DNA of 42,514 nt, from contig WTCE01000129.1 of NCBI GenBank assembly GCA_013138735.1, forward strand, positions 1-42,514. The letters are read 5' to 3'. Under the pieces are notes generated by a model, which was not told the origin of the DNA, did no database searches, and worked only from the letters and a program-made list of their open reading frames with translations. The position numbers and the translations under genes were made by a program. This document shows, piece by piece, positions 1 through 42,514 of this stretch; the stretch's first letter is position 1, and each line of letters starts with the position of its first letter. Origin of the DNA: Crocinitomix sp. (GTDB lineage Bacteria > Bacteroidota > Bacteroidia > Flavobacteriales_D > Crocinitomicaceae).

Positions 1-647
1 TTTCTTCTTTTTAATCATCCCTAAATACAGGTTGTTAAATAGATAAATTGAGTAGCCAAAGTCCTTCGCTCCACTCTCATTACAAAAGTTTCAGCACTAC
101 TACGACTTTGTCCGCCACAATATGTAACATTGGTATTTCGTCTCACAGGGCTTTCCTGCTTGTACTTTTCCCTTATCATTTACATATTGTTTCCCGTGTT
201 CCGTAAATAAGCCCAAGTAAAAGTCATGCCCCCTTAACTACGGTTGCCCCACAGACAGTAAACAGTTTGCCTCTGTGATTATCCTAAGGATTACTTGACT
301 TCCCAGTTTTGACAACAAATACCGGCTTCTCGTAACGTCTTCGGAGGGTTCACTTGCGTTCATCTCTTTTACTCATACCTGACCTCTTTTTGAGGCTTTT
401 TCCTTATCCGCTCAACACCTAAATGTTGCCATTTAAGCACCGTAAGGTGGTTTGCAGGCTCCGACTGTACAGCGCCTACGGTGGTTCGCCATTCCTGAAA
501 TACAAAATCAGTATGATTCCACCATCTTATCTACAGTTTACCTACAAATTGTAGGTATTGCAATTACTTTTAAAGAACTCCTTCTTTTACCGTTTTTGCA
601 AAACACGGCACACCAAGTATGAGTCGGCTGTTTCCAGTTATCCGCAC
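1..647 (-). mobile_element. Group II intron, 5' portion (truncated by window edge)
   Basis: Read on the minus strand, a GTGCGGA tract starts at 647 and fits the conserved 5' end of group II introns (GUGYG). The next 640 bases are gene-free, unusually GC-rich for this window and full of short helices, as expected for domains I-IV. The segment around 61-130, ending in a GAGAGTGGAGCGAAGGA-like stretch, resembles what precedes the intron-encoded reverse transcriptase in bacterial introns. A possible ATG at 18-16 could begin that protein, which would lie outside the window. A candidate EBS1 (258-251, CTGTCTGT) can pair, with G-U wobbles, to ATAGATAG at 656-649, just before the intron. One unpaired base would remain at the junction, so this pairing is tentative. 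Confidence 0.7.
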
Positions 648-895
648 GCTATCTATCGGGAAGTGTCTTTGTTAATTTCATTCTGATACTTGTATTTAGG
701 AAATGCTAAGTAAAGAAATTAATTTGACAATCGAAAATTTATTTGATTTGAGGTTCAAAAAATGTGAATATTCTTCAAAAACATGAAACCCAGTAAAATC
801 AGTACACTCCCTCATGTTTTAGTCACACTCCGCCACGCTCGCTTATGGTATTTTGTGCTAAAAATTGATTAAGTTTGATATATTGAAAAGCGAAA
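648..895. other. Intergenic stretch between intron and first gene
   Basis: No gene is seen here. This is the 5' exon side of the group II intron insertion plus the upstream region of the nucleotidyltransferase-HEPN gene. The intron therefore sits in intergenic DNA and does not interrupt a recognisable gene on this side. Confidence 0.5.
850..877 (+). promoter_or_regulatory. Candidate Bacteroidota promoter for the nucleotidyltransferase-HEPN gene
   Basis: TAAGTTTG at 870-877 fits the Bacteroidota -7 element TAnnTTTG. A TTTG at 852-855 lies upstream, though the spacing is slightly short for the usual -33 element. The ATG follows 18 bases later. Confidence 0.35.
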
Positions 896-1759
896 ATGAT
901 TGACTTGACCCAAATACTATCCCATCTACCATCCGAAAGGATTGCTGATTTAGAGCATATCACTCAAAAAATACTGGACACGCACCGAGTTGACATTATA
1001 GTTTTGTTTGGCTCTTTTGCTAGAGGTGATTTTAAAACCGAACGTGGCAAAGAGCAAGGAAAGAAAAGTGATTTTGATATTCTGATTGTTACCGAAGACG
1101 GAACACGTAAAAAACAAGTGGTTGCAAAATTGCGTGGAGCGTTTAAGGATATGGAAATTGTAGTTCAAACGTTGGTTGTCCCTATCGGTGTTGTAAATAA
1201 AGCCTTGGAAGAAAATCGTTATTTCTATTCGGATATTAAAAAGGAAGGAATTGAATTGTTTAATTCTGGTCGTTATGATTTTGCTTCGTTCAAGGGATTA
1301 TCTCCTACTCGAAGAAGAGAGATAGCAGAAGCGGATTTTGAAGAATGGTTTACGGGTGCAAAACGCTTTTTTGAGAATTTTAAATTCAATGCTGAAAAAG
1401 AATATTTACTAGAGGCTTCATTCATGCTGCAACAATCCATTGAAATGGGGTACACTGCGATTGAAATGGTATTTAGCCATTATAATCCGCATGAACATAG
1501 CTTGTTTGTATTGCGTGATCGTTGTGTTCGTTTTCATAAAAGTCTAAAAGGTGTTTTTCATTATGATAATGAGGAGCATACTAAACTGTTTGACCAATTA
1601 AACTATGCGTACATTGGAGGTCGTTACCGTAACGAAAAGGAATTTCCTGTGGATATGGATAAGATTGAGTTTTGGAAGCGGGAGACGGAAGCCTTTTTGA
1701 AATTGACGGAGGAGATCTGTTTGGAGCGGATTGAGGGGTTTAAATCTTTGGAAGGGTAG
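896..1759 (+). CDS. Fused nucleotidyltransferase (MNT)-HEPN domain protein
   Basis: The N-terminal third shows the minimal nucleotidyltransferase signature: GSFARG at residues 39-44, then SDFD at 58-61, which gives the metal-binding aspartates 59 and 61. The C-terminal half (about 140-285) is an all-helical HEPN-type domain. R209 to H214 (or R207 to H214) could be its R-x4-6-H ribonuclease motif, but its position in the fold is uncertain. In two-gene MNT/HEPN toxin-antitoxin pairs the MNT part modifies and silences the HEPN RNase. Here both are on one chain, a known Bacteroidota arrangement. The last 40 codons and the 3' flank are duplicated about 10.1 kb downstream. The gene appears intact and stands alone, with a candidate promoter just upstream. 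The domain calls are firm; the toxin-antitoxin role is inferred. Confidence 0.8.
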   Translation: MIDLTQILSHLPSERIADLEHITQKILDTHRVDIIVLFGSFARGDFKTERGKEQGKKSDFDILIVTEDGTRKKQVVAKLRGAFKDMEIVVQTLVVPIGVVNKALEENRYFYSDIKKEGIELFNSGRYDFASFKGLSPTRRREIAEADFEEWFTGAKRFFENFKFNAEKEYLLEASFMLQQSIEMGYTAIEMVFSHYNPHEHSLFVLRDRCVRFHKSLKGVFHYDNEEHTKLFDQLNYAYIGGRYRNEKEFPVDMDKIEFWKRETEAFLKLTEEICLERIEGFKSLEG

Positions 1760-1885
1760 TTTTCTTTTTTATTTCGGGTATTATTTTCTTGTGCTTGGGT
1801 GAGTTATCTGCTATTTCGGCAGATTTTATTTTACCGTATAATTTTTAGTCTTAATTTTCTTTAAGAACAGGTATTTATACTGTTT
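1635..1885 (+). repeat. Direct repeat, left copy (3' end of MNT-HEPN gene plus flank)
   Basis: This segment covers the last 40 codons of the MNT-HEPN gene and about 125 bp after its stop. It is repeated in the same orientation at 11739-11985. By hand count 82 of 90 bases match between 1641-1730 and 11746-11835. The flank still matches at 1865-1883 versus 11965-11983 (18 of 19), with a net shift of 5 bp. The two copies bracket the ABC-3C, HEPN and SEC-C genes. Confidence 0.85.
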
Positions 1886-2027
1886 TAATTCACCATGAAA
1901 TGCTCTTTCTTTGAAAGTTAATGTTTTGAAAACAATTTTCACGGTATAGATTAAAGTTAAAACAGCCAATAGCCCCAAATGGTTACTGTCTATTTCAAAA
2001 CAACTAAAGGTAGAATCAAACATAAAT

Positions 2028-3248
2028 ATGACTGAAAAAAACATCTTGGATCAACACACCGCTGGTCCACAATCCGTTGGGTACGACTATCAGTTTTATT
2101 ACTTCATGTTTTTGTCTTTAACGCTTACACAAGGTCAAAAGATAGGGTTTGAAGTTAAAGATGATATTCATATTGATAGACAGGATGGTATTACACTGCT
2201 ATTTCAGGCAAAACACACTATTCAAAAAGATTCTAAAGGAAATATTCAAAATTTGACCACGAGCGATATCGATTTATGGAAAACACTTAATAATTGGTCA
2301 GCCTTTATAAAGTCAGATAAAAATTTTCTTGACACACATGAGTTTATATTAGTCACAAATAAGAATGTGAATAATAACTCATTTATTGATGCGTTGGAAA
2401 TTTTTATAGTAGATAACGACATTGACAAAATTCTTGCTACTCTAAATGAAATTAAAAAGGACACCTCTGATTCATCTTTAAAATCATACTTAAAAAGTGT
2501 TATTTCATTAGGCAAAAGAAAATTACGAACTTTTCTAGAAAAACTTAAACTTGAAACCGATACTAATTCTATTGAAATTAAGATTAAGAACAAAATCCAC
2601 GAAATAGTTCGACAAGATAACTTAGTCGAACCAGTTTTTGAAAAATTATCCGCTAACTTGCTTCTAGCGAAATATACAGATATTAAGACTAGAAATAAGT
2701 TCGAAATATCTTATGATGATTTTAATTCAAAGTTTGGCAAATGTTTTGAGGTCGCTTTTCAAGAAAAACCTCTCCCAAAACGAAACTTACCTGTAACACT
2801 TCCAGAAGATCCAGAAGATCAAATTTTCATTAAGCAGCTAATTGATGTCGGAGAAATAGAACAGGGCTCAAAAGATATTATAACATATACCACACAAATG
2901 CTAAAGTTCTTAAACGACTTTTCCTTCTGGTCAGATGAAAATTTTCTTTTACCCACTGAGATTGGTGAGTTCAATAAAAATAGTGTAACAGTTTGGCACA
3001 ATGAATTCAAGTCGAAATATAGGACGATAACAAATAAAATCAGAGGAGGATCTACTCTAGCTAATTTAGAAGATGAAATCAAGATTTTAGCCACAAGCTT
3101 AATAGATGAATTAAGAAAACAAAATTTATCGATTGAGGGATTCTATTCTTTAGGAATAAGTCATAGTAATGGACATTTTTATGCTCTATCAGATAAACTA
3201 GACATAGGATGGCATTTCGACTGGAAAAATAAATATGGAAAGGCATGA
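2028..3248 (+). CDS. ABC-3C system nuclease component, Cap4/DUF4297-like
   Basis: This is the first gene of a four-gene operon. The N-terminal 90 residues look like the dsDNA endonuclease domain of Cap4/DUF4297 proteins: an AGPQSVGYDYQFYYF start, then E42, D45-D46 and Q60-A-K62. This is a PD-(D/E)XK variant in which Q replaces the second acidic residue. The rest (about 100-406) is helical and probably carries the C-terminal portion that links to the ATPase in ABC-3C systems. Its TGA overlaps the ATG of the next gene (ATGA), so translation is coupled. By family logic this is the effector that cuts DNA once the ATPase senses infection. The order of genes and the DUF3732 partner support the system call; nuclease activity is inferred. 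Confidence 0.7.
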   Translation: MTEKNILDQHTAGPQSVGYDYQFYYFMFLSLTLTQGQKIGFEVKDDIHIDRQDGITLLFQAKHTIQKDSKGNIQNLTTSDIDLWKTLNNWSAFIKSDKNFLDTHEFILVTNKNVNNNSFIDALEIFIVDNDIDKILATLNEIKKDTSDSSLKSYLKSVISLGKRKLRTFLEKLKLETDTNSIEIKIKNKIHEIVRQDNLVEPVFEKLSANLLLAKYTDIKTRNKFEISYDDFNSKFGKCFEVAFQEKPLPKRNLPVTLPEDPEDQIFIKQLIDVGEIEQGSKDIITYTTQMLKFLNDFSFWSDENFLLPTEIGEFNKNSVTVWHNEFKSKYRTITNKIRGGSTLANLEDEIKILATSLIDELRKQNLSIEGFYSLGISHSNGHFYALSDKLDIGWHFDWKNKYGKA

Positions 3249-3697
3249 AAGAGGTATATTATGTATATAATAACGAAGCTATTTCAAGCTGTATTTTTTT
3301 ATCAATATTAGATGATGTGGAAAATATAGATATTCCAAGATCATGCTTAATACTTCCTTTTCTACTTGATGACAGAACGGTGAATTATTTGAATAATAAT
3401 ATAGACATTGATTTTAATCTTGAGGAAATGATCAGTGATAGTCCACGTCTGTTTACATCATTTAACAAAAGGTATTTATCGCTTTTACCAGTCACTATAA
3501 ATTCTCTAATTCTTTTAAGAAAAAGTGCTCAGATATTGATTGGAACACATATTTCAAAGTTAGACACTGACGTTTTTGATAGTGCGGATTTAGGGCAAAG
3601 ATTCAGAAAGATAGAAACCATTATTCCTAGATTTTTGATGTTGATTGATCCTTATTCGACGCAAGAACTCTATAAAATATTAAAAGTACAATTATGA
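3245..3697 (+). CDS. ABC-3C system middle component
   Basis: A 150-residue protein between the nuclease-like and ATPase genes, overlapping both by 4 bp (ATGA junctions). Its size, its position and a mixed helical sequence with the motif LPFLLDDRTVNYLN (residues 37-50) match the small middle-component families defined for ABC-three-component conflict systems. In these systems the middle component is thought to bridge sensor and effector. No catalytic motif, signal peptide or membrane segment is visible. The assignment rests mainly on context with the DUF3732 ATPase. Confidence 0.65.
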   Translation: MKEVYYVYNNEAISSCIFLSILDDVENIDIPRSCLILPFLLDDRTVNYLNNNIDIDFNLEEMISDSPRLFTSFNKRYLSLLPVTINSLILLRKSAQILIGTHISKLDTDVFDSADLGQRFRKIETIIPRFLMLIDPYSTQELYKILKVQL

Positions 3698-5550
3698 AAT
3701 TTATACTAAATGAGATTAGACTATGGTTTAAGGATGATGACTTAGAACCTAAAAGCTATGAATTTCTTCCCAATAAGATAAACGTGATTACAGGGGATTC
3801 AACCAAAGGAAAAACTAGTTTTTGGAATATTATGGATTATTGCCTTTTATCAGGAAAAGTAACGATCCCAACTGAAATTATCGAAAAAGTCTTATGGTTT
3901 GGAATAAATTTCAAAATAGGCGAAAGAGAAATTAGTATTGTTAGGAAAACACCTAGTCATGGTTCAGTTTCTTCAGATGTATTTTTTGGGGAAGGTAAAC
4001 TTCCAATCACTCCAATAGCGAATAGCGAAGTTTCTGTTATAAAATCCACGTTAGATAGAGCTTTCGGTATCAATGATAAACTCAGGTTTCCATTTGGTAA
4101 AGAAGCGGGAAAAACAACATTTAATATATCTTACAGACATTTTTTACTTTTTAATTCTCTTACTCAAACAATAATATTTACTCCTGAAACTTATTTTGAT
4201 ACCACATTTTATGGAAAAGAGGATTATGATAAAGCGTTAACCCATATTTACAATCTTGTAATTGGGGTAAACGATATGGAAAAAATTAAAGCACTCGAAA
4301 GACTAGAAGAAATTAACGAGGAGCTTTTGAAAATAAAAAGAAAAGAGGATCGAAATAAAAGTTCCCTCAATAATTTTAACAAATCAATTTTTGCCTTGAT
4401 TGATAAAAGCAAACAAAACAATTTCATAGATTATGACAGGGGATTTAATGACATTGAAGAGGCTGTTCTTGCCATTGAACAAGTGTTGGAGAATGCAAAA
4501 CAAGTAGCGAACAATACTGAAGTTTTTAAAGAACTTGATCAATTACAAGACAAGAGAAACGCCATTAGAGCGCAAATTAGTTCTTTAAATTCGTACAAAA
4601 AAGAATTTGACAGTTACACGAAAAATTTGAATAAATCAGCAGATAGTTTGCAGCCAATCAATTTTTTAAAAGAAAAATTATCAGATCAATTAGTAGATTC
4701 TTATGAAACCAAAACATTCATTGATTCTTTGGAATCTTCATTGAAAAGTATTAAGTCTAGTATTTCAAAAAAACAGAATAAACCCTTAAAAGTTGATGGA
4801 GATGTAAGAGAATTAACAAAGGAAAAAAAGGAAATTGAGGCCAAAATTGACAGAATTAATCTTCTAAAAAGAAATTATGACCTAGAGGCTAATAAATTTA
4901 TGGCTTTTGGCGAGATAAAAGTAATGTTCAATCAGACATTAACTAGAAAAACCATCAAACCAATTGACACAGTAAAACTTAATAGGCTCAATGAAGAAAA
5001 AGAACGATTAGAAAAAGTACCTTCTAATACCACTCAGATCAAAAACTCAATGAATAGGTTTCTGAATGAAAGTATTCAGCGAAATTTTGATCAGCTAGAA
5101 TCATTAGCTAAATACAAGAATAGCAGTGTAGAATTTAACAGTGAAAAAATGCTTTTGCAGCTATTTCCCGAAGGACAAATATTTCCTTTAGATAATGTCG
5201 GGAGTGCATCAAATTACATGTTTATGCACTTGTGCTTTTATTTGGGACTACATGAACATATTATTAACATTGAACAAGAACACGTACCACAATTTTTATT
5301 TATAGACCAACCTAGTACACCTTACTACGAAGGAAAAAATGATGATAAAACTAAATTAATTGATGCTTTTACGCTATTAAATTCGTTCGTAAAATATATC
5401 GTCGAAGACAAGAAGAATGATTTTCAAATTTTTATGGTGGAACATGCTCCAAAGGAGTATTGGGTTGATAACAACTTATCATTCTTTCATACAGTTGCCG
5501 AATTTACTGAAGGTAATGGATTAATACCTAACGATATTTTTAATGATTGA
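3694..5550 (+). CDS. DUF3732 ABC-type ATPase of the ABC-3C system
   Basis: A 618-residue SMC/Rad50-like ATPase. Walker A is GDSTKGKTS at residues 34-42 (K40, T41). A long coiled coil runs from about 200 to 470. The signature-like segment LDNVGSASNYM precedes Walker B FLFIDQP, with D538 and Q539, and VEHAPKEYW near the C-terminus takes the place of the H-loop. The opening, with an IRLWFKDD motif and then INVITGDS, is the pattern of the DUF3732 family, and the length is normal. DUF3732 proteins are the ATPase subunits of ABC-3C conflict systems, where they probably sense altered nucleic acid or protein states. It overlaps the previous gene by 4 bp and the next by 8 bp. Confidence 0.85.
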   Translation: MKFILNEIRLWFKDDDLEPKSYEFLPNKINVITGDSTKGKTSFWNIMDYCLLSGKVTIPTEIIEKVLWFGINFKIGEREISIVRKTPSHGSVSSDVFFGEGKLPITPIANSEVSVIKSTLDRAFGINDKLRFPFGKEAGKTTFNISYRHFLLFNSLTQTIIFTPETYFDTTFYGKEDYDKALTHIYNLVIGVNDMEKIKALERLEEINEELLKIKRKEDRNKSSLNNFNKSIFALIDKSKQNNFIDYDRGFNDIEEAVLAIEQVLENAKQVANNTEVFKELDQLQDKRNAIRAQISSLNSYKKEFDSYTKNLNKSADSLQPINFLKEKLSDQLVDSYETKTFIDSLESSLKSIKSSISKKQNKPLKVDGDVRELTKEKKEIEAKIDRINLLKRNYDLEANKFMAFGEIKVMFNQTLTRKTIKPIDTVKLNRLNEEKERLEKVPSNTTQIKNSMNRFLNESIQRNFDQLESLAKYKNSSVEFNSEKMLLQLFPEGQIFPLDNVGSASNYMFMHLCFYLGLHEHIINIEQEHVPQFLFIDQPSTPYYEGKNDDKTKLIDAFTLLNSFVKYIVEDKKNDFQIFMVEHAPKEYWVDNNLSFFHTVAEFTEGNGLIPNDIFND

Positions 5551-6592
5551 TTTCAATAAAAAATTATTTATTGGAGATATCAATAAGCTGATCGTTCATT
5601 TTGTGGGTAACAAAAATGATGGGGACGGTGTTAAATTTTCAGAGAATTTCACTGATTTGATTAATGTTGAAGATTATTTTAAACAACTAATTAATAAGAA
5701 TTTTATTTCCGACGAACTACATCAATTTTACTTTAATCCTCGTATCCAATTGAATCCAATGTTCCAGTTCATAAGTTCAATATTTGAAAGAGGAGAATTA
5801 TTCCTTGAAGCCTCTAATCATATAGCGAGATACCTCTACGATAAAAGTGTTCATCCGCAAATAAAAAAAGGCGAATTATGTATTTTTTACATTAAAGATT
5901 GTAGAATTGATGATGAAATTCTCGATTGTGTTGGAATTTTTAAATCTGAAAATAAAGATGTTATTCTAAAGATTGATAAAACCGAAAGCGATCTGGTTCT
6001 TGAGAGCAGTACTGGGATGAGCACAACCAAATTAGACAAAGGTTGCTTAATTTTTAATACTGAAAAAGAAAATGGATTTTTGGTATCTGTTGTCGATAAA
6101 ACTAATAAAAATGGAGAGGCACAATATTGGAAAGACAACTTCTTAGGAGTTCAACCCATAGAGAACGAATACCATAAAACAAATGAATTTTTAGGAATTA
6201 CCAAGAAATTTGTAACTCAAGAATTATCTACCAACGAAGAAGTGTCTAAGGCTGACCAGATTAATATTCTAAACAAGTCGGTGGAGTACTTTAAGAATAA
6301 TGAGACTTTTGACAACGGTGATTTTGAAGAACAAGTCTTTAATAATAATGATGTGTTAAATTCTTTCAAAAAGTTCAATAAGTCATTTCAAGAAGAAAAT
6401 AATGTTCAAATACCTAGTGAGTTTAGCATATCTAAACAAGCCGTAAAAAAGCAATCAAGAGCATTCAAAAAAGTTCTTAAATTGGATAAGAATTTTCACA
6501 TCTATATTCACGGTGATCGGGATTTGATAGAGCAAGGTACTGAAACAGACGGAAGGAAGTTTTACAAAATATATTATGATAGTGAACAGTAG
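5543..6592 (+). CDS. Nucleoid-associated protein, NdpA/YejK (NA37) family, fourth gene of the ABC-3C operon
   Basis: The start ATG lies inside the last codons of the ATPase gene (8-bp overlap), so it is translationally coupled to the ABC-3C genes. Its 349 residues match the Bacteroidota form of NA37 proteins: MIDF start, an HFVGNKNDGDG segment, then around residues 90-135 LEASNHIARYLYDKSVHP, GELCIFYIKDC and GIFKSENKDVIL. E. coli YejK is a soluble nucleoid-associated protein. Here the tight coupling suggests that it recognises or coats DNA for the nuclease/ATPase complex, or protects host DNA. That role is inference. The family call is based on remembered sequence patterns and not on a search. 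Confidence 0.7.
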   Translation: MIDFNKKLFIGDINKLIVHFVGNKNDGDGVKFSENFTDLINVEDYFKQLINKNFISDELHQFYFNPRIQLNPMFQFISSIFERGELFLEASNHIARYLYDKSVHPQIKKGELCIFYIKDCRIDDEILDCVGIFKSENKDVILKIDKTESDLVLESSTGMSTTKLDKGCLIFNTEKENGFLVSVVDKTNKNGEAQYWKDNFLGVQPIENEYHKTNEFLGITKKFVTQELSTNEEVSKADQINILNKSVEYFKNNETFDNGDFEEQVFNNNDVLNSFKKFNKSFQEENNVQIPSEFSISKQAVKKQSRAFKKVLKLDKNFHIYIHGDRDLIEQGTETDGRKFYKIYYDSEQ

Positions 6593-6599
6593 GATTATC

Positions 6600-7484
6600 C
6601 TACAAATTTCTCTTATCCAAATGTGATAAATATTCAATAAAATCAAGCAGATAAACGGCTCTAACCGCATTTTTTTTTGTCCCATATTCGAGTGAATGAC
6701 CATGCACAATTAAATGTCGATTGAAAGACTGTTTTCTTTTGATATGGTCTTTAAGTGAAGCATCTTTAGAATTCCGAGTTATTTCATTCTTTTTGATACC
6801 TAATTGGTCCTTTATAAGAGAAGAAATGTTCTTTTCCATATCTTCTAATTTATCATACAATTTAGGTTTACCATTGCATCTATCAAAAAATCCAAATCCC
6901 CATTTGGTGTTGCACATTGAGTCTGCCATGCTATAAGCCATAATAATCGAAGCGCGATAAAATCCGTTTTCAATAAGTTGTTTGATTTCATTAAAAACAG
7001 ATTTGTTTTCGGGAAAAGATTCTGAACACCTTTTCAAAGCGTTTTTCACGTTTTTCTCTGAATTTTCCATAAGCATAACTTCAAATTCATCTAATGAACT
7101 TTGACTTAACAATTCCTCTAATTCCGACATTGGTATACGACTAAAGACATTTGGGCTAACATACCAACCCTTCTCACTTGCCTTTTGAAGTTTAGCTATA
7201 ACGGGGTGTGATATTGATTCTGTAAAACTCTTAAATGCTGCAAATCCATTTTTTACCACATCAGCAATGAATCGCAGGCTTTCAGAGTCAACATTCACTC
7301 TTGAAAGACTATCCTCTTCCATTTTCTTTATACGCACCACATCTTCATCAGAGTATCCATGATTCGGATTTTTCTTAATTTCTTCTAGCGCAACAATCAA
7401 ATAACCTGCTGTGTCTTCATACCGTTCTGGTATAGTCATTTTGATTGTTTTCATTCCATTATTTTCTTCATCCTGCATATTCAT
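6600..7484 (-). CDS. HEPN-type protein with C-terminal RHLIVH motif
   Basis: A 294-residue protein convergent to the ABC-3C operon, its stop only 8 bp from the stop of the NA37 gene. The C-terminal third is helical and contains NRHLIVHG. R256 and H261 form the R-x4-H pair typical of HEPN ribonucleases, and HG after a hydrophobic stretch is common in Abi-like HEPN domains. The N-terminal two thirds are acidic and helical with no motif I recognise. No signal peptide is present. A second ATG ten codons downstream (residue 11) is an alternative start. Being within a defence cluster, it may be an abortive-infection RNase, but this is inference. Confidence 0.55.
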   Translation of the reverse strand: MNMQDEENNGMKTIKMTIPERYEDTAGYLIVALEEIKKNPNHGYSDEDVVRIKKMEEDSLSRVNVDSESLRFIADVVKNGFAAFKSFTESISHPVIAKLQKASEKGWYVSPNVFSRIPMSELEELLSQSSLDEFEVMLMENSEKNVKNALKRCSESFPENKSVFNEIKQLIENGFYRASIIMAYSMADSMCNTKWGFGFFDRCNGKPKLYDKLEDMEKNISSLIKDQLGIKKNEITRNSKDASLKDHIKRKQSFNRHLIVHGHSLEYGTKKNAVRAVYLLDFIEYLSHLDKRNL

Positions 7485-7904
7485 TGGATTTTAAATATAT
7501 AGCAATCTTAATAACAAACTACGCAATATTTTTGCGTAGCGCTAATAAAGTTTAATCTTTTGGTTTTTATGATTATGAAGCTTTAGGTATTTCTACTGTT
7601 GTAAATTTCAAATAAAGTCTTTTCTTTTGCTTACTTAATGTGAAGCCCAAATCTTTGTGATTATCACTTTTTAAAATGCCTAAATATCGCTGTTAAAAAT
7701 TGAGGATCGTAAAATCAATGAGGAATTTCAGTGGGTAATATTCCTTGAGTAAAAGGCATTCAACCCCAGGGCAAGCCCTGGACCCAATAAGCGGAATCGG
7801 GGCAAGCCCCGAGGTATTAAACCAAAAAAAGAATAAAAATCGAGTGAAATAGTTGTAATCATTTGAAGAACTAAAAGTATAACAGTCAAATAAACTAAAA
7901 TCAA
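7485..7904. other. Intergenic region between divergent genes
   Basis: 420 bp separating the minus-strand HEPN gene from the plus-strand SEC-C gene. It must hold two divergent promoters, although none is convincing by eye. The only clear structure is the pair of GC-rich palindromes at 7764-7816. Confidence 0.5.
7764..7816. repeat. Twin GC-rich palindromes, REP-like
   Basis: Two short perfect hairpins with identical AA loops sit 15 bp apart: CCAGGGC-AA-GCCCTGG (7766-7781) and TCGGGGC-AA-GCCCCGA (7797-7812). They are strikingly GC-rich against the AT-rich surroundings, and the shared GGGC-AA-GCCC core suggests copies of one repetitive extragenic palindrome family. No T-run follows, so a terminator is unlikely. 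Confidence 0.6.
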
Positions 7905-10900
7905 ATGAGTAAAAAGATTGGTCGAAATGAAAAGTGTCCTTGCGGTAGTGGTATTAAATACAAAAAATGCTGTTTAGGTTCGGGTCGCACTTTTAGTGCT
8001 AATGATAATGCGACACAACCTCCTTCTATTTTTAGTCAGTACAATTCTATTGACCTTATAAAAAAGTTTGCTGCTCTCACTTTGATCACTGAAAATCACG
8101 GCAAAAATATAAGGTTGGAAGAGCTGACAAAAAAGTCTATTCTTAATTTAAACACCGAGCCAACAATCATACCACATGCGGAATTTGAAACATATTTAAG
8201 CAACCACTATACTTCCCATCATTTAGAAGATATTTCTATAAACCTATTCACTGATCTAATCACTTTTTATGGTGGTGACTACGTCATATTCCCCGGCATA
8301 ACAGATGCAGGAAGTTATGTATTATCCAATTTGTTAACTGCTGTCTTCAACTGGCCTGATTCCGGCATTCCTGATCAATTCAAGAGTAATTGCATGCATG
8401 CTTCTCAATTAATATTGAGTCTATCAAATGCTATTGCAACAAGATTAGGCTACAACAGGTATTTGGAGGGAGACGTGACGGAACAAGTTATAAGCATACC
8501 TTCATATACCCAATTAAACATGTTGCAAAGAGCACTGACCTTTAGTCAAGAAGAAATTCAAGGGCTGCTCAAGGAAAATAGTATTGCACCAGAAGCGCTA
8601 GAGATATTTCTCCTCGATATAAGTGACTCAGATTTGCAAAATGAGCGCATGCAGGAAAGTCCTTTATTGGTGAAGCCAATACTATTGCATAATGGAGAAT
8701 ATATCATTGTGTCGCCTGCTACACTCAGCTATGCATTAACAGAATTTATTACATCTCAAGCCAATCAGTTTGGTTATAAGGATCAATTAGGTAATGCGTA
8801 TCATAGTATGATTTGGAACAATACTCAGTTGCATCTTAGTCAACTTGGATTTAGCGAAATAGAAATCTCATCAATAACTAAAATTAGCGATACTCAAATA
8901 AGAGAGAAAATCTATCGCTTTGATGATGATAAACTGGCTTATGTCCAGTATTTAACTGGCAGTGGAGCAGGTGATCAAGAAAGAAAGCAACACGTTATCA
9001 ATGAAACATTAGCCGCTACCGAATTTGCAGATCATAAGTTTATGGATATTGTGCTAGTCTCTTCTATGGGTAAAGAGGTGTTCTTTATGTTTAGTCGAAC
9101 TAATCAGTCTAACAGTGTTGGAATGCCGATCCATGACTTTGACACGCTAATTAAATTAAAAGATCATTCAGCCTTCGATTTATGGAAGTTTAGTATCGCT
9201 CGTGAAGAACAAATCCCTGACAGCCGTATGTTCGGGGCTTCATTCTTAGATGTTTTTAAGGTTTATAAGGAGAATGATGATTCTTTTTACCTATCAGATG
9301 ATCATGTGAAAACGATACTCCATATAGAGCCTGGTTATGCCACCGATTTATATCAGGAAGCAAAATTGTTATCGGACGAGCATTCGGCACTGCGCCTATA
9401 TAATGATCGGTTAATCAATGTACCCATTATAAGGAAGGAAGAATCCTCACCCATTTACTATTCCCCCTCTGACTTGGGATTAGAACTCCAATTATTGGTT
9501 GAAGGATTCTTTCAATCTTTATGGGTTTCGCCCTTAAAAGCAACAAGTGTAATTCCTGATACTGCAAGAGGATTATACTATGAAATGACTGACGCAATTG
9601 CTTATTGGTTGTGGCAATGTCAGGATCTAATCAAAGAAGATTTGGCATTATTAGGTAACACTCCTTTAACAGTAACATTTGATCTTAATCCAGAGGAATC
9701 ATTTGACCCTTTTGAAAGAAATTTTGAAAGAGATCCAGTATTTTCGGATCATTTTAATGTGACTGTAACAGATAATACACTCAATATTTCTATTCCCAGC
9801 TCCATCATTCCTTATCTTTATGGTGCAGATAATGAAGGGGAACGTTTCTTACTCAAACACATATTAATTGGCTTCAATCAACTATTATCGACACAGCAAC
9901 AAGCGGTCATTGAAAATGAGAGGATAAATACTATAATAGAATCAGCAGCACCATTAGGTGTCAAAAAGAAAGTATTTATATTAGATACCAGTGATAATCT
10001 ATTGTTAGATCCATCCAACCTAAATAAGTATAGGTATATCCAAAGCTATGATGTAAATGTAGTACTAAACAATATTGTTCCAGACTTAGGGGGATTATGC
10101 CCAGCAGTCGGTGATGTAATAGCAAAAGAAGATAAAACAGGACTTACAATGAATATCGTCTTGAGAGTTTTATTGCCAACACTAAGCAGTACGATTAGCC
10201 AATATCAACATGAATCACTTTTAAAAAGATTAATCGGATTGAATGAAAGTTTAATCCAAAAAAGAGAAGATTTAAGATTAAAAACTCCTACACGAATCGC
10301 TTGTTTTGTTTCAGTTGAAGAGCAAACGGCTGATCTCCATAATAGTCTTTCTAAATTGAATCAGACCACAATAGCAGTGAGATGTCTAATTGAGCATTTA
10401 GCAGCGGAGCCAAGCAAAGGAAATGAAATAGTAAGCACCACTGCCATTGATGAACTGATTGCTATCATGAGTCAAATCATTACTTGGGGTTCACTTGGCG
10501 ATCAGATAAATCATGATCTTTTTGACGTTAAATTATCAGTGTTACCTTCAGGCAGAATTGGTACCGAAAAAACCCTTCAAAATGCGATTTTTGATCCTTA
10601 CTATGCTTCAAAATCGAAAGAGAATATGCAAAATGCTGTTGACACTTTTGAACAGTGTTTTCCGCAGCATCTTGAGTTAGATAGTAAGAATCCTCCTGAA
10701 TATCTTGAAAATGCATTCTTATCAGAGTTTGGTTTAACATTTACACGAATTTGTGAACTAATCAATGACCTTGGAATTATTGCTTTTCAACAACCCACAT
10801 CATTCGCTGCAATCGTAAAAAGTGAACTATTTATAGAAATAAACAAGTTTGATCATACCTATACAAATGAAGAATTTAATAATGGATTAGAATATTTATG

Positions 10901-11642
10901 CTTATTCGAGAGAGGAGAAGTTAAAAATATACCAGACGGTTTTGATAGTATTGACATTTCTCCTTGGCGCTTCAATCGGCGCCTGTCATTATTAAGAAAA
11001 CCATTAGTCGCAAGAAATAACATAGATGTACCTGAAGATCCAATTATTTATTGGGGTTTCAGGCAATTATTAACAAGTAGAAGATACCTCTTTGATCAAT
11101 GTATGACAAACAGACTGAGAGTAATTGAAAAGGGAGCTGTTCAAAAAGCACTTGGAAAATTGAGTCAAATAAATGGTAAAGATTTAGTAGAGTCAGTTCT
11201 ACAAGAATTAGAAAACGATCAGTTGATTATTGATTCTGAAGTCTTAATAAATACTAAATCTGAACTTAAAGCAGATTCAGACAAGGGTGATGTTGATGTT
11301 CTAATTATTGATAAATCATCCGAGCTAATATATAGCCTTGAATGTAAAAGCATGGCTCCAAGCAGAAATATCAAAGAAATGGTTGAGGAAGTAAATAAAC
11401 TGTTTGGGAGCGATTCAAAAAAAGGATGGATTGATAAGCATGTTGGTCGTGATGAATGGCTGAAAGAGAATTTAGATCAGCTAGGAACAAAATATAAATT
11501 GGATTTGTCCGAGTATAGTGTGAAATCTTTCTTCGTTACGCGAGAGGATATGCTTACAAGATATTTAACAACACGAGAACTAAAAATTCCTTTCGTGTCA
11601 TTGCCTAATTTAAAAGAAAAGGGAATGGGGGCTTTTGATTAG
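7905..11642 (+). CDS. Very large SEC-C zinc-motif protein with C-terminal PD-(D/E)XK nuclease-like domain
   Basis: A 1245-residue protein. The first 25 residues are a SEC-C zinc-binding motif (RNEKCPCGSG then KYKKCC, with C11, C13, C22 and C23). The last 120 residues contain GDVDVLII (D1129, D1131) followed by LECKS (E1146, K1148). This is the D...E-x-K core of a restriction-endonuclease-like fold. The 1100 residues between have no motif I can name and no membrane segments, but look globular. No ATPase or helicase signature was found, so it may act alone. SEC-C motifs recur in proteins of phage-defence islands, and a nuclease effector role is inferred from that and from the neighbours. The start is fixed by the SEC-C motif at the extreme N-terminus. 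Confidence 0.65.
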   Translation: MSKKIGRNEKCPCGSGIKYKKCCLGSGRTFSANDNATQPPSIFSQYNSIDLIKKFAALTLITENHGKNIRLEELTKKSILNLNTEPTIIPHAEFETYLSNHYTSHHLEDISINLFTDLITFYGGDYVIFPGITDAGSYVLSNLLTAVFNWPDSGIPDQFKSNCMHASQLILSLSNAIATRLGYNRYLEGDVTEQVISIPSYTQLNMLQRALTFSQEEIQGLLKENSIAPEALEIFLLDISDSDLQNERMQESPLLVKPILLHNGEYIIVSPATLSYALTEFITSQANQFGYKDQLGNAYHSMIWNNTQLHLSQLGFSEIEISSITKISDTQIREKIYRFDDDKLAYVQYLTGSGAGDQERKQHVINETLAATEFADHKFMDIVLVSSMGKEVFFMFSRTNQSNSVGMPIHDFDTLIKLKDHSAFDLWKFSIAREEQIPDSRMFGASFLDVFKVYKENDDSFYLSDDHVKTILHIEPGYATDLYQEAKLLSDEHSALRLYNDRLINVPIIRKEESSPIYYSPSDLGLELQLLVEGFFQSLWVSPLKATSVIPDTARGLYYEMTDAIAYWLWQCQDLIKEDLALLGNTPLTVTFDLNPEESFDPFERNFERDPVFSDHFNVTVTDNTLNISIPSSIIPYLYGADNEGERFLLKHILIGFNQLLSTQQQAVIENERINTIIESAAPLGVKKKVFILDTSDNLLLDPSNLNKYRYIQSYDVNVVLNNIVPDLGGLCPAVGDVIAKEDKTGLTMNIVLRVLLPTLSSTISQYQHESLLKRLIGLNESLIQKREDLRLKTPTRIACFVSVEEQTADLHNSLSKLNQTTIAVRCLIEHLAAEPSKGNEIVSTTAIDELIAIMSQIITWGSLGDQINHDLFDVKLSVLPSGRIGTEKTLQNAIFDPYYASKSKENMQNAVDTFEQCFPQHLELDSKNPPEYLENAFLSEFGLTFTRICELINDLGIIAFQQPTSFAAIVKSELFIEINKFDHTYTNEEFNNGLEYLCLFERGEVKNIPDGFDSIDISPWRFNRRLSLLRKPLVARNNIDVPEDPIIYWGFRQLLTSRRYLFDQCMTNRLRVIEKGAVQKALGKLSQINGKDLVESVLQELENDQLIIDSEVLINTKSELKADSDKGDVDVLIIDKSSELIYSLECKSMAPSRNIKEMVEEVNKLFGSDSKKGWIDKHVGRDEWLKENLDQLGTKYKLDLSEYSVKSFFVTREDMLTRYLTTRELKIPFVSLPNLKEKGMGAFD

Positions 11643-11702
11643 AATGAAACGGCTTCTGTTTCACTTCAAATTCTTTCGAACGCCTTTAAATCAAAAAAAC
11701 GG

Positions 11703-11906
11703 ATGATTTTTGCTAAAACAAGAAACCTTCACTTCAATAAAAAGGAATTTCCTGTGGATATGGATAAGATTGAGTTTTGGAAGAAGGAGACGGATGCGTT
11801 TTTGAAATTGACTGAAAAGATTTGTTTGGAGCGGATTGATAGGTTAGGTTTTGGAAATAAAATTTCCTTTTTATTCGGTATTTCTTTCTCGAATTATAAT
11901 GCATAA
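11703..11906 (+). pseudogene. Duplicated C-terminal fragment of the MNT-HEPN protein
   Basis: The open frame here is not a complete gene. From about 11737 it encodes KKEFPVDMDKIEFWKKET and onward to CLERID, a diverged copy of the C-terminus of the MNT-HEPN protein at 896-1759. The first 12 codons are unrelated and the catalytic and HEPN core are missing. It is the right copy of the direct repeat that brackets the defence genes. It may be the remnant of a second paralogue that was mostly deleted, or a duplication created by insertion of the block between. Confidence 0.75.
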
Positions 11907-11985
11907 CGGTTTATTGGAGACATTTTTATTCGTTTCAGCATTTTAAGTTTTTTTTATTTAAAAAAACAGGTGTTTATACTGTTGT
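11739..11985 (+). repeat. Direct repeat, right copy
   Basis: Partner of 1635-1885: the last codons of the MNT-HEPN gene plus downstream flank, including the 19-bp stretch at 11965-11983 that differs by one base from 1865-1883. The similarity continues beyond the stop codon of the original gene, so it is a DNA duplication and not only protein homology. Confidence 0.85.
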
Positions 11986-12034
11986 TTATTAACTAAAGAT
12001 TCATTTATTTTAGAATTCTAAAATCTCGATTTTT

Positions 12035-12332
12035 ATGCACCATAGGAATATAGTAACCGAATGTAAACTTTTATCTATTTTACTGCTCGGATGTAATTTG
12101 GCTAAAAATGACGTGAATGAGCTAACCATTAATAAAAGTATCAAAAAACAATCGACTATATTATATTGAAGGAAGTAGTAAACAAATAAACTTAATGTCA
12201 AATTTTGATTTAAATGAAATAGAATATGCTGACAGAGGTAAATATTTCCCCACATTTCTTCCGAGTGACATGAAAAATAAATACGTAATAAGTCCTTATG
12301 CAACAGGATATAAAATGACGATTTTAATATGA
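12035..12332 (+). pseudogene. Small lipoprotein gene, apparently frameshifted
   Basis: The frame opening at ATG 12035 gives an N-terminus with a hydrophobic stretch and lipobox-like LLLGC, then runs out at TGA 12167. A second frame, open from 12126 to TGA 12330, continues with coding-like sequence (YYIEGSSKQINL, then EYADRGKYFP) and its stop overlaps the start of the cold-shock gene (ATGA). Joining the two with one frameshift between about 12126 and 12165 gives a roughly 98-residue lipoprotein. Either it is a decayed gene or the shift is a sequencing error. If not shifted, a 45-residue ORF from ATG 12195 to 12332 would remain. Function unknown. Confidence 0.45.
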
Positions 12333-12727
12333 ACAAAGGAACAGTTAAATTTTATAATGACTCCAAAGGATTTGGATTCATTATAGATGACGATAAGAAC
12401 ACAGAGCATTTTGTCCACGTTTCTGGTCTGATAGATGTAATTAGTGAAGATGATGTTGTAGAGTTTGAACTTCAAGAAGGAAAAAGGGGGTTAAACGCCG
12501 TCAATGTTCAGGTTATCGCCGCACCTGCCAAAGTAAGAGATAAAGTTTCAGGTGAAAATAATTGCCTCAGTTTGTATTTTAATTTAGATGAATACTCTCC
12601 AGAAGAAATTAGTAAAATTATTTCAACGCTATCGGACATTTACTCTATAATCGGAGGTGATGAGATAATTATAAAAGGAATGCAACAGCTCCAGTATATT
12701 GAGTTTCTTGAACCTGAATTAATTTAA
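12329..12727 (+). CDS. Cold-shock domain protein with C-terminal extension
   Basis: Residues 1-66 are a cold-shock domain, an OB fold that binds single-stranded RNA or DNA. RNP1 is KGFGFI at 13-18 and RNP2 is HFVHV at 27-31. Standard CspA proteins end near residue 70, but this one has a further 60 residues. These include YSPEEISKIISTLSDIY followed by IIGGDEI, a short helical pattern I have seen in several Bacteroidota proteins but cannot name. The next gene starts 7 bp after its stop, so the two probably form an operon. It follows the defence block, so an RNA-sensing role in a conflict system is possible but unproven. The housekeeping cold-shock alternative is less likely given the extension. 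Confidence 0.8.
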   Translation: MNKGTVKFYNDSKGFGFIIDDDKNTEHFVHVSGLIDVISEDDVVEFELQEGKRGLNAVNVQVIAAPAKVRDKVSGENNCLSLYFNLDEYSPEEISKIISTLSDIYSIIGGDEIIIKGMQQLQYIEFLEPELI

Positions 12728-12734
12728 GACGGCT

Positions 12735-13199
12735 ATGGACAATCTAAAAAAGAAATATTTAAAGGTTGATGTTGCGGGAAAATCAGAGGATTTATGGAAA
12801 AAAATGAGAGTTAAACTCATTGATACAGTTAATAAATTTCTTGATACAACTATTGATTCTCAAAACCATAGTTCAATTAGAGAAGAGGCAAAGGAGTTTA
12901 CGACTAAATTCTTGAAGCATGCAAAAGATAAACTGGAAAGGGCTGGATTAGAAAATGAAAAAATAGTCGCTGAAATAGACAGTCTATATTCATCAAGACA
13001 AAGAGAATCTGCTCAAACTAGAAAACTAAATGCGGAGGCGTCCGAGATTGAATTATCAGTGTCAATAAAAAAATTGAAACTATCACTTGGACTTACCAAA
13101 GCCATACTAATTGGAGATGCAAAAAATGAAGATATAGTTTTTGCAAAGCAAATAGATTCTTTTCTCGAGATGCTAAAAGAGTTTCAAGTTTCTAAATAG
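12735..13199 (+). CDS. Unknown helical (coiled-coil) protein paired with the cold-shock protein
   Basis: A 154-residue, highly charged, predicted all-helical protein. The central segment (about 85-125) has heptad-like spacing, suggesting a coiled coil. There is no signal peptide, membrane segment or catalytic motif. I do not recognise the family. It lies 7 bp downstream of the cold-shock-domain gene, is almost certainly cotranscribed with it, and precedes the pentapeptide/membrane protein by about 150 bp. It could act as an adaptor between the two. Confidence 0.6.
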   Translation: MDNLKKKYLKVDVAGKSEDLWKKMRVKLIDTVNKFLDTTIDSQNHSSIREEAKEFTTKFLKHAKDKLERAGLENEKIVAEIDSLYSSRQRESAQTRKLNAEASEIELSVSIKKLKLSLGLTKAILIGDAKNEDIVFAKQIDSFLEMLKEFQVSK

Positions 13200-13352
13200 A
13201 TCGTTTATCACTCTTACTATATTGCGCCCTTTTATCTGAATTTTTTTTTTTAGTCAATTGCTCTGATATAATCGCTGATACATTCCAAATAATGGAAATA
13301 ATATAGAACATAGTAATAATGAGATAACCTGAGGATTACAACCATAATAAGA

Positions 13353-15119
13353 ATGTTTTTTCAGCTAAAACCCAATTTTATGCTCTCTATTAAAAGAATT
13401 GAATATTATATAAACACTTCATTCGAAAACCTTAAGAAAGGAGAGTATGAAGAGCTAGTTGATAACTATTTTAGGATTCCCAAAAGTCAAAATGGAAAAA
13501 GGCTAAAATTTTGGGCGCGCAATAAGGCAATAATAGTTTTCTGGGATCTTATTAGAAAACATGCAATGAAAAATGGAAATGTAAATCAAGAATTTGATTT
13601 TTCAGATTTTCACTTTCCCGAATTCAATCTCTGTATTCTAACATATATTAACAAAGAAAAGATACTTCAAAGACCTGCTCTTTTTTGGAATAAAGGAGAA
13701 AAGGCAATTTTCACTGAATTCATTAATTTCACTGGAGCAATCTTTTCAAGATTTGCGAATTTTAAAGGCGTTGAGTTCTCAAAAAGGGTTTACTTTATCG
13801 GGGTAACATTTTCTTCTCATGTAAGTTTTTTAGATGTTGTTTTTTTAGAGGAAGCTATTTTTTCAATGACCACATTTTCAAAAGCGGTCAGTTTTTCAGG
13901 AGCCACGTTTTCAAAAGCGACCGATTTTTCGAAACTTTCAATACCCGAAGCCGATTTTTCAAACGTTATATTCTTGGAAGACGTTAATTTTTTCACATCC
14001 AAATTCTCTGGCGCTAATTTTTCAAACTCTAAATTCTCAAAAAAAGTCAATTTTTTAAGTGCACGTTTTTTTTATAAAGCAGATTTCACCGAAGTTGTGT
14101 TTTCAGAAAATGTGAATTTTCAGAATGTCAAATTCTCGACAAAGGTGAGTTTCTCTGATGGTATATTTTCAGGAACTGCGGACTTTTCGAGAGCAATGTT
14201 TTCGGCTGAAACTGATTTTACAAGCATTACATTTTCTAACTCTGTTATTTTTTGGAATACATCTTTTTTAGATAAAGTAAAATTCAGCAAAACAAAGTTC
14301 TATGAAACAGTCATTTTTCCTGGTTCTACTTTTTTAGGTGAAGTTGAATTTTCTCAAGTAACCTTTTCACAAGGCGTAGATTTTTTTGGATCGACTTTTT
14401 CAACAACAGTTATTTTTTCTAAAATAAAATTTCCTGAAGAAAAGAGAATCATTTTTGAATCTTTAGTAACACGTGATAATTCCTCACCGAAATTAAACTT
14501 TTTGAATATCGACTTTCCTCATGCATTTGTGTTTAGAAAACAAAAAATGGAGGGTATTTCATTTGCTGAATGTGAAATATCCAAAGTTAGGTTTGAAAGT
14601 TGTGAATGGAATGTCATTAATAATTATCGAATCAAACTCAAAGATGAAGACAGACTTCAAAAGAATACGAAAAATCAAAACGAATATAAATCCTTGGAAG
14701 AACTTTATCGACAATTAAAAAAAAATTTCGAAAGTTCAAGAAATTATGAGTTAATGGGACACGCTTACGTTAGTGAAATGGAAATGAAAAAAAGACGGTT
14801 ATGGATTAAGGTTAAGCCAATGGAGTGGTTCATATATTGGTTCTATGGTTTTTTTAGTGGTTATACTAATAGTATTATGAGACCTTTGATAAGTTTTTTT
14901 ACTCTCATATTATTTGGATTATTTAGTTATTACTTCATTGATTTCAATTGGGCAAACGCTATTCAACGATCTTTTTATGCTTCCTTTTCTTACTTTGAAA
15001 TCGGTATGAAAAATCCATTTGAAGGGTATTGGTTAATAGCTCGTAATGTTCAGTTTTTGTTGAGTTCAATCTTTTTGGTATTTTTTGTTATAGCATTACG
15101 AAAGAAATTCAAAACGTAA
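13353..15119 (+). CDS. Pentapeptide-repeat protein with C-terminal two-helix membrane module
   Basis: 588 residues. About 115-375 is a long run of degenerate pentapeptide repeats with F at every fifth position (such as FSGATFSKATDFSK), predicted to fold as a right-handed quadrilateral beta helix. A charged linker follows. The C-terminus has two hydrophobic helices (about 512-529 and 565-582) separated by a re-entrant-looking segment (SFYASFSYFEIG). This is the layout of two-helix ion channels, but without the canonical TxGYG filter. A second start, ATG at 13380, is equally plausible because the extra nine residues add nothing recognisable. The repeat tract makes the DNA T-rich. Candidate roles are an ion channel or a membrane-acting effector gated by the soluble domain. 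Confidence 0.7.
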   Translation: MFFQLKPNFMLSIKRIEYYINTSFENLKKGEYEELVDNYFRIPKSQNGKRLKFWARNKAIIVFWDLIRKHAMKNGNVNQEFDFSDFHFPEFNLCILTYINKEKILQRPALFWNKGEKAIFTEFINFTGAIFSRFANFKGVEFSKRVYFIGVTFSSHVSFLDVVFLEEAIFSMTTFSKAVSFSGATFSKATDFSKLSIPEADFSNVIFLEDVNFFTSKFSGANFSNSKFSKKVNFLSARFFYKADFTEVVFSENVNFQNVKFSTKVSFSDGIFSGTADFSRAMFSAETDFTSITFSNSVIFWNTSFLDKVKFSKTKFYETVIFPGSTFLGEVEFSQVTFSQGVDFFGSTFSTTVIFSKIKFPEEKRIIFESLVTRDNSSPKLNFLNIDFPHAFVFRKQKMEGISFAECEISKVRFESCEWNVINNYRIKLKDEDRLQKNTKNQNEYKSLEELYRQLKKNFESSRNYELMGHAYVSEMEMKKRRLWIKVKPMEWFIYWFYGFFSGYTNSIMRPLISFFTLILFGLFSYYFIDFNWANAIQRSFYASFSYFEIGMKNPFEGYWLIARNVQFLLSSIFLVFFVIALRKKFKT

Positions 15120-15309
15120 AAACATTTAATATTGGTCCTGCTTTGGCTGTGAGATTATTGATTCGTCGTTTTATTTATTAGTTTAGTTTTTCATGCGCCA
15201 ATCATTTAATTATGAACATTGTGGAATCTCGAAATGTAATTCTTAAACTATGAAGAATTTATTGATTAGAGTGCGATTCATTCGAATCAAATAAACCAAT
15301 ATGTGAGAC

Positions 15310-15361
15310 AATCATATTTTAACCAGCGATTACTAAGGATCCTTAGTAATCGAATATGATT
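15310..15361. promoter_or_regulatory. Nested palindrome, 26-bp perfect core
   Basis: The core 15327-15352 is a perfect palindrome with no loop: each 13-base arm, starting CGATTACTAAGGA on the left, is mirrored around the GGATCC centre. Outside it, AATCATATT (15310-15318) and AATATGATT (15353-15361) form a second 9-bp inverted repeat, offset by 8 bases on the left. There is no T-run, so a protein-binding operator, a cruciform or a transposon end is more likely than a terminator. Confidence 0.6.
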
Positions 15362-15526
15362 AACGGAATGTTTAATTTAAAAAAAACAACTTTAGTTATT
15401 GACATGGTCTAGACCTAATGATTAGATTCTGAATTGAATAAATTCAATACTAACTCCAGTTCCTCCAACACCTTCAAATCCTCAATAAGAGAGTTCGAGA
15501 ACTGTCCCCCACTCTCCGCGTAAAGG

Positions 15527-15559
15527 AAACCAATCAGCCATAGGCTGGTTGGTTTTTTT
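15527..15559 (+). terminator. Rho-independent terminator hairpin
   Basis: Thirteen pairs (15527-15539 with 15543-15555, one G-T wobble), loop ATA and a run of seven T. No plus-strand gene ends just before it. It may belong to a lost gene or tRNA, or end read-through from the pentapeptide gene. A sister hairpin is at 16951-16984. Confidence 0.65.
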
Positions 15560-15764
15560 ATTGGATGCAATTTGACGAACTTGTTCGATCGAATTTGAAA
15601 CGATAAAAAAACCATAATTATTTCTGTAAGAAATGGCTGGTTTCTATGCTTCTAAAGGATTATCCAAATGTGATCAACGAAGTTAAGCTCTTACTGTCTG
15701 CAAATCAGTTTTGTCCAGATCGCTATCGAGGACCAACTCCAACTCGTTTGTTTTCATGATTTGA

Positions 15765-16610
15765 TCAATTGCTTTCCGAGGGGAAAATAAATATGGGAGT
15801 TTCAGAATGATAGGCCATTTTTTCAGTTAAACTACCAAAGAACAACCGTTCAAAGAAGTTCTGTTTTCTCATGATTAGTGCGAGAAAATCTGGTTTAACT
15901 TCGTTCGTTAATACTTGTAATCTTTTATGCACATTCTCGCCTAAAAGCAGTTGAAAATCCAGCTTTGAATAATTAACCATTTTATGTACTTTCAATTGAA
16001 GATCATCAAGCAATTTTTTATTATTCACTTTTTTTATCGTTTCATTATTCAGAATATGCACAATATCAACTGACGCCTCATAATGTTTGGCAATTTCAAC
16101 AATATCAGTTATTGCATTTACATCTGCATCTTTATAATCTGTTGAAAAAACGAATTTATTGAACCGCTCCGTTTTCGCATTCAATGGTACAGCCAGCAGT
16201 GGTGAATTTATTTTTTTAATGATTGAAAAAGTATTGCTTCCCATTATTCTGTTTGCAATATTACTGGAGCCAGTGGTTCCCATTACAGTAAACCTTGGAT
16301 TGATTTCCTTGATATAGTCTGGCAGCCAAAGGTTGACCTTTCCATTAAAAATTTCCGTATTACATTCAATTTCATGACCTTTTACTTTTGTACCCAATTG
16401 CCGCAATTTTTCTTCAGCTTCCATCTCAATAGCTTTAGTAGCTTCCAGCATAATCTCGGCATTTTGTTCGTTTTTAGGAATGCGACTGAAATCTAAAGAA
16501 TGAACAAGAGTTATACTAAGTTTCAACGCCTTTGCAATGAGAATGGCATAATCTAAAGCGTTATCTGCACATTCTGAAAAATCAGTTGGGTGTATAATTG
16601 TGGTTTTCAT
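15765..16610 (-). CDS. Universal stress protein, tandem Usp domains
   Basis: 281 residues with two Usp folds. Domain 1 (1-143) has the opening MKTTIIHPTDFSECADNAL and the ATP-binding loop MGTTGSSNIANRIMGSNT (G-x2-G-x9-GS type). Domain 2 (about 150-280) is degenerate and its end, RLFFGSLTEKM, keeps only part of the loop. This double-domain form is common in Bacteroidota and acts in the cytoplasm in stress or growth arrest, though its target is unknown. An FNR-like palindrome lies about 90 bp before the start, linking the gene to the similar stress genes at 28-34 kb. It is transcribed alone. Confidence 0.9.
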   Translation of the reverse strand: MKTTIIHPTDFSECADNALDYAILIAKALKLSITLVHSLDFSRIPKNEQNAEIMLEATKAIEMEAEEKLRQLGTKVKGHEIECNTEIFNGKVNLWLPDYIKEINPRFTVMGTTGSSNIANRIMGSNTFSIIKKINSPLLAVPLNAKTERFNKFVFSTDYKDADVNAITDIVEIAKHYEASVDIVHILNNETIKKVNNKKLLDDLQLKVHKMVNYSKLDFQLLLGENVHKRLQVLTNEVKPDFLALIMRKQNFFERLFFGSLTEKMAYHSETPIFIFPSESN

Positions 16611-16693
16611 GCTGAATTAATTCTCTTGTGAATAATAAATCTTCTTATAATGACTTATTCGTGCAAGATATTACCAATTCTTTCTTTTTTCAA

Positions 16694-16705
16694 TGACTAA
16701 TATCA
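16694..16705 (-). promoter_or_regulatory. FNR-like palindrome upstream of Usp gene
   Basis: TGAC-TAAT-ATCA fits TTGAT-N4-ATCAA in the inner half-sites with one mismatch. Its centre is about 90 bp from the Usp start codon, the same distance as the better sites at 29.9-33.7 kb. Confidence 0.4.
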
Positions 16706-16950
16706 GAAATAAGAGAAACACTTATCAGTTATTAACATTTGACTATCCTAATAACATCTGCTACTAACAATATCAAGATAAAAGGATTGAATGAGTCTAA
16801 GCCTTTCCATCCCCTGACGGAAACAAGAGCGAGAAACTTGCACTCGAAAAAAGTTCTCCTCGAAACTCAAACTCACACTGATTTTTTTTTACTTCAAAAT
16901 GATGATTTCATCTCTCAAAAATTCCCCTTTTGAAATCTCACATTCTCCAC

Positions 16951-16984
16951 AAAAAAAACCAACTCGCCATAGGCCGGTTGGTTT
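16951..16984 (-). terminator. Terminator of the lipoprotein gene
   Basis: On the minus strand, a hairpin of 12 pairs out of 13 (one C-C mismatch) with a three-base loop is followed by eight T. It lies about 120 bp after the stop of the minus-strand lipoprotein gene. Stem sequence and loop are nearly the same as in the hairpin at 15527-15559. Confidence 0.6.
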
Positions 16985-17106
16985 AAAATTGTTTTGGGTT
17001 AACTATAAGAATCGTTATACTGTTGCTTTTGGCAATTCCTGTTCTTTTACGCTTATTGCTTACAATCCAGTAAAAGAGCCATTCGTGTTTTACAAATTTT
17101 CTCTTC

Positions 17107-17673
17107 TTAGTAATCCATGTCTAATAATTCGCCGTCAAGGCTATAAGAAAAACGGAAGGTAGTGCCTCCATTTTCTGGATTTAAACTGATCGAGTAAGAT
17201 GCATTAGAAACATCTCCATCATCAGGGAAAATAATAGAAGCTATAGACAAAGTAGGATTTGCTAAATCCTTTTCTTCTTTCAATTTTAATTTGGCTTTTT
17301 CTATCAATCCACCTAATTCAGTCAAGCTGATTTCATCTCCCAGTTGAAACATAAAGTCCGTAGCTTTAGTGCCTTCAGGGATTTCTAAGGATACCTCTGA
17401 AGTTTCTGTCCAAGCACCTTGCGACTGACTCCATTCTGCCATTTTTAGAGATTCCGGTTCACTTGTTACTATTGTATTAATTATATTTCCGATAGATTCA
17501 TCATACACAATATCTAGGTCAGTATAATATGCATTATCACCGAATTTGCTCTTGAATTCGTTTTGAATTTCTGTAAAGCCATCTGCTGTAGCCTCTTGAT
17601 TTGCCGATCCTCCGCCACAAGAAATTAATGTAGTTAATACTACTGCTATTACTGTAAACTTTAATCTTTTCAT
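17107..17673 (-). CDS. Lipoprotein of unknown function
   Basis: 188 residues. A signal peptide with lipobox LISC places the lipidated cysteine at residue 19, followed by GGGS. The mature part is acidic with no catalytic motif; regular beta-strand-like stretches near the C-terminus (TTFRFSYSLDGELL) suggest a beta fold. It is probably anchored in the outer membrane facing the periplasm. I do not recognise the family. A tandem 14-bp repeat about 310-345 bp upstream may be its regulatory site, and a terminator follows at 16984. Confidence 0.75.
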   Translation of the reverse strand: MKRLKFTVIAVVLTTLISCGGGSANQEATADGFTEIQNEFKSKFGDNAYYTDLDIVYDESIGNIINTIVTSEPESLKMAEWSQSQGAWTETSEVSLEIPEGTKATDFMFQLGDEISLTELGGLIEKAKLKLKEEKDLANPTLSIASIIFPDDGDVSNASYSISLNPENGGTTFRFSYSLDGELLDMDY

Positions 17674-18251
17674 TGCTTTGTTTTTTATAGATTTAACTTA
17701 TTGGTATTTTGAATTTTGAGATGATTTTATTTTTGAGACCAATGATCCGTAAGTTGTATTACTTTTCTTTTTGCAAGGTCAATTTCAAGATCATATTCCG
17801 TTAAAATAAAGTACTTTTTTTTGATTTTCAGCGGTACGGATTATTTTAATTTTGCGGAGTCGTGCCCTAAAAGAAATTGTGCATGAATTAATTCGATTAA
17901 TTGTGTAGGTGGTGATTTCATGGTCTTTGTATTAGGTCGCAAAATTAAAGAATCGGAATTCATTATTGTCCAATATTAAGGCGCATTTCATAAGTGGTCT
18001 GTTTATTTCATAAGTGGTACTTAATTGAAGCCCTTTTGGGTGAAAGTTCATTTTAAAACAGTTCATTTAACGCAAGATTTAGCCAAAACAACTTCACCCG
18101 CATTAGCAAAAAAACTGTTTTAATGGTTTGAGTTTTTTTCGTGATAATTTCCTCGAATGCTCTTAAATCCCCAAAAAAATAAATCTGAATAATTGTCTAT
18201 TCAACCTTTGTGAAAAGGAGCGTATAGCAATTGATTCCTTACACAAACTCT
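17674..18251. other. Intergenic region with tandem operator-like repeat
   Basis: No gene. It contains the tandem 14-bp direct repeat at 17985-18018 and an 11-bp inverted repeat, TTAAAACAGTT (18053-18063) with AACTGTTTTAA (18113-18123), separated by about 50 bp. Confidence 0.5.
17985..18018 (-). promoter_or_regulatory. Tandem direct repeat, operator-like (LytTR-style layout)
   Basis: Read on the minus strand, ACCACTTATGAAAT occurs twice with a start-to-start distance of 20 bp, about two helical turns. A near-identical pair, ACCAGTTATGAAAT twice with 21-bp spacing, lies on the plus strand at 25179-25213. Both point towards a downstream gene a few hundred bp away. LytTR-type regulators bind such tandem half-sites, but the regulator is not in the window. 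Confidence 0.5.
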
Positions 18252-19514
18252 CTACTCAATAAAAACCTTTAGAATATGACGTGTTTTATCATTGCCTATC
18301 GCAACAATATAGGTGCCTGATTCAAAAGTGTTTGGGAAGCTTAATTCTACTTCTTTAAGTCCGCTTAAACGTTCTTTAAGCAAAAGTTTTCCTTCTAAAT
18401 TATAAAGTTTGAGCTCATTGTATAAAATATCATCAGGTAGAATGATTAAGATTGTTTTTTTATCTAAATTTTGAATGATTGGCTTCGGAATTTTTAATTG
18501 CTTTTCTTTATTCGTTAAATGACCGTAGGAAAATGATTTAGTAAGTTGCAGTGTATCATTATAGTAAAAAAGAATATTCCAAACGCCTTGTTTGCTCAAG
18601 GGGGGCGTGGGAATGGAATGGTTATAATAATGAAACCACCAATCCTGAGTTAAATAACTTGTCGACTCACTTGCATACAAATCTCCATTCGGTTCGTACC
18701 ATTTTATGGAAGTTTTATCTCCAACTTTCAAACCGTATTGTAAGGCCCAAAAGGTGAAAAAGGGATCAGCATTGTTAAAGTTAGATTTAAGGGCAGATCT
18801 TTCTCTTAATGGAAACCAAGTTGCCGGAACAAAATTCTCAACTGAGTCGTAATTGACAAATCCAGATTCCCAAACAGCGTATGAATCATCATAAGTTGGA
18901 GGACTTTTCCAACGTGCACTTCCCGAATCATGAGACATTCCCCAGGGGTCGATTGCGGGATCAGAAAGCACTCCTTTTTTCCACAATTCGAAGTGTAAAT
19001 GAGGATCTGTTGAATTCCCCGAACTTCCAACTTCGGCAATGGTTTGTCCTGCGCTAACCACTTCTCCAACTTTAACGATTACCGAATTTGTTTTCAAATG
19101 GCCATAATAGGAATATGTATTTGACGACGGATGATAAATGCCTATATAATTTCCTAAACCGTATTCCTTAATCCCATCTGTTTCACGGTCAAAAAGACCG
19201 TCTGTTACATGAATGATTTTTCCAGCATCAGCCGCCATTACATAAACAGAACTGTCCATTTGTGGGAATCCGCTAATTACAAAATCAGTTCCTTGATGAC
19301 CATCATAAGTTTTAGACCCGTTATTATGATCGCTCTTGAAACCGTCTTCTACTAAAACTGGACCATCATCAGCATGCCAATCAGGATAGTTTACTATTAT
19401 ATAATCAACCCCATAAACACCCTTAATTGGGATGGTTAAAACCTGTGTTTTTGAAATTTTTGGAGAAGCCGCCAGTAGAATCATAAAGAGAAATACTTTC
19501 CTGTAAAAATTCAA
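18252..19514 (-). CDS. Secreted M23 (LytM-type) metallopeptidase with T9SS sorting domain
   Basis: 420 residues. There is an N-terminal signal peptide (hydrophobic 7-17). The M23 peptidase domain spans about 55-185, with the zinc ligands visible: GHQGTD (H73, D77), YGHL (H139) and HLHF (H172, H174). All catalytic residues are present. A beta-rich middle region follows. The last 75 residues, opening with KPIIQNLDKKTI and ending GTYIVAIGNDKTRHILKVFIE-like, fit a type-A T9SS C-terminal sorting domain. The protein should therefore cross the outer membrane, and may cleave peptidoglycan cross-links of other cells or extracellular peptides. It is monocistronic. Confidence 0.85.
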   Translation of the reverse strand: MNFYRKVFLFMILLAASPKISKTQVLTIPIKGVYGVDYIIVNYPDWHADDGPVLVEDGFKSDHNNGSKTYDGHQGTDFVISGFPQMDSSVYVMAADAGKIIHVTDGLFDRETDGIKEYGLGNYIGIYHPSSNTYSYYGHLKTNSVIVKVGEVVSAGQTIAEVGSSGNSTDPHLHFELWKKGVLSDPAIDPWGMSHDSGSARWKSPPTYDDSYAVWESGFVNYDSVENFVPATWFPLRERSALKSNFNNADPFFTFWALQYGLKVGDKTSIKWYEPNGDLYASESTSYLTQDWWFHYYNHSIPTPPLSKQGVWNILFYYNDTLQLTKSFSYGHLTNKEKQLKIPKPIIQNLDKKTILIILPDDILYNELKLYNLEGKLLLKERLSGLKEVELSFPNTFESGTYIVAIGNDKTRHILKVFIE

Positions 19515-19788
19515 GAATCTTGATGACTATTGAAGTTGACACGATCAAGCAATTCGAATGTTAGTTGCAAATATAATTAAATATTGCTTCCATAATCCTT
19601 GAATTAGGTACTGATTACTGCACTAGAAAGAAATCATATATCCGATATTGCATTTTTTTTTTCGATCAGTCGAGCGCTATTTTGGGAACTTTTTTTTGAT
19701 AAAACGTTCCATAAAATACTTCACCATAAGAAAGAAATAATACCATAAAAAAGTTTTATATTATCTTTCAAGGAAGATTTAAGATGTT

Positions 19789-21276
19789 ATGAAACATAAA
19801 GAATACGATTTGGTGTGTGTTGGCGGCGGAATAATGAGTGCAACCTTAGCCCTGCTTTGTAAACTATTTAAGGCAGATTTAAAAATTTTAATCATAGAAA
19901 GATTAGATGGTGTCGCCAAAGAAAGTTCTGGAACTTGGAATAATGCGGGAACGGGTCACTCTGCTCTTTGCGAATTAAATTACACACCCGAAGGTGAAAA
20001 TGGTGAAATAGACATTAGTAAAGCCATAAAAATTTGTGGTCAATTTGAAACCTCTAAACAGTTTTGGTCTTATCTGGTTAATGCAGGATTAATTAAAGAT
20101 CCGAGTACATTCATTAACGCTGTTCCACACAATAGTTGGGTATTTGGCAAAGAAAATGCAGCCTATCTTGAAAAACGCTATTTGGCAATGAAAGAGCATT
20201 TTATGTTTGACACCATTGAGTTTACTAAAGAGCAAGTAAAAATGAAAGAATGGTTTCCATTAATGATGAATGACAGAGATTCGGATGAAGTAATGGCAGC
20301 GTCAAGAATAGAGCGCGGTACAGAGGTTAATTTTGGAACCTTAACGAAACAATTGTTTGAAATATTAGAAACCCAATTTGACACGAAAGTTCATTTTAAT
20401 ACAGAGGTGGTTGATGTAGACCCTTCGGCTGATGAGGATTGGAATGTGGTGGCAGAAAATCTAGAAACGAATGAAGAAACATTGATAGAAGCCAAACATG
20501 TATTTATTGGTGCAGGTGGCGGAAGTTTATTGTTACTTGAAAAGGTAGAAATTCCTGAAAAAGAAGGCTACGGTGGTTTTCCTGTGAGTGGCGAATGGTT
20601 GGTTTGTAAAAATGAGGACATCATTCAGCAACATGCTGCAAAAGTTTATAGCAAGGCAGGTATTGGAGATCCCCCAATGTCTGTGCCGCATTTAGATACG
20701 CGCTATGTTAATGGTAAAAAGGAATTGTTATTTGGACCATTTGCTGGATTTAGCACCAGATTCTTAAAAAACGGATCACGTTTAGATCTGTTTAAATCCA
20801 TCAATTTCAGTAATATTCCGTCCATGTGGGGCGTTTTTTGGAATAATTTACCACTCACCAAATATTTGATTCAACAAGTTACCATGTCTTTTGATGATCG
20901 GATGGATGCCTTACGTGTATTCATGAAAAATGCTAAAAATGAAGATTGGGAAATTCGAGTGGCGGGTCAAAGGGTGCAAACTATAAAACGGAGTGAATTT
21001 GAAGGGGGAGAATTAGAGTTTGGAACTGAAATTGTCAGTAGTGAAGATGGCCAAATAACTTGTTTGCTAGGAGCGTCGCCTGGGGCTTCCACATCTGTAG
21101 CGATCATGATGCAGGTGCTTGAAAAAACCTTTCCTGAAATATTGAATTCGGAAGAAGGCAAAGCCAAACTTGAATCTTTATTGCCAAGTTGGAATAAACC
21201 ACCTAATCGTAAAGTTTTTACTGAGAGTTTATTAAAATCACAGGAAAGTTTAAAATTAAACGTAACCAACAAATAA
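19789..21276 (+). CDS. mqo: Malate:quinone oxidoreductase
   Basis: 495 residues, the usual Mqo length. It is an FAD-dependent, membrane-associated enzyme that oxidises malate to oxaloacetate and passes electrons to the quinone pool, feeding the TCA cycle and respiration. The dinucleotide-binding motif is VGGGIMSATLA at residues 11-21. Further family signatures are SSGTWNNAGTGHSALCELNYTP (around 46-66), FGPFAGFSTRFLK, and GQRVQTIK followed near the C-terminus by LLGASPGASTSV. All expected blocks are present, so it looks functional. It stands alone on the plus strand, divergent from the M23 peptidase. Confidence 0.96.
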   Translation: MKHKEYDLVCVGGGIMSATLALLCKLFKADLKILIIERLDGVAKESSGTWNNAGTGHSALCELNYTPEGENGEIDISKAIKICGQFETSKQFWSYLVNAGLIKDPSTFINAVPHNSWVFGKENAAYLEKRYLAMKEHFMFDTIEFTKEQVKMKEWFPLMMNDRDSDEVMAASRIERGTEVNFGTLTKQLFEILETQFDTKVHFNTEVVDVDPSADEDWNVVAENLETNEETLIEAKHVFIGAGGGSLLLLEKVEIPEKEGYGGFPVSGEWLVCKNEDIIQQHAAKVYSKAGIGDPPMSVPHLDTRYVNGKKELLFGPFAGFSTRFLKNGSRLDLFKSINFSNIPSMWGVFWNNLPLTKYLIQQVTMSFDDRMDALRVFMKNAKNEDWEIRVAGQRVQTIKRSEFEGGELEFGTEIVSSEDGQITCLLGASPGASTSVAIMMQVLEKTFPEILNSEEGKAKLESLLPSWNKPPNRKVFTESLLKSQESLKLNVTNK

Positions 21277-21885
21277 ATCTTCTTTCATTAAGAGTAGCAC
21301 AGTTTTGTCCTGATAATTATCGAAATAGACTGACACTTGAAAACTGTCCTCCTTCAAAACTCAAATTGAAATTTTTTCAATATTGATATTGTTCTAATCG
21401 CGCTTCTTTTGCCTATAATGTGAATGATGTTCAATCACACAAACTCCATTAAGTTTAGTAGTTAAGAGCGAATTTGCTTATCAAGTTTATTATTAATAGT
21501 TAAGAAATAATGGCGGTTTTGTGTAAAAGAAAATTGCATTCTATTTATTTTTAGCGTTACTTGCAAGAGTAATAAAAGTATTAACCCAAAAAAACATTTA
21601 CAATAAGACATTTTATTCTCGGATCGAATTTTGTACCCAATTAAAATAACAACAATCTGAAGTTGAACGCAAGATTTAATACCCTCGATTACAAGAGAAT
21701 TTTATTACCACAGCTAAGTTATAACCCTGTTTCGCTTGTGGTTCAACTTTGATATTCACAGATTGCTACAGCATATAGGAAGATACAAATCCGAATTGTT
21801 TTCAAATCTATTTAAAGTACTCAATTAGAGTAGCGGAATCAATTGAAAAATGATCTGGAATAATTGTTATGGAGAATAATTTATT
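21277..21885. other. Long upstream region of the first T9SS paralogue
   Basis: No gene. A degenerate repeat (21300-21323) resembles 15706-15729 (20 of 24 bases). From about 21560 the sequence is alignable in patches (TTACAATAAGA, ATTACAAGAGAATT) with the region before 25576, so the duplication of the two secreted-protein genes included several hundred bases of upstream DNA. Confidence 0.5.
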
Positions 21886-21958
21886 AAAAGGAGGAAGCCG
21901 AAAAGCCTTTTTTAAGTTTTACAATTAATAGAGTAGGTAATATTAAATACACTTTAAA
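21886..21958 (+). promoter_or_regulatory. Conserved leader of the first T9SS paralogue
   Basis: The bases just before the start are almost identical to those before 25576. They contain AAAGGAGGAAGCC, GAAAAGCCTTTT (able to form a small AAAGG...CCTTT hairpin) and an ACAATTAATAGAGTAGGTAA block. The leader is better conserved than DNA further upstream, which suggests a functional untranslated region. The GGAGG lies too far from the ATG to be its ribosome binding site. Confidence 0.5.
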
Positions 21959-23749
21959 ATGAAAAAATTATTTTTACTTAATGCGCTTTTGCTTTTTACC
22001 ATTTTTAGTGCAAAGGCCCAACCTTTTCAAGAAACCTTTGTTAATTCAATGGGGTACAGTTGTGATCATTATTCCTCTGAAACCTTTCCGGAAGGGGATG
22101 AAAAGGCCTATGCTTTTGCAGGAACTTTTTTCGACGGACCCGATACATACATGCACGTTTTTACAACAGATTTGCTTGGTATAATTCAGTGGGAGCAATA
22201 CATAAACCTTGGAGGAGATAATGGCCGTCTTTTAGACGTTACCGTAGGTAGTGAATATTCTGTTGCCGTTACAGGATTTATTGAAGTTGCAGGCGTAAAC
22301 GAAGTTTATGCGGCATTGTATGATGGAGGAGGTAGCTTAATAAACGATTTTCAATATGGGGCCACTGACTTTGCAACTGGGAATAATATAATCTATTCTT
22401 CATTGCACGATCAATTTATGATTGGAGGTTTCGAATCTGCAGGCTTAACGTTATCAGGAGAAGCACTTCTAATAGCGTTGGACGGTTCGTTTAACTACCA
22501 ATGGGCAACAAACTATAATGCAGTATGTGAAGGTTTTGGAATGTCAGTAATTAACGATATTCTTGAAGTGAATGAACAGTATTGTATCATTGGAAACGTA
22601 TCTAATACTAGTATTCCTGTTCCATATGGGCAAAGTCAAGTATTAATAGCAATGGTTGATAATGTGTCTGGTGTTGTATTGGATAATGAATCTTTCATAG
22701 CGACCAATACGTTAGGAGGACAACAAGCAATGGGTGTTTCAGGATACTTTAATGAAAGCGAATCACAACTCATACTTTTATACAATGTATCTGTTTCACC
22801 TACAATTGATGAGAACAGACCTTATATTAATATTTATGAAGTTGTAGGTGTCGATTTGAATTGGATAAATGGCTTTAGAGTAGATGATATTTTTCCAGCG
22901 AACCCAACTCCTTTTGTCAGCGTACCTAGTTTTACCAGTTTAAAGATCATTCCAAATAAAAATGATAATACGTATTTGATTTTTGGAATGTTAGATGCTT
23001 ATGGGCAACTTGATGACAGGGTGCTTTCAGTTTTTCAAGAGATAGATTTAACAAGTGGGACGCTAGTAGGACCTGCTAAAACATGGCAACGAAGTGAAAT
23101 TCCAACTGGATTTCCTGCTCAAGGAGGATTCTTTTCTCTTTTTGATCCGAGTACCTTGAGTACAGATGTATATACACCAGAAACTACAACTTTAAGCCAA
23201 GATAAAAGGCGTTTTGTAAGTATTCTGCCTACGCGTGGAACTGGGCCAGGTAATTTCTCATATGATATCATATCATCAACGCTCAATACTGGTGCAGGAA
23301 GTTCAAGCTGTATTGATGATTTTGAAATGGACTTAAAGGATCATGAATTATTTGGAGACATTTGTCTTAATGCTATTTCAACAAGTGGTAGTATCTCTGC
23401 TCCATTATATGCTCCAATCACAACTCTTTCCTCTCAATCAACAACTTGCATTATTAATAATTCACCAGCCTTGGGTAATTCTGAAACTGATGTAAATAAT
23501 TCATTGCAAAATGAATTGACATTATTTGCTAACCCTGCACATGACATGTTAAGCTTCTCTATTTCAGAGATAGGTGTATACAACCTTATCATTATGAACA
23601 TGGAAGGTCAAGTATTAATCAGAAATAATTTCACTAATACAGGAAGTCAAAATCAAATTAACATTGAGGATTTGGCAACTGGTGTATATGTCTTAACGGC
23701 GATAAACGACAAAGGTCAATTACTAAAGAAACAGTTTGTAAAACAATAA
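21959..23749 (+). CDS. T9SS-secreted protein of unknown function, paralogue A
   Basis: 596 residues. The signal peptide is residues 1-20 (cleavage after AKA), followed by a long beta-rich region with repeated short blocks (such as AVTGFIEV, MIGGFES, CIIGNVSN). These suggest a beta-propeller or similar repeat fold. The last 75 residues (522-596), starting LFANPAHDML and ending LLKKQFVKQ, are a type-A T9SS sorting domain. The protein should be exported through the outer membrane and attached or released. No catalytic motif is recognised. A tandem paralogue starts at 25576, and both genes share leader and terminator sequences. A terminator follows at once. Confidence 0.8.
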   Translation: MKKLFLLNALLLFTIFSAKAQPFQETFVNSMGYSCDHYSSETFPEGDEKAYAFAGTFFDGPDTYMHVFTTDLLGIIQWEQYINLGGDNGRLLDVTVGSEYSVAVTGFIEVAGVNEVYAALYDGGGSLINDFQYGATDFATGNNIIYSSLHDQFMIGGFESAGLTLSGEALLIALDGSFNYQWATNYNAVCEGFGMSVINDILEVNEQYCIIGNVSNTSIPVPYGQSQVLIAMVDNVSGVVLDNESFIATNTLGGQQAMGVSGYFNESESQLILLYNVSVSPTIDENRPYINIYEVVGVDLNWINGFRVDDIFPANPTPFVSVPSFTSLKIIPNKNDNTYLIFGMLDAYGQLDDRVLSVFQEIDLTSGTLVGPAKTWQRSEIPTGFPAQGGFFSLFDPSTLSTDVYTPETTTLSQDKRRFVSILPTRGTGPGNFSYDIISSTLNTGAGSSSCIDDFEMDLKDHELFGDICLNAISTSGSISAPLYAPITTLSSQSTTCIINNSPALGNSETDVNNSLQNELTLFANPAHDMLSFSISEIGVYNLIIMNMEGQVLIRNNFTNTGSQNQINIEDLATGVYVLTAINDKGQLLKKQFVKQ

Positions 23750-23776
23750 GACCAGTTTTTTGAATATAATTATTTG

Positions 23777-23819
23777 CAGACCCTGTTACTTTAAGTAAGT
23801 AATAGGGTCTGTTTTTTTT
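23777..23819 (+). terminator. Terminator of paralogue A
   Basis: CAGACCCTGTTACTT pairs with AAGTAATAGGGTCTG, followed by a run of T. It starts 28 bp after the stop codon. Confidence 0.85.
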
Positions 23820-24284
23820 ATTAGTAAAAAAACGGTTAATGGTCACCGAAATAATCTGTTTCAAAAACAAGAACTTGTAATGTTACGGAACTTATATTGT
23901 ATGGCGTAAAGCATAATTTAGTAGAGTTAGTTTAGATTTCATCTGAACAAATACGTTTTCCAAATCGCTCTTAAAACTTAGGACAATGAAGTTAATTCCG
24001 CTTCTCATAGCAGCATAAGTTAAACGTAATCTTTGATTGGCTTTTTTTTCGGGGAAAGTCAGTCAGAATGCTATATCGATAAGGGCCAGGCAGAAAAACA
24101 GAAGGGGTTCAGCACTGTTCTTTTAAAGGTTGATAAAGGATCCGCGAATTTCTAATGCGGTCAAGTTTGATGTATTGTCAATGCAATTAATTCACTAACT
24201 TCACGTTTATATCTTGCGTTCTACAATCTACTTGCTATCTTTAAACTACTCACACTTATTGTTTGCATTTGTTCTATTTCCTAT
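23820..24284. other. Gene-free spacer
   Basis: No gene or strong structure seen apart from a small CCGC...GCGG hairpin near 24140-24162. The frame of the following fragment is open from 24167 but has no start codon before 24285. Confidence 0.4.
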
Positions 24285-24506
24285 ATGGGATATGGTCAAT
24301 CTGATGTTGACATAAAAGTAGATTCTTTAAAACAAATAATCAACCATAGTGAAAAGTCCAGCGATATTTTAAAAGCTTATTTGGCGTGGGATGATCTCAT
24401 TTATGCATCAGATCCTGACTTGGATTTAAAATTGAATTTAACGGTAGATTCACTCGGATCAATCTTTATAAAGAGGCCGAATGACAGGAAGGAGCTGGAA
24501 AGGTGA
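24285..24506 (+). pseudogene. 5' remnant of a TPR signalling protein
   Basis: The 73 codons read KVDSLKQIINHS, then AYLAWDDLIYASDPDLDLKLN. This is the typical start of the periplasmic TPR region of Bacteroidota sensor kinases and adenylate-cyclase-like proteins. Upstream in the same frame, from about 24225, hydrophobic codons (FKLLTLIVCICSISYM) look like a signal peptide without a start codon. The frame stops at 24504 where several hundred residues should follow. It therefore appears to be a decayed gene that has lost its start and nearly all of its body. Family memory is the only evidence for its former identity. Confidence 0.5.
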
Positions 24507-24539
24507 TCAATATCAAGTAGACGACATTTGTGTTATGGG

Positions 24540-24630
24540 GATTCGGTTCTAAAACCTGATTTGTGTTCTCAGAGAAGCAGAGAGGAACCGGTTAATCTAT
24601 GGCTCCACTTTATCCTCACAGGTTTTTTTA
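24540..24630 (+). ncRNA. Candidate structured RNA or attenuator leader
   Basis: Three competing helices can be drawn. CGGTTC (544-549 of this thousand) pairs with GAACCG (585-590). GTTCTC (565-570) pairs with the same GAGAGGAAC region. AAAACCTG (551-558) pairs with CAGGTTTT (619-626), immediately followed by a T-run. The first and third interleave, giving a pseudoknot or a mutually exclusive switch ending in a terminator. It is 54 bp before the TerB-like gene. It matches no RNA family I can name. Confidence 0.4.
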
Positions 24631-24683
24631 TCACTTAGTATTGCATACTATGAAATTAAACCTAGAATCGTTAAATTTATAAT

Positions 24684-25079
24684 ATGGATACACTAGAAAA
24701 AAGAGATGCCATTTTTTATCAAAACTTGGCTTTGCTGTATTATGCAATGGGCATGACGGATAAACGATTTGTTGTGGAGGAAAAAAAAGTGATTATCGGT
24801 ATCATTAAAAAATACTGGTCCTTACGAGATTTGGACTTAGACGTTGAAAATATTGTCTATTCAAAGTTGAAAACATTGGTTGATTCAGAGATGAGTTCTA
24901 AGGCTGCTTTTAAACAATTTCAACAGTATTATGAATCGCATACTAGTTTGTACCCTATAGTTATTCGCAGGCAATTGATTGAGGATGTTTATGCGATCGC
25001 TTCAGCTTATGCCAATAGAAACAAATCAGAATTGGTTTTATTTTCACAAATCATGCATTTATTCTTTCCTTCCAAATAA
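24684..25079 (+). CDS. TerB-like domain protein
   Basis: 131 residues, almost entirely helical. The segment FYQNLALLYYAMGMTD followed by KRFVVEEKKVIIGII (about 11-43) fits the start of the TerB/tellurite-resistance helical fold, where acidic residues bind metal. The usual length of such single-domain proteins is 130-150. There is no signal peptide, so it should be cytoplasmic. Its function is not established; TerB proteins associate with membrane stress and metal-linked signalling. It is not accompanied by TerC/D/E genes here. Expression may be controlled by the structured element just upstream. Confidence 0.65.
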   Translation: MDTLEKRDAIFYQNLALLYYAMGMTDKRFVVEEKKVIIGIIKKYWSLRDLDLDVENIVYSKLKTLVDSEMSSKAAFKQFQQYYESHTSLYPIVIRRQLIEDVYAIASAYANRNKSELVLFSQIMHLFFPSK

Positions 25080-25502
25080 GGCTAGATCGTTCATGATTTT
25101 CAGTTGAGCTATAGTAGCCAACTAGTTCCGAAATCAACAGGGTTGATTGGTTTATTTTTCTTTTTTAGTTTTGTTTTGACCAGTTATGAAATAACTTCTA
25201 CCAGTTATGAAATACAATTGGATCATGCTTAAATATCTCGTTAATTGTATTGAGAATTAAATTATTAACCCAAAACAAAACGCTTACAATAAGAACTCTC
25301 TTTTTATCAAATAAATTTTTTGTTCCATTATTTAATGTGTTGTTGAACCCAAGAACAAGCGCTTTGAATTACAAGAGAATTATATTTCACTATCCAAATT
25401 AAAAAGAGTTTTTTGCATTCGGTTCTACTTTGCTTGTACTTAAAAGCAAAGGTAGTTACATCAGCATAGATCTGAATGAATTGTAACAATCAATATAATA
25501 AT
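25080..25502. other. Upstream region of the second T9SS paralogue
   Basis: No gene. It carries the tandem 14-bp operator-like repeat and blocks alignable with the region before the first paralogue (TTATTAACCCAAAA, TTACAATAAGAA, ATTACAAGAGAATTATA). Confidence 0.5.
25179..25213 (+). promoter_or_regulatory. Tandem direct repeat, operator-like
   Basis: ACCAGTTATGAAAT at 25179-25192 and again at 25200-25213, 21 bp apart. It differs by one base per copy from the minus-strand pair at 17985-18018. It may control the following T9SS gene, or may mark a stretch that was not part of the duplicated leader. Confidence 0.5.
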
Positions 25503-25575
25503 AAAAGGAGGAAGCCGAAAAGCCTTTTCAAAGTTTTACAATTAATAGAGTAGGTAATATTTAATATATATTCAA
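25503..25575 (+). promoter_or_regulatory. Conserved leader of the second T9SS paralogue
   Basis: Near-identical to 21886-21958: the AAAAGGAGGAAGCCGAAAAG block, the TTTTACAATTAATAGAG block and the spacing to ATG are preserved although the downstream gene is broken. Confidence 0.5.
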
Positions 25576-27369
25576 ATGAAAAAAACACTTTTATTTAATG
25601 CGCTAATGCTCTTTGCAATTTTCAGTGTAAAAGCACAACAATTTCAAGAGAGCTATACAAATTCAATGGGGTATAGTTGTGATCATTATTCAATTGAAAG
25701 CTTTACTGGTGATAATTCGCAGGCGTATGCTTGCGCAGGAACTTTTTTCACATCTGGAGGCTAAACAATAATGCACATTTTTACAACAGACCTTATTGGC
25801 ATAATTGTGTGGGAGCAATATGTAGACCTAGGAGTAGCTGAGGGGCGAATTTTAGATGTTGCAGTAGGAAACGGATATGACGTTGCTGTTACAGGATTTA
25901 TTGATTATGGTGCTGGACCAGAACTTTATGCAGCATTGTATGATGGAGCAGGTAACCTTATGAACGATTTTCAATATACGGGATTGTATAGTGCTACAGG
26001 TAACAATATAATCTATTCTTCAATCAATGACCAATTTATAATTGGAGGATTCGAATCTCTAGCATATACATTAGCGGGAAAAGCTCTTTTAATTGCGTTA
26101 GATGGTGGGTTTAATTACCAATGGGCAACAAACTATGATGCGTTTTGTGATGATTTTGGAATGGCTTCAATTAACGATATAATAACAGTAGATGAGAATT
26201 ACCTTATTACTGGAAACCTATCAAATGCTGGTCCGCCTTATTCAAAGGGGCAAAGCCAGGTATTATTAGCATTGGTTGACAATGCTTCTGGCAGCATACT
26301 GGATAATGCTTCTTTTGTGGCAACAAATACTTTAGGAGGACAGCAAGCAATGGGGGTTTCGGCATATTATGATTATTTTGAACAAACAATTGTTTTGCTA
26401 TACAATGTATCTATTTCACCAACGGTTGATGAAAATAGACCTTATATTGCTGTGTATGACGTTTCAGGAGCAAGTTTAAACCTTAATTATGGGTATAGAA
26501 TAGATGATTATTTCCCGTCTAATCCAAGTTCATTTGTGGATAATCCTAGTTTTACAGGGCTAAAAATTCTACCGAATAAGAGGGACAATACTTATTTGAT
26601 TTTTGGAATGTTAGATGCTTATGACCAACCGGATGATATGGTACTTTCTGTTTATCAGGAGATTGATTTAGCCAGCGGAACTATGGTAGCGCCTGCTAAG
26701 TACTGGTCCCAAAGTGAAATTCCTACTGGGGCTGGGTATCCAGCGCAAGGTGGATTTTATTCTCTTTTCAATCCTTCTACTTTAAATTCTGATGTCTATA
26801 CACCACAAAGTACTACTTTAAGTAGTTACCCAAAATGGAATTTTGTAAGTATCCTGCCTACTCCTGGAGTGGATTTTGCATTCGATATAATATCCTCAAG
26901 GGTTAAAACTAGTATTGGTAGTTCACCTTGTATCTTGGATTTTGAGATGGCTATAGTACCGCATGATATCTATGCAGATGTTTGCCTTGAAGAGGGCCCG
27001 GCATCTGGATCCTTACAAGCTCCAATGAATCCTATAATTATGACTAGTTCTACTCAAGCTACAACTTGCATTATTAATATGTCACCAGCTTTGGGCAATA
27101 CTGACATTAATTTGGAAGATGAAATGGCAAATGAATTGACATTGTTTGCTAATCCTGCAGCAGATGTACTGCGTTTTTCAATTACAGAAAATGGTAATTA
27201 TGACCTGATTATTATGAATATTGAAGGTCAAATATTACTCAAAAATAAATTGAATAATAATGGAAGTCAAAATCAAATTAACGTTGCCAATTTGGCAACT
27301 GGCGTTTATATTATAACAGCCATAAATGATAATGGTCAAACAATACAGCAACATTTTGTAAAAAACTAA
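25576..27369 (+). pseudogene. T9SS-secreted protein, paralogue B, with an in-frame TAA
   Basis: This copy aligns along its full length with the protein at 21959-23749: signal peptide (to about residue 20), the same beta-rich blocks, and a type-A sorting domain ending QQHFVKN. After codon 62 (FFTSGG) there is a TAA at 25762-25764. The frame then continues without shift to ATG 25771 and on to 27369. A single nonsense change is thus the only visible lesion. The downstream part alone has no signal peptide and could not be exported. It is either a recent pseudogene, a phase-like variant, or a sequencing error. Leader and terminator are intact. Confidence 0.75.
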
Positions 27370-27395
27370 GACCGATTTTCACGTAAAATTTATTA

Positions 27396-27439
27396 GCAGG
27401 CCTTGTTAAATTAATTCGGTAACAGGGTCTGCTTTTTTT
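27396..27439 (+). terminator. Terminator of paralogue B
   Basis: GCAGGCCTTGTTA pairs with TAACAGGGTCTGC around a loop, followed by seven T. It is clearly the sister of the hairpin at 23777-23819. Confidence 0.8.
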
Positions 27440-27530
27440 ATATTGGATGAATGCATTTGCAAAGTGCTGATTACCATTTTTTTTATTGATAAGTATCAGC
27501 ATGTCAAAACTTCTTAGTTGATTTGCATCC

Positions 27531-28259
27531 TTATAGCAACGCATTAACCAACGTAATAATCCCAATAATTAAGATTAAAATCAACGAAATTCTTTTGAAA
27601 CTATCTTGCGGAATATATTTTAAAATGCGCTTCCCAATATATGTGCCTACGAGGCCAATTAAGAATAAAAATGGGACATAAATCAAGTCATGCATGTGGA
27701 TATATCCATTTTTCAGATAGACGAATGTTCGCGTAAAATCTATCCCGAAATCGATAAATGCAGAAGTTGCAATAAACACACTCTTTTCAAGGTTAAAAGC
27801 GGCCATGGTCAATCCTCTAATTGCGCCACCAGTTCCTAATAGACCTGCAGAAAATCCCGACAAGGCCCCACCTGTAATTGCATTTTTTTTAGACGCCCGA
27901 ATTTGATAGTTTTTTTTGATTAGAAAAAAGGCACTCAGTGTCAGTAGAAAAACACCAAGAGTAATCTCCATTGCTAACGTATTAACAAGGCTTGATAAAA
28001 ATCCGCCAATTATTACAAATATAATTGAGGGCACCCCAATCTGAATTAATAAGCGTTTGTCCAATCCCTTTTTAAAGAGTACGATTTTACTTAAATTACT
28101 TGATAAATGAAATAGCGCTGTTAAGCCCAAAACCGATTGGAAGTCAAAATAAAAATTGCCAATGGGAACGAAAAAAACGGAGGAACCAAATCCACCAACA
28201 GTTCCAATAACTTCAGCCAATAAAGCAAGAAGTAAAAATATGACGCTAACATTCATCAT
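27531..28259 (-). CDS. TauE/SafE family membrane permease
   Basis: 242 residues with about eight hydrophobic helices and the family features GTVGGFGSSVFFVP near the N-terminus and SGFSAGLLGTGGAIRGLTM in the middle, the two internal repeats of TauE/SafE (DUF81) proteins. These inner-membrane proteins are proposed to export sulfite or organosulfonates, although substrates are rarely proven. It is 187 bp downstream of the beta-CASP hydrolase on the same strand and may be cotranscribed with it. The length is normal. The second codon is also ATG, so the start is uncertain by one residue. Confidence 0.88.
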   Translation of the reverse strand: MMNVSVIFLLLALLAEVIGTVGGFGSSVFFVPIGNFYFDFQSVLGLTALFHLSSNLSKIVLFKKGLDKRLLIQIGVPSIIFVIIGGFLSSLVNTLAMEITLGVFLLTLSAFFLIKKNYQIRASKKNAITGGALSGFSAGLLGTGGAIRGLTMAAFNLEKSVFIATSAFIDFGIDFTRTFVYLKNGYIHMHDLIYVPFLFLIGLVGTYIGKRILKYIPQDSFKRISLILILIIGIITLVNALL

Positions 28260-28446
28260 TGTTCACTGTCTTCATTCTAATTATTAATCGGTATCAATTT
28301 TTAAAAGTAGCATTAATCTATGAGTGATAGGAGCTTAAAATAAGCACGACTTTTCTTAAATTTTGAAGCGAAATAATTCAAGTGATCAGGCAGTCATTTT
28401 TCCAGAGACATTTTTCTAATGAAAACTATCCTCTTAGCAGTATCAC

Positions 28447-29823
28447 CTACAACTTGAAAGATTCATTCATAAATGGCACAGTCACTTTGGTATCAACCTT
28501 ACTTTCAATTAAAACGCGAAACGAATCTGCCTGATGTGGTTCTCCATGATTTAAAAACACTTTTTTAGGCGGTGTCTTAAACTCTCTTAACCAATTTATC
28601 ATTTCAAATCTATCTGCATGGGCAGACATGGATGAAATGGACTCGACTTGACATTTTACTTCATGATAATCACCAAAAAACTTAATGAATTTATTCCCTT
28701 CAAGAATGGCACGGCCTCTTGTGCCCATGGCCTGAAACCCTGTAAACAATAAGGTGTTTAAAGGGTTCTTCATGTGGTTGTTTAAATAATGCAGGATTCT
28801 TCCACCGGATAACATTCCACTTCCAGCTAAAACAATTTTTGGTGTCTTATTAAGCACAACTGATTTAGACTGTTGATAATCACTTACAAAGTGGATATTA
28901 TCATACATATGATCTAATTCATATTTTGAAACATCTTGCCATTTCGGATATTTATCAAAAACCAATGTCGCTTTAACGGCCATAGGAGAATCCAAATATA
29001 CAGGGATATTAGGAATGATTCCCTCTTCTTTTAATTGATGAATTAAATAGATGATTTCTTGTGTTCGTTCAACTGCAAATGATGGAACCATCAAAATTCC
29101 CTTTCGCTTATACGTTTCTAAAATAATTTTTGTTAATGCGGTTTTTACATCACTGACATCATGCTCTCTATCTCCATAAGTAGACTCTAGTACTAAATAG
29201 TCAATTTTTTTGAGCTTTTTGGGTGGATAAAGGAGCAAAGGATCTTTCCGTCCCATATCTCCTGAAAAAAGCATGGTTTTTTTACCAATTTTCATCTCTA
29301 CCATGGCTGAACCTAGAATATGACCAGCATTCAATAATTGAAACTTAATGGTTGGAGAGATGAATACCCACTCGTCGTAATTATGAGTTGAAAAATGTGG
29401 AATGACCGCGTTAGCATCTTCTACCGTGTATAAAGGTTTAGCGTTGCTATGTCTTGAATAGCCATATTTATTCGCGCGTATCGCATCTTCTTCTTGAATT
29501 TTTCCGCTATCGCGTAATATTATCTCCGTCAGTTCTTGTGTTGGGGTTGTGCAATAAATTTCGCCTTTAAATCCGTTTTTAACCAATACAGGAATATACC
29601 CAGAATGATCAAGATGTGCGTGCGTCAATATTATACAATCAATACTGGAAGGGTCAATTGGAAAATCTGCGCGATTCAACTTTCTTAAATCTTTTAACCC
29701 TTGGAAAAGGCCACAGTCAATTAAAACTCTTTTTCCATAAGCTTCAATAAGCGTCTTAGAACCAGTAACTGTTTGAACGCCTCCTAAAAACTTTAATTTT
29801 ATCTCTTCTTTCTCTTTTAGCAT
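28447..29823 (-). CDS. Metallo-beta-lactamase fold RNA hydrolase, beta-CASP type
   Basis: 458 residues. The MBL zinc motifs are complete: HAHLDH (H68, H70, D72, H73), AGHILGSAM, FSGDMGRKD, and FLNHGEP near the C-terminus. The beta-CASP insert (about 200-400) shows ESTYGDREH, GSGMLSGGRILHYL and MSAHADR. This is the family of RNA endonucleases and exonucleases related to CPSF73, so it should process or degrade RNA in the cytoplasm. A palindrome of FNR type lies about 80 bp before the start. Together with the stress genes around it, this suggests induction under low oxygen or related stress. Confidence 0.93.
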   Translation of the reverse strand: MLKEKEEIKLKFLGGVQTVTGSKTLIEAYGKRVLIDCGLFQGLKDLRKLNRADFPIDPSSIDCIILTHAHLDHSGYIPVLVKNGFKGEIYCTTPTQELTEIILRDSGKIQEEDAIRANKYGYSRHSNAKPLYTVEDANAVIPHFSTHNYDEWVFISPTIKFQLLNAGHILGSAMVEMKIGKKTMLFSGDMGRKDPLLLYPPKKLKKIDYLVLESTYGDREHDVSDVKTALTKIILETYKRKGILMVPSFAVERTQEIIYLIHQLKEEGIIPNIPVYLDSPMAVKATLVFDKYPKWQDVSKYELDHMYDNIHFVSDYQQSKSVVLNKTPKIVLAGSGMLSGGRILHYLNNHMKNPLNTLLFTGFQAMGTRGRAILEGNKFIKFFGDYHEVKCQVESISSMSAHADRFEMINWLREFKTPPKKVFLNHGEPHQADSFRVLIESKVDTKVTVPFMNESFKL

Positions 29824-29895
29824 AGCCTGTCATATTATCTACTCAAAGTTAGAAAAGGAGAATCTATAAAGCAGTGTGTAATGCCTGTTAATGCA

Positions 29896-29909
29896 ATGAT
29901 TTTTATCAT
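29896..29909 (-). promoter_or_regulatory. FNR-type binding site
   Basis: ATGAT-TTTT-ATCAT is a perfect palindrome in its half-sites and differs from the consensus TTGAT-N4-ATCAA only in the outer base pair. It is centred about 80 bp before the beta-CASP gene. Confidence 0.55.
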
Positions 29910-30080
29910 GTTGAATTTAGAGAGTAAATTTATTTTTCTGATTTGTTGCTTGATAATAAGTCAGTATATGGCAGCTATTAAGGTCTTTTTAGGAATGGTC
30001 TAAGATTGACGAATTAATTAGTGAAATAGGGTTTTAATTCACGGAAAAAGGGCTAATTATGGATTGTATTCGACCAATTA

Positions 30081-30094
30081 TTGATTAAAATCAT
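30081..30094 (+). promoter_or_regulatory. FNR-type binding site
   Basis: TTGAT-TAAA-ATCAT matches TTGAT-N4-ATCAA except at the last base. It is centred about 100 bp before the start at 30190. Confidence 0.55.
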
Positions 30095-30189
30095 ACGATA
30101 CCTCAATATTCCTCATTTATTTTTCGATCAATTTAGGCGAAATTTAAAAAGAAGCAAATGAATTGCTTTTCATTGTAAAATAAACTGTT

Positions 30190-30591
30190 ATGAAAGTAAA
30201 TATAGGAATATGGTTGGATTCAGAAAAGGCCGTAATTATTGAGAATAAAAAGGATAAATTAGAAACCATTTCTTCGGAAATTGAGCATTTTCATTTGCAT
30301 GGTGGTTCAAAAGGTAAAACGCCGTATGGAACTCAGGATGCTACTTCAGAAACGAAGCTTTTAGAAAGAAAAAAATTGCAAACAAAGCGGTATTTTGACA
30401 AAATAATCAGTCGCATTGGAACTGCAGATAAAATTGTTGTTTTTGGGCCAGCTGAAACGAAATTGGGCTTTCAAAAAAATATTGAAATGAACAATCAAAT
30501 AAAGGATAAGCTAGTTGGAGTTGAGACTGTAGGTAATAAATTAACCGAAAATCAATTGAAAGAATGGGTGCGGAATTTTTATGGCGAATAG
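30190..30591 (+). CDS. Small eRF1-like (baeRF-type) protein
   Basis: 133 residues. The N-terminal IGIWLDSEKAVII, the his-rich EIEHFHLHGGSKG segment and the C-terminal KIVVFGPAETKLGFQKNI recall the single-domain bacterial relatives of eRF1/Pelota domain 2, an RNase-H-like fold that contacts ribosomes. In Bacteroidota such genes sit in stress clusters, as here, immediately before a universal stress protein. A ribosome-associated stress role is likely but unproven. The gene is 57 bp upstream of the Usp gene, probably the first of a three-gene operon with the APC permease, under an FNR-type site. Confidence 0.5.
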   Translation: MKVNIGIWLDSEKAVIIENKKDKLETISSEIEHFHLHGGSKGKTPYGTQDATSETKLLERKKLQTKRYFDKIISRIGTADKIVVFGPAETKLGFQKNIEMNNQIKDKLVGVETVGNKLTENQLKEWVRNFYGE

Positions 30592-30648
30592 TCGCTAGAG
30601 CGAATTATTATATCGATCAAGATTTTTAATCCTATAAATTCTTATAAA

Positions 30649-31503
30649 ATGATAAAAAATATATTGTTCCCAACAGACTTTTCTGAAAACTCAAAAAACG
30701 CCTTGCCCTTTGCTATAGATTTAGCGAAAAAAAATGGCGGCAAGCTATTCTTAATGCATGCTTATGATGTGCCATTGGTTCCTCCTGCTAATTATTTTAG
30801 TAGCAGAGAAGAAACTATGACGTATTCGGAAGAATTGATATTGACGGCCATAAACCGTAAAATGCAAGAACTGATAACAGATGTAGATTTGGAGGGCTTG
30901 TCGTACGATATTTTCATTCAAGAAGGAAATACGCAAAAGGAAATTCAAAAAGTAGCGGGCAAAAATAAAATTGACCTTATTGTAATGGGAACTTTGGGAG
31001 AGACCGCTAATAGAGAATTGTTTATGGGAAGCGTAACTAAAAACCTTATCCAAAGTGTGCGTTGTCCCGTTTTGGCAATTCCTGGCGATTTTGTTTTTGG
31101 CACGATTGAACGTATTGTTTATACAACTGACTTAGAAAATGATGAAAGCAAGGCCGTTGATTATCTGGCTAAGTTCTCAGAATTATTAGACGCTGTATTA
31201 ATCATTCTTCATTTGGATTATGATGCAAAGGCTAAACCGAAACATCTTGAACAATTAAAAAGCTTAGTGGCGAAAACCGAACATGGTAAAATTGTTTATC
31301 AGGATATTGTAGTGGAAGATATCATTGAAGGAATTGACGCGTATATTAAAGAGAATGAAATAAATATGTTGGCAATTACAACTAAAACAACGAGTTTGCT
31401 CGACAAAGTTTTCCATAGAAGTTTGACCAAAAAAATCTTATTTCATACACATATTCCAATTCTTGCTTTCAATAGTAAAATGAAAAATACCATTGTTTTC
31501 TAA
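30649..31503 (+). CDS. Universal stress protein, tandem Usp domains
   Basis: 284 residues. Domain 1 starts MIKNILFPTDFSENSKNAL and carries the ATP-binding loop VMGTLGETANRELFMGSVT (G-x2-G-x9-GS) around residues 111-129. Domain 2 is degenerate with only LDKVFHRSLTKKI as loop remnant. It is similar to the protein at 15765-16610, which shares the two-domain plan. It lies 15 bp before the APC permease gene and is probably cotranscribed with the eRF1-like gene before it. Cytoplasmic. Confidence 0.92.
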   Translation: MIKNILFPTDFSENSKNALPFAIDLAKKNGGKLFLMHAYDVPLVPPANYFSSREETMTYSEELILTAINRKMQELITDVDLEGLSYDIFIQEGNTQKEIQKVAGKNKIDLIVMGTLGETANRELFMGSVTKNLIQSVRCPVLAIPGDFVFGTIERIVYTTDLENDESKAVDYLAKFSELLDAVLIILHLDYDAKAKPKHLEQLKSLVAKTEHGKIVYQDIVVEDIIEGIDAYIKENEINMLAITTKTTSLLDKVFHRSLTKKILFHTHIPILAFNSKMKNTIVF

Positions 31504-31518
31504 TTCAAATAATGTTGG

Positions 31519-32754
31519 ATGTCTAAAGAGGATCAGGAAGCACCAAAATTACGGAAAAGGCTGAGCTTAGGTTTATTGGTTTTTTATGGCGTAGGCGCTA
31601 CAATTGGTGCGGGTATTTATGTTTTAATTGGTGCGGCAGCAGGATACGCAGGTATTTATGCTCCATTGGCTTTTATAATTGCCGCAATTGGAATTATTCC
31701 AACAGCAATGTCTTACGCCGAACTCTCAAGCCGGTATCCTGTGAGTTCTGGAGAGGCAGTATATGTCAAAGCAGCATTTCGATCCAAATTTTGGTCTCTT
31801 CTAACTGGCGGTATGGTTATTCTTTCTGGAATAATTGCGTCGGCAACTATTTCAATAGGCTGTGCCGGTTATTTGCATAATTTTATAGACATAAATGAAG
31901 CAATATTGATTACCGCAATTATCCTTATAATGGGTGGTATTGCAATAAAGGGGATTTTAGAATCAGTTTTAGTCACGGCCGTTCTTACTGTTATTGAAGC
32001 TGGCGCATTAATCGTTTTGATTGTCATTGGGTTTTCAAGCGACTTTATTCAGTCAAGTGATTTTGGCCAATTATTTCCGCCAATGGATGATTTTTCAATT
32101 TGGCCGGGAATAATAAGTGCAAGTGCAATAGCCGTTTTCGCGTTCATTGGATTTGAAGACATGGTTAATGTTGCCGAAGAAACGAAGAATCCAAGAAAAG
32201 TACTTCCCCGCGCAATTTTTATAACGCTATTAATAACCGCACTTTTGTACACGCTTATTTCATTTGTTGCAATTTCTGTTGTTCCTTCAAGCGAGCTTAT
32301 GGTATCTGATGCGCCACTCAGTTTGGTATATGAACGCTTAACGGGTGGGTCACCCTTGGTGCTGAATGGCGTGGCTGTTTTTGCAACTGCCAATACAATA
32401 TTAGTTCAAATCATTATGGTATCTCGTGTGGTGTACGGAATGTCTGCGCAGAATAACTTACCAAAAGCCTTTGGGAAAATTAATAAAAAAACAAAAACAC
32501 CACTTAGAGCTACGTTAATTGTAACGCTCATCACATTAATCTTAGCCCTTAGTTTTCCATTGGTTAAACTGGCTGAAGTTACTTCGTTTATCATACTCGG
32601 TATTTGGATTTTAATTAACCTTTCATTAATTAAAATTAAATTAACAGATAAAATTCACCCAGAAGGAGTCTTTAAAACAAGTTTGTGGATTCCTATAGTT
32701 GGGGCAATTTTTGGATTTGTTTTGCTTGGTTTGGCCCTATTTTTTGTCGAGTAA
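31519..32754 (+). CDS. APC-family amino acid permease
   Basis: 411 residues with about twelve hydrophobic helices. The first helix carries the family hallmark GVGATIGAGIYVLIG (25-39), where the broken helix binds the amino-acid backbone. AFIGFEDMVNVAEETKNPRKVLPRA in the middle is the classic APC segment after helix 6. It should act as an inner-membrane secondary transporter for amino acids or polyamines; the substrate cannot be read from sequence. It starts 15 bp after the Usp gene and appears to be the last gene of that operon. Confidence 0.92.
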   Translation: MSKEDQEAPKLRKRLSLGLLVFYGVGATIGAGIYVLIGAAAGYAGIYAPLAFIIAAIGIIPTAMSYAELSSRYPVSSGEAVYVKAAFRSKFWSLLTGGMVILSGIIASATISIGCAGYLHNFIDINEAILITAIILIMGGIAIKGILESVLVTAVLTVIEAGALIVLIVIGFSSDFIQSSDFGQLFPPMDDFSIWPGIISASAIAVFAFIGFEDMVNVAEETKNPRKVLPRAIFITLLITALLYTLISFVAISVVPSSELMVSDAPLSLVYERLTGGSPLVLNGVAVFATANTILVQIIMVSRVVYGMSAQNNLPKAFGKINKKTKTPLRATLIVTLITLILALSFPLVKLAEVTSFIILGIWILINLSLIKIKLTDKIHPEGVFKTSLWIPIVGAIFGFVLLGLALFFVE

Positions 32755-32789
32755 AGAGGTGAAATGAATATGCCTTTATTTTTATAAAT

Positions 32790-33611
32790 TTAGCCTAAAC
32801 CAACATCCAATACCATCATAACAAGAAAACCGCCTATGAAACCCAATGTGGCAATATCTGTATTGTTGCCTCTTTGTGTTTCGGGAACAACCTCTTCTAC
32901 CACAACAAAGACCATAGCTCCTGCCGCAAAAGCAAGTGCATAAGGCAATATTGGAATAAAGAAACTAACCGCAACAGCACCAATTACTGCCGCTACAGGT
33001 TCTACAATCGCAGACATTTGCCCATACCAAAAACTCTTGAATTTACTTACGCCAAGCCTTCTTAATGGCATAGCCACGGCCAATCCTTCGGGTAAATTTT
33101 GAATGGCAATACCTATTGCAAGTATGACTGCGCCACTAGTTGTCGCTTCTGGCACTCCGGCAGCAACTCCTCCAAATAAAACGCCAACGGCTAATCCTTC
33201 AGGGATATTATGTAATGTAATCGCAAGAACCAATAAGGTTGTCCTGTGCCAAGGTGATTTAATCCCTTCTTTTTCACTCTCGTCAAAATTTAGGTGTAAA
33301 TGGGGGATGATTTTGTCTAATCCAAAAATAAATAAGGCACCTAAGAGAAAGCCAACTGAAGCAGGAATCACTTTTATAAAGTTAGTTCCGGGACTCATTT
33401 CTATACTTGGAATAAGCAAACTCCAAATACTTGCTGCAACCATAACGCCTCCCGTAAAGCCGAGCATTCCATCCATAAAGGCTCTATTTAATCCTTTAAA
33501 AAAGAAAACTAAAGACGCGCCAAAAGCTGTTAGGAACCAAGTAAATAATGATGCATATAACGCAGCTAAAACAGGATCTTGTTTTTCAAAAAAATGTATG
33601 AGCTGGTCCAT
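32790..33611 (-). CDS. ZIP-family divalent metal transporter
   Basis: 273 residues and about eight helices. The ZIP metal-binding signatures are intact: TLHNIPEG (H134, N135, E138) in helix 4 and IQNLPEG (N172, E175) in helix 5, plus VVEEVVPETQ further on. The protein takes up zinc, iron or related metals across the inner membrane; the exact metal is not predictable. The related E. coli protein is ZupT. An FNR-type site 74 bp before its start is shared with the divergent operon at 33776. Confidence 0.93.
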   Translation of the reverse strand: MDQLIHFFEKQDPVLAALYASLFTWFLTAFGASLVFFFKGLNRAFMDGMLGFTGGVMVAASIWSLLIPSIEMSPGTNFIKVIPASVGFLLGALFIFGLDKIIPHLHLNFDESEKEGIKSPWHRTTLLVLAITLHNIPEGLAVGVLFGGVAAGVPEATTSGAVILAIGIAIQNLPEGLAVAMPLRRLGVSKFKSFWYGQMSAIVEPVAAVIGAVAVSFFIPILPYALAFAAGAMVFVVVEEVVPETQRGNNTDIATLGFIGGFLVMMVLDVGLG

Positions 33612-33678
33612 TTTATTTGCGTTAATGCAATTGATTTTCAGTTATAAACGAAGTTGCATTAAATTTTCATGACTTCAA

Positions 33679-33692
33679 TTGATAAAAATCAG
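33679..33692. promoter_or_regulatory. FNR-type binding site between divergent genes
   Basis: TTGAT-AAAA-ATCAG matches TTGAT-N4-ATCAA except at the last base. It is centred about 74 bp before the ZIP gene and 90 bp before the ArsC-like gene, and about 65 bp before the likely start of transcription of the latter, as for a class I activator. Confidence 0.6.
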
Positions 33693-33717
33693 TTCACGGG
33701 TTGATTAAGGTCTTCGA

Positions 33718-33744
33718 TTGACATAGTCTTCTTGTATAACTTTG
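33718..33744 (+). promoter_or_regulatory. Bacteroidota promoter of the stress/chaperone operon
   Basis: TTGAC at 33718-33722 and TAACTTTG at 33737-33744 fit the -33 (TTG) and -7 (TAnnTTTG) elements of the Bacteroidota primary sigma factor, with the FNR-type site upstream. Confidence 0.6.
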
Positions 33745-33775
33745 AATGATTAATACCTTTTAAAAATTAATTTAT

Positions 33776-34144
33776 ATGATATTTCAAAATACAGATAAGG
33801 AGATTACAATTATTTATCATTCAGACGAACATGTTGGTAAACAAATTCTTGCCTATGCGCAAACAGAAGGTTTACCCATTCGTGATATAGATTTGAAACA
33901 TACAAAATTAACACCCTCACAATGGATAGAAATATCTGGTAGAATGGGGCTTAAAGTGAAAGATTTAGTAAATGTTGAAGATCCAGATTTTATACAAAAG
34001 TTCAACGGCGTAACTGATTTGAGTGATCAAGATTGGCTTACGTTATTGATTCATAATCCAGATATCCTAAGTGCGCCTATTGTTATGAAAGGTGAGAAAG
34101 TTGTGATGATGCATAATTCTCAAGACATGCTGCACTTCGTGTAG
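33776..34144 (+). CDS. ArsC/Spx-like thioredoxin-fold protein lacking the catalytic cysteine
   Basis: 122 residues. The layout is that of arsenate-reductase-like proteins: an opening strand ITIIYHSDEHVGKQIL, then LTPSQWIEISGRMGLKVKDLV and a final strand SAPIVMKGEKVVMM. The cysteine expected after the first strand (HNPxCSK in ArsC) is replaced by HSDEHVGK, and there is no cysteine in the whole protein, so it cannot be a redox enzyme. This cysteine-free form is recurrent in Bacteroidota. A regulatory (Spx-like) or binding role is more likely. It is the first gene of the operon running to about 38.2 kb. Confidence 0.65.
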   Translation: MIFQNTDKEITIIYHSDEHVGKQILAYAQTEGLPIRDIDLKHTKLTPSQWIEISGRMGLKVKDLVNVEDPDFIQKFNGVTDLSDQDWLTLLIHNPDILSAPIVMKGEKVVMMHNSQDMLHFV

Positions 34145-34170
34145 ATTTAAACGAGTTTAAAATTAGCACT

Positions 34171-34911
34171 ATGACTAAATATGAAACATTGCATGTATTG
34201 ATCAAGGATGCGTGGACTAACATTGTCGAATTTAAGGATGACAAAAGCAAATTCAATGAAGAATTCATGCAATTTGTTCCTGAACTTAAAAAATATATTG
34301 CAGCGCGCATAACGAGTAGCGTTAACAAAGGAAAATTGCCTGATAATAAATATAAGGTAGCTGATTTCTTGGATGAATTATTTATTAATGCTTACGATAA
34401 TATTGAACGGTATGATTCGTCAGAGGCATATTATGTTTGGTTAATTCAACAGCTTGATGAGTTGTTAGAAGACACTTCTATTGAAGAAGAATTCAACGAA
34501 TTTTTCTTTCAAAACATTGACAAATATACACATGAAGAGTGGGACGCCATGGAAGAAGAGTACTCTATGGGAATTAATGGCAAATATATGCTCTTAGAAG
34601 AATTTGAAGGCGGTTCATATCCAACACATGAATATACCTTAAAAGATGTCTTTATTGACAATAGCGCACAGGGTTTAATTGATAAAATCAGTGACAAATT
34701 AGACAAGGAACAAATACAACGTCATATCGGCTTAATAGTCAATGAACTGCCCGTTGAGCAAAGAACAGTTTTTCAACAAAGCGTACTGTTAGGATCTAAC
34801 CTTGCTCAAATTGCTCAAGTTCGATCTGCTGAGGCTCATAAAGTTGAGGACAGTTTAAAAACCACTCGCTTGACCATTCAAGGAAGTTTTGAGACAAGGT
34901 TCAACATATAA
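34171..34911 (+). CDS. Sigma-70-like protein
   Basis: 246 residues. The middle LPDNKYKVADFLDELFINAYDNIE looks like sigma region 2, which binds core polymerase. The C-terminal VNELPVEQRTVFQQSVLLG followed by LAQIAQVRSAEAHKVEDSLK looks like a degenerate region 4 helix-turn-helix. The acidic linker of about 80 residues is longer than in ECF factors. If real, it could be a stress sigma factor or a degenerate sigma-like modulator for this operon. No anti-sigma gene with a membrane helix is next to it. It begins 26 bp after the ArsC-like gene. Confidence 0.5.
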   Translation: MTKYETLHVLIKDAWTNIVEFKDDKSKFNEEFMQFVPELKKYIAARITSSVNKGKLPDNKYKVADFLDELFINAYDNIERYDSSEAYYVWLIQQLDELLEDTSIEEEFNEFFFQNIDKYTHEEWDAMEEEYSMGINGKYMLLEEFEGGSYPTHEYTLKDVFIDNSAQGLIDKISDKLDKEQIQRHIGLIVNELPVEQRTVFQQSVLLGSNLAQIAQVRSAEAHKVEDSLKTTRLTIQGSFETRFNI

Positions 34912-34956
34912 TTTAAAGGATAGCGAAACAGATAATAATAACCTAAAAAGCAAATT

Positions 34957-35370
34957 ATGCCATTTATTAAAATTTCAACGCTGAAGAATGTTCCTGAAAG
35001 GGAACAAATTATGAAAAATATAGAAAATGCACTTTATACCATCACAGTTAATGGGGTACGATTAATACCTGATGCTATGGCTACATGTATGTGGCAGTCA
35101 TTGGATATTGTAGTGCATAAGAATGATGCGCACAGAATATTTAATAAAAAGGATGTTGAGATACCAATATTTGTTGATTTGTATATGAATACAGTTTTTA
35201 ATCAGGATGGCATTTCCCTTGTTATGGAGACAATTGCTGATGAACTAAGTAATATTGGAGAAATAAATAGAGACAATGTCGTAATTATGGTTAACGTAGG
35301 AAAGCCAGGTTATATTTTTATTAATGGAAAGATTGACGATTGTCGAGTTCTAGATAATACGAAAAATTAA
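34957..35370 (+). CDS. Tautomerase-superfamily-like protein
   Basis: 137 residues. The opening MPFIKISTLKNVPEREQIMKNI has the proline immediately after Met that is the catalytic base in 4-oxalocrotonate tautomerase-like enzymes, and a strand-helix pattern fits that fold. The remainder is not recognisable and the length exceeds the classical 60-70 residue subunits, so it may be a double-length member. The substrate is unknown. It is part of the same-strand cluster (46 bp after the sigma-like gene, 22 bp before the next). Confidence 0.45.
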   Translation: MPFIKISTLKNVPEREQIMKNIENALYTITVNGVRLIPDAMATCMWQSLDIVVHKNDAHRIFNKKDVEIPIFVDLYMNTVFNQDGISLVMETIADELSNIGEINRDNVVIMVNVGKPGYIFINGKIDDCRVLDNTKN

Positions 35371-35391
35371 GGAAATACAGAGGTATATAAA

Positions 35392-35706
35392 ATGAAACCA
35401 ACAAATTTTGACTCCTTATCGCAAGCTGTTGATGCTTTGACAAAAGAGGGGTATAAAGACGATTTTAAAGCGGAAGAAAAATGCATTAAGGCACTTTATT
35501 CTAAAAAAGAATTTCGGCCCGAAGAATTGACTATTACGGCATCATATCGTTTTGAGGGAATGACAAATCCGGAAGACGAAACGGAACTTTTTGCTATTGT
35601 TGCAAATGACGGTACTAAGGGAACTTTAGTGATGTCTTATTCTGCCGAGCATAACCAAAATGTAGAATTAATTAAGGAAATAAAAACCGGTAAATGGCCT
35701 TTATAG
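35392..35706 (+). CDS. Small conserved protein often labelled phosphoribosylpyrophosphate synthetase
   Basis: 104 residues. FDSLSQAVDALTKEGYKDDF, then ELTITASYRFEGMTNPEDE, then LFAIVANDGTKGTLVMSYS is a pattern widespread in Bacteroidota. Databases often call it a phosphoribosylpyrophosphate synthetase, but it is far too short and lacks that enzyme's motifs, so the label should not be trusted. Its function is unknown. Its last codons overlap the start of the DnaJ-like gene by 13 bp, so the two are coupled. Confidence 0.6.
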   Translation: MKPTNFDSLSQAVDALTKEGYKDDFKAEEKCIKALYSKKEFRPEELTITASYRFEGMTNPEDETELFAIVANDGTKGTLVMSYSAEHNQNVELIKEIKTGKWPL

Positions 35707-36590
35707 ATTATTATAAAATATTAGGAATTCCTAAGACTGCTGATGAAAAGGCGATTAAAAAAGCCTATCGGAAATTAGCGCGAAAATATCATCCGGACGT
35801 AAATCCTAATGATAAAACTGCTGAAGGTAAATTCAAAGAGATAAACGAGGCAAATGAAGTCTTGAGTGATCCTGAAAATCGTAAAAAATATGATGAGTAC
35901 GGAGAGAATTGGAAGCATTCGGAAGAATTTGAAAAAGCAAAACAACAAAGAGCGAGACAAGGTTCTTCGCAAAGGTCAGAACAGTTTAGTGACAGTGATT
36001 ATTCAGATTTTTTCAGTTCAATGTTTGGTGGCGGATTCAGTGGGGCGGGACAGGGAAGAGCCCAGAAATTCAAAGGGCAAGATTTTCGTGCAGAACTTCA
36101 AATGGATATCAAGGATGCTTATGCTGAACAAAAGCAGACCTTAACAGTCAACAAAAAAAATATAAGATTGACCATTCCTGCCGGAGTAAAGAATGGGCAA
36201 ACCATCAAAATAAAAGGAAAAGGTTCACCAGGAGCAAACGGTGGTCCAGCTGGAGATCTTTACATTACTTTCAATATTATCAATAATACTGAATTTAAGA
36301 GAGATAAAGATGATCTTCATTCTACTATTGAATTGGATCTTTATACGGCCGTTTTGGGAGGTGAAATTATAGCGAAAACTTTCAGTGGTAAGGTGAAATT
36401 GACTGTAAAACCAGGTACACAAAATGGCACAAAAGTAAAGCTGAAAGGCAAGGGCTTTGCTAAGTATAAAAAGGCGGATCAATTTGGTGAATTATACATT
36501 ACATACCAAATTAAACTACCAACAGACCTAACTGCCAAACAAAAAGAATTATTTGAGGAATTAAAAAATATTGAAAATGGAAAAACCTGA
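35694..36590 (+). CDS. cbpA: DnaJ-class co-chaperone, CbpA-like
   Basis: 298 residues. The J domain (1-70) has HPD at 33-35, needed to stimulate DnaK. A G/S-rich linker follows (about 95-125, MFGGGFSGAGQG). The C-terminal two beta-sandwich client-binding domains show LTIPAGVKNGQTIKIKGKGSPG. The cysteine-rich zinc finger of DnaJ is missing, as in CbpA. It works with DnaK in protein refolding; E. coli CbpA also binds DNA. It overlaps the previous gene by 13 bp and is followed by a CbpM-like partner that overlaps it by 20 bp. Confidence 0.92.
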   Translation: MAFIDYYKILGIPKTADEKAIKKAYRKLARKYHPDVNPNDKTAEGKFKEINEANEVLSDPENRKKYDEYGENWKHSEEFEKAKQQRARQGSSQRSEQFSDSDYSDFFSSMFGGGFSGAGQGRAQKFKGQDFRAELQMDIKDAYAEQKQTLTVNKKNIRLTIPAGVKNGQTIKIKGKGSPGANGGPAGDLYITFNIINNTEFKRDKDDLHSTIELDLYTAVLGGEIIAKTFSGKVKLTVKPGTQNGTKVKLKGKGFAKYKKADQFGELYITYQIKLPTDLTAKQKELFEELKNIENGKT

Positions 36591-36870
36591 TTTTATAGCG
36601 ATAGTTGACCTCACTGTTGTTTATGAGGTGAAACTAGATTTTTTTAACGCCATCATTGAACATGAATTGGTAACGGTTTATGAGATTGAAGGAGCAGTTT
36701 GTATTGATTCAGTTGATATCGGAAAGTTGGAACAAATAATACGTCTTACCAATGAACTTAAAATCAATTTGGAAGGTGTTGACGTGATTCTAAACTTGTT
36801 GGATCGCATTGAATTGATGAAAGAGGAGTTGATAGATACTAAGCATAAATTACGCTTTTTGGAAGAGTAA
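36571..36870 (+). CDS. CbpM-like chaperone modulator
   Basis: 99 residues with a MerR-type helix-turn-helix-like first half (AIIEHELVTVYEIEGAVCID, then GKLEQIIRLTNELKINLEG) and a helical C-terminus. This is the size and position of CbpM, which binds the J domain of CbpA and blocks its co-chaperone activity. ATG 36571 and ATG 36577 both overlap the end of cbpA and keep coupling, so either may be used. The family call is supported by the partnership more than by motif detail. Confidence 0.65.
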   Translation: MKMEKPDFIAIVDLTVVYEVKLDFFNAIIEHELVTVYEIEGAVCIDSVDIGKLEQIIRLTNELKINLEGVDVILNLLDRIELMKEELIDTKHKLRFLEE

Positions 36871-36898
36871 TTATTTTAATCGGGGTAATCAATAAGCA

Positions 36899-38218
36899 AT
36901 GCTTAATAAAAAGCTTACAAGAAAACGTTCAAATAAGCTTGGCTTAGCTGAATTAATAGCAATTGCCCTTGGCGGAATGGTTGGGGGAGGGATTTTCTCG
37001 ATATTGGGTATTTCCGTGGCTCGTGTTGGAAATGCTACGCCCATTGCAATAGCGGTAGGGGGAGTTTTAGCACTTATGGCGGCTTATTCCTACGTAAAAC
37101 TTTCTCAGTTATATAAAGATGAAGGCGCAACTTATTCTTTTTATAAGAAAACGTTTACCAAATCCCATTTTTCAGCATCCGTAATCGGATGGCTTGTTGT
37201 ATTTGGCTATATCAGTACTTTAGGATTGTATGCCTTCACATTTGCCTCCTATCTTGCAAGTGTTTTGCCGTTTGACAATATGGAATGGCTAAATAAAGTG
37301 ATTGCCGGATTAATTATTGCATTATTTGCGGTTGTAAATATTGTGAGTGTAAAAGGAATGGGAAGAATAGAAGATTGGATGGTGTATACCAAACTAATCC
37401 TGCTTCTTTTCATTTCAGGACTGCTTGCTGGAAAAGGGAGTATTGAAAATTTCACACCAATTTTTGAAGCAAACACAACCTTTTCTGCCATCATTATCGT
37501 GGCATCAATTACGTTCGTTGCCTATGAAGGGTTTCAGTTAGTCATTCATGCCTATAATGAAATGGACAATCCTGCTAAGAATATTCCAAGAGCTATTTAT
37601 GGATCAATTGTCATTGCTATTTTAATTTATGTGATTCTGGCAATAGGCGCCTTATCCGCAATCCCAAAAGAACTAATCATTAAAGATCAAGAGTTTGCTT
37701 TGGCAGCTGGAGCACAGAATATTATTGGGGATTTAGGATTATTTGTTGTGATTTTTGGAGCATTATTGGCAACATCAAGTGCAATTAGTGGTACTTTATT
37801 TGGTGCTTCACGCTTGATCGCTGTTATTGCGAATGATGGTTATTTCCCGAAATATTTAGCCAAAAAAACGAAGAACTCAATTCCAAAAAATGCAATTATA
37901 ACAATGGGTTTACTTGCATTCGTATTGATTTTGAGCGGTGGATTGCAGCTTTTGTTGGAATTTGGGAGCGTAACTTTTATAATTGTTTCGTTCTTAATGG
38001 CCTATGCAAATTTCGTAAAACGAAAAGAAACCAACTCTCACACATTACTAGCGATTGGGGCAATGATAGGATTGTTCGGGGCTGCGGTTTCAATTTTCTA
38101 TTTTGAATATACCGAGGCGCCTTATCAGTTGGTTTATATTGTTAGCATATATGCAATACTCGGAGTTGGAGCGTATTTTTATTCAAGACTCAATGGGAAT
38201 ACTAAAAGCAAAGAATAG
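36899..38218 (+). CDS. APC-family permease
   Basis: 439 residues and about twelve hydrophobic helices. Helix 1 has ALGGMVGGGIFSILG (27-41), the glycine-rich unwound segment of APC transporters, and VASITFVAYEGFQLVIHAYNEMDNPAKNIPRA is the helix 6-7 loop signature. It is a different subgroup from the permease at 31519, with a basic N-terminus (KKLTRKRSNK). It begins 28 bp after the CbpM-like gene and probably ends the stress operon. The substrate is unknown. Confidence 0.9.
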   Translation: MLNKKLTRKRSNKLGLAELIAIALGGMVGGGIFSILGISVARVGNATPIAIAVGGVLALMAAYSYVKLSQLYKDEGATYSFYKKTFTKSHFSASVIGWLVVFGYISTLGLYAFTFASYLASVLPFDNMEWLNKVIAGLIIALFAVVNIVSVKGMGRIEDWMVYTKLILLLFISGLLAGKGSIENFTPIFEANTTFSAIIIVASITFVAYEGFQLVIHAYNEMDNPAKNIPRAIYGSIVIAILIYVILAIGALSAIPKELIIKDQEFALAAGAQNIIGDLGLFVVIFGALLATSSAISGTLFGASRLIAVIANDGYFPKYLAKKTKNSIPKNAIITMGLLAFVLILSGGLQLLLEFGSVTFIIVSFLMAYANFVKRKETNSHTLLAIGAMIGLFGAAVSIFYFEYTEAPYQLVYIVSIYAILGVGAYFYSRLNGNTKSKE

Positions 38219-38519
38219 AAATACTGTTCTTAGTAGTTGATAATGAGATTATATTCGAACCAATTGATGCATGTTTTTAAGGGGATTATGCGATTCTGAA
38301 AGAGCTAGCGGATCAATTAACAGAATGAGGATTTGATAGAATTCTCCTTTACCATCTGAAAAATAAAAGGATAGTCTTGAAATCGATATTTCAGCTGTAA
38401 ATACTTGCAAAGTGTGTAACACGTATCTCCACTAAATCAGAATTTTTCGGTAAATTGTTACACATTAGTGAGCTTTACTCAGATGTTATAACCAATTATA
38501 AGAAAAAATAGTAATTCAA
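38219..38519. other. Intergenic region at the edge of the small-gene array
   Basis: No gene. An 8-bp inverted repeat, GTGTAACA (38414-38421) with TGTTACAC (38456-38463), lies in the upstream half of the following gene's control region and could be an operator. Confidence 0.45.
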
Positions 38520-39032
38520 GTGAAAAGATTTGAAACAGACAGACTAGTAGTTAGAAACTTAAAAGAAGCGGATTCGGACGATTATTTTGATATGATGGGA
38601 AATCCAAAAGTAATGAATATGGTTCCGAGAAAAGTAATGAAGAGAGAAGAAAGTGATAATCACCTAAATGATTTTTTGAGTCCTAGTCAAAATCAATCTG
38701 AAACAAAAGTTTGGGGAATTGAATTAAAAAAAGGAAGTGAATTTATTGGACTGTGTGCTTTCTTAAAGAATAATGTAACTGAAGACGAAATAGGTTATCG
38801 TTTAAGAGAGAAATTTTGGAGAAAAGGATTCGGAACTGAAATTGCCAAAGGATTAATTACATACGGATTTGAGCAATTGAAAATGGAAAAAATAACAGCT
38901 GATGTCGATACTAGAAATCAAAATTCTGTTAAGATTCTAGAAAAATTTATGTCTTCAAATATTGAGTTTTTTAATGAATCTGACAATTGTATTGACAGGA
39001 GATATGAAATATTAAAAAATGACTGGTTATAA
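38520..39032 (+). CDS. GNAT acetyltransferase, RimJ/RimL-like
   Basis: 170 residues with a GTG start. N-terminal ETDRLVVRNLKEADSDDYF is the usual opening of RimJ/RimL-type GNAT enzymes. The acetyl-CoA pyrophosphate-binding region is IGYRLREKFWRKGFGTEIAK (RKGFGT, about 99-104 of the fold's motif A), and NSVKILEKF is motif B. The substrate is not predictable: ribosomal N-termini, antibiotics or other amines. It is the first of a series of unrelated small genes with short spacers. Confidence 0.85.
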   Translation: MKRFETDRLVVRNLKEADSDDYFDMMGNPKVMNMVPRKVMKREESDNHLNDFLSPSQNQSETKVWGIELKKGSEFIGLCAFLKNNVTEDEIGYRLREKFWRKGFGTEIAKGLITYGFEQLKMEKITADVDTRNQNSVKILEKFMSSNIEFFNESDNCIDRRYEILKNDWL

Positions 39033-39095
39033 CAAATTGTATATTGCATATGCTCCCTGCGGGATGCAAACGCATCATACAATGACGTTGTGCTT
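39033..39095 (+). repeat. Imperfect long hairpin, attC-like
   Basis: After the acetyltransferase stop, AACAAATTGTAT at the left and ATACAATGACGTTGTGC at the right form a bipartite dyad (ACAA/TTGT, TTGTAT/ATACAA), enclosing a second partial stem. The end GTTGTGC is the reverse complement of GCACAAC found in the next spacer at 39851-39857. The two-box layout recalls integron attC sites, but GTTGTGC does not fit the GTTRRRY core exactly. Confidence 0.4.
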
Positions 39096-39116
39096 TATTA
39101 TGACATACCGTAACCA

Positions 39117-39845
39117 ATGATAAAATTTTTTAGAAAAATTAGAAAAAAATTGCTGACTGAAAACAAATTCAGTAAGTATCTGATTTATGCCTTTGGAGAA
39201 ATAATCCTAGTAGTTATTGGGATATTGATTGCTCTTTCCATTAATAATTGGAATGAAGCAAAAAAAGATAGGGATTATGAGGTTAAAATGTTGTCAGAAA
39301 TTGAAAAAGGTTTACGGCTAGATTTATCGAATTTACATGAGCATTATGAAGGTTATACTACTCTCAAAAAGACTGTAGATCATTTTTCAAAACTGACAAA
39401 TGATCATGTCATTTTTGCTGACTCTATGCTATCTGATTTATGGAAATTAAACTGGGGTAAATATCTTCAGTTTAATAGAGGACCCTATGATGCCCTGAAA
39501 TCCTCTGGGATTGACCGTGTTTCGAATGATAGTATTAGAAATCAACTTATAAATTTCTTTGATTTCAGCTTGCTTGAGTTTCAATCCGAAATTGACCATA
39601 CTACGAGACGATATAGGTCTAATGTTGATTTGCTGCTCTCATTTCGCGAAGCCCCCTTCCTTGATGAATATAACAATTGGGTAGTTAACCGTGTTCCAGA
39701 AGACATTTTACAAAAACCAAAATTCGTCTGGCTCCTTTCGGATATTGATTATCGTGTTTGGAGCTCAAAAAGCGCAATCGAAACATTTACACCAAGGATA
39801 GAGGAGTTAATTCAAAGTGTCAAAAATGAAATCGACAATAATTAA
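39117..39845 (+). CDS. DUF6090 family membrane protein
   Basis: 242 residues. The start MIKFFRKIRKKLLTENKFSKYLIYAFGE-like and the single helix IILVVIGILIALSINNWNE (about 30-48) are the hallmark of the Bacteroidota family DUF6090, followed by a helical periplasmic or cytoplasmic domain. The function of the family is unknown. These proteins occur in many copies in Flavobacteria, often in arrays of small genes as here. The second half has no motifs. Length is normal. Confidence 0.8.
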   Translation: MIKFFRKIRKKLLTENKFSKYLIYAFGEIILVVIGILIALSINNWNEAKKDRDYEVKMLSEIEKGLRLDLSNLHEHYEGYTTLKKTVDHFSKLTNDHVIFADSMLSDLWKLNWGKYLQFNRGPYDALKSSGIDRVSNDSIRNQLINFFDFSLLEFQSEIDHTTRRYRSNVDLLLSFREAPFLDEYNNWVVNRVPEDILQKPKFVWLLSDIDYRVWSSKSAIETFTPRIEELIQSVKNEIDNN

Positions 39846-39889
39846 CGAAAGCACAACAATGTATATAAATCATAGCAATTATAGACAAT

Positions 39890-40690
39890 ATGATTAAATA
39901 CATATCAATTGTAATACTCCTGATTGTTGGATGTACTGACAACGTTGTAGATGATCAATTTAATATTTCAACTAGCGCATTACAGAATGATACAATTGAT
40001 TCAAAACCCATTGAAAATGATGAGTTTGTACAAAAAATTAGTCCTTTAGAAAAATTTGATACGGCCTTTATTGAACGAGATTTGACAAATGAATTTTATC
40101 ATGCTATCTACATTGAAAAAAATAGAAACTCAACTTTTCATCAACGATTATCTAATTTTAAATTTTGCGAATTCGATTCCCAAAATTATGGCTATGGAAT
40201 TGAACATTTTACAAAGACACTTAATCAGTCTTTTGAAAAACAAGACTTAGCTTCTATTCCTAGATTTTGGGTGCCTCTTTATATTTATAAAGAATCATAC
40301 TACTTATACGCTCCAAGTGACTGGGGAAATACTGGTAGAAGGATGTTTAACGACAGTGCTTATGTCTATTGGAGTATGGATGGTCCAAATCCAATTCCAT
40401 TGAGAAATTTTGAAAAAATCAATTCAAAAGAATTTAGATTTTCAACCGCTTCAACTTCTGAAGAAAAAGAGACCAAGGAAACGATTATTTACATTATAGA
40501 CGAGGAAAACAAAATTGCCATTTTCGAAACTCAAAATAGTAGCGGAAAGAAGTTTCAAAAACTATATGTACCAATAGAATCCGTTGCCAATTTTGACGCA
40601 ATAGTGAATTATTGCAACAATCAAAAGCAGCATGAATATAGATTTGAATATGTTAGCTTGGAAAAATTGAAAACAAATGCTAACAACTAA
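39890..40690 (+). CDS. Lipoprotein of unknown function
   Basis: 266 residues. The signal peptide has lipobox LIVGC with the lipidated Cys at residue 15. The mature domain is rich in aromatic residues and mixed alpha/beta (for example FWVPLYIYKESYYLYAPSDWG), with no recognised catalytic motif. I do not know the family. It is likely on the outer membrane. The short 44-bp spacer before it contains GCACAAC, the complement of the box in the previous spacer. Confidence 0.7.
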   Translation: MIKYISIVILLIVGCTDNVVDDQFNISTSALQNDTIDSKPIENDEFVQKISPLEKFDTAFIERDLTNEFYHAIYIEKNRNSTFHQRLSNFKFCEFDSQNYGYGIEHFTKTLNQSFEKQDLASIPRFWVPLYIYKESYYLYAPSDWGNTGRRMFNDSAYVYWSMDGPNPIPLRNFEKINSKEFRFSTASTSEEKETKETIIYIIDEENKIAIFETQNSSGKKFQKLYVPIESVANFDAIVNYCNNQKQHEYRFEYVSLEKLKTNANN

Positions 40691-40710
40691 TAAAATCCAC
40701 TGCTAACGCA

Positions 40711-40739
40711 GTTCGCTATAAATGGCTAATTTTATTCAA
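40711..40739 (+). repeat. Exact 29-bp intergenic repeat, copy 1
   Basis: The 29 bases starting GTTCGCTATAAATGGC and ending TTTATTCAA recur without mismatch at 42297-42325, in the same orientation and in the same place relative to genes (after a lipoprotein's stop, before the next small ORF). Confidence 0.85.
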
Positions 40740-40761
40740 ATATTACGAGCAATTAAAAAAA

Positions 40762-41439
40762 ATGGATGTGAATAGCCTAAATATGGATTCGAATCCACAA
40801 AGTGAAAAAAAAAATAAAAACGGTCAGGCGCCATTCAAGTTATGGCTTGAATTTGAAGAAACAAGTCCGTGGAATGACCTTGAAAATGATTTCGCAAATA
40901 TTGCGGTTGACACATTGGACGGTAGAAATTATGGGATTAATGTTTGGACGTATAAATTCCTTGAATCATCAACCAAACAAGATAAAGAAAACGGAGAAAA
41001 TTTAGATGGACTTTACCAAACGCCCCCAGACCTTTTTGTTAAAGAATTGACTAGGGGTTGTATTGAAAAAACAATTGCTGATTTGTTGGGGAAAGGAAAC
41101 CTAGAGGAACAACTTAACACGTCAATTTTTGGATTAAAATATCTTGAACCATACTGGGGTGCTCTGGAAATGGAAGAGAAAAACATTCAAGCTCTAATGC
41201 ACGAACTGAAACTTGAATTGCCTGAAAATCATTTATTACAAAAGGAGAATGCGGATTTAATTGCAAGAAAAACTAACAATGATGACATTGTGCTAGAATT
41301 GGAAAATGGAAACATTGTTGTTGTTCATTTGACTTGGAAATCGAAAATAGATGGATATCCAACTACAACAATATATAAGGACAAAATAGATTTTTGGAAT
41401 AAAGAAATGAAAACTGATATAATTGAGTTTAAAGAATAG
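40762..41439 (+). CDS. Unknown protein, immunity-protein-like
   Basis: 225 residues, cytoplasmic and acidic. Nothing is recognised in the first 150 residues. The C-terminal segment DIVLELENGNIVVVHLTWKSK, then YPTTTIYKDKIDFWNKEM has the feel of small proteins in polymorphic-toxin immunity loci, but I cannot assign a family. An alternative ATG, the seventh codon at 40780, is possible. It is flanked by the intergenic repeat and sits in the array of unrelated small genes. Confidence 0.6.
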   Translation: MDVNSLNMDSNPQSEKKNKNGQAPFKLWLEFEETSPWNDLENDFANIAVDTLDGRNYGINVWTYKFLESSTKQDKENGENLDGLYQTPPDLFVKELTRGCIEKTIADLLGKGNLEEQLNTSIFGLKYLEPYWGALEMEEKNIQALMHELKLELPENHLLQKENADLIARKTNNDDIVLELENGNIVVVHLTWKSKIDGYPTTTIYKDKIDFWNKEMKTDIIEFKE

Positions 41440-41646
41440 AAAAAGCTAGTAATACTGTATATAGCAAATAGGGCATTCGGTGGTTTACGAAAGTTCAGTA
41501 CTATTTACAAACACCGCCAAATTTTTAATTTGGCTTTTAAGATGAATCAATTAAAAACAAAATATAAAAATGTGGCTCAGAGGAAATTTGAAAGGTTATC
41601 GCTTTCTACTGCCTTGATTGCCAAATACTAACCGTAAACTATTTGC
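41440..41646. other. Spacer with dyad symmetry
   Basis: No gene. GGTGGTTTACGAAAG (41480-41494) and TTTACAAACACCGCC (41505-41519) form an imperfect dyad, followed by AAATTTTTAATTTGG. Such dyads recur between genes of this array. Confidence 0.35.
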
Positions 41647-42225
41647 ATGAAAATTAATAATGGAATATTCTACTTATTTATAATTGCTCTAATTTGTGCG
41701 TGTTCAACCGAAGGCAATTCTGAACTTCTAAATGCAGATATTATTAAATATGATAATAGCAAAGCTGAAGGTGGAATTCATGAAATAGTTGAAGCAAATG
41801 AGTTAATGGCTGCGCAAAAATATTTAGAAGCAATTATTGAACTTGAAAAGGCTCAAACTAGGGTGTTAAATTCTCCCGACGTAGAATTGTTCATGATAAA
41901 CATCTGTCAAAAGATGGGGATTTGTCATATGAGACTTAGTAATTTTCAAGAATCTATCGAAAATTATTCCAAGGTTCTTAGTTATGAGCCAGATAATTTC
42001 GGTGCTTTGTTAAATAGAAGTTTTGCATATCGGTCATTAGGAAAAATTGAGAAAGCGTTAGATGACAATAATAAAGCAATTACTTTTTATCCAAATAGAC
42101 CAGAGCCATTTTTAAATATCGCCGAGATTAATGTATTTAGGAATGAATTGGATAGTGCTTGTCAAAATTACCGTCATGCAAAAAAGATTGGAACCAATTT
42201 AAGCGAAGAAGAGATCTATAATTGA
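41647..42225 (+). CDS. TPR lipoprotein
   Basis: 192 residues. The signal peptide has a lipobox (ICAC, lipidated Cys19) and is followed by about three to four tetratricopeptide repeats (roughly 50-190), including NFQESIENYSKVLSYEPDN and KIEKALDDNNKAITFYPNR, which show the typical A/G/Y/P spacing. TPRs mediate protein contacts, so this is probably an outer-membrane-anchored adaptor in the periplasm. The partner is unknown. The length is short for the family but the end looks natural. Confidence 0.8.
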   Translation: MKINNGIFYLFIIALICACSTEGNSELLNADIIKYDNSKAEGGIHEIVEANELMAAQKYLEAIIELEKAQTRVLNSPDVELFMINICQKMGICHMRLSNFQESIENYSKVLSYEPDNFGALLNRSFAYRSLGKIEKALDDNNKAITFYPNRPEPFLNIAEINVFRNELDSACQNYRHAKKIGTNLSEEEIYN

Positions 42226-42514
42226 TAGATCAATCCACGAATTTTGTAAATAAATAGAGAACAGTTTACAACAAAAAATAAAATCAGGGCAAAGCTGTTC
42301 GCTATAAATGGCTAATTTTATTCAACCGCTAGAGGATATAAAATGAAAATTGAAGATTGGGAAATTATTAAAGAATATGGTTACGAAATTTGATTCGTCG
42401 CAATTATACCAGAACGTAAATAGATTACGTATTGAGTTTGTTCATTTATAGAAAAAAAGGAATGACTATACTTGAATTTGTGACAGATTTCCCAACAGAA
42501 CAGAGCTGTCGGGA
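42226..42514. other. Window end, no convincing gene
   Basis: Contains repeat copy 2 and a 16-codon ORF at 42343-42393 (MKIEDWEIIKEYGYEI) that stops at once and could be a gene remnant. Nothing else is recognised. Confidence 0.4.
42297..42325 (+). repeat. Exact 29-bp intergenic repeat, copy 2
   Basis: Identical to 40711-40739. It lies 72 bp after the TPR lipoprotein gene. Confidence 0.85.

Follow-up and report, generated by a model that had tools for sequence, protein, structure and literature searches.

Lamassu is one of the known systems by which bacteria defend themselves against viruses, and the ABC-three-component (ABC-3C) systems, reportedly defined by Krishnan et al. in 2020, are made of three overlapping genes for an effector with a C-terminal domain, a middle component and an ABC ATPase. 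In type II Lamassu/DdmABC the genes stand in the order A-C-B and encode a Cap4 effector and a DUF3732 ATPase with an IDQ Walker B motif; replacement of the Walker B glutamate by glutamine has been reported for LmuB (PMC10586767). The LmuA effector is described as a DNase whose cutting is supposed to be indiscriminate (PMC12409362). How Lamassu distinguishes invader DNA from the host chromosome is not treated as settled (PMC10586767, PMC12409362). Wadjet (JetABCD) likewise has a fourth subunit next to its SMC-like complex and nuclease (PMC10586767). Members of the NA37 family (YejK, NdpA, NdpA2) are described as nucleoid-associated and in contact with topoisomerases (PMC9927451); known partners are topoisomerase IV, gyrase, ParB and proteins of the H-NS type. 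The properties of NdpA/YejK and the activation model of Lamassu are drawn together from four sources (PMC9927451, PMC8565334, PMC10586767, PMC12409362).

In a stretch of 42,514 nucleotides from Crocinitomix sp. (the window), positions 2028-6592 carry a four-gene unit encoding LmuA, LmuC, LmuB and an NA37 protein (Table 1). The first three genes share their overlapping arrangement with ABC-3C systems and their order, effector and ATPase with type II Lamassu; what sets the unit apart from both is the additional NA37 gene that is coupled to lmuB.

Gene content of the locus

Table 1. Features of the four-gene unit and its flanks, in window positions.
Feature	Position	Strand	Evidence
lmuA-like gene for a nuclease of Cap4 type that carries the Lamassu C-terminal domain, 406 aa	2028..3248	+	PADLOC, residues, fold
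lmuC-like middle component, 150 aa (predicted)	3245..3697	+	weak profile matches, position, homologues
lmuB, DUF3732 SMC-like ATPase, 618 aa	3694..5550	+	PF12532, PADLOC, PDB, motifs
NA37 / YejK-NdpA family gene, 349 aa	5543..6592	+	PF04245, AlphaFold model
possible terminator of the four-gene unit, a short inverted repeat located at the stop codon of NA37	6589..6603	+	terminator-like scan
terminator-like hairpin, 5' of lmuA	1806..1824	+	terminator-like scan

The first-pass annotation had read the locus as an ABC-3C operon in which overlapping genes encode a Cap4/DUF4297-like nuclease, a small middle component, a DUF3732 ATPase and an NA37 protein. The coordinates of the reading frames bear out the overlaps, which amount to 4 bp for lmuA/lmuC, 4 bp for lmuC/lmuB and, as had been proposed, 8 bp for lmuB/NA37. 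The ABC-3C identity also holds, and the first three genes can be given the narrower name of a type II Lamassu system (LmuA-LmuC-LmuB) on the strength of profile matches and predicted folds. The locus was filed as a Lamassu variant because NA37 constitutes a fourth component where exactly three are expected. The genome of the window contains a single DUF3732 match and a single NA37 match, both within this unit. A promoter scan returned 23 candidates compared to 25.2 in shuffled sequences, that is, no excess, and the terminator-like scan that yielded both hairpins of Table 1 is weak (4 found vs 2.0 +/- 1.6 expected).

LmuA was recognized by the PADLOC LmuA profile (E 1.2e-47), and its AlphaFold model (pLDDT 90) matches Lamassu LmuA 9hr5 (E 1.1e-18, prob 1.00, 406 columns) as well as the solved Lamassu LmuA nuclease 9nxx; weaker matches were obtained with Cap4 (6vm5) and with a DUF4297-HerA complex (8zir). 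In the Pfam search, CTD7 scored below the cut-off (22.7 vs 27.6 bits), DUF7277 was at chance level and DUF4297 gave no match. The initial assignment as a Cap4-like nuclease holds. Residues E42, D46, Q60 and K62, singled out beforehand as E42, D46 and Q60-x-K62, are invariant in all 39 aligned LmuA sequences, 34 of which, the window among them, come from NA37-linked loci. The PADLOC LmuA profile matched 8 of the 8 LmuA tested across the NA37-linked clade; the lmuA reading frame is short in four linked loci (L046, L052, L053 and L063).

Matches of the putative LmuC are weak (Pfam MC3 4.6e-4, below cut-off; PADLOC LmuC 3.8e-5), but its size and place are those expected of a middle component whose gene overlaps that of the ATPase, with homologues occupying the equivalent position in other loci. 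The initial assignment of the DUF3732 ATPase was borne out by PF12532 above cut-off (8.4e-36), by the PADLOC LmuB profile (2.5e-80), which matched 7 of the 7 LmuB tested across the NA37-linked clade, and by sequence matches to solved Lamassu DUF3732 chains (9ny5_D, the best, at 5.9e-32, and 9hqu). The Walker B motif of LmuB carries Q in place of E (IDQPS), a DQ pattern present in 38/38 linked and 51/59 unlinked LmuB; the Walker A pattern was too narrow (20/38 linked LmuB matched) and was not used. The CPxC zinc hook is absent from the LmuB of the window and from linked LmuB (0/38) and present in 8/59 unlinked LmuB, a further difference from type II Lamassu. Compared to Wadjet, the protein families differ, and LmuB matches JetC weakly (best E 0.0018).

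The fourth protein matches NA37 (PF04245) at 6e-32 over residues 17-335, its 111.7 bits being well above the cut-off of 24.6, as the family assignment of the first-pass annotation implied. Its AlphaFold model (pLDDT 85) has E. coli YejK (9be2) as sole structural match with E <= 0.001 (E 7.2e-9, prob 1.00, TM 0.48/0.50, rmsd 8.8). Core residues of NA37 typical of the whole family are conserved. The protein differs from YejK, NdpA and NdpA2 in that it sits in a defence operon, belongs to a clade of its own and shows, at six sites, residues that characterize linked NA37s alone (G29, F32, L49, P72, F76 and C120). PADLOC gave no NA37 match in the window, and of 34 linked NA37s no more than 3 had a match, a marginal one. 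The NA37 gene is interrupted or shortened in four linked loci (L053, L059, L063 and L067).

Linkage of NA37 to one clade of LmuB

The first-pass annotation had asked for NA37 directly following DUF3732 in other genomes, and this is what was found in a single clade of LmuB. In a quick tree of 96 LmuB sequences, one clade of 39 rows (SH-aLRT 100) has NA37 directly downstream of lmuB in 38 rows, compared to 0/57 rows outside the clade. This tree includes near-identical pairs (L045/L063, L072/L073, L049/L061) and two long branches (L117 and L107), and leaves out L025, whose reading frame is split, as well as L035 and L037, which share their contigs with L072 and L083. Linked NA37s likewise form one clade, both among 61 and among 92 NA37s, and repeated recruitment of NA37 was rejected on this ground. 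The linked rows L035, L053, L059, L063 and L067 were omitted from the NA37 trees, 8/29 of the free NA37s L121-L149 were used, L161 scored too low, 9 of 60 other free-NA37 loci had no match to the profiles used for the trees, and YejK forms a very long branch. As linked NA37s make up one clade and their LmuB another, one recruitment and one loss, in Pedobacter, suffice. The NA37-Lamassu unit has a single origin and has been retained.

In 36 of the 37 linked loci fetched, the start of NA37 lies between -44 and +9 bp relative to the stop codon of lmuB; in the 37th (L059) NA37 is frame-broken and its first piece begins 5 bp downstream of that stop. The clade member from Pedobacter (L062) has an LmuABC that looks intact, no NA37 beside lmuB and no NA37 match anywhere in its genome, so NA37 is not strictly needed. 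The unit is intact outside Bacteroidota, in Sulfuricurvum (L060), Snodgrassella (L107) and a viral contig (L117), and linked LmuB range down to about 31% identity to LmuB of the window. The flanking genes vary from locus to locus (the 33 genes upstream represent 26 families, the largest with 5 members, and the 33 downstream represent 22, the largest with 6), which delimits the unit to four genes. NA37 as a chance neighbour was rejected on the contrast between retention in 38/39 rows and these scrambled flanks.

Among 18 close loci, distance correlations are 0.88 for LmuA-LmuB, 0.87 for LmuA-LmuC and 0.82 for LmuB-LmuC, compared to 0.68 for LmuB-NA37, 0.65 for LmuA-NA37 and 0.57 for LmuC-NA37; over the whole set they are high for every pair and uninformative. 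NA37 tracks the history of its neighbours more loosely than they track one another, as would be the case for a subunit that is peripheral or can be exchanged.

The genome scan, which covered the best 80 of 109 relatives, yielded 78 loci, 36 of them with NA37, a fraction that is not a frequency. In a draw of Bacteroidota genomes, NA37 follows DUF3732 at 2/15 DUF3732 loci; in a draw of Pseudomonadota it does so at 1/14, this one being the centre genome, chosen for having the unit, and otherwise at 0/13. These counts led us to reject NA37 after DUF3732 as a general rule. Free NA37s are common (82/395 genomes of the Bacteroidota draw), and 2/88 NA37 matches of that draw are linked to DUF3732. Viral contigs scanned with NA37 alone gave no relative, and the closest plasmid NA37s, examined at two of four matches, were not beside DUF3732. 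In three other loci (L153, L155 and L165), NA37 accompanies a nuclease-like gene and a 378-aa partner.

Because its retention is clade-wide, its origin single and the unit made of four genes, NA37 is best regarded as a standard subunit of one type II Lamassu subtype, in which it would form a complex with its neighbours. No paper describing NA37 as a Lamassu subunit was found in a literature search that did not reach the main Lamassu papers.

Possible roles of NA37 in the Lamassu unit

The reading that we favour, by a little, is that of a type II Lamassu with NA37 as a docking regulatory subunit that sets LmuA release. The core mechanism is borrowed from the solved Lamassu complexes, and anti-phage activity would follow by analogy. 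LmuB, which is SMC/Rad50-like, would detect aberrant DNA (ends, hairpins) of a replicating phage or plasmid, whilst LmuB and LmuC would keep LmuA inactive. Upon sensing, LmuA would be freed and form a tetramer whose Cap4 nuclease cuts DNA indiscriminately. NA37, presumably produced together with LmuB through the overlapping reading frames, would dock on the LmuABC complex or on its DNA and set the timing of LmuA release, in whichever direction, by reporting DNA status via its YejK-type fold. Points against this reading are Pedobacter L062, the 57 LmuB rows outside the clade that lack NA37, the looser history of NA37 and the linked loci in which NA37 is interrupted or shortened or the lmuA frame is short.

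The first-pass annotation had suggested a sensor or a shield for host DNA. Alternatively to the favoured reading, NA37 might restrain the system at the nucleoid of the bacterium itself, by capping LmuB on host DNA or protecting this DNA from LmuA, in which case LmuABC alone would be toxic. The nucleoid association of the family (PMC9927451) and the supposed lack of discrimination of the effector DNase (PMC12409362) speak for such a brake or shield, and overlapping genes would keep it in step with the system. However, NA37s are acidic (pI 5.3 in the window, median 5.4 for linked (n=34) and 5.0 for free NA37s (n=58), 4.9 for YejK) and simple DNA coating is therefore unlikely; the paralogue NdpA2 alone is described as giving no DNA shift in EMSA (PMC8565334), Pedobacter L062 retains LmuABC in a genome without NA37, and a shield would be expected across nuclease Lamassu systems, yet NA37 is confined to one LmuB clade. 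We consider this role unlikely, though it deserves some weight.

Two further roles appear improbable to the same degree. NA37 could mimic a phage or host NA37 target, in which case the system would be triggered when a phage interferes with nucleoid proteins, or titrate phage NA37 homologues, since phages Freya and Danklef (Polaribacter) and Gundel (Tenacibaculum) encode NA37s 27-31% identical to that of the window over 97% of its length (phages of marine Flavobacteriia with NA37, 19/23 records, many near-identical); but linked NA37s form a separate clade and the single phage NA37 placed, that of Freya (L023), falls among the free cellular ones. It could also serve solely in transcription, as a co-factor acting on the operon or its island, as NdpA2 is described as acting with TprA and MvaT in gene control on the element PAPI-1 (PMC8565334), but NA37 comes last in the unit, overlapping or abutting lmuB, a layout more usual for a co-assembled subunit, and no conserved DNA-binding regulator was found among the neighbours (33 upstream, 33 downstream). 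That an independent NA37 gene, an ancestral neighbour of lmuB, was kept by linkage agrees with the single origin and with the abundance of free NA37s, but is very hard to reconcile with flanking linkage that decays fast while NA37 persists in 38/39 rows, down to about 31% LmuB identity and through transfer between phyla.

Tentatively, and with doubt, NA37 could be a portable subunit by which DNase effectors of bacterial immunity are controlled or informed as by a sensor, with one lineage serving in Lamassu and others in a second, unrelated defence operon, that of L153, L155 and L165. If true, a family filed under nucleoid proteins would be in part one of immune signalling, telling host from invader DNA.

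A defence annotation naming three genes 'Lamassu' at this locus would miss one subunit. A subtype with a fixed fourth gene of a nucleoid family, kept through deep divergence and across phyla, offers a genetic handle on how Lamassu tells self from invader. Combined, the results suggest that a member of the NdpA/YejK family functions as a component of an immune system and give this poorly understood family a concrete functional setting.

The four-gene unit and its surroundings

The window carries three overlapping genes, lmuA, lmuC and lmuB, encoding the nuclease, the probable middle component and the DUF3732 SMC-like ATPase of a type II Lamassu (ABC-3C) system, followed by a gene of the NA37 (YejK/NdpA) family. 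The first-pass annotation had read this arrangement, including the 8 bp shared by the ATPase and NA37 genes, from the sequence, and the ORF coordinates bear it out, with successive overlaps of 4, 4 and 8 bp. HMM searches likewise confirmed the ATPase as DUF3732 and the fourth product as NA37. NCBIfam gave no match for genes 1, 2 and 4, and for gene 3 only matches far below the cut-off. The unit ends behind NA37: a convergent gene follows, and the stop codon coincides with a short inverted repeat, which is weak evidence.

Features of the window and of operons of a second type
Feature	Position	Strand	Remarks
Nucleotidyltransferase (Polbeta)-HEPN, single fused protein	896-1759	+	Pfam, both domains over cut-off
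lmuA	2028-3248	+	PADLOC LmuA 1.2e-47; Pfam CTD7 below cut-off
lmuC	3245-3697	+	PADLOC LmuC 3.8e-5; Pfam MC3 below cut-off
lmuB	3694-5550	+	PADLOC LmuB 2.5e-80; Pfam DUF3732 over cut-off
NA37 gene	5543-6592	+	Pfam NA37 6e-32, over cut-off
294-aa protein, convergent to NA37	6600-7484	-	weak PADLOC PD-T4-6 and PDC-S35; no good family match
Distant Upx relative	7905-11642	+	1245 aa; N-terminal SEC-C motif; NCBIfam 2.1e-56, PADLOC 3.2e-46
L155 (locus outside the window)	5200-9102		operon of second type with NA37
L165 (locus outside the window)	3938-9593		operon of second type with NA37
L153 (locus outside the window)	3315-9681		operon of second type with NA37

The top solved match of the predicted LmuA structure (mean pLDDT 90, pTM 0.60) was 9hr5, the DNA-bound LmuA nuclease tetramer of Salmonella Lamassu (E 1.1e-18, prob 1.00, TM 0.65 by query), followed by 9nxx; Hachiman, Cap4 and DUF4297-HerA entries ranked lower. 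By sequence only, the match to PDB LmuA reached 5e-9 over residues 15-157. The nuclease residues proposed earlier, E42, D46, Q60 and K62, proved invariant in 39/39 aligned LmuA, as was Q22; the alignment comprised 34 loci with NA37 directly downstream of lmuB (hereafter linked), the Pedobacter hiemivivus locus L062 and 4 loci from outside the clade described below. LmuB matched the DUF3732 chains of Lamassu complexes over almost its full length (9ny5_D, 5.9e-32; 9hqu_A, 7.1e-28). Its Walker B reads IDQPS, and the glutamine at this place is general for LmuB according to passages of PMC10586767. The CPxC hook pattern was absent from the window LmuB and in 38/38 linked LmuB.

The protein beyond the convergent gene is, by its profile matches, a distant relative of the anti-phage protein Upx, its NCBIfam score of 190.8 bits lying far below the cut-off of 1900. 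We take the Polbeta-HEPN fusion to recall MntA-HepT toxin-antitoxin pairs, and the C-terminal RHLIVHG of the 294-aa protein, judged by eye, resembles the HEPN R-x4-H motif. Two direct repeats in nearly the same register, of 106 nt (91%; 1635-1740 and 11740-11845) and 44 nt (77%; 1841-1884 and 11940-11983), have copies ~10.1 kb apart; they consist of the 3' end of the nucleotidyltransferase-HEPN gene and the sequence behind it, the second copy lying past the defence genes. The segment 2028-11642, from Lamassu-NA37 through the convergent gene to the Upx-like gene, is thus bracketed by gene-end copies, as if inserted or arisen by duplication.

Distribution of NA37 behind lmuB

Of 395 genomes drawn from the window's phylum, 15 have DUF3732, and NA37 lay directly behind it in 2 of these, the window's genome and G351; genome G170 has DUF3732 with NA37 elsewhere. 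The same draw gave 88 NA37 matches in 82 genomes, 2/88 being linked to DUF3732. Among 378 Pseudomonadota genomes, 13 gave 14 DUF3732 matches in all; an NA37 is present in 4 of these 13, and the only adjacent NA37 was that of a Snodgrassella genome itself picked as draw centre for having the unit. The linkage is therefore rare in general.

An LmuB-alignment scan of 84,980 species genomes yielded 78 loci from the best 80 of 109 relatives, and viral contigs yielded 4; NA37 was directly behind lmuB in 36/78 and 1/4 of these, respectively. In a tree of 96 LmuB rows, its scan part again from the best 80 of 109 relatives, the 37 linked loci and the window fell into one 39-row clade (SH-aLRT 100), and no row outside it had NA37 behind lmuB. 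The one row of the clade without NA37, L062, has no NA37 remnant nearby and no match anywhere in its genome. NA37 presence requires 2 changes on this tree (average 30 in 500 shuffles). The coupling read from the window thus recurs in other genomes, in near all of one LmuB clade. The clade is mostly Bacteroidota and also includes a Sulfuricurvum (Campylobacterota) bin, Snodgrassella alvi (Neisseriaceae) and one viral contig. This contig, L117 (IMGVR_UViG_3300030294_000939), carries a complete LmuABC-NA37 unit and forms the clade's longest branch.

The distance from the lmuB stop to the NA37 start was -44 to +9 bp in 36/37 loci, the start being the first possible start codon, so that large overlaps may be overestimated; the exception, L059, has a frame-broken NA37 whose first piece starts 5 bp past lmuB. 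In the 33 loci with enough flank, upstream neighbours split into 26 families (of at most 5 members) and those downstream into 22 (of at most 6), 3 loci without a full lmuA being skipped. These varied neighbours, against a constant NA37, provide an internal control against mere linkage.

The NA37 protein and the genes behind it

The predicted NA37 structure (mean pLDDT 85, pTM 0.78) had E. coli YejK 9be2 as its sole confident solved match (E 7.2e-9, prob 1.00, TM 0.48/0.50, rmsd 8.8, 352 columns). A PDB sequence search did not find YejK, which agrees with the very long branch that YejK forms among the NA37s. Linked NA37s (34/34 tested) formed one clade, both with 27 free (not so placed) NA37s including YejK (support 100) and with 58 free NA37s without YejK (support 99); a single recruitment into Lamassu would suffice. 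NA37s are acidic, and linked ones retain the family-wide residues. Six sites (G29, F32, L49, P72, F76, C120) hold one residue in at least 85% of linked and <30% of free NA37s and are candidate interface positions. Several features, the acidity among them, warn against a simple picture. In 18 close loci, NA37 distances follow the distances of the three core proteins (LmuA, LmuB, LmuC) less closely than these follow one another. NA37 is interrupted or shortened in four linked loci (L053, L059, L063, L067) and the LmuA frame is short in four (L046, L052, L053, L063), contig ends or sequencing errors being possible in both cases. Phages of Polaribacter and Tenacibaculum (Freya, Danklef, Gundel; L023, H7-H23, H26, H27) also encode NA37 proteins, most of them annotated as hypothetical.

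Six Lamassu-NA37 loci (L044, L047, L048, L049, L051, L061) have one Hypoth_Ymh/PD-Lambda-3_B-like gene 5-6 bp behind NA37, split in L047. In other loci, NA37 is overlapped, or followed within 0 to 6 bp, by a different defence-type gene: a PRTase-CE gene at 0 bp in L075 (scanned) and in L077 and L086 (by clustering), a TOTE primase-helicase in L045, a Schlafen AlbA_2 in L074 and putAbiC in L056. The NA37 end looks like a joining point for more defence genes.

Three free NA37s (L153, L155, L165) lie in tight operons of non-Lamassu type. In L155 and L165 a 301-aa gene and then a 378/390-aa gene precede NA37, and behind NA37 comes a PD-Lambda-3_B-like or TmtA-like gene; that of L155 is a near relative of the Hypoth_Ymh/PD-Lambda-3_B-like gene. 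In L153 an 895-aa protein, resembling the fused 301-aa and 378-aa genes, precedes NA37 and retron III-A-type PRTase and RT genes; the N-terminal 98 residues of this protein hit an endonuclease effector model of PADLOC (2.9e-14). The 301-aa genes had no Pfam match, and the one scanned had no PADLOC match. The 378-aa family matched in 6/395 phylum-draw genomes, 2 of them marginally, and NA37 adjoins in 2.

Possible roles of NA37

According to parts of the review PMC10586767, Lamassu likely senses aberrant DNA via LmuB; preprints cited in portions of the review PMC12409362 have LmuA released, then assembled into an active homotetramer. Excerpts of PMC9927451 describe interaction of ParB with NdpA and NdpA2 and report that of YejK with gyrase and topoisomerase IV, and excerpts of PMC8565334 describe NdpA2, which showed no DNA binding alone, as making MvaT bind a promoter with higher affinity. 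The thread common to NdpA, NdpA2 and YejK in these excerpts is action on nucleoprotein complexes, not by lone DNA binding. On this ground we somewhat favour NA37 as a subunit that would dock on LmuABC or its DNA and tune activation. Ranked below it, a putative brake or shield has a limited chance; a putative bait and purely expression control are unlikely, and equally so. A hitch-hiker is very improbable, since genes beyond the unit vary between loci while NA37 stays.

A literature search found no publication joining Lamassu to NA37 or DUF3732, ABC-3C to nucleoid-associated proteins, or these to YejK or NdpA, a mention in primary Lamassu/ABC-3C papers being possible. The second NA37 operon type and the shared defence genes behind NA37 give ground for a bolder and more tentative reading than the docking subunit: NA37 might be a portable control or sensor subunit for DNase effectors, serving also a second, unrelated defence operon.
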